DNA from: an uncultured Bacteroidales bacterium
GTDB lineage: Bacteria > Bacteroidota > Bacteroidia > Bacteroidales > UBA932
Length of the DNA stretch: 41,028 bases
Reading direction: 5' to 3'
Assembly (NCBI GenBank): GCA_946187975.1
Contig: CAMHTE010000007.1
Span: 1 to 41,028 of the forward strand
Of the stretch, positions 1 through 41,028 are shown piece by piece. The notes beneath the pieces are model-generated. The model saw only the letters and a program-made list of their open reading frames with translations. It did no database searches and was not told where the DNA came from. The first letter of the stretch is position 1. Every line of letters begins with the position of its first letter. The translations under genes and the position numbers were made by a program.

Positions 1-612
1 GCAGAGCGCCACCGCCATGAACAACAGGGCGAATGCGAAGAACGGGTAGAAGCGTCCTATCACCTTATCGATAGGAAGCAGCGTAGCCACGAGGTAATAG
101 ACGAAGATGATGCCCACCCAGAGCATGATCGACGCGCGCGATCCGTCGCCGGCAAGGTCACCGAGGATAAGGGCGGGGCTGTAAACGAACACCGTACCCA
201 CCAGCAGCAGGAGCACGATGGAGAATACCAGCAGGACGCTGCTGGTTCCCTTTCCCAAATACCTCCGCACGATCTCCGGAAGGCCCGCTCCCCCGTTGCG
301 TATGGAGAGCATACCCGTGAAGTAATCGTGGACCGCACCCGCAAAAATGCATCCGAACACTATCCACAGGAAGCTGGAAGGGCCGAATTTGGCACCCATG
401 ATGGCTCCGAAAATGGGGCCGGTTCCCGCAATGTTCAGGAACTGTATCATATAGACCTTCCAGGCGGGCATGGGCACATAGTCCACTCCGTCGGCCTTCT
501 CAAGCGCCGGAGTCTTCCTTTGAGGATCTGGCCCGAAAACCTTTTCGACGAATCTTCCGTAAAGCAGGTAGCCCAGCACAAGCGCCGCCAGGCAGATAAG
601 GAACGAATACAT
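1..612 (-). CDS. cstA: Carbon starvation protein CstA-family transporter (N-terminal part; runs off the left edge)
   Basis: The first 204 residues are visible and the frame is still open at base 1. The translation starts MYSFLICLAALVLGYLLYG and includes the CstA-type stretches IAGTGPIFGAIMGA and FVYYLVATLLP. I count about five hydrophobic segments (near residues 1-18, 60-95, 125-150, 160-178 and 188-204), which fits an inner-membrane peptide or pyruvate transporter of the CstA/BtsT family. The ATG at 612 lies one base past the rsmD stop, so the gene is probably the last seen in a minus-strand operon that begins at 2339. Family assignment is confident; the substrate is not determinable from half a protein. 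Confidence 0.9.
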   Translation of the reverse strand, partial: MYSFLICLAALVLGYLLYGRFVEKVFGPDPQRKTPALEKADGVDYVPMPAWKVYMIQFLNIAGTGPIFGAIMGAKFGPSSFLWIVFGCIFAGAVHDYFTGMLSIRNGGAGLPEIVRRYLGKGTSSVLLVFSIVLLLLVGTVFVYSPALILGDLAGDGSRASIMLWVGIIFVYYLVATLLPIDKVIGRFYPFFAFALLFMAVALC

Positions 613-613
613 T

Positions 614-1159
614 TTATGTGGTTATTTTGTTTTCGAAGATAGAAAAATGAACGCGGCCGTAACTGCGCTCACGGACAAGGGCCGGATGTCCCGCGAAGGA
701 ATGCTCGTCGCCGTGCTCGAGCACGAACCACCCGCCCGGATGCAATATGCCTGCGGAGATAACCCTGTCCGGCAGAGTCTCCAGGCCTTCGAGGGCATAT
801 GGGGGATCAGCAAAAACAATGTCGAATTTCTGTGTGCATAGAGGCAGGAAGTCGAAGACATTGTCCCTCACCATAGTGACGTTGTCCAGTCCGAGACGGT
901 CGGCCTCCCGCTTTATGAAGGAGGCGTTTTCACGCGCCATCTCCACGCACCAGACGTGCCCGGCGCCGCGGGATGCAAACTCGAAACTTACCGCCCCGGT
1001 CCCCCCAAAGAGGTCCAGGACCATAAGTCCGTCGAATTCGTATGCGTTGTCCAGAATATTAAAGAGGCCCTCGCGGGCAAAGTCCGTAGTGGGCCTTGCG
1101 GCATACTTTGCGGGAAGCTCGATGACGCGTCCCTTCAGCCGGCCGCCGATTATCCTCAT
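614..1159 (-). CDS. rsmD: 16S rRNA (guanine(966)-N2)-methyltransferase RsmD
   Basis: A 181-residue protein beginning MRIIGGRLKGRVIELP, the usual RsmD opening. It carries the SAM-binding motif I DLFGGTGAVSFE near residues 49-60 and the catalytic DPPY motif in VFADPPYALEG near residue 118. The family methylates G966 of 16S rRNA on the assembled 30S particle in the cytoplasm. Length matches the family (about 180-200). The start overlaps the end of the DUF3822 gene by four bases, and cstA follows immediately. An RsmD-DUF3822 neighbourhood is typical of Bacteroidota. Confidence 0.95.
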   Translation of the reverse strand: MRIIGGRLKGRVIELPAKYAARPTTDFAREGLFNILDNAYEFDGLMVLDLFGGTGAVSFEFASRGAGHVWCVEMARENASFIKREADRLGLDNVTMVRDNVFDFLPLCTQKFDIVFADPPYALEGLETLPDRVISAGILHPGGWFVLEHGDEHSFAGHPALVRERSYGRVHFSIFENKITT

Positions 1160-1644
1160 AGCTGCTCCACGTTCTTGAAGTAGCGGTACAGCGACAGCTC
1201 ATCCTCGGGTTCCACCAGGCTCAGAAAGCATATGGTAGAAAGCTCAGGATTAAGCTGTAACTGCTTGAGGGCAAGGAAGATATAATACTCTGCCGTGGTA
1301 AAGTCGACAGCGGGATATGCATTTGCAAGCTGGAGGCTTCCGCCCTGTGCTATAGCCAGGTAGAGCCAGCCGTCCTTGTAGGAAGCCAGTATCTTGTTAT
1401 ATTCCCGGCAGGAAGGAAGCTGACAGAGGATACGGTAGAGTTCCGGCTCTTCGGGCTGTTCCTTGGAGGAAAAGGCATAAACCAGCACCGCATCGTAGTG
1501 CGGTACCTCCAGATACCTGACCTCATCCGCATCCCCCAGAACAACGACTTCCCCAAGAATGTCTCTTGCGGAAGCCGGATCAAAGAAATGCGAAGGCACC
1601 AGGGTGCACTTGGGCGCAGGTATGGAATTACCTCCCACGGACAC
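1156..1644 (-). CDS. DUF3822-family protein, short form lacking the usual N-terminal half
   Basis: This 162-residue product starts at a GTG whose G is the last base of the preceding TAG stop. An in-frame TAA at 1669-1671 bars any longer start. The sequence from CTLVPSHFFDP near residue 12 onward looks like the C-terminal part of DUF3822 proteins, which as I recall them are about 250-280 residues and reach this LVPxxxF element only after roughly 100 residues. The function of the family is unknown; the fold is suspected to be actin/ATPase-like, with a link to rsmD by neighbourhood only. The protein has no signal peptide and ends LYRYFKNVEQL. It may be a genuine short variant or an N-terminally eroded copy. 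Coupling to its neighbours suggests it is still translated. Confidence 0.7.
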   Translation of the reverse strand: MSVGGNSIPAPKCTLVPSHFFDPASARDILGEVVVLGDADEVRYLEVPHYDAVLVYAFSSKEQPEEPELYRILCQLPSCREYNKILASYKDGWLYLAIAQGGSLQLANAYPAVDFTTAEYYIFLALKQLQLNPELSTICFLSLVEPEDELSLYRYFKNVEQL

Positions 1645-2339
1645 TACTCCCAGTTGCCTGCGTTGTTGTTAGGCGCGGTGATGGAACCCACCTGAAGCCC
1701 CTCGTAACGGTTCTGGTCGCGCATCTGCGCGTCGAGGTTGATACGGAGCTGGTTGTCGAGCCCCTTGAGCAGAGCCTTGAACGGCATCTTGGCCTCGAAA
1801 AGAGGAACCGGCACGCCGGAAACCTGCTTGACGACGGCATCCATGATGACGGGCTGGCCTCCGGAGAAAGGAATGGTAAGGAGCGAATCCGCAATGAAGT
1901 CCTCGCGGCTCACGAAGAGGGTGTCACGCACGGGGATCTTTGTCTCCACGGAGAAAACCAGGTTATCGTCGCCGGCCTGGTAGAGTTTGAGGAAATCCTC
2001 TCCGGTCATCTTCTTACGGGCCTTACGCTTGACCTGCTCGGTGTGCATCACTGCAAGGGAGTCATCCAGGGAACCGACCTGCATGACAATCTCCATCTTT
2101 CCGTTGTTGTAGAAGTCCACGAGGGAATCGACGGTGGAGACAAAACGGCCGTTGACGCTCTTGAAAGCAACCTGCAGGGTGCGGATATCCTTGAGGCGCT
2201 GAATGGCGACACCCTTGCGGAACTCCGTCTGCTTGTTGAAGTTCACGGGCTTCATAATGCTCTTGACGATGGCTACGGTAAGCAGCACGATAAGCGCGAA
2301 CAGGGCCACTTCGATGAGGATCTTGATAGGTTTCTTCAT
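1644..2339 (-). CDS. Conserved membrane-anchored protein of unknown function
   Basis: I do not recognise a named family for this 231-residue protein. It has one N-terminal transmembrane segment (about residues 8-29, IEVALFALIVLLTVAIVKSI) after the basic start MKKPIK, so the rest should face the periplasm. The soluble part begins with a helical stretch (IQRLKDIRTLQVAFKSVNG, about 48-66) reminiscent of the pattern after pilin or pseudopilin helices, but no prepilin peptidase motif is visible. It is the first gene of the minus-strand operon, preceded by a clear Bacteroidota promoter at 2371-2402, and its stop overlaps the GTG of the DUF3822 gene. Confidence 0.75.
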   Translation of the reverse strand: MKKPIKILIEVALFALIVLLTVAIVKSIMKPVNFNKQTEFRKGVAIQRLKDIRTLQVAFKSVNGRFVSTVDSLVDFYNNGKMEIVMQVGSLDDSLAVMHTEQVKRKARKKMTGEDFLKLYQAGDDNLVFSVETKIPVRDTLFVSREDFIADSLLTIPFSGGQPVIMDAVVKQVSGVPVPLFEAKMPFKALLKGLDNQLRINLDAQMRDQNRYEGLQVGSITAPNNNAGNWE

Positions 2340-2370
2340 ATCTGGTTCTATTATTTTTTCAATATCCTGA

Positions 2371-2402
2371 CAAAGTTAGGAATTTCATTCCTTAAATACA
2401 AA
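2371..2402 (-). promoter_or_regulatory. Bacteroidota-type promoter for the operon starting at 2339
   Basis: On the minus strand TTTG (2399-2402) is followed by 20 bases and TAACTTTG (2371-2378), matching the TTTG / TAnnTTTG form used by the Bacteroidota primary sigma factor. The start codon lies 31 bases past the -7 element. This is a motif match, not a mapped start site. Confidence 0.7.
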
Positions 2403-2435
2403 CATTACCTCTCATCTTTCGCAAGAAAAAAATGC

Positions 2436-2443
2436 TACCTTTG
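2436..2443 (+). promoter_or_regulatory. -7 promoter element (TACCTTTG) for the nrnA operon
   Basis: TACCTTTG lies 19 bases before the ATG at 2463 in an AT-rich gap between divergent genes. I do not see a good TTTG at the expected spacing, so support comes from the -7 element and the context. Confidence 0.55.
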
Positions 2444-2462
2444 TAAGATATTCCGTTTGCCC

Positions 2463-3515
2463 ATGAAGAGCATTGACGAAGAGAAGACAGCCGCATTGGA
2501 GGCCCTGCTGAGCAAGGGAGGAAAGGCATGCATAGCAGTCCACACCCGTCCCGACGGCGACGCCCTCGGCAGCGGCATCGCGCTGAAACTCTACCTGCAG
2601 GAACGCAGGGGCATTCAGGCGAGCCTGATACTGCCCGATCCAGCCCCGGCTACCATGGCCTTCCTCTGCAAAGGCGTGGACATCATTGCGGCATCGGAGA
2701 ACCCCGCGGCAGCGAAGGCCGCCATCGACGGATGCAATCTTCTTTTCCTACTGGATGCCAACACTTTCACCCGCACCGAAGCCCTTGCGGACATGTTCCG
2801 CACGTCAAAGGCTACTAAGGTCATGGTGGACCATCACATCAACCCCGACGTTGCATCCTTCGACCTGTTGTTCTCGGACGAAGACATTTCGTCCACCTGC
2901 GAACTCCTCTACTGGCTTCTGCGCAAGCTGGAGCACGGCGACATCTCCGCCATCCCGGCAAGGAGCCTCTACTCCCTGATGACGGGAATGACCACCGACA
3001 CCAACAACTTCGCGAATTCAGTCTGCCCCACCACCCTGACCATGGCACGCGAACTGCTCGAGGCCGGAGTGGACAGGGAAGACATACTCCTGCATCTCTA
3101 CCAGGAAGGTACGGAAAACAGGCTGGTATCCTGGGCGGACATGCTCCGCCACCATCTCCATATACTTCCCAGCGGCATATCCTTCATGATTATGAACAAG
3201 GCCATGTCGGATGCCTACGGCATAGAGGAGGGCGACACCGAAGGACTCGTCAACGTTCCCCTCAGGGTGAGTAAGGTCAAGCTGAGCATATTCGTCAGGG
3301 AAGAGGGCGGATTTTTCCGCGTGAGCATACGCTGCAAGCGGGGATGGTCCGCCAACAAGATGGCGACCCAGTATTTCCACGGCGGCGGTCATGAACTGGC
3401 GGCGGGGGGAAAGATTTTCATTCCCGGCGACATTCCCGACGCCTCCGCAATGGAAGGATACCTGAAAGACATCGCGGCACGATTCCTGCAAAACCAAGGA
3501 CGCAATCAGTTATGA
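2463..3515 (+). CDS. nrnA: DHH-family phosphoesterase (NrnA-like nanoRNase / pAp phosphatase)
   Basis: The ATG at 2463 gives 350 residues, the usual length. The open frame continues further upstream, but there is a promoter element in between and conservation begins here. The protein has the DHH-domain motif HTRPDGDALGSG near residues 26-37, the signature DHH at residues 123-125 (VDHHINP), and the C-terminal DHHA1 glycine-rich motif HGGGHELAAGG near residues 312-322. Family members are Mn-dependent cytoplasmic enzymes that degrade 2-5-nt RNAs and, in many cases, dephosphorylate 3'-phosphoadenosine 5'-phosphate. Its stop overlaps the next ATG (ATGA), so it is translationally coupled to the FKBP lipoprotein. 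Confidence 0.92.
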   Translation: MKSIDEEKTAALEALLSKGGKACIAVHTRPDGDALGSGIALKLYLQERRGIQASLILPDPAPATMAFLCKGVDIIAASENPAAAKAAIDGCNLLFLLDANTFTRTEALADMFRTSKATKVMVDHHINPDVASFDLLFSDEDISSTCELLYWLLRKLEHGDISAIPARSLYSLMTGMTTDTNNFANSVCPTTLTMARELLEAGVDREDILLHLYQEGTENRLVSWADMLRHHLHILPSGISFMIMNKAMSDAYGIEEGDTEGLVNVPLRVSKVKLSIFVREEGGFFRVSIRCKRGWSANKMATQYFHGGGHELAAGGKIFIPGDIPDASAMEGYLKDIAARFLQNQGRNQL

Positions 3516-4552
3516 AGACAAGATATATAGTTGCGGCGGTCCTGCTTTCCGCCCTTTTTTCCTGCGCCAAGGATCCCTCGACCGGTAAGAACGACAGCGC
3601 CAAGCGCGAGTTCGACGCCATCGTAAGCCAGCGCTATGCCACCATGCCCCAGACTCCCCTCGGATCGGTGATACTCCACCGTACCGACCTCGGAGGCGAA
3701 AAACCTGGCGACAACCGATACCTGAGGGCGAACATCACCTATTATACCCTCGACAACGAACTCGTTTATACCACCGACAGCAATATAGCCCGCAAGGCAA
3801 ACCAGTACGATGCAACCCGTTATTACGGACCCATCTTCTGCTACCGTGGCGAGAAAAAGGACAACCTCGGAGCCGGCCTCGAAGAAGCCTTCGCGATGAT
3901 GGGAGTGGGTGACAGCCTCCGCATACTCATCCCCGGATGGCTCTCCGAAGCGGAACGCTACTCCTCCAAGGAAGGATACCTGAAGCACTGCTCCGGAACG
4001 AATTACATCTACGACCTCAAGCTCGAGGAAGTTGTGGACTCGACGTCCAGATGGGAGAAGCAGCAGATAAAAGACTGGCTTGCAGTTAATTATCCGGATG
4101 CGGAAGAGAATATGGACATAAAGTACTACGACGGCACAACCCTTCCCGGAGGACTGTGGTACATACGCACCAAGGAAGGCCTGTCCGACAAGTCATTCCG
4201 CTCCGACAGCACCATTTATATCAACTACACCGGACGGCGCCTGGACGGCGTGGCTTTCGACACCACGATCGAGAATATTGCCATCGACAATTACATCTGG
4301 TCATCTTCCGCCACTTACGAACCCACACAGATAAACTGGAGCGAGGAATCCTACTCCAACATCACGATGGGATCCGACGAGAACTCCATCATTACCGGCT
4401 TTGCCTACGCCCTCAGCCTCATGCATCCGTACGAGTCGGGCATCGCCGTATTTATTTCCATCTACGGCTACAGTTCTTCCGGCAGCGGAGGAGCCATTCC
4501 TCCATACTGCCCTCTCTGCTTCGAAATCGAAATGACAGACGCACCGGAATAG
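3512..4552 (+). CDS. Lipoprotein with two FKBP-type peptidyl-prolyl isomerase-like domains
   Basis: A 346-residue protein with a lipoprotein signal peptide (lipobox LFSC, Cys18). Two FKBP-like units follow. The first (about 50-170) contains LGAGLEEAFAMMGVGDSLRILIP. The second (about 210-345) contains INYTGRRLDGVAFDTT and ITGFAYALSLM, corresponding to the FKBP flap and active-site helix. It should sit in the periplasm attached to a membrane and help fold exported proteins. The first unit is more divergent and may be non-catalytic. It overlaps nrnA by four bases and precedes the MATE gene by four, a gene order I believe is common in Bacteroidales. Confidence 0.85.
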   Translation: MKTRYIVAAVLLSALFSCAKDPSTGKNDSAKREFDAIVSQRYATMPQTPLGSVILHRTDLGGEKPGDNRYLRANITYYTLDNELVYTTDSNIARKANQYDATRYYGPIFCYRGEKKDNLGAGLEEAFAMMGVGDSLRILIPGWLSEAERYSSKEGYLKHCSGTNYIYDLKLEEVVDSTSRWEKQQIKDWLAVNYPDAEENMDIKYYDGTTLPGGLWYIRTKEGLSDKSFRSDSTIYINYTGRRLDGVAFDTTIENIAIDNYIWSSSATYEPTQINWSEESYSNITMGSDENSIITGFAYALSLMHPYESGIAVFISIYGYSSSGSGGAIPPYCPLCFEIEMTDAPE

Positions 4553-4556
4553 CAAG

Positions 4557-5930
4557 ATGTCGGAAGCAGCGGTCACAAAAGCTCCGCTGGAGCTCGAAAC
4601 CAAGAAAATAAGCACCCTCCTGAAGGAATACGCGATCCCAGGCATCATCGCCATGACCGCAAGTTCACTGTACAACATGGTGGACAGCATCTACATCGGG
4701 CACATCCCCGACGTAGGCGCTCTCGCTATTTCGGGAGTAGCGGTCACCTTCCCTATCATGAACCTGGGGACGGCGATAGGCACGCTTGTAGGGGTCGGGG
4801 CATCCACCCTGGTTTCGATGCTTCTGGGTCAGAAGAACTATACCACCGCCAACAAGGTCCTGCCCAATGTGGTGACACTCAATGTGGTGCTCGGAGCCAT
4901 CTTCTCGGCCCTGGTGCTCCTGTTCCTGAAGCCCGTCCTCTTCTTTTTCGGGGCCGGCGAAGCCATCTACCCCTTCGCCAGGGACTACATGGTGATAATC
5001 CTGCTGGGATTCATAATATCGCACCTGTATTTCGGCCTCAACGGCATGATACGGGCGACCGGTAACCCAAAACTCGCCATGGGACTCACCCTGTTCACGG
5101 TGATTTCCAACGCCATACTCGATCCCATCTTCATATTCGTCCTCGGCATGGGCGTGCGCGGGGCCGCCATAGCGACCGTGCTCTGCCAGTTGATGTCGCT
5201 GTGCTACAGCCTCCACTATTTCAGTCGGAAAGACAGGGTTGTGCACTTCGGAAAGCGCATCTTCGGATTCAGCGCCAAGATAGCGCGCACCTCCATGGGA
5301 ATAGGCCTGGGGCCCTTCCTGATGAACAGCGCAGCATGCATAGTAACCATGTTCGTCAACCAGCAGCTGCGTTCCTACGGCGGAGACCTGGCCATCGGGG
5401 CCTACGGCATAATAGGACGCATCTCCTTCCTGTTCATCATGGTGGTGATGGGCATCAACCAGGGAATGCAGCCCATAGCAAGCTATAACTATGGTGCGGG
5501 CAACGGACTGAGAGTCAAACAGGTATACCGCCTCAGCGTGCTCTCGGCCAGTGCCGTCTGCATGTTCGGATTCATAATCTGCGAATTCTTCCCCCGGCCC
5601 GTGGTCGCCGCCTTCACCGACGACGCCACGCTGCGCGCCCTTGCTGTTCACGGCATGCGCATAATGAACTGCGCTTTCCCCATACTGGGCTTCCAGATTG
5701 TGAGCACGAACCTCTTCCAGTGCCTCGGTATGGTGCGGAAGAGCGTATTCCTCTCACTCAGCCGCCAGCTCATCTTCCTGCTTCCGGCACTGTACCTGCT
5801 CCCGCTTTCCTTCGGAATAGAAGGAGTATGGGCCAGCTATCCGGTTTCGGACATGGTTTCATTCATGTGTACCCTGTATCTGATCATACGCCTGATGCGT
5901 CAACTCGGTAAAACGGATGCGGCAGAATAA
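4557..5930 (+). CDS. MATE-family efflux transporter
   Basis: The 457-residue product has twelve predicted membrane segments, typical of MATE proteins. The N-terminal half contains IPGIIAMTASSLYNMVDSIYIG, the usual MatE opening, and the second half repeats it around GLGPFLMNSAACIV. FIMVVMGINQGMQPIASYNYGAG is the characteristic loop of the second MatE unit. Members are inner-membrane Na+ or H+ antiporters exporting cationic drugs or metabolites; the substrate cannot be told from sequence. It starts four bases after the FKBP gene and its end overlaps the serine hydrolase start by 14 bases, so all four plus-strand genes here form one transcription unit. Confidence 0.93.
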   Translation: MSEAAVTKAPLELETKKISTLLKEYAIPGIIAMTASSLYNMVDSIYIGHIPDVGALAISGVAVTFPIMNLGTAIGTLVGVGASTLVSMLLGQKNYTTANKVLPNVVTLNVVLGAIFSALVLLFLKPVLFFFGAGEAIYPFARDYMVIILLGFIISHLYFGLNGMIRATGNPKLAMGLTLFTVISNAILDPIFIFVLGMGVRGAAIATVLCQLMSLCYSLHYFSRKDRVVHFGKRIFGFSAKIARTSMGIGLGPFLMNSAACIVTMFVNQQLRSYGGDLAIGAYGIIGRISFLFIMVVMGINQGMQPIASYNYGAGNGLRVKQVYRLSVLSASAVCMFGFIICEFFPRPVVAAFTDDATLRALAVHGMRIMNCAFPILGFQIVSTNLFQCLGMVRKSVFLSLSRQLIFLLPALYLLPLSFGIEGVWASYPVSDMVSFMCTLYLIIRLMRQLGKTDAAE

Positions 5931-7206
5931 GAAATATATAATCTGTGCGGTTGCCGTCCTGGCTGTGGTGCTTTGCCTGATTGCGACACTGCCATGGGGC
6001 GGCGGCTCCTCACGGGCCAGACAAGGACGCGTAAGGGGAATAAACAGCGTTCTTGTGAACGGAATGTCCGACTCCCCCGGCCTCGATAAACTCGACAAGG
6101 ATATGCGCATCTTTGCCAAGAGATGGTGGATAAAGGGTCTGTCGCTTGCCATAATGCGCAACGATTCCCTGGTATACGCCAAGGGTTACGGATGGGCCGA
6201 CCAAGACCAGGGGGTCGAAATGGGCCCCGGCATTATAATGAGGGTGGCCTCGGTCAGTAAACTGATCACCGCCGCAGGTATAATGAAACTGGTGGAGGAC
6301 GGGAAGCTGCGCCTGGACGACAAGGTGTTCGGCCCCGAAGGCATTCTCAACGACGAGGAGTTTACAAACAGTATCAAGGACAAAGGATACTTCGGCATAA
6401 CAGTGGAGAACCTGCTCAGGCACGAAGGCGGTCTTTCCGTCCGCAGGGGCGACCCCATGTTCACCACCCGCGACATCATGACGGTCAACCGTCTGGACAA
6501 GGCTCCGGACCAGAACACCCTTACTCGAATAGCCGTAGGCAGGAGACTGGCGTTCCAGCCGGGCAAGGGGCACGAGTACTCCAATTTCGGATACCTACTG
6601 CTCAGCATGATCATTGAGAAGGTGACCGGCGAAGATTACGAGCAATGGATGCAGAAGAACGTGCTGGAGCCGGCCGGATGCCTGGATATGCACCTGGCAT
6701 ACAACTATTACGACCAGAAGTTCTCCAACGAAACACGTTACCACATGCAGGCCAACGATCCGAAGGTGCCGGAGTATACCGGAAGCGCCGATTCGGTCGT
6801 GCGCTGCTACGGCGGCAACGATATACGCGCCCTCAAGGGGGCCGGCGCATGGGTGTGCTCGGCGGCGGAACTGGCCCGCTTCGTCGCTTCGATCGACGGG
6901 CGTCCTGAGGTTTCCGACATCCTGTCCGCAAAGAGCGTCCGGGCCATGACCACGGACAGCGAAGAGCATAAATACGGCCTGGGCTGGAACAGCGTAAGTC
7001 CGTCAAAGGGATGGAAACGCACAGGCTCACTTTCCGGCACCAGCGCCTTCGTTATGTATTATCCAGACGGGGAATGCTGGATACTTATCAGCAATACCCA
7101 CATGTGGAAAGGGCCCCGGTTTGCCAGGACCCTCAACAATTTCGTAGCCCAGTGCCGGCAGCGCTACAGCGCCCATCTTCCGGCCAGGGATCTTTTCAAT
7201 CAGTAG
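5917..7206 (+). CDS. Membrane-anchored serine hydrolase (beta-lactamase class C / S12 family)
   Basis: A 429-residue protein with one N-terminal transmembrane anchor (about residues 7-25) and a periplasmic S12 domain. The catalytic SxxK is S112-V-S-K115, and the YxN motif is Y221-S-N223. The third motif, normally KTG or HTG, reads RTG at 368-370 (WKRTGSLSG). Relatives include D-alanyl-D-amino acid peptidases, esterases and beta-lactamase-like proteins, so resistance should not be assumed. It overlaps the MATE gene by 14 bases, indicating co-expression, and ends six bases before the convergent GH2 gene with no obvious terminator between them. Confidence 0.88.
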   Translation: MRQNKKYIICAVAVLAVVLCLIATLPWGGGSSRARQGRVRGINSVLVNGMSDSPGLDKLDKDMRIFAKRWWIKGLSLAIMRNDSLVYAKGYGWADQDQGVEMGPGIIMRVASVSKLITAAGIMKLVEDGKLRLDDKVFGPEGILNDEEFTNSIKDKGYFGITVENLLRHEGGLSVRRGDPMFTTRDIMTVNRLDKAPDQNTLTRIAVGRRLAFQPGKGHEYSNFGYLLLSMIIEKVTGEDYEQWMQKNVLEPAGCLDMHLAYNYYDQKFSNETRYHMQANDPKVPEYTGSADSVVRCYGGNDIRALKGAGAWVCSAAELARFVASIDGRPEVSDILSAKSVRAMTTDSEEHKYGLGWNSVSPSKGWKRTGSLSGTSAFVMYYPDGECWILISNTHMWKGPRFARTLNNFVAQCRQRYSAHLPARDLFNQ

Positions 7207-7211
7207 CCAGC

Positions 7212-9071
7212 CTACTTCAAGCTTTCGATTACCGCCCTGTTGGCAGCCGCAACGCGTTCGGGGACCATCTTGTCCACGGCACGGTCATAGGTCATCAGAC
7301 CGTTCAGTTCGCGCTCGACGTCAGTGGTCTGGGTGTAGACCGCCGCAGAGCAGCCTTCCTGAACCATAGGGATCAGCATACGGGCGTATTCCTCGTACTT
7401 GGCGGTCAGTTCCTCGAAGGAAGTAACCTCTATATAACCCCAGTTCTTCTCATCCAGCCAGGTATGGCCCTCGACGGGAAGACCCACTCCACCGTATTCG
7501 CCCAGCACGTTTACCATAGCCGGATCCGTTATGCGCAGTTTGGGATAGGGATAATGGTGTGAGTCCAGGATGTCCCCCACCCCGCCGGAGATCCAGTTTC
7601 CGCCGGATGCCATGTTAACCAGGCGATTGCCTCCCAGTTCCTTCGTCATGGCAACTACGGCTTCCGTCTCAAACTGTCCCCAGGCCTCGTTGAAAGGCAC
7701 CCACATGATTATGCAAGGGAACTTGTCCAGCTGGTTCATTATATCCTTCCATTCGGCGAGGAAGTTGGCACGCGCCTCAGGAGAGAGCTGGTCGGAGAAA
7801 CCGGCATCGTACACGTCGACTCCGTGCGCCCACCATTTACGGTCGTGATACATGGCACTGCATGGCATATCCTGCCACACCATCATGCCAAGCTGGTCGC
7901 AGCAGAGGAACCAGCGGAAAGGCTCTATCTTTATATGCTTGCGTATCATGTTGAAGCCGAACTCCTTTTCCCGGACGACGTCGTAGCGGAGGGCCTCGTC
8001 GGTGGGAGCGGTATAGAGTCCGTCCGGCCACCAGCCCTGGTCGAGCGGTCCGTAATTGAATATGGGCTTGCCGTTAAGGGCAATACGCCTGTGTCCTTCC
8101 GAGTCTTCCACTACCGACACCTCGCGCATTCCGGTGTAGCCGTAAACCTTATCCACAGCCTTTCCTCCCTGCATGAGGGTCATCTTTAAACCATAAAGAT
8201 AGGGATGCTCCGGCGACCAAAGATCAGCCTCCGCGGGTTTAAGAACGGCAGGTGTTTCAGCGGAAGCAACGGCACTGGCAAGGACATGGCGGGAAGGCTT
8301 CTCGGGGTCGTATCCTATGCCTCCTTCGAGCAATTCCACCAGAACCTCCCCTTCTCCATTGAACTGGGGAACCACGGTAACGCTTCCATCATGGATGTCC
8401 GACGATACCTTGTAGTCGGCAATGTATCCGCGACGGTCAACGGCCTCCATCCACACGCTCTGCCATATACCGGAAACTGCCGTGTACCAGATACGCCCGT
8501 TGAAAGTATCCAGCACCTGCTTGCCGCGGGGCTGCATGTCGTTGTCGGTAGCGTCAAGCACCTTCAGCACTACAGTCTGGGGTCCGCGTTTGAGATAAGG
8601 GCTGATATTGAAATCGAAGGCCGTGTAGCCTCCCTGATGCCGTCCCACGAAAGTGCCGTTGACCCAGACCTCGCAGGCCCAGTCCACGGCGTCGAAGTGC
8701 AGGAGTATGTCCTTGTTACGGCGCCAGCGGCACGGCACGCGGAATGTCCTGCGATACCAGAGGGCATCTTCCGCAGTCAGCCTCCCGGCAACCCCTCCCA
8801 GCGAGGATTCGAGGGCAAATGGTACCAGCAGCTGCCCGTCAGGGGAAGGCATTTCCTCCGCACCGGCGGGGCTTATTGCATAGTCCCACAGGCCGTTCAG
8901 GTTGCGGTAAGAGCTCCTAATTAGTTGGGGGCGGGGGTATTCCCTGTGCACGTTGCCGGGCTTCACTTCATCGGCCCAGCGGGTACGGATATGGTCCCCT
9001 GCAGGAGCCCACTTCGCCGCAAGCGGAAGGGCAAGCAGGAGTGCAAGCGTAAGCGAAAAATACTTCTTCAT
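7212..9071 (-). CDS. Glycoside hydrolase family 2 protein, exported
   Basis: I chose the ATG at 9071 (619 residues) over a TTG five codons upstream because it gives a clean signal peptide, MKKYFSLTLALLLALPLAA, and lies one base after the GH3 stop. The order is GH2 sugar-binding domain (about 40-200, WVNGTFVGRHQGGYTAFDF), immunoglobulin-like domain (about 205-310) and TIM barrel. The acid/base is Glu462 in WVPFNEAWGQ and the nucleophile is probably Glu525 in VLGEYGG. GH2 enzymes release beta-galactose, glucuronate, mannose or related sugars; specificity is unclear here. It is the last gene of a three-gene minus operon of exported hydrolases with no SusC/SusD pair nearby. Confidence 0.9.
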   Translation of the reverse strand: MKKYFSLTLALLLALPLAAKWAPAGDHIRTRWADEVKPGNVHREYPRPQLIRSSYRNLNGLWDYAISPAGAEEMPSPDGQLLVPFALESSLGGVAGRLTAEDALWYRRTFRVPCRWRRNKDILLHFDAVDWACEVWVNGTFVGRHQGGYTAFDFNISPYLKRGPQTVVLKVLDATDNDMQPRGKQVLDTFNGRIWYTAVSGIWQSVWMEAVDRRGYIADYKVSSDIHDGSVTVVPQFNGEGEVLVELLEGGIGYDPEKPSRHVLASAVASAETPAVLKPAEADLWSPEHPYLYGLKMTLMQGGKAVDKVYGYTGMREVSVVEDSEGHRRIALNGKPIFNYGPLDQGWWPDGLYTAPTDEALRYDVVREKEFGFNMIRKHIKIEPFRWFLCCDQLGMMVWQDMPCSAMYHDRKWWAHGVDVYDAGFSDQLSPEARANFLAEWKDIMNQLDKFPCIIMWVPFNEAWGQFETEAVVAMTKELGGNRLVNMASGGNWISGGVGDILDSHHYPYPKLRITDPAMVNVLGEYGGVGLPVEGHTWLDEKNWGYIEVTSFEELTAKYEEYARMLIPMVQEGCSAAVYTQTTDVERELNGLMTYDRAVDKMVPERVAAANRAVIESLK

Positions 9072-9072
9072 C

Positions 9073-11151
9073 TTATTTAATTTCAATGGCCTGGCGGAGT
9101 TCTATCTGGCTGGAAGACTTTCCTACCTGTATCTCGAAGCTGCCGGAATCGATCTTCCATGCATGGTCGGGCGTACTGTAGTAACTGAATGCGGACCCGT
9201 CGAGATGGATCTTTACAACACGCGACTCACCTTTGGCGAGGCGCAGCTTTTCGAAGCCCTTGAGTTCCCTCGCGGGACGGAGTACGCCGGAATCGTGAGT
9301 GGGAGCCACATACACCTGGGCGACCTCGGCTCCGGCACGGCTGCCGGTATTGGTTACGGTAAACTCCACGTCGGCACCGTCGGCGGAAGGAGTCACGCTG
9401 AGACCTGAATATGCGAATTCCGTATAGCTCAGGCCGTAGCCAAACGGATACCTGGGCTCAACGCCGAAGTGTTCCACACCGCGATAGCCAAGGAATACAC
9501 CCTCGGCATACTCGGCATACTGATACCTGTCATGTGCTTCGCGCGGCTTTTTGTATCCCGCCTTGCGGAATGCCTGCGTCGGATGATAGTTACCAGCGGC
9601 AGGATTGGCGTTCAGGCTCCCCCACCAGGTAAAGGGAAGGCGTCCGGAGGGGTTAACGCGCCCGCTCAGGATACGGGCGATGGCCGTGCCTCCTGACTCT
9701 CCCGGATACCATGCCGCCAGAATGGCCTGCACACGGTCACCCCATTTGCCCAGATCCACCTCACCTCCGGAGAAGAGCACTACGATCACCTTGCTGTTAT
9801 GAGCAAGGGCGAAGTTTATAACATCTTCCTGCCCCTTCGGTAGAGTATAGCTGCGGTCCGCTCCTTCCTTTTCGGTAGCAAGGTCAAATCCAACGGCCAC
9901 CACTACTGCTGATGCCGCTTCGACGGTTTTGATATTGGCGGGAGTATCATAACGATCCCCTACAGGGATTACGACATCTACGGGATAATCCCTGCCAAGC
10001 GACTGAAGGCCCTGGGCCACGGAAATCCTATACTGGATGGGAGTATGGACATTACCGCTTCCGCCGCCACGGGGCATGTTGAATGCATCCGGACCAAGCA
10101 CGGCAATGCGGTTTTTGCGCCCGGGCTTGAGCGGCAGCACCCCCTCATTCTTCAGAAGGACGGGGGCCTCGACAGCAAGGCTCAGCGCGGCCTCATGCGA
10201 TTCAGCACGGTCTTCCGGAATGGAAGTATCCTTTACCGGACCGTCCAGGAAGCCGAATTCGATGAAAGTCTGAAGGATATGCCGCACCTTGAGATCGATG
10301 TCTTCCTCGGATACCACCCCGTTGTCGAGCAGGGGCTTTATCATCTTGTAGTTGAGCATGAAAGCCTGGGGCATCTCTAGGTCAAGCCCGCTCCTCATGC
10401 ATCCTAGGGTGGTATAGGTTGAACGCCAGTCGGACATGGTGATGCCCTTGAAGCCCCAGCTGTCCCTGAGAACCGTTTTGGTCAGCCATGGATCCTCCGC
10501 CGCATGTACCCCGTTGATGAGGTTGTAGCTGGTCATTACCGCTCCCACGCCGGCATCCTGCACGGCACGGCGGAATGCGGGGAAATAAATCTCGTTGATA
10601 GTCCGCTCGTCAGCGTTGGAACTCAGCCCGTGACGGTCGAACTCGGAATTATTGAGGGCAAAATGCTTGATGGTGGCGATTATACCCGTGGATTGCAGGC
10701 CCTTGATATACTCAACGGCAGTCTCGGAAGCAAGGAAAGGATCTTCGCCGTAATACTCGAAGTTGCGTCCGTTGAGAGGACTGCGGTAGATGTTGACGCC
10801 AGGGCCGAGCATGATACCCACACCGCGAGCTTTGGCATCCATGCCTATCCCCTCTCCCATTGCCCGCACTCCCTCGCGACTCCATGACGCCGCAGCGGCG
10901 ATTCCGCTGGGATATAGCGTGCTTTCGGTATCGTTGCGAACGCCCTGGGGGCCGTCAGCCATACGTATGGAAGGAATTCCCAGACGCTCGACAGGATAGG
11001 TATAGAAACCTCCGTTGCATCCGCCGAGGATAGATATCTTCTCCTCGAGGGTCATCTTTCCGACAAGTTCGACAGCCCGTCTGGCCGCATCCTGGGCCGA
11101 AAGGGCACTGGCAGCCAGAAGCGCCGCCAAAGCAAGCATTATCTTCCTCAT
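9073..11151 (-). CDS. Glycoside hydrolase family 3 beta-glycosidase, exported
   Basis: A 692-residue protein with signal peptide MRKIMLALAALLAASALSAQ. The GH3 N-terminal domain contains IKHFALNNSE and the nucleophile Asp241 in ITMSDWRSTYT. The GH3 C-terminal alpha/beta domain (about 325-550) and a fibronectin III-like domain (about 590-685, VTNTGSRAGAEVAQVYV) follow. Such proteins are periplasmic beta-glucosidases or beta-xylosidases; beta-glucosidase is likeliest but unproven. The start overlaps the stop of the HAD lipoprotein by four bases, and GH2 begins one base after its stop, so the three are tightly coupled. Confidence 0.93.
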   Translation of the reverse strand: MRKIMLALAALLAASALSAQDAARRAVELVGKMTLEEKISILGGCNGGFYTYPVERLGIPSIRMADGPQGVRNDTESTLYPSGIAAAASWSREGVRAMGEGIGMDAKARGVGIMLGPGVNIYRSPLNGRNFEYYGEDPFLASETAVEYIKGLQSTGIIATIKHFALNNSEFDRHGLSSNADERTINEIYFPAFRRAVQDAGVGAVMTSYNLINGVHAAEDPWLTKTVLRDSWGFKGITMSDWRSTYTTLGCMRSGLDLEMPQAFMLNYKMIKPLLDNGVVSEEDIDLKVRHILQTFIEFGFLDGPVKDTSIPEDRAESHEAALSLAVEAPVLLKNEGVLPLKPGRKNRIAVLGPDAFNMPRGGGSGNVHTPIQYRISVAQGLQSLGRDYPVDVVIPVGDRYDTPANIKTVEAASAVVVAVGFDLATEKEGADRSYTLPKGQEDVINFALAHNSKVIVVLFSGGEVDLGKWGDRVQAILAAWYPGESGGTAIARILSGRVNPSGRLPFTWWGSLNANPAAGNYHPTQAFRKAGYKKPREAHDRYQYAEYAEGVFLGYRGVEHFGVEPRYPFGYGLSYTEFAYSGLSVTPSADGADVEFTVTNTGSRAGAEVAQVYVAPTHDSGVLRPARELKGFEKLRLAKGESRVVKIHLDGSAFSYYSTPDHAWKIDSGSFEIQVGKSSSQIELRQAIEIK

Positions 11152-11993
11152 AACAGGAAACTAAGGATTTCAGGTGTTTTAGTGTAATCGTCTATCTGCA
11201 CGTAGTCCATACCGCCGAGACGGATATGGCTGTCACCGCCTCCGTCGCCGAAGTCGTCGCCGATGAACAGAAGCTGGTCCTTGGTGTATCCGAGGCCTTC
11301 GGCATAACGGATGCAGGCGTCGTACTTATTATACTTTTTGGGTGCGAAGTCAAAGGAGCTGCTGCCCCCGATGTAAACTGCATAGTCCTTGAAGAGTTTG
11401 AGCACCTCGGGATAGATGGCCCTGCGCTTCGCCCTGTCGGGATCGAATGCTATCTTGTCGGCCCTGTCGGCCTTAGTGCCGAGCAGCCCGAAAGTTACCA
11501 TACCGCTCGCATGGAATTCGATGGGATCCCCCTTGTATTCGGTGTAACCGTACTTTTCGCGTATGTATTCGCAGTTCTTGATGAAGAAGGCGGTGTCCGC
11601 CGGATGGGTATCTTCCCTTATTATTCGGAACTCCCCGTCCACTATCGCACTCTCCTGCATTCCGTAATTGCCTACTATGGCTATGGGATAATTCCCCATC
11701 TGGGCATAGATGCGGGGGCAGTTCCCGGCGCCCATCATCACGAGGTCGTAGAGTTTGCCGAGGGTGTCCAGAAGCTCACGGGCGGCGTCAGGCAGGGGTG
11801 AACGGTGCTGGGAAAGCGTGCCGTCGAGGTCGAAGCAGAGCAGTTTTTTCTGCGCCTTGATCGCTGGACCGCGTTCGGCGATGGCTAAGGAATCGATACG
11901 TGTAGCACCGGCTGCCCATTCCGCAGCCTGCTTCGAGGAGTTGCCACAGGAAAAAAGTATTCCCAGAGCAAGGAGGAAGCAGATTCTTTTCAT
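11148..11993 (-). CDS. Lipoprotein with a eukaryotic-type phosphomannomutase-like HAD domain
   Basis: A 281-residue protein with a lipoprotein signal peptide (MKRICFLLALGILFSC, Cys16) followed by a HAD hydrolase. HAD motif I is CFDLDGTLSQHRSP near residue 54. The later stretches GGSSSFDFAPKKYNKYDA and GDDFGDGGGDSHI resemble the alpha-phosphomannomutase (PMM1/PMM2) signatures GGQISFDVFP...WDK and FGDKTMPGGNDHEI. The cap region (IEFHASGMVTFGLLG) also aligns by eye. PMM-type HADs normally act in the cytoplasm on hexose phosphates, so an exported copy in front of two exported glycosidases is odd. It may dephosphorylate sugars outside the cytoplasm. Reaction and substrate are inference. Confidence 0.82.
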   Translation of the reverse strand: MKRICFLLALGILFSCGNSSKQAAEWAAGATRIDSLAIAERGPAIKAQKKLLCFDLDGTLSQHRSPLPDAARELLDTLGKLYDLVMMGAGNCPRIYAQMGNYPIAIVGNYGMQESAIVDGEFRIIREDTHPADTAFFIKNCEYIREKYGYTEYKGDPIEFHASGMVTFGLLGTKADRADKIAFDPDRAKRRAIYPEVLKLFKDYAVYIGGSSSFDFAPKKYNKYDACIRYAEGLGYTKDQLLFIGDDFGDGGGDSHIRLGGMDYVQIDDYTKTPEILSFLL

Positions 11994-12017
11994 TGTTTAG
12001 TTAGTGTTTATTTCATA

Positions 12018-12025
12018 CAAAAATA
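12018..12025 (-). promoter_or_regulatory. -7 promoter element (TATTTTTG) for the HAD-GH3-GH2 operon
   Basis: The minus-strand TATTTTTG ends 24 bases before the ATG at 11993. No TTTG is seen at the usual distance upstream. It is back to back with the plus-strand element at 12038. Confidence 0.5.
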
Positions 12026-12037
12026 CAAATAATTTCG

Positions 12038-12045
12038 TACCTTTA
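12038..12045 (+). promoter_or_regulatory. -7-like promoter element (TACCTTTA) for the GHL10 gene
   Basis: The element differs from TAnnTTTG by its last base and ends only seven bases before the ATG at 12053. If it is used, transcription would start at or next to the start codon, giving a leaderless or nearly leaderless message. Confidence 0.45.
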
Positions 12046-12052
12046 TACCTCG

Positions 12053-13204
12053 ATGAAACGGCTTGTCTCTTTTTTCTGTGCGATGGCGTTCGTATGCGCT
12101 GCCGCTTCCGCCCAAAGCGAAGCGCTGCCCGTACAGTCGGACGGGCATGACGGAGAATTCCGGGGAGCGTGGCTCGCCACCGTAGCCGGGCTGGACTGGC
12201 CCTCCTGCGACGAGGCTCCCATAGTCCAGCAACTGCACCTTATCGAAGCCATAAAAGGCCTCAGCGAAGCTGGATGCAACACGCTCATCTTCCAGGTCAT
12301 AAGTAATATGGACGCCCTCTACCCGTCGAAGTACCTGCCATGGAGCGCAGTGCTTACCGGAGAGGAGGGCAAACAACCATGGTACAATCCCCTGGACCTC
12401 GCAATTAAGGTCGCGCACGAGTGCGGAATGCAGATTCATGCCTGGATCAATCCTCTCCGCGTCTGCAGGAGCGACGACCAGCCCCATGCGCCGGGCCACG
12501 TTACCAACACGCATCCCGAATGGGTTCAGAATTATCATCACAAGCTGTTCCTGGACCCCGGCAATCCGGAAGTTGTCGAGTTCCTTGGCAAGATTGCGGA
12601 CGAAATCGTGTCCGGCTACGATGTGGACGGACTGCACATAGACGATTATTTCTATCCCGACGGCCTTCAGTCGGACGAAGGGCAGACCGAGTGGAACGAC
12701 TCGCTGTACGTCAAATACGGCAACGGTCTGTCCCTGCACGAATGGCGTTATGCCAACATAAACAATGTCGTGCGTGAACTCTTCGAGGCCACCCACCGTG
12801 CCAAGCCAAACGTTGTTTTCGGCGTTTCCCCCGCCGGAAGGCTGAGCAATACCAGGCACCTTTATGCAGACCCGGAACGCTGGGTCAACGAAGGTACCGT
12901 GGATTATCTTGCGCCCCAGATCTACTGGGCCATCGGACGCGGAGACGCCGCTGCCTTCGAAACGGTGCTGGACAGCTGGCGTTTCGTGGCCAAGGGCGTG
13001 CCCGTCTACGTGGGCATCGCCGCCTACAAGCACAACGACGCCTATTACCGCGGCAAAGACCTGCCGTACATGTCGATGAGCGAGTTCAAGCGCGAACTGG
13101 AGATGTGCAGGGGGACCTGGTACGTCAAGGGACATATCTGGTTCCGCACAAAGAACATCCTTGAAGACGAGTTCAAGGCGTATATTCTCTCCGAACTATA
13201 CTGA
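12053..13204 (+). CDS. GHL10-family glycosidase-like protein, exported
   Basis: A 383-residue protein with signal peptide MKRLVSFFCAMAFVCAAASAQ. The family hallmark EFRGAWLATVAGLDWPS follows near residues 35-51, then FQV in NTLIFQVISNMDALYPS, IHAWINPLR, and VDGLHIDDYFYP, all features of the GHL10 (PF02638) TIM barrel. The family is thought to hydrolyse glycans, and relatives such as DigH cut peptidoglycan glycan strands lacking stem peptides; activity here is untested. It is a single-gene unit on the plus strand between divergent and convergent neighbours. Confidence 0.88.
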   Translation: MKRLVSFFCAMAFVCAAASAQSEALPVQSDGHDGEFRGAWLATVAGLDWPSCDEAPIVQQLHLIEAIKGLSEAGCNTLIFQVISNMDALYPSKYLPWSAVLTGEEGKQPWYNPLDLAIKVAHECGMQIHAWINPLRVCRSDDQPHAPGHVTNTHPEWVQNYHHKLFLDPGNPEVVEFLGKIADEIVSGYDVDGLHIDDYFYPDGLQSDEGQTEWNDSLYVKYGNGLSLHEWRYANINNVVRELFEATHRAKPNVVFGVSPAGRLSNTRHLYADPERWVNEGTVDYLAPQIYWAIGRGDAAAFETVLDSWRFVAKGVPVYVGIAAYKHNDAYYRGKDLPYMSMSEFKRELEMCRGTWYVKGHIWFRTKNILEDEFKAYILSELY

Positions 13205-13208
13205 TTGC

Positions 13209-13231
13209 AAAATCCGGGAACCTCCGGTTCC
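13209..13231 (-). terminator. Weak hairpin between converging GHL10 and pta genes
   Basis: GGAACC (13217-13222) and GGTTCC (13226-13231) can pair around a TCC loop. On the minus strand the stem is followed shortly by TTTT (13209-13212). It touches the pta stop codon and could end pta transcripts. The stem is short, so strength is doubtful. Confidence 0.4.
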
Positions 13232-14235
13232 TATGCGTCCATCGCCTGGCATGCGGTGATGGCGATCATCTTGTAAACATCGTCCACCGAGCAGCCGCGG
13301 CTGAGGTCGTTCACCGGCTTTGCGATACCCTGAAGGATGGGACCTATGGCGTCGGCGTGCCCTAGACGCTGGATGAGCTTGTAGGAGATGTTGCCCACCT
13401 CGAGGTTTGGGAACACCAGCACGTTGGCCTTTCCCGCGATTTCCGAACCGGGAGCCTTCCTTTCTCCCACAGAACGCACAAGGGCGGCATCCGCCTGAAG
13501 TTCACCGTCAATCTTGAGCGTGGGGTCAAGTTCCTTTGCGAGCCCTGTAGCTTCTATGACCTTGTCCACCACTTCGTGCTTCGCCGAACCCTTGGTGGAG
13601 AAGGAAAGCATCGCCACGCGCGGGTCGTCGAACCCGGCCACGCTGCGGGCGGTACGTGCAGTACAAACCGCAATCTGGGCAAGCTGGGAGGCATCGGGAG
13701 CAGGAGTTACCGCCACGTCGCCGATAACCAGCACGCCGTTCTCGCCATATTCGGGAGCCTGGGTAATCATGAGCATTGCGCCGCTGACGCAGGAAATGCC
13801 CGGGGAGCACTTGATAATCTGCAATGCAGGGCGAAGAGTTTCGCCGGTGGTGGAAAGCGCGCCGCTGATCTGTCCGTCGGCATCGCCGCTCTTGATAATC
13901 AGACATCCGAAGTACAGCGGATCCAGGACGGTTTTACGGGCCAGTTCGATGGTCATGCCCTTCTTCTGGCGAAGTTCGAACAGCAGCCGGGCATATTCCT
14001 CGGTCTTGGCGCTGGTGGCGGGATCTATGATGGTCGCCTGCCCGATATGCTTGAGCCCGAGTTTATCCGCGTATGCGAGGATCTCGTCGCGATTACCGAT
14101 AAGGATGATGTCGGCAAGGCCGTCGGCAATGGCGCGGTCCGCCGCCGTGATGGTGCGCTCTTCGAGCGATTCGGGAAGCACGATGCGCTGCCTGTTGGAT
14201 TTTGCGCGTGCTATGATACTTTCAATCAGGTCCAT
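13231..14235 (-). CDS. pta: Phosphate acetyltransferase
   Basis: A 334-residue protein equal to the short, single-domain Pta form, lacking the N-terminal DRTGG extension of the enterobacterial enzyme. Recognisable stretches are RIVLPESLEERT, GDADGQISGALSTTGETLRPALQ, MLSFSTKGSAKH and NVLVFPNLEVGNISYKL. It interconverts acetyl-CoA plus phosphate with acetyl phosphate plus CoA in the cytoplasm. ackA lies three bases upstream in the same operon, completing the acetate/ATP pathway typical of fermentative Bacteroidales. Confidence 0.97.
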   Translation of the reverse strand: MDLIESIIARAKSNRQRIVLPESLEERTITAADRAIADGLADIILIGNRDEILAYADKLGLKHIGQATIIDPATSAKTEEYARLLFELRQKKGMTIELARKTVLDPLYFGCLIIKSGDADGQISGALSTTGETLRPALQIIKCSPGISCVSGAMLMITQAPEYGENGVLVIGDVAVTPAPDASQLAQIAVCTARTARSVAGFDDPRVAMLSFSTKGSAKHEVVDKVIEATGLAKELDPTLKIDGELQADAALVRSVGERKAPGSEIAGKANVLVFPNLEVGNISYKLIQRLGHADAIGPILQGIAKPVNDLSRGCSVDDVYKMIAITACQAMDA

Positions 14236-14238
14236 ATC

Positions 14239-15444
14239 TTACTTGTTTACTATGTGCATGGTATCGCGCGCGATCATGAGCTCCTCCTCCGTAGGGATGA
14301 GCGCGACCTTGACCTTGGAGGCGGGAGTCGAAAGCATGGTGTTGCCTTCGGCTGATGCGTTGGCAGCCTCGTCGATTTCGACTCCGAGGTAACCGAGTTT
14401 CTTGCAGATGTCGGCCCTGAGCCAGGGGTTGTGCTCCCCTATGCCGGCGGTGAAGACGATGAGGTCGACTCCGTTCAGGGCTGCTGTATAGGCACCTATA
14501 AGCTTGACTATGTCGTAGGTGAGTTTATTGCGGACAAGAATTGCGCGGGGATTGCCGGCGGCTGCGGCCTCGTTCATATCCCTGCAGTCGGAGCTGATAC
14601 CGGAAAGGCCGAGGAAACCGCTCTTCTTGTTCATGATGGTGGTCATCTCGTCGGGAGAGAGGCCCTCCTTCTTCATGATATAAGGTATCACGTTGCAGTC
14701 CACATTGCCGCAGCGCGTTCCCATTATCATTCCCTCCAGAGGGGTGAAACCCATCGAGGTATCGATGCACTTGCCGTCCTTGACCGCGGTAACCGAAGAA
14801 CCGTTGCCGATGTGGCAGGTGATTATGCGGGAGTGTGCGAGCTCGATTCCAGCGAACTCAGCACCCTTGCGGGACACGAACTGGTGCGAGGTTCCGTGGG
14901 CGCCATAACGGCGGACGTGATATTTGGTGTAATACTCGTAAGGCAGGGCATACATGTAGGCGTAGTCCGGCATGGTCTGATGGAAGGCGGTGTCGAACAC
15001 CACTACCTGGGGAGTTTTGGGGAGCACCTTGCTGATGGCATGGATTCCCAGGAGATGCGCCGGATTATGCAGGGGTGCGAAATCGCAGCAGATTTCGATC
15101 TTGCGCAACACCTCATCGTCCACAAGGCAGCTGCCGTCGAAGAAATCGGCACCCTGCACTATGCGGTGACCCACTGCCTCCACATCGTCGAAGGAGCGAA
15201 GCACCCCATACTTGGGATCCACCAGGGCATCCATCACGAGCTTCATTCCCACCGAATGGTCGGGAATGGGAATTTCCTTTACGAGTTTGTCCTTACCTGT
15301 AGGACGGTGCGTTATTATACCCGAAGGAAGGCCGATCTTTTCCACAAGACCCTTTGCCAGAACGGCAAAGTCGCGGTCGCCTTTCATGTCGTAGAGCTGG
15401 TACTTGATGGAAGAACTGCCGCAATTGATTACGAGAATTATCAT
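14239..15444 (-). CDS. ackA: Acetate kinase
   Basis: A 401-residue protein, normal for the family. The N-terminal phosphate-binding motif is VINCGSSSIKYQLYD. It also has VVFDTAFHQTMP, the RYGAHGTSHQFV motif, HIGNGSSVTAV and GGxG-like FTAGIGEHNP, all belonging to the acetate kinase/ASKHA fold. It converts acetyl phosphate plus ADP to acetate plus ATP. It is the first gene of the ackA-pta operon, with a -7 promoter element at 15473-15480. Confidence 0.97.
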   Translation of the reverse strand: MIILVINCGSSSIKYQLYDMKGDRDFAVLAKGLVEKIGLPSGIITHRPTGKDKLVKEIPIPDHSVGMKLVMDALVDPKYGVLRSFDDVEAVGHRIVQGADFFDGSCLVDDEVLRKIEICCDFAPLHNPAHLLGIHAISKVLPKTPQVVVFDTAFHQTMPDYAYMYALPYEYYTKYHVRRYGAHGTSHQFVSRKGAEFAGIELAHSRIITCHIGNGSSVTAVKDGKCIDTSMGFTPLEGMIMGTRCGNVDCNVIPYIMKKEGLSPDEMTTIMNKKSGFLGLSGISSDCRDMNEAAAAGNPRAILVRNKLTYDIVKLIGAYTAALNGVDLIVFTAGIGEHNPWLRADICKKLGYLGVEIDEAANASAEGNTMLSTPASKVKVALIPTEEELMIARDTMHIVNK

Positions 15445-15472
15445 TGTTCTGTCGATAAAAAACTGAATACTA

Positions 15473-15480
15473 CAAATGTA
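15473..15480 (-). promoter_or_regulatory. -7 promoter element (TACATTTG) for ackA-pta
   Basis: The minus-strand TACATTTG ends 28 bases before the ackA ATG at 15444. No convincing TTTG lies 19-21 bases upstream. Confidence 0.5.
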
Positions 15481-15530
15481 AGAAAAATGTAAGAATAATT
15501 GCGTAATTTAGCGAGGTAAATGAGGTGCGT

Positions 15531-16583
15531 ATGAGAGAGGCGCGTGATTTTGCAGGGCTTTCGTTCCCGTTTGCAGCTGGCGTTGCGGCGTCAGCCTTCC
15601 TTCCTCTGCATCTCTTCCCCTTTGCACTCCCCCTGCTCCCGGCACCCGTACTGCTGATGACAGACAGGCGCCTCCGGCGTTATTTCCGCATATCCGCCCC
15701 CATCGTATTCTTCCTTCTTGGAGTGCTCTGCTTCGCACTTTCGAATCTTCCGGGACCGGACATACCCGTCCCCGCCTTTGCCGGAAGGGCGATGGAATAC
15801 TTCGACTCCCTGATGGAGAAAAGCGGCTTCCGGGAGAATACTTCCGCTCTGCTGAGGGCGCTGCTTACGGGAAGGAGAGACGCCCTCTCCCCCGGGGTGG
15901 CCGCATCCTTCCGCGCCGCAGGTGCATCGCATATACTCGCCTTGAGCGGCCTCCACCTCGGTATTATCTATCTTATAATCAGTAAATTGCTTGCATTCCT
16001 GGGACGGAGCCGTCCGGCTGCGGTCCTGCGGAGCGTAGCGGTGGTGGCCGCCTGCGCCGGCTTCACCCTTGTTACCGGAGCATGCCCGTCAATGGTGAGG
16101 GCGCTCATTTTCATAGTTTTCGCCGAGCTGCTGAGGCACAATCCCGGAAGGAGCAGGGATCCCCTGCTGATATGGTGCGCCGCACTGATGATCCAGCTTG
16201 CCATAAATCCGCAAGTAATAGGATCCACCGGCTTCCAACTGAGTTACCTTGCAATGCTTGGAATAAGCCTGGTCTTTCCGGTTCTGGACGGATGGTACCC
16301 GCCTTCACGCGGACCCTTGAGGAAAATCTGGAGTTCCATGGCACTGAGCATATCGGCACAGGCATTCACCACTCCTCTGGTCTGGGTCAGGTTCGGCACT
16401 TTCCCAGTATATTTCCTTGTGACCAACCTGCTCGCCATGCCCCTCACTTCGGCCCTGATGGCATGTGCGATAGCATCGCTCGCCCTTTCAGCTTTCGGGC
16501 TGGACGCAAACATAGCCGCCCGTGCAACGGACGCCATTGCGGCGGCGCTGACGGGAACACTTGATATTATAGCAGGATTATAG
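15531..16583 (+). CDS. ComEC/Rec2-family membrane protein, core competence domain only
   Basis: I prefer the ATG at 15531 (350 residues) to a GTG two codons upstream. The protein has a short hydrophobic N-terminus, then the ComEC core with the diagnostic LLRALLTGRRDAL and GASHILALSGLHLGIIY (about residues 104-145), GACPSMVRALIF and GFQLSYLAMLGI. It has about eight membrane segments. Full ComEC proteins (700 residues or more) also carry an N-terminal OB-like domain and a C-terminal metallo-beta-lactamase domain, both missing here. The family forms the inner-membrane DNA uptake channel; whether this short form imports DNA is uncertain. It converges with the FISUMP gene, three bases away. Confidence 0.88.
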   Translation: MREARDFAGLSFPFAAGVAASAFLPLHLFPFALPLLPAPVLLMTDRRLRRYFRISAPIVFFLLGVLCFALSNLPGPDIPVPAFAGRAMEYFDSLMEKSGFRENTSALLRALLTGRRDALSPGVAASFRAAGASHILALSGLHLGIIYLIISKLLAFLGRSRPAAVLRSVAVVAACAGFTLVTGACPSMVRALIFIVFAELLRHNPGRSRDPLLIWCAALMIQLAINPQVIGSTGFQLSYLAMLGISLVFPVLDGWYPPSRGPLRKIWSSMALSISAQAFTTPLVWVRFGTFPVYFLVTNLLAMPLTSALMACAIASLALSAFGLDANIAARATDAIAAALTGTLDIIAGL

Positions 16584-16585
16584 TA

Positions 16586-17599
16586 CTACCTGATGCAGCG
16601 GACCGAGGCGCAGAAGTCCTTGCGGCTCTGCTCACCCGTAAACACTGTGGGCTGGCCGGCTATCAGATAACGCGTGTAAGCCGTATTGGCATCCTTGGCG
16701 TCGGCAGTCCAGAACACTGCATAATCCAGCATGCCGTAGAAACGGTACTCCCCTTCCTCAACTATCGCATAACCACACGGTATCGCGGAGAATCCACTCA
16801 GGTTGCTGATCTTGACCTCCCTTGTATAGGGCCACATTTCGATTCCGTTGAAAGTGACATTCTCCATCATGGCACCGGCATCTCCCCCGGCAGCGGCTAT
16901 CATTGCATCGAATTCAGCACCGGAGGGAAGCCTCCATCCGGCCGGACATGCACTAAGGGCCTCGTCGTATGTATAATAATTGCCGAATATGGCTGCTACC
17001 GCAGGTTCATTCAGATAGGGCACTCCACCGTAAGCCATGTTCTGTAACAGAAGATCCACCCCGCCCACATTTTGTATGTAATAATACTCCCACAAATTAC
17101 GGCCGTCAACAAGATAGACTCCGGGCTGTATTTTGGTGTATCCGCGGAGAGAACCGGTATTGGGTTTGGGATCAACTATCGTAAACGCCCTGCTGACAAG
17201 TTTGCTGTAATAATCCGTGGCGGCTGCGGTCACCTTCATGGTAAAATCGCCAAGCGTATCGCGGTAGACCGTAAAATCGAAAGCCTTTCCAACGGTGTAG
17301 GGATCGGTTTCCTTGCGCAGGGTATCGGACTTATCCGTGAACGGATCGGTCCAAATCCATGTCAGGAGGGTGTCAGTTTTATCGGTGGCATCGGCACTGT
17401 TGGGCCTGTAGACACCCGTAGGTGAAATATGGATTACCTGTCCGTACTGAACGTAAGCCGGGAAATCGTACGCGAGCGTACCACCCAGATACATCTTGGT
17501 ATCGGTATCGTCGTCGTCGTCTTTTTTACAGGAAACGGCGGCCGCGAAAATGGCAAGGCCCGCCAGCAGGAAATATTTGGAGATTCTAGTTTTGATCAT
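16586..17599 (-). CDS. FISUMP-domain lipoprotein, probably surface exposed
   Basis: A 337-residue protein with lipoprotein signal peptide (lipobox AVSC, Cys24) followed by KKDDDDD, an acidic tract like the Bacteroidota lipoprotein surface-export signal. The middle (about 45-165) looks like bacterial Ig/PKD-type beta sandwiches. The C-terminal part (about 175-337) is a Fibrobacter succinogenes major paralogous domain: YYTYDEALSACPAGWRLPSGAEFDAMI and a closing ASVRCIR. The function of FISUMP domains is unknown, with cell-surface or adhesion roles suspected. It lies 31 bases downstream of the ABC exporter on the same strand and may be the last gene of that operon or its client. Confidence 0.8.
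   Translation of the reverse strand: MIKTRISKYFLLAGLAIFAAAVSCKKDDDDDTDTKMYLGGTLAYDFPAYVQYGQVIHISPTGVYRPNSADATDKTDTLLTWIWTDPFTDKSDTLRKETDPYTVGKAFDFTVYRDTLGDFTMKVTAAATDYYSKLVSRAFTIVDPKPNTGSLRGYTKIQPGVYLVDGRNLWEYYYIQNVGGVDLLLQNMAYGGVPYLNEPAVAAIFGNYYTYDEALSACPAGWRLPSGAEFDAMIAAAGGDAGAMMENVTFNGIEMWPYTREVKISNLSGFSAIPCGYAIVEEGEYRFYGMLDYAVFWTADAKDANTAYTRYLIAGQPTVFTGEQSRKDFCASVRCIR
17508..17521 (-). repeat. Trinucleotide repeat encoding the Asp tract of the FISUMP lipoprotein
   Basis: Four TCG units plus TC on the plus strand (GAC repeats on the coding strand) encode Asp27-Asp31, just after the lipidated Cys24. It is adjacent to a run of six T (coding A). Such tracts can change length by slippage. Confidence 0.6.
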
Positions 17600-17630
17600 T
17601 TCGAGCGCAATATAGCAAATTCCTTGCCTG

Positions 17631-19256
17631 TTACAATTTTAGTTCTGCATCGGCATAGGATGTAGCTGCCGGGCGATGGGTTATGCAGATGACAGTTTTG
17701 CGTCCGCGGTAGCGTCCGCTGATATTCTCCAGCACTTCCAGTTCGGTGGCTGCATCGAGTGCGGAAGTAGCCTCGTCCAGGACCAGTATGCCTCCCGGAC
17801 GGAGCAGTGCGCGGGCGATGGCTATACGCTGGGCCTGACCTTCGCTGAGACCGGCTCCGACCTCTGCGCAGTCGGTTTCCAGACCTGCGGGGAGATCGAA
17901 CACGAATCCTGCCGCGGCTGTAACCAGAGCCTCCTTCATTTCGTCCTCTGACGCGTCGGGATTGGCCAGCAGCAGGTTTGCCTTTATGGTCCCGCTCATC
18001 AGGCTATTACCCTGGGGAACGTACATGAAATTGCAGCGGGTGTCGGCGGAAGATTCCGTAGCCGGATCGTACAATTCCACGCTGCCGGCCGTAGGACGGA
18101 GCATGGCCATCATAACCTTTATGAGCGTACTCTTTCCGCTGCCGGTACTGCCGGTAATGGCGGTCACGCTGCCGGGAGCGAAATCGTAGTCAAGCCCTTC
18201 GAAAACAGGCTTTGCGGCATCCGGATAACTGAACGACAGTCCTTTGAGACGTACTCCGGGAGCTCCGGGGAGAAGTATGGCTCCCTTCTCTTCCTCCTGC
18301 TCCATCTCTTCCAGTTCCAGCAACCTCTCTTCCGAAGAAAGTGCCCTGATAAAGGCCGGAATCTGACGTGTGATATCCGCCACCGGCCTCTGCACCTGCC
18401 CCACAAGCTGGAGGAAGGCTGTCATGAGGCCGAAGGTGACGCTTCCGTCGCGAAGGCCGAGCACACTCCAGATAAAGGCTGCGGCATAACCGGCCACGAA
18501 ACCGGCCTGAAGGAAAGAACGGGATACCGCAGCGTAGTTGAGCCGCGTCACCGTAAGGTCGCGGACATCATCCTGCATATCGTCGAGATCGTCGAGGACC
18601 TCGTCGGTGCCTCCCATGGTACGCACCAGCATGCGGTGCTGGAGATTCTCCTGAATATGAGCCTGAACCCGGCTGTCTCCCCGGCGGATGTCGGTGGTCA
18701 GAGCCCTCATCTTACGGAAGAAAAGACGGCTCCCGAGCACTGCGGCCGGCATTATGAATATCAGAATCCAGGCAAGGTCGGAAGAAAGGGCGAAAAGGAA
18801 GATGGTAGCTGCAATCAACTGGCAGATGGTCACCACCACCTGCGGCAGCGACACCACCGTAAAGTCCACTACGACGCGTATGTCCTCTTCGAGACGGTTT
18901 ACCGTGTCGCCGCTGTGGAAACGTTCCTTGCCGGTCCACACGCTGCGCATTACCCTCCCGAAAACCTTCGAACGGGTATCGTTCCTGGCGGTCACCTCAA
19001 GCCAGCCTTCCCAATAACGGGCGCCCACGCGGACGGCAATCTGCGCCAGAAGTATGGAAGCGAACAGGATGATCCCCCGCATCAGGCCTCCGGCATCCTG
19101 TCCGGTGGCTATATCTACCAGGCGCTTGCTGTACCACACGAAGAGGAGGGCAAGCGCGACTTCCGCGAGTCCTAACAACACGCTCACACCCACCTTGAAG
19201 CGTAAGGGCTTCAGGGTGCGGAGCAATGCACGGAAGCAATCGCGGAATGGTTTCAT
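17631..19256 (-). CDS. ABC exporter, fused permease and ATPase
   Basis: A 541-residue half-transporter with six membrane segments in residues 1-300 and an ATPase domain from about 330. Walker A is GSTGSGKS (369-376), the signature is LSEGQ near 474, Walker B is ILVLDEATSALD near 492, and the H-loop is CITHRP. This is the layout of type IV exporters of lipids, peptides or drugs and should work as a homodimer in the inner membrane. No N-terminal C39 peptidase domain is present. It starts one base after the pqqD-like gene, in an operon with a peptidase and an HprK-like kinase, which makes export of a modified peptide plausible. Confidence 0.92.
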   Translation of the reverse strand: MKPFRDCFRALLRTLKPLRFKVGVSVLLGLAEVALALLFVWYSKRLVDIATGQDAGGLMRGIILFASILLAQIAVRVGARYWEGWLEVTARNDTRSKVFGRVMRSVWTGKERFHSGDTVNRLEEDIRVVVDFTVVSLPQVVVTICQLIAATIFLFALSSDLAWILIFIMPAAVLGSRLFFRKMRALTTDIRRGDSRVQAHIQENLQHRMLVRTMGGTDEVLDDLDDMQDDVRDLTVTRLNYAAVSRSFLQAGFVAGYAAAFIWSVLGLRDGSVTFGLMTAFLQLVGQVQRPVADITRQIPAFIRALSSEERLLELEEMEQEEEKGAILLPGAPGVRLKGLSFSYPDAAKPVFEGLDYDFAPGSVTAITGSTGSGKSTLIKVMMAMLRPTAGSVELYDPATESSADTRCNFMYVPQGNSLMSGTIKANLLLANPDASEDEMKEALVTAAAGFVFDLPAGLETDCAEVGAGLSEGQAQRIAIARALLRPGGILVLDEATSALDAATELEVLENISGRYRGRKTVICITHRPAATSYADAELKL

Positions 19257-19257
19257 G

Positions 19258-19530
19258 TCAGGCTTCCACTATGCCGACCTCAATCCACTTGTCGGCTATG
19301 GCGGCGGCGTCCTTTGCCGCAACTTCTTCCTCAACCTCGTACTCTGCGAGCAGGAGGTCGGTGAGGTCCTTCACGCTGAACGATTCCTTGTCGGAAACCG
19401 CCTTCCAGAGGTAGGCCGCCGACTCGTTGAGCGATATCATCTTGTTGAAGTTCACCTGCGCAAGGCCTTCACCCACGATGATGAACTCTCCGCAAATGCT
19501 GCGAAGTTTGAATCCCTGTTTAACTTTCAT
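19258..19530 (-). CDS. PqqD-family peptide chaperone (RiPP recognition element type)
   Basis: A 90-residue protein starting MKVKQGFKLRSICGEFIIV, with NFNKMISLNESAAYLWKAV, the pattern of PqqD-like proteins: a winged-helix-like fold that binds the leader of a precursor peptide and presents it to modifying enzymes. The helical second half (DLTDLLLAEYEVEEEVAAKDAAAIADKW, about 54-81, quoted in part as the acidic EVEEEVAAKDAA) matches family habit. It overlaps the S26 peptidase gene by 11 bases and precedes the ABC exporter by one. No precursor peptide or radical SAM enzyme is visible beside it. Confidence 0.88.
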   Translation of the reverse strand: MKVKQGFKLRSICGEFIIVGEGLAQVNFNKMISLNESAAYLWKAVSDKESFSVKDLTDLLLAEYEVEEEVAAKDAAAIADKWIEVGIVEA

Positions 19531-19987
19531 ACCCTTTTCTGTAAAGATACCTTCTGGTAATACCTAAAATAATCCTGCGGATTAACCGCGGTGTCGCGTG
19601 CCACTGGCGCCACTTTTTGAGGGCTTCCGGGCTGAGGGGATCGGAAACCTTTCCTGAGGCGTGCTGGATTCCCACCACGGTACCCTGTATATCCGACAGC
19701 CGGCAGCGTTCCACTCCGGCGAGGTTGCCGTCGCCCTTGAGCCGTACGTCTTCCCCGTTAACACCGAGCACGCGGTGAAGGACGTAGCGCCCGTCGAATA
19801 TCTCGGCAAGGACTATGTCGCCCCTGTTTATGGAGCTGCGCTTCTCCAGCACTACGCTGTCGGATCCTCCCCTGATGAAGGGAATCATGCTGACGCCCTT
19901 GGTCATGATAATCACCTGCCTTCCCTCGGCAAGGAGTTGCGAGACCTCGCCGAGCATTATCTCATTCGGAAGAATAATCTTGTTCAT
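19520..19987 (-). CDS. S24/S26-family peptidase, soluble signal-peptidase-like protein
   Basis: A 155-residue protein with the box B serine in KGVSMIPF (Ser33), the RGDIVLAE element (about 55-62), YVLHRVLG with His71, and LKGDGN with Asp86. A His where LepB-type enzymes have Lys is the pattern of Sec11/SipW-type signal peptidases, which use Ser-His-Asp. I see no transmembrane anchor at the N-terminus (MNKIILPNEIMLGEV), unlike true signal peptidases, so it is probably cytoplasmic or peripheral. It overlaps the HprK-like gene by four bases and the pqqD-like gene by 11. A role in trimming a peptide handled by PqqD is inference. Confidence 0.82.
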   Translation of the reverse strand: MNKIILPNEIMLGEVSQLLAEGRQVIIMTKGVSMIPFIRGGSDSVVLEKRSSINRGDIVLAEIFDGRYVLHRVLGVNGEDVRLKGDGNLAGVERCRLSDIQGTVVGIQHASGKVSDPLSPEALKKWRQWHATPRLIRRIILGITRRYLYRKGYES

Positions 19988-20859
19988 TTTATCAATTCAG
20001 CCGAGCATACCCTGGCGGCATCGGCGTCTGGACGGCAGTCGAGAACGTAGCAGGGAGTACGGGAAATAATCTTTTCAAAAGTGGCGTTAAGACCGTCGGC
20101 CATAGCAGTGTCGGACTTGAACCCGGAACTGGACGAGTACAGCAGGGCGTACGATTCCAGCACCTTGAGCCTGGTGATGACGTTGTCCGGACTGCGGCGT
20201 ATCTGTACGAAAGCGCCGGCAGGATAATGTTCGTTGCGGTAGCAGGGGGTCTTGCCGCTCCAGGGGCTGCCGTAAACCTCCACCGTTCCGTCGTCAAGCA
20301 CGCGGACTATGGGATTGTCGTCGTTCAGGAGTCGGCTGCCGGGGATATTCTCGAGCCACATGCGGCTGTGGGTGCTCTTGCCAGTGCCGCTCTTCGCGAG
20401 CCACAGGAAAGCGCGTCCGCCGTTCACTATCACGGATGCATGCATCTCGAGGGTTCCAAGGCAGGCCGTACGGAAGGCGAACAGCAGCATGAGCGCGTTG
20501 TTAAGGCCGAAAAGGCCTTCCCCCGGCCTGAGTATCTGAAGGCGTCCGCGGGAGAAGGAGGAATCGGAATGCATGCGTGCGCAGACCGGCTTTCCCTTGC
20601 AGACGGCCATGTCGCAGACCCAGGTATCATCAGTCTTGGAGAGTTCGATTACGGGCTCGCCTTCCTCTTCGTATCCTCCATAAACCTTTTCCGCTTGGAT
20701 ATCCGGCAGGGACCCGACTATTTCCACGGTAAAAAGCGGCTCTCCGGCGTCATCGCCAACCTCGAACGGCCCGTACTGGGCCATCTTCCCCGCGAGGGGA
20801 TGGTCTTCGGGCATTATGACGCTGAAAAGGTGGCCTGCCACCCGGAATGTCCTGGTCAT
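19984..20859 (-). CDS. HprK-like P-loop kinase of a PqqD/RiPP-type locus
   Basis: I chose the ATG at 20859 (291 residues) over a TTG six codons upstream, since an AGAGA-type purine stretch precedes the ATG. The protein has an HPr kinase/PEPCK-like P-loop, AKSGTGKS (155-162), preceded by LEMHASVIVNGGRAFLWL, and the downstream LLNDDNPIVR acidic motif near 180. The N-terminal 110 residues are not assignable by eye. HprK-like proteins occur in lasso-peptide and other RiPP clusters, where some phosphorylate the peptide. It is the first gene of a five-gene minus unit (kinase, S26 peptidase, PqqD, ABC exporter, FISUMP lipoprotein). Database naming may be 'phosphoenolpyruvate carboxykinase-like'; gluconeogenesis is not its job. 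Confidence 0.8.
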   Translation of the reverse strand: MTRTFRVAGHLFSVIMPEDHPLAGKMAQYGPFEVGDDAGEPLFTVEIVGSLPDIQAEKVYGGYEEEGEPVIELSKTDDTWVCDMAVCKGKPVCARMHSDSSFSRGRLQILRPGEGLFGLNNALMLLFAFRTACLGTLEMHASVIVNGGRAFLWLAKSGTGKSTHSRMWLENIPGSRLLNDDNPIVRVLDDGTVEVYGSPWSGKTPCYRNEHYPAGAFVQIRRSPDNVITRLKVLESYALLYSSSSGFKSDTAMADGLNATFEKIISRTPCYVLDCRPDADAARVCSAELIK

Positions 20860-20882
20860 CGGTCTCTCTTTTTTCAATTATG

Positions 20883-20890
20883 CAAAGATA
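20883..20890 (-). promoter_or_regulatory. -7 promoter element (TATCTTTG) for the HprK-like/PqqD operon
   Basis: The minus-strand TATCTTTG ends 23 bases before the ATG at 20859. The upstream DNA is AT-rich but lacks a TTTG at 19-21 bases. Confidence 0.55.
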
Positions 20891-20913
20891 GTAAATTTTA
20901 TCGCTTTATTTGT

Positions 20914-20921
20914 TATATTTG
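20914..20921 (+). promoter_or_regulatory. -7 promoter element (TATATTTG) for the DUF4290-ftsK operon
   Basis: The plus-strand TATATTTG ends 22 bases before the ATG at 20944. It lies 23 bases from the minus-strand element at 20883, so the two promoters are divergent and close enough to interfere. Confidence 0.55.
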
Positions 20922-20943
20922 CATACTTTGACACTCTCTATCT

Positions 20944-21606
20944 ATGACCGATACCGAATTCAACCTGGACTATAATACGGGGCGCGAGCGGCTCGCCATG
21001 CCCGAATACGGACGCAATGTGCTCAAGATGGTGGAACAGCTCCGCGAGATACCCGACCGCGACAAGCGCAGCGAGCAGGCACGCGCCGTCATCAAGACCA
21101 TGGAGATACTCAATCCCTCCGTCCGCAGTTTCGAAAACTGGGAGCATAAGCTGTGGGACCATCTCTACATGATCGCCGGTTTCGACCTCGACATCGATTC
21201 CCCGTATCCCTGCCCTGCAAAGGAAGAATTCGAGACGTCCCCGGTTCCCCTCCCGATGAAGGGCACCCGCATCCGCGCCACCCACTACGGCCGCAATATC
21301 GAAAAGATCATAGACCTGCTCTGCGAGGAGCCCGACGGCGAGGTCAAGACCGCGATGATACGCTCGCTCGCCATATACATGCGCCAGCAGTATCTTATCT
21401 GGAACAAAGACAGTGTTGCCGACGAGACCATCTTCGCCGACATCGAAAAACTCTCCGACTACAGGCTGAAGGTTCCCGCCGACATCTCCCTTGGCAAGGT
21501 ATCGCAGAACGCCAGCTTCTCCCGCCCTACCCTGGGCATCAACGTGGGCCAGCAGCCCGGCAAAAAGAACCGCAAGTGGAATAACCGCAAGGGAGGCAAG
21601 AGATGA
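20944..21606 (+). CDS. DUF4290-family protein
   Basis: A 220-residue cytoplasmic protein recognised as DUF4290 from DYNTGRERLAMPEYGRNVLKMV, FENWEHKLWDHLYMIAGF and THYGRNIEKIIDLL. The family is Bacteroidota-specific and of unknown function. The last 30 residues are basic and disordered (QQPGKKNRKWNNRKGGKR), suggesting nucleic acid or ribosome contact, which is inference. Its stop overlaps the ftsK ATG (ATGA), so it is co-translated with the DNA translocase. Confidence 0.88.
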   Translation: MTDTEFNLDYNTGRERLAMPEYGRNVLKMVEQLREIPDRDKRSEQARAVIKTMEILNPSVRSFENWEHKLWDHLYMIAGFDLDIDSPYPCPAKEEFETSPVPLPMKGTRIRATHYGRNIEKIIDLLCEEPDGEVKTAMIRSLAIYMRQQYLIWNKDSVADETIFADIEKLSDYRLKVPADISLGKVSQNASFSRPTLGINVGQQPGKKNRKWNNRKGGKR

Positions 21607-24020
21607 GAAGGTTCTTCGACGCACTGGCATTCTGGCGCAGGTGGGACGAGCGCGAGCGCAGCATAGCCGCATGGCTTACAGGCTTCGCGGTGGCGGCTCT
21701 CGGACTGTTCGTCCTGATAGCATCGGTATCGTATCTTTTCCACTGGCAGCAGGACATGAGCCTCCTGAGCGATCCCTCGATGATGAATGGTGACGTAGCC
21801 GTGGGCAACGCCGCCGGCAAGATGGGATACAAGACCGGATACCTCCTTGTCTGCGAACTCTTCGGCCTGGGCAGTTTCGCCCTCCCGCTGATACTCTTTG
21901 CAATAAGCGCAAAGCTGATGAGCGGCAAATGGCGCTACTCGCTGATTAAAACTACCCTCATAGCAGCATCCGGCGCCCTTGTGGCGGCTATTCTCCTTGC
22001 CTTCGTAGGCAATCTCTTCGGTGAAAACCTGCAATATGCCTTCGGAGGAGGACTCGGAGGAGAATGCGGCAGCCGCATCGTAGCCTGGGGCGGCAACCTT
22101 TTCGGACCCGTCATCACCGGATTGCTCGTAATCCTGCTCGTCGGCCTTTGGCTCTTCCTCAGCAGCAGGCGTTTCATCGACTGGGCGTATGAACTGCTCC
22201 ATCGCGACGGCGACAGGCAGGAAGAGGAAGAGACCGTGGATGATTTCGAAGACACAGACGATGCCGGAGCGGAGGAAAAAGAGGGAGAGGAAGAAGAAGA
22301 GGAGGAAGAAGATAATGATGCCGGGGAAGAAGCCCCGGAGGAGAAGGAAGAGACCGAAGCAGCTGACGCAGAACCCGCCAAACCAGGCGAGGAGGGGCTG
22401 GAGGTTATCACAGACGAGAACAACACCCTCGACGTGGACCACTATGAAGAACTCCCTCCCATCGACAATAGGCTCGATCCGCCGGAAGGACTCCCCTCCT
22501 TCAAGTTCCCTTCGATCGACCTGCTCAAATCCTATGCATCCGACAGGCGTCAGGTTTCGATGGACGAGCTCCAGCGCAACAACAATAAGATCCGGGTCAC
22601 CCTCAGGAACTATCGCATCGAGGTTACCGACGTAAAGGCCCAGGTAGGGCCCACTGTCACCCTCTACAAGCTTACCCTGGCTCCCGGAGTGCGTATCCAG
22701 GAAGTCAAGCGCCTCCAGGACGACATCGCCCTTGCCCTCAACGCAAGGGGCGTCAGGGTCGTTACGCTGCAGGACTCCGTAGGTATAGAGGTAGCTAACG
22801 ACTACTCCTCCATAGTGCCCCTGAAGAGCCTGCTTAACAGCGAGGCCTTCCGCGAGAGCAAATACGAACTCCCCGTAGCGATAGGTTACACCATAACCCA
22901 GCACGTGAAGGTATTCGACCTCGCAGAAGCTCCGCACCTGCTGATTGCCGGTGCCACCAAGCAGGGTAAGTCCGTGGGACTCAACGTCATTATAGGATCG
23001 CTGCTGTACAGCAAGCATCCTTCTGAACTCAAGTTCGTATTCATCGATCCCAAGATGGTGGAATTCTCGGCCTACGGCAAACTGCTCAAGCATTACCTTG
23101 CCGTGCTTCCCACCGCGGGCGATGAGGAAGAAGAGCGCAACAAGGCCATAGTCAAGAACGCGAAGGACGCCGACAAGGTTCTCAAGAGCCTCTGCGTGGA
23201 GATGGACCAGCGCTACGAACTGCTCAGCAAGGCGGGTTGCAACAAAGTGACCCTGTACAACGAGCGCTTTAAGGCTCGCAAGCTCAATCCCAAGAACGGG
23301 CACCGCTACCTGCCTTATCTGGTTACCGTCGTTGACGAATACGCCGACCTTACAATGACTCTCGGCGCCAGCCCCGAAGTAAGGGCTTCGTCCAAGAGCA
23401 TTACCAACTCCATCATACGCCTTGCCCAGAAGGGCCGTGCGGCTGGAATCCACGTTATACTCGCGACCCAGCGTCCTTCGGTGGACGTCATCTCGGGTAT
23501 CATCAAGAGTAACTTCCCCATGCGTATCGCCTTCCGTGTGGCTTCCAGGACCGACTCCATGACCATACTCGACTCCACCGGAGCCGAAACGCTCATAGGC
23601 AAGGGCGACATGCTGCTGTCCGGAGGTATAGAGAACGAGCGCATCCAGTGCGGCTTCGTGAGCGGCGACGAGATCGACGACCTCACCTCCTTCATCGGCA
23701 AGCAGCAGGGGTACAACAAGAGCTACAACACCCCTTATTACCTGCCTGAGGTTCAGGAGGAAGGTTCGGGGTCCGGATCCGGCGGCGAACTTGGCGAACT
23801 CGACGAACGCTTCGAGGAAGCCGCCAAGATGGTGGTAACCACCAAGAGAGGCTCCACTTCCGATCTGCAAAGGCGTCTGGGCATGGGTTACGCCAAGGCC
23901 GGACGCGTAATGGACCAGCTGGAAAAAGCCGGCATTGTGGGCCCCCAGGAAGGAAGCAAGCCCCGCGCCGTGCTTGTCGACACGCTTGAAGAACTGCAAA
24001 CCATACTAGATACCCTGTAA
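21603..24020 (+). CDS. ftsK: DNA translocase FtsK
   Basis: An 805-residue protein with four transmembrane segments (about 24-48, 75-101, 114-136, 158-180), a very acidic linker (about 199-265, with a run of Glu), the RecA-like motor, and a C-terminal winged-helix gamma domain (about 735-800, KRGSTSDLQRRLGMGYAKAG) that reads polar DNA motifs. Walker A is GATKQGKS near 449-456; Walker B is VTVVDEYADL. It pumps DNA at the septum and supports dimer resolution. The start overlaps DUF4290 and the stop overlaps the LolA-like gene by one base (TAATG). Confidence 0.95.
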   Translation: MRRFFDALAFWRRWDERERSIAAWLTGFAVAALGLFVLIASVSYLFHWQQDMSLLSDPSMMNGDVAVGNAAGKMGYKTGYLLVCELFGLGSFALPLILFAISAKLMSGKWRYSLIKTTLIAASGALVAAILLAFVGNLFGENLQYAFGGGLGGECGSRIVAWGGNLFGPVITGLLVILLVGLWLFLSSRRFIDWAYELLHRDGDRQEEEETVDDFEDTDDAGAEEKEGEEEEEEEEDNDAGEEAPEEKEETEAADAEPAKPGEEGLEVITDENNTLDVDHYEELPPIDNRLDPPEGLPSFKFPSIDLLKSYASDRRQVSMDELQRNNNKIRVTLRNYRIEVTDVKAQVGPTVTLYKLTLAPGVRIQEVKRLQDDIALALNARGVRVVTLQDSVGIEVANDYSSIVPLKSLLNSEAFRESKYELPVAIGYTITQHVKVFDLAEAPHLLIAGATKQGKSVGLNVIIGSLLYSKHPSELKFVFIDPKMVEFSAYGKLLKHYLAVLPTAGDEEEERNKAIVKNAKDADKVLKSLCVEMDQRYELLSKAGCNKVTLYNERFKARKLNPKNGHRYLPYLVTVVDEYADLTMTLGASPEVRASSKSITNSIIRLAQKGRAAGIHVILATQRPSVDVISGIIKSNFPMRIAFRVASRTDSMTILDSTGAETLIGKGDMLLSGGIENERIQCGFVSGDEIDDLTSFIGKQQGYNKSYNTPYYLPEVQEEGSGSGSGGELGELDERFEEAAKMVVTTKRGSTSDLQRRLGMGYAKAGRVMDQLEKAGIVGPQEGSKPRAVLVDTLEELQTILDTL

Positions 24021-24535
24021 TGTCCGTCAAACGTCAACTCTGCCTTTTCGCGGCCCTTCTGCTGTGCGCCCTCGCCGGAGCGCAGGACGGTCCGCTGGCT
24101 AAGGTGGAGGCGCTGCTCGAAGGATCGAGGATAAGCTTCAACTACAGTTACGAGGTGCTCGAAGGCCTGCCTGTCAAGGGCAGCGGGGCAGCCGTGCTGC
24201 AGGGAAACAGCTATGTCCTTACCGAAGGCACCGCCGGGGTCTTTTGCAACGGCACCGACCGATGGACCGTTGATACGGCAAGCAAGGAGGTTTACATCGA
24301 GGCCGCAGGCGGCGAGAACGATATCTTCGGCAACGTATCCTCAATACTCCGCAAGTTCGAGGGTCTCCGCTTCGACGGCAAAACCCTTTCCGGCAAGGCC
24401 ACCCTTCCCGACGGGCGCCGCATATCATGCACCGCCACCATCCTGAAGCGCACTCCAGAGAGCGCCGACGGCAGTTTCTTCGTTTACGACACTTCCCGCC
24501 TGGATTCTTCCTGGGTTATAACCGACCTGCGATGA
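24020..24535 (+). CDS. LolA-like outer-membrane lipoprotein carrier
   Basis: A 171-residue protein with signal peptide MSVKRQLCLFAALLLCALAGAQ, then a LolA-type half-barrel: ISFNYSYEVLEGLPVKGSGAAVLQ, YVLTEGTAGVFCNGTDRWTVD and the closing SSWVITDLR. LolA carries lipoproteins across the periplasm. In Bacteroidota short LolA-like proteins sit directly after ftsK, as here. Sequence identity to proteobacterial LolA is low, so function is assigned by fold and neighbourhood. Its end overlaps the AddB-like ATG (ATGA). Confidence 0.82.
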   Translation: MSVKRQLCLFAALLLCALAGAQDGPLAKVEALLEGSRISFNYSYEVLEGLPVKGSGAAVLQGNSYVLTEGTAGVFCNGTDRWTVDTASKEVYIEAAGGENDIFGNVSSILRKFEGLRFDGKTLSGKATLPDGRRISCTATILKRTPESADGSFFVYDTSRLDSSWVITDLR

Positions 24536-27336
24536 CTCCTTTCCTGCAGCAGGTTGTAAGACACTATCATCCGGCAGGGTCTCCCGGCCGGATGTGTTTC
24601 ATATTCCCCAACAAGCGATCGGCATCGTTCTTCCGCAAATACCTCGGAGCGGAATGTGCCGCCGAAGGCAAGCCCATGATCGCACCGGCCTGCCTTACGA
24701 TGAACGACTTCTTCCGCACCCTCGACGGGAACGGCACCGCCGACCGCATTGACCAGCTTCTGATACTCTACGAGTGCTACAAGGAGCTGAAGCCTGACGC
24801 GGAACCGCTGGACGAGTTCCTGTTCTGGGGCGGCATACTGTTGAACGACTTCGGGGAGGTGGACAAATACCTTGTCGATGCCGGAAACATCTTCCGCAAC
24901 GTATCGGATTTCCGGCACATCCAGGATAGCTTCGATTATCTGGAGCCTCAGCAGAAGGCGGCTCTGGAACAGTTCCTGGGCCAGTTCCGCACCGAAGGCG
25001 AATACAAGGAACGTTTCCGCCGGATCTGGGACCTCCTGCTGCCGCTCTACCGCAGTTTCCGTTCCCGACTGGCGCAAAAGGGAATGGCGAGCGAAGGCAT
25101 GATGTACCGGGGGCTCGCCGACAGGCTCGACGCCGAGGCTGCCGTCGATATACTCGGGAAGCACTTCCCCGATGTGGAGAAGTTTGTGTTCGTTGGGCTC
25201 AACGCACTTAACGAATGCGAGAAGAAACTGCTCCGCAAGATGCGGGATGCAGGCGTGGCAGAGTTCTGCTGGGACTTCAGCAGCAAGGAGATACGCGACA
25301 CCGCCAATAAATCGGCGTTCTTCCTCACCCAGAATGTCAGCGAATTCCCGCAGTCCTTCAAACCCGACCCCGAAGGGCTGGGACGCCCCGTCGTAAATGT
25401 GGTCAGCGTTCCATCCTCAGTAGGACAAGTTAAGGTGGTGGCCGGCATATTGAGCGCTGCCCCTGCGGAGCCGGGGGCGGCTATGGCGTCCGCAGGCAGC
25501 CCCAGCTCTGCCGGAATCGAAACTGCCATTGTCCTTCCCGACGAAGGACTGTTGCTGTCGATGCTGAATTCCATTCCGGAGGAAATCCAGGACATCAACG
25601 TCACCATGGGCTACCCCATGAAGGGAGGCTCTTTCCATGCACTGATGCAGGACATCGCCGCCATGCAGCAGCATATCCGTGAGAAGGACGGATCTTTCAG
25701 CTTCTATCATAAACAGGTCTGGGGTATATTCTCCAACGGCATTTTCCGCAGCATACTAGACGAGGCCGGGACAGGGATCGTGACCGGAATACGCCAAAGG
25801 GCGATGTACTACGTGCCCCAGTCGGAATTTGCAGGGCATCCCCTTCTGGAACAGATATTCCATCCAGCAACGGACCCCGCCGCATACGAACTCGAACTCA
25901 CGAAAGCCATTGCCGTACTGATGAAGGCGAGGGGCGGTATGCAGATGGAACTCAACTTCGCCATGGCATGGTACAAGGCTGTGACACGCCTGCAGGAGCT
26001 CTCCCCCGCCGTCAGCCGCGATACATGGTTCCGCCTTCTGGACCAGCTGGTGACCGGCAGTGCGGTGCCCTTCGACGGCGAGCCGCTGAAAGGCCTGCAG
26101 ATCATGGGCCCCCTGGAAACCCGCGCCCTTGATTTCGAACGTCTTATCATACTCTCATGCAACGAGGGCATGTTTCCCAGACGCTCCGTCGGAGCCTCCT
26201 TCATCCCGGCCGAACTCCGGAAAGGATTCGGCCTTCCAACTTACGAATACCAGGATGCCGTGTGGGCATACTACTTCTACCGCGCCATCCAGCGTGCATC
26301 CGAGGTCTGGCTGCTCTACGACTCCCGTACCGAAGGCATACGCTCCGGCGAGGAGAGCCGCTACATACGCCAGCTGGAACTGCTTTACGGCTTCGACATC
26401 CGGAGATACGTCACACAGTCTCCCATTGTCTCCCCCACCGAAGAGGATGCCATAGAAAAGACGGACGAGCATATCGCAAGGATGCATGAACCCTACTTCG
26501 CCCTGTCTGCCACGCAGTTGCAGAATTACCTCGCCTGCCCCGCCAAGTTCTTCTACTCCAAGGTGGAAGGTCTCAGGCCCGCCGACGAAGTGGCCGAGGC
26601 GATGGACGGAGGCACGATAGGCAACGTGCTTCACGAGACCATGCAGAAGCTGTACTCGGGTCGCAGGAAGATCGACAGGGCCTATCTCGAGGGGCTGCTG
26701 AAGGATAGCAGGCGCGTCGAGGCGCTCGTGCGCGAAGGCATACTCTCCAAGACGCGCAGCGACGAGATTGTCGGTCGCAACCTCGTCTTCGAGGATATGA
26801 TATGCAAGTACGTCCGCGGCATTCTTTCGACAGACCTCAGGCTGCTTACCAACAGGGGCCTGGACAGTTTCGACATCCTCGGCCTGGAACTCAGGAAGAC
26901 CATGGACTTCGGCGGATTCCACTTCAAGGGGACCATCGATCGCATAGACAGTTTCGATTCGGGTACCATACGTGTCGTCGACTACAAGACCGGCAGCGTG
27001 GGAAAAGACGAGCTAAACCCCGACGTCGACAAGGTCTTCGGCGAAGACAATAAGAACCGGCCCAAGATTGCGCTGCAGCTTCTCATCTATGATATGCTGC
27101 TGGAAGGGTCCGCCATAGCCGGAGATAAACTGGTCCGAAACTGCATCTACCAGACTGCCAGCCTGTTCAAGGAAGACCCCGCCGAGGCACTGCGCGACGA
27201 AGAGTTCTGCAGCCAGGCGAAGGAACGTCTGGAAGAACTGCTGCGTGAGATTGACGACAAGAGCGTCCCCTGGACCAGGAAGGGCGACAAGGATACCTGC
27301 TCATACTGTGATTTCAAAGACCTTTGCGGAAGATGA
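24532..27336 (+). CDS. AddB-like helicase-nuclease subunit (PD-(D/E)XK nuclease)
   Basis: The ATG at 24532 overlaps the LolA stop; the open frame extends further upstream but that part lies over lolA. The 934-residue protein has a degenerate helicase-like N-terminal half (RMCFIFPNKRSASFFRKYL) and LIILSCNEGMFPRRSVG near the middle. The C-terminal RecB-type nuclease motif is GTIDRIDSF...IRVVDYKTGS. Cysteines in LACPAKFF and in the tail DTCSYCDFKDLCGR match the AddB iron-sulfur cluster. It pairs with the following AddA-like protein to process double-strand DNA ends for RecA. The stop overlaps the next ATG. Confidence 0.88.
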   Translation: MTPFLQQVVRHYHPAGSPGRMCFIFPNKRSASFFRKYLGAECAAEGKPMIAPACLTMNDFFRTLDGNGTADRIDQLLILYECYKELKPDAEPLDEFLFWGGILLNDFGEVDKYLVDAGNIFRNVSDFRHIQDSFDYLEPQQKAALEQFLGQFRTEGEYKERFRRIWDLLLPLYRSFRSRLAQKGMASEGMMYRGLADRLDAEAAVDILGKHFPDVEKFVFVGLNALNECEKKLLRKMRDAGVAEFCWDFSSKEIRDTANKSAFFLTQNVSEFPQSFKPDPEGLGRPVVNVVSVPSSVGQVKVVAGILSAAPAEPGAAMASAGSPSSAGIETAIVLPDEGLLLSMLNSIPEEIQDINVTMGYPMKGGSFHALMQDIAAMQQHIREKDGSFSFYHKQVWGIFSNGIFRSILDEAGTGIVTGIRQRAMYYVPQSEFAGHPLLEQIFHPATDPAAYELELTKAIAVLMKARGGMQMELNFAMAWYKAVTRLQELSPAVSRDTWFRLLDQLVTGSAVPFDGEPLKGLQIMGPLETRALDFERLIILSCNEGMFPRRSVGASFIPAELRKGFGLPTYEYQDAVWAYYFYRAIQRASEVWLLYDSRTEGIRSGEESRYIRQLELLYGFDIRRYVTQSPIVSPTEEDAIEKTDEHIARMHEPYFALSATQLQNYLACPAKFFYSKVEGLRPADEVAEAMDGGTIGNVLHETMQKLYSGRRKIDRAYLEGLLKDSRRVEALVREGILSKTRSDEIVGRNLVFEDMICKYVRGILSTDLRLLTNRGLDSFDILGLELRKTMDFGGFHFKGTIDRIDSFDSGTIRVVDYKTGSVGKDELNPDVDKVFGEDNKNRPKIALQLLIYDMLLEGSAIAGDKLVRNCIYQTASLFKEDPAEALRDEEFCSQAKERLEELLREIDDKSVPWTRKGDKDTCSYCDFKDLCGR

Positions 27337-30164
27337 TACGGATAGTGAAAGCCTCCGCGGGGTCGGGCAAGACATACACCCTCGCACATAGTTACCTCAA
27401 GCTGCTGACGGAACGCTTCGCCTACCGTCACATACTCGCGGTGACCTTTACCAACAAGGCTACGGCCGAGATGAAGGGACGCATCCTGAAACTCCTCTCC
27501 GAGGACAATAGTGAGGACAAGCGCCGTATGCTAAGCGACATACTGCACGACTACAGCGCATTTTCCGTGAGCACCATCGATAAGTTCTTCCAGCAGGCGC
27601 TCAAGGCCTTTGCCAGGGAGATCGGGCAGATGGCCGATTACAGGATAGAACTCGACCGTGATTCGCTCATCATCGAGGCCATGGACCGCATCCTGGATTC
27701 GCTCACCGAAGAAAACACCGACGTTCTGGACTGGCTCAAGGAACAGGTGGCGGCCAAACTCGCCGAAGGGAAGAAGCCAGTACTGGAGGATTCTCTCTAC
27801 AGCGCCGGGAAGATGCTTATGTCGGAGGAGCAGCGCGAGCTCGCAGAGCGGTACGGCATCGACGTACGCGAGGCTTTCGGGAAAGAAAGGCTCGCCGCTG
27901 TGCGGAGCTGCTGCAGGAAGATAATCGAAGACTTTACCGAAAAGGTGAATTCCACCGCCAAGGATGTAGTGGTCAAGAACGGTAATTCGCAGAGAAGCCT
28001 GAAAAAGTATGTCGCGGGATTCAAGGCAGGAAGCAAGATTGACAAACCTCCGAAAACACTTGCCGAAGAAGCTGCCGGTACTCCATTCATGGAGCTTTTC
28101 AATGGCCCGGAATACATCTGGTTCAATACGGCACTGGAACTTCAGAAGAACCTTATGGACCTCGGCCTGGCGCGGGAATTCTACAACAGCTTCGATTCTC
28201 TCCTGAAGGAAAAGAACATCCTCTGCCTGGATGAGAGCAATACCATACTCAAGGATATCATCGCCGGCAGCGACGCCCCGTTCGTATACGAGAAACTTGG
28301 CGTGCGCTACGAGCACTTCCTGCTTGACGAGTTCCAGGATACTTCCAATATCCAGTGGGAGAATTTCCGTCCCCTGCTCAGGGAAAGCGACGCGTCGATG
28401 CGCGACAATCTCATAGTCGGGGACGTCAAGCAGAGCATCTACCGCTGGCGCCGCTCGGACTGGAGACTTCTCGCGGAGCGTGTGGGGGAAGAATTCCCCT
28501 CTTCCGAAACATCCGTGCTCGAAAACAACTGGCGCAGCCTTCCTGTCATAGTGGACTTCAACAACGGCTTCTTTGAATTTGCCGCTTCAGCCATACACAG
28601 GGAATCCCTTTATGCCGACGTACGGCAGGTGGCCCGCACCCGCGACACGCAGGAGGGCTTCGTAAGGGCCAGTTTTTGCGAGAAGGACGAGGTCATCGAC
28701 AGGATCCTGGAGTCTATTGACGATGCCCTGAAGGCCGGAGCCCGTTACGGCGACATTGCGATTCTTGTCCGCAGGAAATCCCCCGGAAGCGTCATTGCGG
28801 AAAGGCTTGTCGCGGAAGGAATCCCCGTTATTTCGGACGACTCCCTCGGAATAGACTCTTCGCTTACGGTGCGCAGGCTGGTAGGCCTTCTCGCCAACCA
28901 CGAGAATCCCGACGACAACATAAACGCCTACATGGCCAGGACGCGCAACGTTGAGTTCCCTTCCGAGTACCATTCCCTCGTTGACCTGTGCGAGAACCTG
29001 CTGCGGCAGTTGCGGGACGACAATCCAGAAGCCTTCGACGGCGACGCCCCCTTCATCCAGGCATTTATGGACAATCTCCGGGAATGGGTGGATTCCAACG
29101 GCAACGAACTGCGCTATTTCCTTCAGTACTGGAAGGAAAAACCGGGGACTATCAACTCTCCCGAGGATTCCGACGCAATCCGTATCATTACCGTACACAA
29201 GGCAAAAGGACTGGAATTCCCCTATTTGATCTTCCCTTATGCCGAGACAGTGGAGCGTTTCCACCACAGGGACATACACTGGTGCCATCTTAACACCGAA
29301 GGGACGCCGTTCTGCCCTGAAGCCGAAGGGTTATATCCGCTGGAATTCAACAACAGTCTCAACAACACCCTGTTTAAAGAAGACTTTCACCGTGAGGTGG
29401 AGATGCAGGACGTTGATAACCTCAACATCTTCTACGTAGCCATGACAAGGGCCGAGAAATGCCTTCATGTAATAGCGTCGAATTATGCCGGCAAGAACGA
29501 TACGCCCAAGGGACCTGACGATTTCAGCAACTTCGCACAACTGCTGTATACCTACTGCGGAGGAGTAAAGGAATACTCCTGCGGCAGCATGTACGATTTC
29601 TCCCTCATGAAACGTCGCCGGACGGATAAAACCACGCCCCTCACCTGCCCTTACGTCTCCATAGCCCTCGGCGACAGGCTCAAGGTATCTGCCGACGCAT
29701 CGGACTTCTTCGGAGAAGACGGCCTGACAGGCACTGCGGCTTCGCCCCGCAGGAACGGCATAGTCCTTCACGGCATACTCTCGGGAGTGCAGCAGGCAGG
29801 CGATCTGAGGCAGTCCGTCGACGCCGCCGTCCTGGACGGGCAACTGAGCGCCGCAGAGGGTGAAGATGCATTCCGCCTTCTTTCAGAAAGGATTGCATCC
29901 CATCCAGAATGGTTCCGCGACAGGGGCCTCAACGAGGTGTCGCTATTCGATGCAAACGGTTTGGAAAAACGCCCCGACAGGGTTGTAGTCCGGGACGGCA
30001 GGGCTCTGGTAATCGATTACAAGTTCGGCGTCCGTACTCCCGAAACCGACTCGAAATACCGCACGCAGGTGTCTTCATACATGCGTATTTTCCGCGAGCT
30101 GGGTTATTCCGACGTAAGCGGAGTGGTCTGGTACGTGCTTTCCGACTACACTTTGGCAGTTTAA
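27333..30164 (+). CDS. AddA/RecB-like UvrD-family helicase-nuclease
   Basis: A 943-residue superfamily 1A helicase. I use the ATG at 27333, which overlaps the AddB stop, rather than a TTG three codons upstream. Walker A is SAGSGKT (8-14); motif Ia is VTFTNKATAEMKGRI; motif II is LLDEFQDTSNIQW; motif III is VGDVKQSIYRWRRSD; motif V is TVHKAKGLEFPYLIFP; motif VI is FYVAMTRAEKCLHV. A C-terminal nuclease motif, RPDRVVVRDGRALVIDYKFG, ends the protein. With AddB it forms a double-strand break resection complex. It is shorter than the roughly 1230-residue Bacillus AddA. Confidence 0.92.
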   Translation: MIRIVKASAGSGKTYTLAHSYLKLLTERFAYRHILAVTFTNKATAEMKGRILKLLSEDNSEDKRRMLSDILHDYSAFSVSTIDKFFQQALKAFAREIGQMADYRIELDRDSLIIEAMDRILDSLTEENTDVLDWLKEQVAAKLAEGKKPVLEDSLYSAGKMLMSEEQRELAERYGIDVREAFGKERLAAVRSCCRKIIEDFTEKVNSTAKDVVVKNGNSQRSLKKYVAGFKAGSKIDKPPKTLAEEAAGTPFMELFNGPEYIWFNTALELQKNLMDLGLAREFYNSFDSLLKEKNILCLDESNTILKDIIAGSDAPFVYEKLGVRYEHFLLDEFQDTSNIQWENFRPLLRESDASMRDNLIVGDVKQSIYRWRRSDWRLLAERVGEEFPSSETSVLENNWRSLPVIVDFNNGFFEFAASAIHRESLYADVRQVARTRDTQEGFVRASFCEKDEVIDRILESIDDALKAGARYGDIAILVRRKSPGSVIAERLVAEGIPVISDDSLGIDSSLTVRRLVGLLANHENPDDNINAYMARTRNVEFPSEYHSLVDLCENLLRQLRDDNPEAFDGDAPFIQAFMDNLREWVDSNGNELRYFLQYWKEKPGTINSPEDSDAIRIITVHKAKGLEFPYLIFPYAETVERFHHRDIHWCHLNTEGTPFCPEAEGLYPLEFNNSLNNTLFKEDFHREVEMQDVDNLNIFYVAMTRAEKCLHVIASNYAGKNDTPKGPDDFSNFAQLLYTYCGGVKEYSCGSMYDFSLMKRRRTDKTTPLTCPYVSIALGDRLKVSADASDFFGEDGLTGTAASPRRNGIVLHGILSGVQQAGDLRQSVDAAVLDGQLSAAEGEDAFRLLSERIASHPEWFRDRGLNEVSLFDANGLEKRPDRVVVRDGRALVIDYKFGVRTPETDSKYRTQVSSYMRIFRELGYSDVSGVVWYVLSDYTLAV

Positions 30165-30168
30165 TTGT

Positions 30169-30176
30169 TATCTTTG
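30169..30176 (+). promoter_or_regulatory. -7 promoter element (TATCTTTG) for alr
   Basis: TATCTTTG ends seven bases before the alr ATG at 30184 and begins five bases after the addA stop. Use of this element would give a leaderless or nearly leaderless alr mRNA. No TTTG is seen at the standard spacing (one at 30152-30155 is too close). Confidence 0.5.
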
Positions 30177-30183
30177 TGACCGG

Positions 30184-31296
30184 ATGTTCAACGAGAATGA
30201 CTTTTCGCGCCTGGAGCTGAAGCTGCCGAACTGCCTCGGCAACTATCGCTATTTCCGTTCCCTGCTGGAACCGGAAACGCGTATGCTGGTGCTGGTCAAG
30301 GCCAATGCGTACGGTCACGGAGCGGTGGAGTTCGCGGGAATGATGCAGGCCGCCGGAGCCGATTACCTGGCGGTTGCCCTTCCCATCGAGGGCATAGAAC
30401 TGCGCAAGGCCGGTATCTCGCTACCCATTCTGGTACTCACATCAGGTACTGACTTCTTCGAGGAGATGATAGAGTACAGGCTGGAACCCTCCATCCCTAA
30501 TCTCTACACACTCAAGGCCCTTCTGGAGGTGCTCGCGAAACGCGGAGTCAAGGACTTCCCCATCCACATAAAACTCGATACCGGCATGCACAGGCTGGGT
30601 TTCATGTCCCAGGAACTGCCCGCCCTCGTCGAATGCCTCAAAGGATGCGACGCCGTACATGTAAAGTCCATCTTCTCGCACCTTGCCGTGGCGGAAGACC
30701 CTTCGCAGGACGATTTTACCCTCGGCCAGATCGAGCTCTTCCGCGAAAATGCGCAGGAACTTACCGACTCCCTTGGATACAAGCCAATGTGGCACATCCT
30801 GAATTCGGCCGGAATCGAGCGCTTCCCGCAGTTCCAGTTCGACATGGTACGCCTCGGCATAGGCATCTACGGCATCAGCGCCCTTCCGGGCGTACGCCTC
30901 AAGCCAGTCGCCTCCCTAAAGGTTAAGATATTGCAAATTAAGCATTTAACCCCTTCCGACGGAACGATAGGCTATGGCCGTAAAGGTCTCATCGCAGCCG
31001 GAGGATCCACCATCGCCACCATCCCCTGCGGCTACGCCGACGGACTGGACCGCCACCTCGGGCGCGGCAACGCCTCTTTCGCGGTCAACGGGCACAGGGC
31101 ACCTACCATAGGCAATATCTGCATGGACATGTGCATGCTGGATGTTACGGGCATACCCTGCGAGGTCGGCGATACCGTAACGATTTTCGGCGAAGACCCC
31201 ACGGTAGAGGAACTCGCCGGCATCCTGGGGACCATTCCCTACGAGATTCTCACCTCGGTCCCCCGTCGCATCGAGCGGCTGATTATACGTAAATAG
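30184..31296 (+). CDS. alr: Alanine racemase
   Basis: A 370-residue PLP enzyme of fold type III that makes D-alanine for peptidoglycan. The PLP lysine is Lys39 in VLVKANAYGHG, and the second catalytic residue is Tyr284 in PCGYADGLDR. IKLDTGMHRLGF and GNICMDMCMLDVT are further family motifs. In many Bacteroidota Alr is fused to a MurF domain, but this copy is free-standing. It converges with the phosphomannose isomerase-like gene nine bases away, with no terminator hairpin that I can see. Confidence 0.96.
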   Translation: MFNENDFSRLELKLPNCLGNYRYFRSLLEPETRMLVLVKANAYGHGAVEFAGMMQAAGADYLAVALPIEGIELRKAGISLPILVLTSGTDFFEEMIEYRLEPSIPNLYTLKALLEVLAKRGVKDFPIHIKLDTGMHRLGFMSQELPALVECLKGCDAVHVKSIFSHLAVAEDPSQDDFTLGQIELFRENAQELTDSLGYKPMWHILNSAGIERFPQFQFDMVRLGIGIYGISALPGVRLKPVASLKVKILQIKHLTPSDGTIGYGRKGLIAAGGSTIATIPCGYADGLDRHLGRGNASFAVNGHRAPTIGNICMDMCMLDVTGIPCEVGDTVTIFGEDPTVEELAGILGTIPYEILTSVPRRIERLIIRK

Positions 31297-31305
31297 TATT
31301 TCGGA

Positions 31306-32313
31306 CTACAGATACGAATCTTCCGGAGCCCGGTGTTCGACCAGAGTCTCCAGCAGGACCGTATTGTCTGCTGCCGGCAGAAGGAAGAAGTCGGCGCACT
31401 CGGCCGGAACCAGGACGGTTTCGCCCGCCCTGAGCCTGGCAACAGGGGTTTCTTCGTCAGGCTCCGCCACCCTCAGTTCGAAGGCGCCGTTGACGCAGGT
31501 ATAGGCTATGCAGGAGTCGAAATGCTCCGAGCCGATCTTCATCGCATCTGTAAGTTTCAGCAGGCTGACGCTGAACTGTGGCAGCTTCAGCAGGCGCGTT
31601 ACCTGTTCGGGTTCGTCCCCGGAACGCTTGCCCTCATCGGAGGAGCGTCCTTTCAGGAGTTCTCCCGGCAATTGCGCGAAGTTAATGAAATCCAGCGCCG
31701 CCGCAAGGTCAAGGGCCGGATCGAATTCTTCGGTAGAAACGGGCTGCCCCCAGTCGCACAGGCAATAATCCATGGCGGAGGATTCGCTGACCTCTATGAT
31801 ACTGACATCTCCCCAGGCACAGTGAGGGGTTCCCGGAGGAATACGGAAGTACTGGCCCGAACGGGGTTCGAGGATGTTGAGCATAGCATCCGCACCGCCA
31901 TCAGCACAGGCCTCGCAGAAATCTCCGGCATCCGTGTCGCGTTTGAAGCCCAGCAGCAGGCGCGATCCCTTGCCGGCGCTGACCACGTACCAGAATATTT
32001 CCTTCCCGAGGGCGTCGCAGCAGTTGCGGGCGTAGTCGTCGGGAGGGCTCACGCGAAGCGGCATCTTCCCCTTGACCTTCAACATCTTAAGCTGGAAAGG
32101 GAACTGACGGCCGTACCAGTCGAATACATCGTCGCCCACCATACGGTCGAGGTAGGTCTCCATAAGTTCTCCCATGGTGTTGCCAGCCAGCCAGCCTTCG
32201 TGAACGAGGGTATCGCGGTAGCCCAGATCCGCCAGAAGGAACTCTTCGCTGCCCCATGAGTATTCGTCCCGGATGCTGCAGAGACGGAAGGGATACAATT
32301 TCTTTTCTTCCAT
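31306..32313 (-). CDS. Mannose-6-phosphate isomerase-like protein (class I fold)
   Basis: I start at ATG 32313 (MEEKKLYPFRL; 335 residues); an upstream ATG would add 19 residues of unconserved sequence over the divergent promoter. The class I phosphomannose isomerase pattern is visible: SWGSEEFL near the start, FPFQLKMLKV, ALGKEIFWYV, and IPPGTPHCAWGD. In the canonical metal site QVHPDD the equivalent here reads VSPPDD, so the Gln and His ligands seem to be replaced, while the Glu (GKE) and the later His (TPHCAW) remain. It may still isomerise a sugar phosphate or may be a cupin with another role. Divergent from the DJ-1 gene. Confidence 0.78.
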   Translation of the reverse strand: MEEKKLYPFRLCSIRDEYSWGSEEFLLADLGYRDTLVHEGWLAGNTMGELMETYLDRMVGDDVFDWYGRQFPFQLKMLKVKGKMPLRVSPPDDYARNCCDALGKEIFWYVVSAGKGSRLLLGFKRDTDAGDFCEACADGGADAMLNILEPRSGQYFRIPPGTPHCAWGDVSIIEVSESSAMDYCLCDWGQPVSTEEFDPALDLAAALDFINFAQLPGELLKGRSSDEGKRSGDEPEQVTRLLKLPQFSVSLLKLTDAMKIGSEHFDSCIAYTCVNGAFELRVAEPDEETPVARLRAGETVLVPAECADFFLLPAADNTVLLETLVEHRAPEDSYL

Positions 32314-32322
32314 TAAAAGTGT

Positions 32323-32330
32323 TATCTTTA
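32323..32330 (+). promoter_or_regulatory. -7-like element (TATCTTTA) for the DJ-1/S4/YugP operon
   Basis: TATCTTTA, one base off consensus, lies 29 bases before the ATG at 32360. A candidate minus-strand element for the isomerase gene, TATATTCG at 32338-32345, overlaps the same 50-base gap; the same variant is used ahead of lon. Confidence 0.4.
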
Positions 32331-32359
32331 CGCAATGCGAATATAAACATTTTTGCGAC

Positions 32360-32935
32360 ATGAAAGGCATTTACATTTTTCTGGCGGACGGCTTCGAGGA
32401 TGTCGAGGCCCTGGGAACCAACGACGTACTACGCCGTGCCGGACTCCGGAGCGAGCTCGTAGGCATACGCGAGGAACCGTTCGTACAATCGTCGCACCAT
32501 ATAACCGTGAGCGTGGACGACTGTCTTCCCTTCTTCAAATCGGAGCACGAAGGCACCACGGCGGAAGACGTGCTCATTTTCCCGGGAGGAATGCCCGGAA
32601 GCAAGAGCCTGGCTGCATGCAAACCGCTCATAAAATTCATGCAGGACCACTACGATGCCGGCGGAAGCGTGGCGGCCATTTGTGCGGCACCCGGGCTGGT
32701 ACTAAGCCAGCTTAAAGGAATAGCTGGGGCAACCGTGACCTGCTTTGACGGCTTTGAAGGGGCTCTGGAGGCAGCAGGAGCGAAGTTCGAACCCCGTCCT
32801 GCAATCACCTCCGGACGCATCATCACCGGGCGCAGCGCCGGGCACGCACTTGCCTTCGCCCTGGAAATCGTACGCAAGGTCCGCCCGGAGAAGTACGACG
32901 AAGTGAGTCACGCCCTCTATCTGGATACTCTTTAA
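32360..32935 (+). CDS. DJ-1/PfpI-family protein
   Basis: The second ATG, at 32360, gives 191 residues starting MKGIYIFLADGFEDVEALG, the standard DJ-1 opening. Glu13 and the nucleophilic Cys108 (AAICAAPGLVL, the elbow) form the active-site pair. ITSGRIITGRSAGHALAFALEIV is the C-terminal family motif. Family members include glyoxalase III/deglycase, chaperone and thiazole-associated ThiJ-like proteins; exact activity is unknown. Its stop overlaps the start of the S4-domain gene by one base (TAATG). Confidence 0.9.
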   Translation: MKGIYIFLADGFEDVEALGTNDVLRRAGLRSELVGIREEPFVQSSHHITVSVDDCLPFFKSEHEGTTAEDVLIFPGGMPGSKSLAACKPLIKFMQDHYDAGGSVAAICAAPGLVLSQLKGIAGATVTCFDGFEGALEAAGAKFEPRPAITSGRIITGRSAGHALAFALEIVRKVRPEKYDEVSHALYLDTL

Positions 32936-33315
32936 TGGAAGCCAGGCTGGATAAATATCTCTGGTGTATCCGGGTATTCAAGACCCGCTCGGACGCCACC
33001 GACGCCTGCAAGGGAAACAAAGTGCAGGTTAACGGAAGCGTCGCCAAGCCCGCCAAGACCGTAAAGGAAGGCGACGAGCTGGTGATCCGTAAGGGCATCG
33101 TCCAGCTTACGTACAAGGTGACGGGCATCCCGCCTTCGCGCGTAGGCGCCGCCCTTGTGGAGAATTACGCCCTCAACCTCACCCCCGAGGCGGAACTCGA
33201 CAAACTGAAAGCCCCTGCCGAGACCTTCTTCGTCCGCAGGGACAAAGGGGCGGGAAGACCGACAAAAAAAGACAGGCGCACCCTCGACGCACTCTGGGAC
33301 GCCATAGAAGATTAG
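32935..33315 (+). CDS. S4-domain RNA-binding protein (Hsp15-like)
   Basis: A 126-residue basic protein with an N-terminal S4 domain (MEARLDKYLWCIRVFKTRS...GNKVQVNGSVAKPAKTVKEGD, roughly residues 1-60). A lysine- and arginine-rich tail follows (FFVRRDKGAGRPTKKDRR). Hsp15 binds stalled 50S subunits carrying peptidyl-tRNA and helps recycle them. Length and layout fit. Coupled to the DJ-1 gene upstream and followed three bases later by the metalloprotease gene. Confidence 0.9.
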   Translation: MEARLDKYLWCIRVFKTRSDATDACKGNKVQVNGSVAKPAKTVKEGDELVIRKGIVQLTYKVTGIPPSRVGAALVENYALNLTPEAELDKLKAPAETFFVRRDKGAGRPTKKDRRTLDALWDAIED

Positions 33316-33318
33316 GAT

Positions 33319-33984
33319 ATGATTTACGTTATAATGATAGCTGTGATGGTGCTCTCGTTCATCGTCCAGCTTATGCTCAAGAGCAGATTCAACAAGTATT
33401 CAAAGGTGGAGATCCCCTACAGCGGGGCCGAGATAGCATCGCGCATGATGGCGCAGAACGGGATTAACGATGTGAAGATAACTTCGGTGGAAGGCAGTCT
33501 TACGGACCATTACAATCCTGAGAACCATACCATCAACCTGTCGGAATCGGTTTTCGACCAGCACAACATCGCAGCGGCGGCCGTGGCTGCGCATGAAACC
33601 GGCCACTGCATACAGCACGCAAAGGGTTACGGCCCTCTCCGTATGCGTAGCAGCCTGGTCCCCGTGGTCACCTTTGCAAACAGCGCGGTCAGCTGGGTAC
33701 TCGTAATAGGTATCCTTATTATAGAGATTACCCCCGTACTGCTGTGGGCGGGCATAGGACTCTTTGCCATGACCACCCTTTTCAGTTTCGTAACGCTGCC
33801 CGTCGAGATAGATGCCAGCCGCAGGGCTATACGCTGGCTGGAGAATTCCGGCATCGCCACCTACGAAACCCTCCCCATGGCCAAGGATGCCCTCAAATGG
33901 GCCGCATACACTTACGTGATAGCAGCGCTGGGCTCACTCGCCACCTTGGTTTATTATATAATGCTCGGGAACAGCAGGAGATAA
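33319..33984 (+). CDS. YugP-type zinc metallopeptidase, membrane protein
   Basis: A 221-residue protein of the DUF2316-like/YugP neutral zinc metallopeptidase family. It has an N-terminal membrane segment (about 1-15), the zinc motif H92-E-T-G-H96 in AAAVAAHETGHCIQHAKGYG, a central pair of hydrophobic segments (about 118-158), and a C-terminal one (about 196-217). VEIDASRRAIRWLENSGI is also typical. Substrates are unknown. Last gene of the three-gene plus operon; its stop codon abuts the A-run of the RNase G terminator. Confidence 0.86.
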   Translation: MIYVIMIAVMVLSFIVQLMLKSRFNKYSKVEIPYSGAEIASRMMAQNGINDVKITSVEGSLTDHYNPENHTINLSESVFDQHNIAAAAVAAHETGHCIQHAKGYGPLRMRSSLVPVVTFANSAVSWVLVIGILIIEITPVLLWAGIGLFAMTTLFSFVTLPVEIDASRRAIRWLENSGIATYETLPMAKDALKWAAYTYVIAALGSLATLVYYIMLGNSRR

Positions 33985-34011
33985 AAAAAGAGGTGCTCAG
34001 TCGAGCACCTC
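33983..34011 (-). terminator. Intrinsic terminator of the HU-RNase G operon
   Basis: A 9-bp perfect stem (GAGGTGCTC 33990-33998 and GAGCACCTC 34003-34011) with a four-base loop. On the minus strand it is followed by seven T (33983-33989). The stem contains the last codons and the stop of the RNase G gene. On the plus strand only TCCTTTTG follows, so it is mainly a minus-strand terminator. Confidence 0.8.
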
Positions 34012-35562
34012 TCCTTTTGCGTTCAGAAATTCATACTGCAGGATGCTGTGGTCCGTCTTTTCCTCGAGGGCCAGGCGGCACTTGTACTTGCGGCGCCATT
34101 TGGCGACGTAGGAGTTCAGGAAGCCGCGGCTGAGGTACGACCCGAGGATGGGACTCACGCGCAGCGTAAGCTTGCGTATGCCCTTGTCTTCCACATAGTA
34201 AGCGAGAGCGCGCTCCACCTGCTCGTCTATCACTACCGTCGAGGCTATCTTGCCCGTGCCATGGCAGAGGGGGCACTGCTCGGTGGTGTTGATTTCGGTG
34301 ACGGGGCGGATGCGCTGGCGGGTGATCTGCATCAGGCCGAACTTGGTAAGCGGAAGCACGTTGTGTTTGGCGCGGTCGGATGCCATCAGTTCCGTCATGT
34401 ACTTGAAAAGCTCATTGCGATGCTCCTGAGTGTCCATGTCGATGAAATCGACTATGACTATACCACCCATATCGCGCAGGCGTAGCTGCCTCGCGATTTC
34501 TTCGGCTGCCAGCTTATTGACCTCGAAGGTATTCTCCTCCTGGTCGGAAGTCTTGGCGCGTATGCCGCTGTTGACGTCTATGACGTTGAGCGCTTCGGTG
34601 CTCTCGATTACCAGATAGGCGCCCTGCTTCATGGGCACCACCTTTCCGAAGGAGCTCTTTATCTGCCGGGTGACCTCGAAATGGTCGAAGATCGGTTCCT
34701 TGCCGTCATAGAATTTGACAATCTTCTCCTGCTCAGGCGAAATGAGGGAGATGTAATTCCTGGTTTCCTCGTAAATCTTCTCGTCGTTGACGTAAATGCT
34801 CGTAAAAGAGTCGTTCAGAAGATCCCTGAGGACTGTGGTGGTTTTGGAGTATTCGGTAAAGAGGAGCTGCGTGCCCTTGTTGCGGGCCATCTTGTTCCAC
34901 GACGCCTCCCACTTGTCGAGCAGCGACTTCACCTCGGCCACCAGCACGCCGGCTTTCTTGCCTTCGGCTGCGGTGCGGATGATTGCGCCGTAATTCTTCG
35001 GGAGTATGCTCTTTACCAGAGTTTCGAGCCTTTTCTTTTCCTCCTTCGAGGAAATCTTTTGCGACACGCTCACCTTGTCTGCAAAAGGCAGCAATACTAT
35101 ATTGCGTCCTGCCAATGAAATTTCCGCAGTCAGACGCGATCCTTTGGTGGAAATGGGCTCCTTGACTATCTGCACCGCTATCATCTGGCCGGGCTTGAGA
35201 TGGTCTTCCACGCGTCCTTCCTTTTCGAGGGGCTGTCCCAGCTTGATGCCGGAATAGAGTTCCTTGAGGTCGCGGTTGGGATTGCTCTCGCGCACGAAAC
35301 GGTCGAAGGCGTTGAAATGGAAGCCGAGGTCGAGGTAGTGGATGAATCCTTCCTTGGAGTCGCCGATGTCCACGAAAGCCGCGTTCAGCGAAGGGAGAAG
35401 CTTACGGACCTTGCCGAGATACACATCCCCCACGGAGAAACTGTGACCGCCGGTAGGCTCACGGTTGAACTCCATCAGCCTGTGGTTCTCCATCAAGGCT
35501 ATGCGGACTTCCGAGGGGCCATGCTCAACGATCAGGTCTTTTTCGACTTTCTGTTCGTCCAT
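33997..35562 (-). CDS. rng: Ribonuclease E/G family endoribonuclease
   Basis: A 521-residue protein with an S1 domain (about 37-125, FSVGDVYLGKVRKLLPSLNAAFVDIG), the RNase H-like and DNase I-like catalytic core with the Mg-binding aspartates in IVIVDFIDMD (near 375), and the zinc-link CPLCHGTGK near 430. There is no long disordered C-terminal scaffold, so it is RNase G-sized. It cuts AU-rich single-stranded RNA and matures rRNA. It follows HU and a 29-residue basic protein on the same strand and ends in a terminator overlapping its stop codon. Confidence 0.93.
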   Translation of the reverse strand: MDEQKVEKDLIVEHGPSEVRIALMENHRLMEFNREPTGGHSFSVGDVYLGKVRKLLPSLNAAFVDIGDSKEGFIHYLDLGFHFNAFDRFVRESNPNRDLKELYSGIKLGQPLEKEGRVEDHLKPGQMIAVQIVKEPISTKGSRLTAEISLAGRNIVLLPFADKVSVSQKISSKEEKKRLETLVKSILPKNYGAIIRTAAEGKKAGVLVAEVKSLLDKWEASWNKMARNKGTQLLFTEYSKTTTVLRDLLNDSFTSIYVNDEKIYEETRNYISLISPEQEKIVKFYDGKEPIFDHFEVTRQIKSSFGKVVPMKQGAYLVIESTEALNVIDVNSGIRAKTSDQEENTFEVNKLAAEEIARQLRLRDMGGIVIVDFIDMDTQEHRNELFKYMTELMASDRAKHNVLPLTKFGLMQITRQRIRPVTEINTTEQCPLCHGTGKIASTVVIDEQVERALAYYVEDKGIRKLTLRVSPILGSYLSRGFLNSYVAKWRRKYKCRLALEEKTDHSILQYEFLNAKGEVLD

Positions 35563-35587
35563 TTGGAAATTGATTGGTTGGGGTTGC

Positions 35588-35604
35588 GGCCGGAGAATAC
35601 GGCC
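35588..35604 (-). promoter_or_regulatory. Small stem-loop in the leader of the RNase G gene
   Basis: GGCCG (35588-35592) can pair with CGGCC (35600-35604), loop seven bases, about 25 bases before the ATG. RNase E genes in other phyla autoregulate through leader hairpins; whether this one does is speculation. Confidence 0.25.
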
Positions 35605-35652
35605 ACATTTTAAAATGAGGCCCGCCGGATCTCCCGTACGAGCCTCACTCGA

Positions 35653-35742
35653 CTATTTCTTCTTGTGTCTGTTGAGGCGCAAGCGCTTTTTACGCTTGTG
35701 CGTCGCCATTTTATGTCTCTTTCTCTTTTTACCGCTAGGCAT
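35653..35742 (-). CDS. 29-residue basic protein, AURKAIP1/COX24-domain type
   Basis: A 29-codon frame starting MPSGKKRKRHKMATHKR and ending in three Lys, almost entirely Lys, Arg and His. The same peptide is conserved across Bacteroidota, where I recall it being annotated as an AURKAIP1/COX24-domain protein, the domain of mitochondrial small-subunit protein mS38. It is therefore probably a ribosomal or ribosome-bound protein. It starts 14 bases after the HU stop and lies 90 bases before RNase G on the same strand. It is easy to miss because of its length. Confidence 0.8.
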   Translation of the reverse strand: MPSGKKRKRHKMATHKRKKRLRLNRHKKK

Positions 35743-35756
35743 ATGCTACGTATTAA

Positions 35757-36032
35757 TTATTTCTTGAGAGCGGCAACAAACACCTTCGCGGGCTTGAAAG
35801 CGGGAATATCGTGCGCAGGGATGTTGATCGTGGTCTTCTTGGTGATGTTGCGAGCGGCCTTAGGGGCGCGGTGCTTGATGATGAAACTGCCGAATCCACG
35901 GAGGTATACGGGCTGACCCTTGGTGACGGAACCTTTAACGGTTTCCATGAATGCTTCTACCACTGCCAGCACCTGGATTTTCTCTATACCGGTGTTCTTG
36001 GCGATCTCGTTAACAATGTCTGCTTTAGTCAT
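35757..36032 (-). CDS. HU-family DNA-binding protein
   Basis: A 91-residue histone-like protein: MTKADIVNEIAKNTGI at the start, the RGFGSF beta-turn, and the arm ending NIPAHDIPAFKPAKVFV. The arm proline that intercalates in DNA lies in this C-terminal half. HU dimers bend and compact DNA without strong sequence preference. The promoter is clear (36072-36102), and the gene heads an operon with the mini basic protein and RNase G. Confidence 0.95.
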   Translation of the reverse strand: MTKADIVNEIAKNTGIEKIQVLAVVEAFMETVKGSVTKGQPVYLRGFGSFIIKHRAPKAARNITKKTTINIPAHDIPAFKPAKVFVAALKK

Positions 36033-36071
36033 ATCTCAGAAAAATATATGTTTGGTTTCAAAACCGGAGTG

Positions 36072-36102
36072 CAAAAATAATCCTATTTTTTTAATAATCA
36101 AA
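36072..36102 (-). promoter_or_regulatory. Promoter for HU
   Basis: Minus strand: TTTG (36099-36102), 19 bases, TATTTTTG (36072-36079), matching the Bacteroidota primary promoter at consensus spacing. The start codon is 39 bases past the -7 element. Confidence 0.75.
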
Positions 36103-36106
36103 ACTT

Positions 36107-36137
36107 TTTGCATTGGCACGGAGATTGACTATATTCG
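36107..36137 (+). promoter_or_regulatory. Promoter for lon
   Basis: Plus strand: TTTG (36107-36110), 19 bases, TATATTCG (36130-36137), one mismatch to TAnnTTTG. It is only four bases from the HU promoter's TTTG, so the two divergent promoters practically abut. I see no CIRCE-like inverted repeat. Confidence 0.65.
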
Positions 36138-36179
36138 CAGTACGGGGCATTGCGCCCCTTTACTGACAAATTGGCAATC

Positions 36180-38582
36180 ATGACGAAATTTAATACTGAA
36201 TTCGCACTTCCTGCCGGGGCCGAAGTGAGCATTATTCCCGTGATGCAGGGCGAAGGAATCCAGAAGATAGACGAGTCCACGCTGCCGGACATCCTTCCCG
36301 TCCTGGCACTGCGCAACGCGGTGCTCTTCCCGGGAACGGTTTTCCCCGTCACGATAGGGCGAGACAAGTCCATAAAGCTTGTAAAGGACGCCGAGCAGCG
36401 CGAGATGTTCATAGCCTGCGTCCCCCAGACCGACATGACCGTGGAGGAACCCAAGGAACAGGATCTCTATCAGTACGGTACCGTAGCCAAGATACTGAAG
36501 AGCATAGAGATGCCGGACGGCACCATCACCGTCATAGTGCAGGGCTTCAAGCGCCTCTCGCTCGACTCCATCATAGATTATGAGCCTTACCTGACCGGCC
36601 GGGTACACTACCTGGACGACTTCCTGCAGGACAAGGACGACACGGCCATCAAGGCCATCGCCGATTCCCTAAAGGAGCAGGCTTCGCAGATAATCCGCAA
36701 CTCTTCGATGATCTCCCGCGAAGCCATTGGAGCCATCCGCAGCATAGAGAACTTCCACTTCCTGGTCAATTTCATAGCCACCACCGTCGAGGTCGACGAG
36801 ATCCAGGACAAGATGGAACTCCTGCAGTACGATGACGTGAAGGTCCGTGCCATGAAGCTGCTCTCGATGCTCAACATGCAGATTGAGCTCACCAAGATCA
36901 AGCAGGACATCAACCAGAAGGTAAAATCCGAGATAGACCAGCAGCAGCGCGAGTATTACCTCAACAACCAGCTCCGCACCATCCAGGAAGAACTCGGAAT
37001 GGACGACAGCGAGGATCTGGACGGCCTGAAGGCCCGCGCCGACAAGAAGGACTGGCCCAAGGAAATAGCGGAAGCCTTCGACAAGGAACTCGGGAAGCTC
37101 GCGAAATACAACACCACCTCCCCCGAGTACAGCATACAGTACAACTATCTGGACTTTATGCTGAACCTCCCCTGGAACGAGGTCAGCAAGGACAATCTGG
37201 ACCTCAAACATGCGCAGAAGGTACTGGACAAGGACCATTACGGTCTGGAAACCGTGAAGGACCGCATAATCGAATACCTCGCGGTACTTAAGCTCCGCGG
37301 GAACATGAAGTCGCCCATACTCTGCCTCTACGGCCCTCCCGGCGTCGGAAAGACCAGCCTGGGCAAGAGCATAGCCAGGGCCCTCGGGCGCAAATACGTG
37401 CGCATCTCCCTGGGAGGCATGCACGACGAGGCCGAGATACGCGGACACCGCAAGACCTACGTAGGTGCCCTTCCCGGACGTATCCTCAACGGAATCTGCC
37501 GCGCCGGCACTTCCAACCCCGTAGTGGTGCTGGATGAGATCGATAAGCTTTCCGCCGACTTCAAGGGAGACCCCTCGTCCGCACTGCTGGAAGCCCTCGA
37601 TCCCGAGCAGAACACCACCTTCCACGACAACTACCTGGATCTGGACTACGACCTCTCGAAGGTTCTGTTCATAACCACGGCCAACACCATATCCCCCGTG
37701 CAGCCGGCCCTGCTCGACCGCATGGAGATAATCAACGTAACGGGCTATCTCGCCGAAGAGAAAATGCAGATAGCCAAGCACTTCCTCATTCCGAAGCAGC
37801 TCGGTGAGCACGGTCTCAAAAAAGGCGACCTCAAGATTGATTCTTCCGCCCTCCGCGAGATCATCGACCAGTACACCCACGAATCGGGCGTGCGCGGACT
37901 CGAGAAGCAAATCGCAAAGATCGCCCGTGTAACCGCAAAGAAGATAGCCCTGGAACAGGAGCGTCCCGACACCATAAAGAAGGAGCACCTCAAGGAATAC
38001 CTGGGGCTGCCCACCGCTTTCCACGATTCCCAGAAGGGTAACGAAGGCCCCGGAATAGTAACCGGACTCGCCTGGACCCAGATGGGCGGCGAAATCCTCT
38101 TCGTGGAGAGTTCCGTCAGCAACGGCAAGGGAGTCCTCACCATGACCGGAAGCCTCGGCGACGTGATGAAGGAATCCACCACCATCGCCTATCAGTACAT
38201 CAAGGCCCATCCCGAACTCGCACTGATGAATTCCGAGCAGTTCGCAGGCAAGGACATCCACGTCCACGTTCCCGAAGGGGCCGTTCCCAAGGACGGACCG
38301 TCGGCAGGCATCACCATGGTCTCTTCGATGATATCGGCGCTGCGTGGCAAAGGCATACGCAAGGGCGTGGCCATGACGGGAGAGATGACCCTCCGAGGAC
38401 GCGTCCTGCCGGTGGGCGGCATCAAGGAGAAGATACTCGCCGCCAAGCGTGCCGGAGTCCATACCATACTTCTCTCCGAGGAGAACCGCAAGGATATCGA
38501 GGAGATCAAGGAGGTTTACGTACGCGGACTCAAGTTCGTTTACGTCAAGACCATCAAGGACGTCATAGATTATATATTCTGA
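36180..38582 (+). CDS. lon: ATP-dependent protease Lon
   Basis: I use the ATG at 36180 (800 residues); a TTG ten codons upstream has no support. The N-terminal substrate-binding domain begins at [19 protein letters not shown] (about 40). A coiled middle contains [18 protein letters not shown]. The AAA+ domain has Walker [10 protein letters not shown] near 385 and Walker [11 protein letters not shown]. The proteolytic dyad is Ser708 (PKDGPSAG) and Lys751 (GGIKEKIL). It degrades misfolded and regulatory proteins in the cytoplasm. The stop overlaps the ung ATG by one base (TGATG). Confidence 0.97.
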
Positions 38583-39250
38583 TGGAAGTCCGGATAGAAC
38601 AGTCCTGGAAGGAGGCCCTGCAGGAAGAATTCGACAAGCCCTATTTCGAGAGGCTGGTCGCCTACCTGCATGGAGAGAAGGCCTCCGGCCAGGTGGTCTA
38701 TCCCCCGGGAGGGCAGATCTTCCGGGCATTCGAACTCACTCCAGTAGATAAGGTCAAGGTTGTAATCCTCGGCCAGGATCCCTATCATGGGCCCGGTCAG
38801 GCCATGGGTCTGTCGTTCTCCGTCCCGGACGGCGTTCCGGCACCTCCCTCACTCAAGAACATTTTCAAAGAGATAGAGGACGACCTCGGCATACGCATGA
38901 GCGGCCGCCCCAATCTCGAATCATGGGCCCGTCAGGGAGTCCTTCTGCTCAACGCTGTACTGACGGTGCGCGGCGGACAGCCGGCATCGCACGGAGCCAT
39001 AGGTTGGCAGGAGTTCACCGACGCGGTCATCAAATACCTCTCGGCGCACGGCGAAGGAATAGTCTTCATGCTCTGGGGCAACTTCGCGCGCAGCAAGAGG
39101 GACCTCATAGACAGCAGCAGGCACCATATCCTCGAAGCCGCACATCCGAGTCCCCTCGCCCGGGGCGCCTTCTTCGGATGCAGGCATTTCTCACAGGCAA
39201 ACGCCCTGCTTGAACAAGAACATAAAACACCCATAAATTGGCAACTCTAG
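38582..39250 (+). CDS. ung: Uracil-DNA glycosylase, family 1
   Basis: A 222-residue enzyme of normal length. The catalytic Asp66 is in GQDPYHGPGQAMGLSFSV, and the second motif HPSPLARGAFFGCRHF carries His188. It removes uracil from DNA to start base-excision repair. It lies in the lon-ung-coaD-thioredoxin run, with one-base overlap to lon and 13-base overlap with coaD. Confidence 0.96.
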   Translation: MEVRIEQSWKEALQEEFDKPYFERLVAYLHGEKASGQVVYPPGGQIFRAFELTPVDKVKVVILGQDPYHGPGQAMGLSFSVPDGVPAPPSLKNIFKEIEDDLGIRMSGRPNLESWARQGVLLLNAVLTVRGGQPASHGAIGWQEFTDAVIKYLSAHGEGIVFMLWGNFARSKRDLIDSSRHHILEAAHPSPLARGAFFGCRHFSQANALLEQEHKTPINWQL

Positions 39251-39705
39251 CATTATTCCCCGGGTCCTTCGACCCCTTCACCGCAGGTCACCTGAACATA
39301 CTCGGGAGGGCCCTCACAATGTTCGACGAAGTGGTCGTGGCCATAGGTGTAAACCAGGACAAGACCGGCTTCTTCAGCACGGAACAGAAAATCGACATTA
39401 TCCGTCAGGCCACGAAAGGCTTGAAAGGCATACGCGTCATCAACTACGACGGACTCACGGTTGACATCTGCAGACAGCTGGGTATCAAGCATATAGTCCG
39501 TGGCGTCCGTAACATGCTCGACTTCGAGAACGAACGCAGCATAGCCGACGCCAACCGCCGCCTCGCCCCGGAAATCGAGACCATCATCATCCCTACGGCG
39601 CAGGAATTCGCACACATCTCCTCGTCGGCGGTAAGGGACCTGCTCCGTCACAACGGCGACACCAGCCTCTTTATGCCGAAAGGCGTAAAACTCCCGAAGG
39701 TCTGA
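39238..39705 (+). CDS. coaD: Phosphopantetheine adenylyltransferase
   Basis: A 155-residue protein with the nucleotidyltransferase motif FPGSFDPFTAGHLNI at the N-terminus and AHISSSAVRDLLRHNGD near the C-terminus. It makes dephospho-CoA from phosphopantetheine and ATP. The start is a TTG at 39238 inside the 3' end of ung. No ATG precedes the catalytic motif: the first ATG in frame is at Met29, beyond it, so a non-ATG start is required. TTG gives the family's usual N-terminus, M-A-T-L-A-L-F-P-G-S. Confidence 0.95.
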   Translation: MATLALFPGSFDPFTAGHLNILGRALTMFDEVVVAIGVNQDKTGFFSTEQKIDIIRQATKGLKGIRVINYDGLTVDICRQLGIKHIVRGVRNMLDFENERSIADANRRLAPEIETIIIPTAQEFAHISSSAVRDLLRHNGDTSLFMPKGVKLPKV

Positions 39706-39706
39706 C

Positions 39707-40525
39707 ATGCGGAGACTGCTTCTGATAACTGCCGGGCTTCTCGCCGGCATCGCCTTCACGGCCAGGGCCCAGACGGACACCGGTCACCTGTCGGTGCTCG
39801 ACAGCCTCATCAATTCGTACGTCACCGCAATCCAGCCCGCAGGCATCGAAGCTAAGCAGGCGGAATGCGACTTCCTGATAGGCAGCGTCCGCGACAGTTC
39901 CATCCGGCAGCACATAGCCCTCTCCCTTTTCGACTATTACAAGGAAGCCCCTGTAATGGGCGATGAGGCAGTAGCCATCTACCTGTACGACAAATACTTC
40001 GCCGACAGGACCATCGCCATGCGGAGCGAATTCGACATGCTCGATGCACAGCTTTTCGCCGACTTCAACCGAAGCAGCCTGATCGGAATGGACGCTCCCC
40101 TGCTGACGCTCTTCAAGCCCTGCCGCGGAAAACTCACAGTTCCGGAGAAAGGAGTCACGTCCGTCCTCTGGTTTTACGATACCTCGTGCAGCAAATGCGT
40201 TCTGGAAGCAAAGGTTCTGCCGCAGCTTCTGGAAGAGAACGTGCATTTCCCGCTCACTTTGTACGCTGTTTATTCCGGGCGCGACAAAAAGGCCTGGAAG
40301 GAATTCCGCCGCAGTTTCAAGGTAAAAGGAGGAAAAGTACGCGTTGTACATCTCTGGGATCCCGACAATACTTCCGACTACATACGCAAGTACGGGGTTA
40401 TCTCCACTCCCAGGATGTTCGCGGTCGCACCGTCGGGAGGTATCATCGGAAGGAGGCTCGAAGTCGAGTCCCTGCTGCAGCTCCTGCCTGTCGCCGAAGA
40501 GATTGACGGCATGCGAACATTTTGA
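39707..40525 (+). CDS. Exported thioredoxin-like protein (DUF5106/TlpA type)
   Basis: A 272-residue protein with signal peptide MRRLLLITAGLLAGIAFTARAQ. A helical DUF5106-like region follows (about 25-135). The C-terminal thioredoxin fold has Cys161-Ser-Lys-Cys164 in FYDTSCSKCVLEAKVL and the cis-Pro motif VISTPRMF. It should act in the periplasm as a disulfide reductase or isomerase. It starts two bases after coaD. The -33 TTTG of the next gene's promoter overlaps its stop. Confidence 0.85.
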   Translation: MRRLLLITAGLLAGIAFTARAQTDTGHLSVLDSLINSYVTAIQPAGIEAKQAECDFLIGSVRDSSIRQHIALSLFDYYKEAPVMGDEAVAIYLYDKYFADRTIAMRSEFDMLDAQLFADFNRSSLIGMDAPLLTLFKPCRGKLTVPEKGVTSVLWFYDTSCSKCVLEAKVLPQLLEENVHFPLTLYAVYSGRDKKAWKEFRRSFKVKGGKVRVVHLWDPDNTSDYIRKYGVISTPRMFAVAPSGGIIGRRLEVESLLQLLPVAEEIDGMRTF

Positions 40526-40551
40526 TTATCAGAGAGAATTCTCTATATTTG
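40521..40551 (+). promoter_or_regulatory. Promoter with 12-bp palindrome for the small RHH-like gene
   Basis: TTTG (40521-40524), 19 bases, TATATTTG (40544-40551), both perfect matches. The spacer contains the palindrome AGAGAATTCTCT (40533-40544), ending on the first base of the -7 element. The ATG at 40559 is seven bases past the -7 element, so the mRNA may be leaderless. A dimeric regulator bound at the palindrome would block this promoter. Confidence 0.7.
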
Positions 40552-40558
40552 CGAAGAT

Positions 40559-40786
40559 ATGGCACGTAAAAAGAACTCCGGAGTCGATCCGCGTTACCAG
40601 GACAAGGAACGCGCAGCTCTCATGCGCAGCTCCCGCAAATCCGTATTCTTCAACAAAAAGGAACTGGCAGCCATCAATGAATACTGCCGCCGCTTCGGCG
40701 TGCGCTCACGCAGCGCCCTCATCCGCCAGGCCACCATGGAGCATATCCTCCGCGAGCTCGACGAAAACCACCCTACGCTGTTCTAG
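40559..40786 (+). CDS. Small basic protein, ribbon-helix-helix-like, conserved in Bacteroidota
   Basis: A 75-residue protein beginning MARKKNSGVDPRYQDKERA. Residues about 26-75 (KSVFFNKKELAAINEYCRRFG, then SRSALIRQATMEHIL) fit a strand-helix-helix ribbon-helix-helix DNA-binding fold, and it ends DENHPTLF. I recall similar unnamed proteins in Bacteroides. Function is not known; transcriptional regulation is inferred from the fold and from a palindrome in its own promoter. There is no toxin-like gene directly behind it; a repeat-rich gap follows. Confidence 0.78.
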   Translation: MARKKNSGVDPRYQDKERAALMRSSRKSVFFNKKELAAINEYCRRFGVRSRSALIRQATMEHILRELDENHPTLF

Positions 40787-40802
40787 CTGCGGGTTTTCTG
40801 AA

Positions 40803-40847
40803 TTATAGAATTTCTGTTATAGAATTTGTATAATACGATTTCTATAA
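40803..40847. repeat. Clustered TTATAGAA motifs (two direct, one inverted)
   Basis: TTATAGAATTT occurs at 40803-40813 and 40817-40827 (14-base period), and the inverse, ATTTCTATAA, at 40838-40847. The last two can pair around a 12-14-base loop. The DNA is strongly AT-rich. It may be an operator, a curved binding site or the remnant of a repeat element. Confidence 0.5.
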
Positions 40848-40872
40848 TTGCAAAACTGGCTTCGCTGAAGTT

Positions 40873-40910
40873 TATCCGTTTGCAAAAAGAGGCTTATTTG
40901 CAAACGGATA
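40873..40910. repeat. Perfect 14-bp inverted repeat with TTTGCAAA cores
   Basis: TATCCGTTTGCAAA (40873-40886) is inverted at 40897-40910 around a 10-base loop. It is followed on the plus strand by GCG and TTTTT, so it could act as an intrinsic terminator for the small RHH-like gene, but each arm is itself partly palindromic (TTTGCAAA), which points to a protein-binding or repeat element as well. Confidence 0.65.
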
Positions 40911-40927
40911 GCGTTTTTCTCGAGGTT

Positions 40928-40957
40928 TGTTTGCAAAAACAGCCATTTTTGCAAACA
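40928..40957. repeat. Second 12-bp inverted repeat with TTTGCAAA cores
   Basis: TGTTTGCAAAAA (40928-40939) is inverted at 40946-40957 around the loop CAGCCA. It shares the GTTTGCAAA core with the first repeat, giving four copies within 80 bases. It lies 33 bases before the exonuclease start. Confidence 0.65.
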
Positions 40958-40990
40958 GAATCCCTTGAGTGAACTAATCGTAATAAGCCC

Positions 40991-41028
40991 ATGACCGATT
41001 TCGCAGCAATAGATTTCGAGACGGCGAA
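40991..41028 (+). CDS. DEDD 3'-5' exonuclease (first 12 codons; runs off the right edge)
   Basis: The ATG at 40991 opens MTDFAAIDFETA, the standard start of RNase T / DNA polymerase III epsilon-type exonucleases, where the D and E of IDFET bind the catalytic metals. Only 12 full codons are inside the window, so the frame is supported by this motif alone. Confidence 0.6.
   Translation, partial: MTDFAAIDFETA

Follow-up and report, generated by a model that had tools for sequence, protein, structure and literature searches.

The window analysed here is the whole of a 41,028-nucleotide stretch of DNA from an uncultured Bacteroidales bacterium (contig CAMHTE010000007.1). It contains a tight minus-strand operon whose second gene encodes a small protein resembling signal peptidases; coordinates of the genes and predicted features are collected in Table 1. 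A previous sequence-only reading had called the open reading frame of this protein without giving its strand. The frame is real and intact and is read from the minus strand. The kinase gene overlaps the start of the peptidase gene by 4 nt, the PqqD gene overlaps its stop by 11 nt, and the exporter gene follows the PqqD gene after 1 nt.

Table 1. Genes and predicted features of the operon in the window.
Feature	Coordinates	Strand	Basis or remark
HPrK-like kinase (LppK-like), 297 aa, first gene of the operon	19984..20877	minus	motifs and fold
Signal-peptidase-like putative leader peptidase (LppS-like), 155 aa	19520..19987	minus	ORF intact, ATG at 19987
N-terminal amphipathic helix alpha1 of the peptidase, residues 8-20 (NEIMLGEVSQLLA)	19928..19966	minus	AF2 secondary structure
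Ser33, predicted nucleophile	19889..19891	minus	invariant in 42/42; corresponds to LppS S29 by pattern
His71, predicted general base (HR replaces the KR of LepB)	19775..19777	minus	invariant in 42/42
Asp86, GDGN motif, first acid of box E	19730..19732	minus	invariant in 42/42
Glu93, candidate catalytic acid, in the place of the second box-E acid	19709..19711	minus	invariant in 42/42
Cationic C-terminal helix of the peptidase, residues 134-150	19538..19588	minus	AF2 helix; family motif W..LP.RRYLLAIYRR
PqqD-family RRE protein (LppB/B1-like), 90 aa	19258..19530	minus	PF05402, E 7e-15
MsbA/CydC-type ABC exporter (LppD-like), 541 aa	17631..19256	minus	PF00664 and PF00005
FISUMP-domain lipoprotein, 337 aa, directly 3' of the module	16586..17599	minus	PF09603, E 5.5e-20; starts ...FAAAVSCKKDDDD

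By sequence, the kinase is matched weakly by NCBIfam HprK_rel_A (3e-4, below cut-off). Its Walker A motif (S163-G-T-G-K-S-T169) and an N185-D-D motif are invariant across 31 homologues, and an AF2 model (pLDDT 94.9; one plasmid-record row was left out of the input) has the PEPCK/HPr-kinase fold, with matches to 1oen (E 3.8e-8), 1knx (1.8e-5), and 1kkm (4.5e-5). Due to these invariant SGTGKST and NDD motifs and the agreement of the model with PEPCK and HPr kinase, we regard the fold as settled. The PqqD-family protein is the sole PF05402 match in the window's genome, and the ABC exporter has no Pfam match to a C39 peptidase domain. A FISUMP lipoprotein also adjoins the module in L003, the closest relative.

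Among 42 loci chosen by the peptidase alone, 30 have the gene order kinase-peptidase-PqqD-(NTP_transf_5)-ABC. The NTP_transf_5 gene is present in nine loci (eight of the 30 with the standard order and one that is reordered); the window operon has no NTP transferase, and the genome's only PF14907 match falls below its cut-off. The flanking genes differ between genera, which identifies the module as a conserved unit; for the same reason, phosphate-transporter, IMS-polymerase, and other flanking genes were rejected as functional partners. Incomplete modules missing PqqD and/or the kinase were found in L054, L055, L058, L068, L069, L073, and L107, and in four of these (L068, L069, L073, L107) only the peptidase and ABC exporter are left, both PqqD and the kinase being absent. 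In one relative, a genome in a single contig, the HPrK-like kinase and the peptidase are fused in frame as a 503-aa protein (L051:7937-9448, plus strand).

Other fusions involve the kinase without the peptidase. In L059 (6056-8242, plus strand) and L060 (8890-11067, minus strand) it stands behind a protein that looks IspG-like by eye, giving proteins of about 725 aa. A radical SAM domain is fused to an HPrK-like kinase domain in L113 (9611-11617, minus strand) and L116 (3205-5244, plus strand), in clusters that also contain peptidase and SPASM genes, and L113 encodes five small Cys-containing W..P ORFs. Radical SAM proteins were rejected as a usual partner of the module, since SPASM genes adjoin it only in the more distant members L113–L117 and L123 and the SPASM proteins of the window's genome are on contigs other than that of the module. 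Beside the radical SAM/SPASM gene of L123 lies a gene for a 141-aa protein (4910-5335, plus strand) with the leader spacing Y..P...AxC (SYSSPNLMAEQFAANKYVAVC), possibly a larger, perhaps rSAM-modified cargo of the L123 module.

The window operon contains the entire core set (SpI-like peptidase, discrete RRE, HPrK-like kinase, and MsbA-like exporter) of the linear polyphosphorylated peptide (LPP) RiPPs, which are encoded in Bacillota by lppA-K-B-S-D-N (Popov et al., May 2026; PMC13381572). In that work, which reconstituted the gene set, LppK is an HPrK-like kinase that places several phosphates onto core Ser3, and LppB is an RRE. LppS (WP_029196374.1), a peptidase of SipW type, removes the YxxP leader only together with LppB and loses this activity in S29A, H68A, and D93A variants. 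LppD is an MsbA-like exporter, LppN is an NTP transferase, and in an AlphaFold3 model LppS uses its N-terminal helix to dock onto the sheet formed by RRE and leader (PMC13381572). The authors call LPPs restricted to Bacillota, often within capsule loci, and give their role as unknown. The word Bacteroidota is absent from that paper, which within the literature searched was the sole match for LPP terms. A 2023 review of RiPP leader proteases does not mention a signal-peptidase-type enzyme (PMC10885120), and RREs are known to bind the motif YxxP (PMC12710340, PMC10368454).

We compared the peptidase itself with known families. All NCBIfam matches of the window protein are under the curated cut-offs, the best being the archaeal-type signal peptidase model TIGR02228 (28.2 bits, cut-off 51.85). 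Pfam S26 is below its cut-off (16.9 bits, cut-off 22.9), and Pfam S24 (PF00717) passes narrowly (23.5 bits, cut-off 23.3); on this score the protein belongs to S24 at the level of fold only, and the Lys base of LexA is absent from it. Among 41 members of the peptidase family, TIGR02228 matches 28, the bacterial model TIGR02227 matches 21, LexA matches 21, and the NiSOD maturation protease model TIGR02754 matches eight (counted at E<=0.01), the window peptidase not among them. Judged by these model matches, the family is nearest to the archaeal/ER-type signal peptidases. An AlphaFold model of the window protein (pLDDT 93.5) shows an S24/S26 fold whose helices at both termini are soluble: helix 8-20 is followed by the S24/S26 beta core and by helices 120-131 and 134-150. 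Foldseek searches with the model placed LexA and UmuD first (E 5.6e-5 and above; TM-scores ~0.45), with SpsB, LepB, and SipA further down at E 5e-3 to 8e-3 and TM-scores up to about 0.5. As modelled, the peptidase has a fold in common with LexA, UmuD, SpsB, LepB, and SipA without a close solved relative, and a single-sequence phmmer search against the PDB returned only a meaningless match to CYLD.

These structural matches, together with the narrow pass of S24, are what one would cite for a self-cleaving regulator of the LexA/UmuD type that has lost its DNA-binding domain. We find this extremely improbable. The position of the LexA Lys is occupied by an invariant His, the protein is 155 aa long without a DNA-binding domain, the Foldseek TM-scores are low, and the operon context is one of peptide maturation.

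Catalysis by Ser and His, in place of the Ser-Lys dyad of LepB, had been proposed from the sequence by itself, with Ser33 (GVSMIP), His71 (VLHRVLG), and Asp86 (LKGDGN) as the catalytic residues. Their positions are correct, and all three are invariant among 42 homologues. In that alignment S33, M34, P36, H71, R72, G85, D86, E93, and G112 are invariant; in the 41-row alignment the invariant residues are S33, M34, P36, H71, R72, G85, D86, E93, and R137. The alignment comparison suggested at the time, for a Lys acting as general base, found no such residue in any member: the His71 position is without Lys in 42/42 relatives.

The assignment of the acid is less straightforward. Ser33 and His71 are 38 residues apart (39 between S29 and H68 of LppS), and His71 is followed at 15 residues by Asp86 and at 22 by Glu93, where LppS has 25 between its His and Asp. 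Several distant relatives of the peptidase read GDNNPEAD or GDNSSYPDD, with an Asp at about the place of Glu93. By this spacing and pattern, Glu93 would occupy the place of LppS D93 and is more likely to be the catalytic acid than Asp86, whose role is more likely structural. The triad first put forward thus keeps its Ser and His, and invariant Glu93 is the likelier third member. In terms of LppS, the equivalents of its Ser and His are invariant here and the D93 place holds an invariant Glu, these residues being matched by spacing and pattern only. As a catalytic variant, Ser-His-Glu would be unusual. The likeness to the Sec11/SipW pattern noted earlier is borne out by the Ser-His chemistry and by TIGR02228 as best model; the second box-E acid differs, being a Glu here.

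The N-terminal hydrophobic helix that the sequence-only reading had found missing is indeed missing. The highest 19-residue Kyte-Doolittle mean of the window peptidase is 1.08, compared to 2.54 for the ordinary LepB that is separately encoded in the same genome. Neither the Kyte-Doolittle scan nor the AlphaFold secondary structure contains a transmembrane helix, and no signal peptide was found on the protein; its active site would therefore face the cytoplasm. Where type-I signal peptidases carry their membrane helix, the protein has helix alpha1, in and around which E14, V15, L19, and G22 are conserved. By analogy with LppS, whose alpha1 contacts the RRE-leader complex, this helix is a predicted docking site for PqqD and leader. 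The other end of the protein is also well conserved: among 41 peptidases, W129 and P133 are each present in 40, R137 in 41, R138 in 39, and L141 in 40. We identified no counterpart among signal peptidases of the helix with the motif W..LP.RRYLLAIYRR. This conserved cationic helix may contact the membrane surface or the exporter, and the peptidase may bind the membrane peripherally through it.

One could still suppose that the enzyme is an auxiliary signal peptidase for Sec signal peptides, such as those of the adjacent lipoproteins or of other exported proteins, given its Ser-His signature, its best match to archaeal-type signal peptidase models, and the surface lipoproteins encoded nearby. 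The cytoplasm-facing active site argues against this, as does the genome's possession of its own LepB, and it is signal peptidase II that normally cleaves lipoproteins. Such a role would also leave the constant linkage with PqqD and the HPrK-like kinase unexplained, and we judge it very unlikely.

Candidate precursor peptides were first seen as small ORFs starting with [YW]xxP next to rSAM- or kinase-linked members of the peptidase family. An initial regular expression for such peptides gave many antisense chance matches, so we used a profile search in its place; the profile was built from nine of these peptides and favours seed-like ones. It matched in 69 of 200 genomes of the family, up to 23 times in a single genome; 87 peptides were collected, of which 81 are non-redundant. 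The peptides are ~40–60 aa long and have the motif Y..P.[IV]E[VI].E[VIL]..E.[GV][IF][AC].S, followed by an acidic tail (median 17 aa) rich in G/D/E and nearly without K, R, H, and C. With the Tyr numbered 0 and without gaps, the 81 peptides have E13 in 83%, [IF]16 in 90%, [AC]17 in 86%, and S19 in 87%; Y0 and P3 were themselves selection criteria. Nucleotide differences between related peptides are distributed over codon positions 1/2/3 as 1587/966/3002, as expected of coding DNA. No NCBIfam model covers the YxxP peptides, and we regard them as a family, new here, of likely substrates of the peptidase.

Peptides and peptidase occur in largely the same genomes. With genus g7 set aside, peptides are found in 64/82 genomes with the peptidase and 4/117 without it; with g7 included the counts are 64/100 and 4/99. 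Matches in g7 are partial and lie in other, mostly ~600-aa proteins, which is why the genus was treated separately. Four genomes are thus peptide-positive without the peptidase. Within the window's own genus, peptides are present in 9/14 genomes with the enzyme and 0/4 without (p = 0.04). All of these counts come from related genomes that are phylogenetically non-independent.

Peptide genes adjoin the module in L041, L052, L056, L070 (two), L072, L076, L107, and L120. No precursor gene adjoins the module in the window, and the five candidate peptides of its genome are on contigs C22 (one, at C22:15318), C23, C5, and C6 (two). Individually these candidates are weak (E 4e-4 to 0.07); one contains MTFLSAKKIYAAPDCEVSVLGTRSVICASNELQ... 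Near the modules of L068, L069, and L107 the peptides have a shifted motif, GFMxAS, and those near L068 and L107 have a common core like GHDQGLTTEEHGFA.

The peptide family also bears on whether the enzyme might mature a single folded protein, as SodX does in processing the NiSOD preprotein (PMC8346466), while PqqD and the kinase would belong to an unrelated pathway. The matches of TIGR02754 to some members of the family suggest this arrangement, whereas the coupling to PqqD, kinase, and exporter is kept in most loci, and the enzyme occurs together with a peptide family that is present in many copies. We therefore rate it as highly improbable.

The position of the peptide genes is as regular as their sequence. 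In 42 of 43 cases with sufficient downstream sequence, a same-strand ORF of 120 aa or more comes directly after the peptide gene. A strict N-terminal lipobox is present in 32/42 of these ORFs, compared to 10% of long ORFs generally, and the remaining ones are mostly lipoprotein-like by eye. In the window's genome, a predicted lipoprotein gene lies 3' of each of the five candidates. Some of the partner lipoproteins match BspA-like LRR, Lcl_C/FISUMP, GLUG, or beta-helix families; FISUMP genes stand 3' of peptides in L135 and L151, and the lipoprotein downstream of the module in the window is of this same class. We lean, with modest confidence, towards the view that a single chromosomal module of kinase, peptidase, PqqD, and exporter is responsible in trans for the maturation of some ~5 to 23+ small acidic phosphopeptides per genome, the gene for each standing before that of a distinct large surface lipoprotein, and that this constitutes an undescribed surface pairing system for display, adhesion, signalling, or competition.

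At the level of sequence, then, we have the enzyme, its operon, a peptide family that co-occurs with it, and the pairing of peptide and lipoprotein genes. We consider it probable, with good confidence, that an LPP-like RiPP module in Bacteroidales has this enzyme as its leader peptidase, with the full scheme of PqqD, kinase, and exporter and with dispersed precursors. A cytoplasmic leader peptidase coupled to PqqD, and not to Sec, was also what the sequence-only reading had arrived at, and operon synteny, the Bacillota LppS/LppB experiments, and the co-occurring YxxP peptides all support it; the operon's gene set is that of LPPs, in which LppS is RRE-dependent.

The steps of leader binding, cleavage, phosphorylation, and export are drawn by analogy from LppA/K/B/S/D. 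PqqD would bind the YxxP leader of small precursors encoded elsewhere in the genome and offer it to the peptidase at the latter's N-terminal helix. With the conserved [GV][IF][AC]xS sequence so presented, the enzyme would use its Ser-His-(Glu) site to cut there, in the cytoplasm. Three scissile bonds are candidates: after [IF]16, which is the LPP register (the LPP core starts AQS); after [AC]17, which best fits the -3,-1 small-residue rule; and after S19. The HPrK-like kinase would phosphorylate the core, most simply at the conserved Ser, which is 19 residues past the Tyr (18 to the phospho-Ser of LppA), and the MsbA-like transporter would export the acidic core. In this way the one module would serve many precursors in trans, the gene of each lying just 5' of the gene for its own surface lipoprotein.

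We also considered whether the module serves capsule or exopolysaccharide assembly, the peptidase and PqqD processing a peptide or protein attached to the polysaccharide. Polysaccharide-export genes (Poly_export, Wza-type) adjoin the module in the more distant members L109, L110, and L123, with glycosyltransferase, acyltransferase, and Wzc-like genes also present in L109, and the Bacillota LPP clusters are likewise found in capsule loci (PMC13381572). In most loci, however, including the window, no polysaccharide genes adjoin the module. The proposal is unlikely as it stands, and it bears less on the peptidase step than on what the module does downstream; it is compatible with the enzyme being a leader peptidase.

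As a leader peptidase of this kind, the enzyme would extend to Bacteroidales a RiPP logic reported only for Bacillota, in which a signal-peptidase-like protease receives a YxxP leader from an RRE. The hosts are gut-type Bacteroidales bacteria. The analysis also supplies something missing from the Bacillota study, candidate substrates that form a large and regular set and have partners in the genome. The pairing with surface lipoproteins gives a first hint, open to testing, of what such peptides do biologically. It would also explain a class of small 'hypothetical' ORFs 5' of surface lipoprotein genes.

Several known systems invite comparison. Like SodX (TIGR02754), the enzyme is signal-peptidase-like and would remove an N-terminal peptide from an internal protein, but the substrate differs and the similarity is weak and confined to 8/41 members. 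Type-I signal peptidases of the LepB kind (S26) have a Ser-Lys dyad and a membrane anchor, and the enzyme has neither. With SipW and Sec11 (S26B) it has in common the GxSMxP Ser, the HR box, the GD(x)N box, and Ser-His chemistry; it differs in the absence of a membrane helix, in E as the second box-E acid, and in its RiPP operon. The residues of Sec11 are compared here from general knowledge, with a residue-level literature source for S56 only.

Lasso peptide systems with a kinase and a nucleotidyltransferase (paeninodin, pseudomycoidin, bsf) have a PqqD (B1), an HPrK-like kinase, a nucleotidyltransferase, and an ABC exporter, and their YxxPxL leader resembles the YxxP peptides. Their leader peptidase, in contrast, is the cysteine protease B2 (PF13471, Transglut_core3). 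No PF13471 match was found in the window's genome (82% complete) and no lasso cyclase among the identified neighbours of the module, and we rejected the module as a lasso remnant on the absence of the B2 protease from the genome.

The closest likeness is to LPPs, which also combine an HPrK-like kinase, a discrete RRE, a SipW-like Ser-His-acid peptidase, and an MsbA-like exporter, with an NTP transferase that some loci here have as well. In both, the precursors carry an N-terminal YxxP and vary at the C-terminus, and a Ser about 18-19 residues past the Tyr is conserved. Both are sometimes found in capsule loci, and in neither does a lasso cyclase adjoin the module, here among the neighbours identified. 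We do not file the Bacteroidales system as an LPP member because its leader and cut-site motif is different (the YxxPxVLxHQxIxFETxxS of LPPs is not in these peptides) and because the NTP transferase is mostly absent. Beyond these two points, the host is Bacteroidales in place of Bacillota, the second acid is an invariant Glu where LppS has Asp, some modules have radical SAM/SPASM partners, and the precursor genes are numerous and scattered, with a surface-lipoprotein gene as partner to each one.
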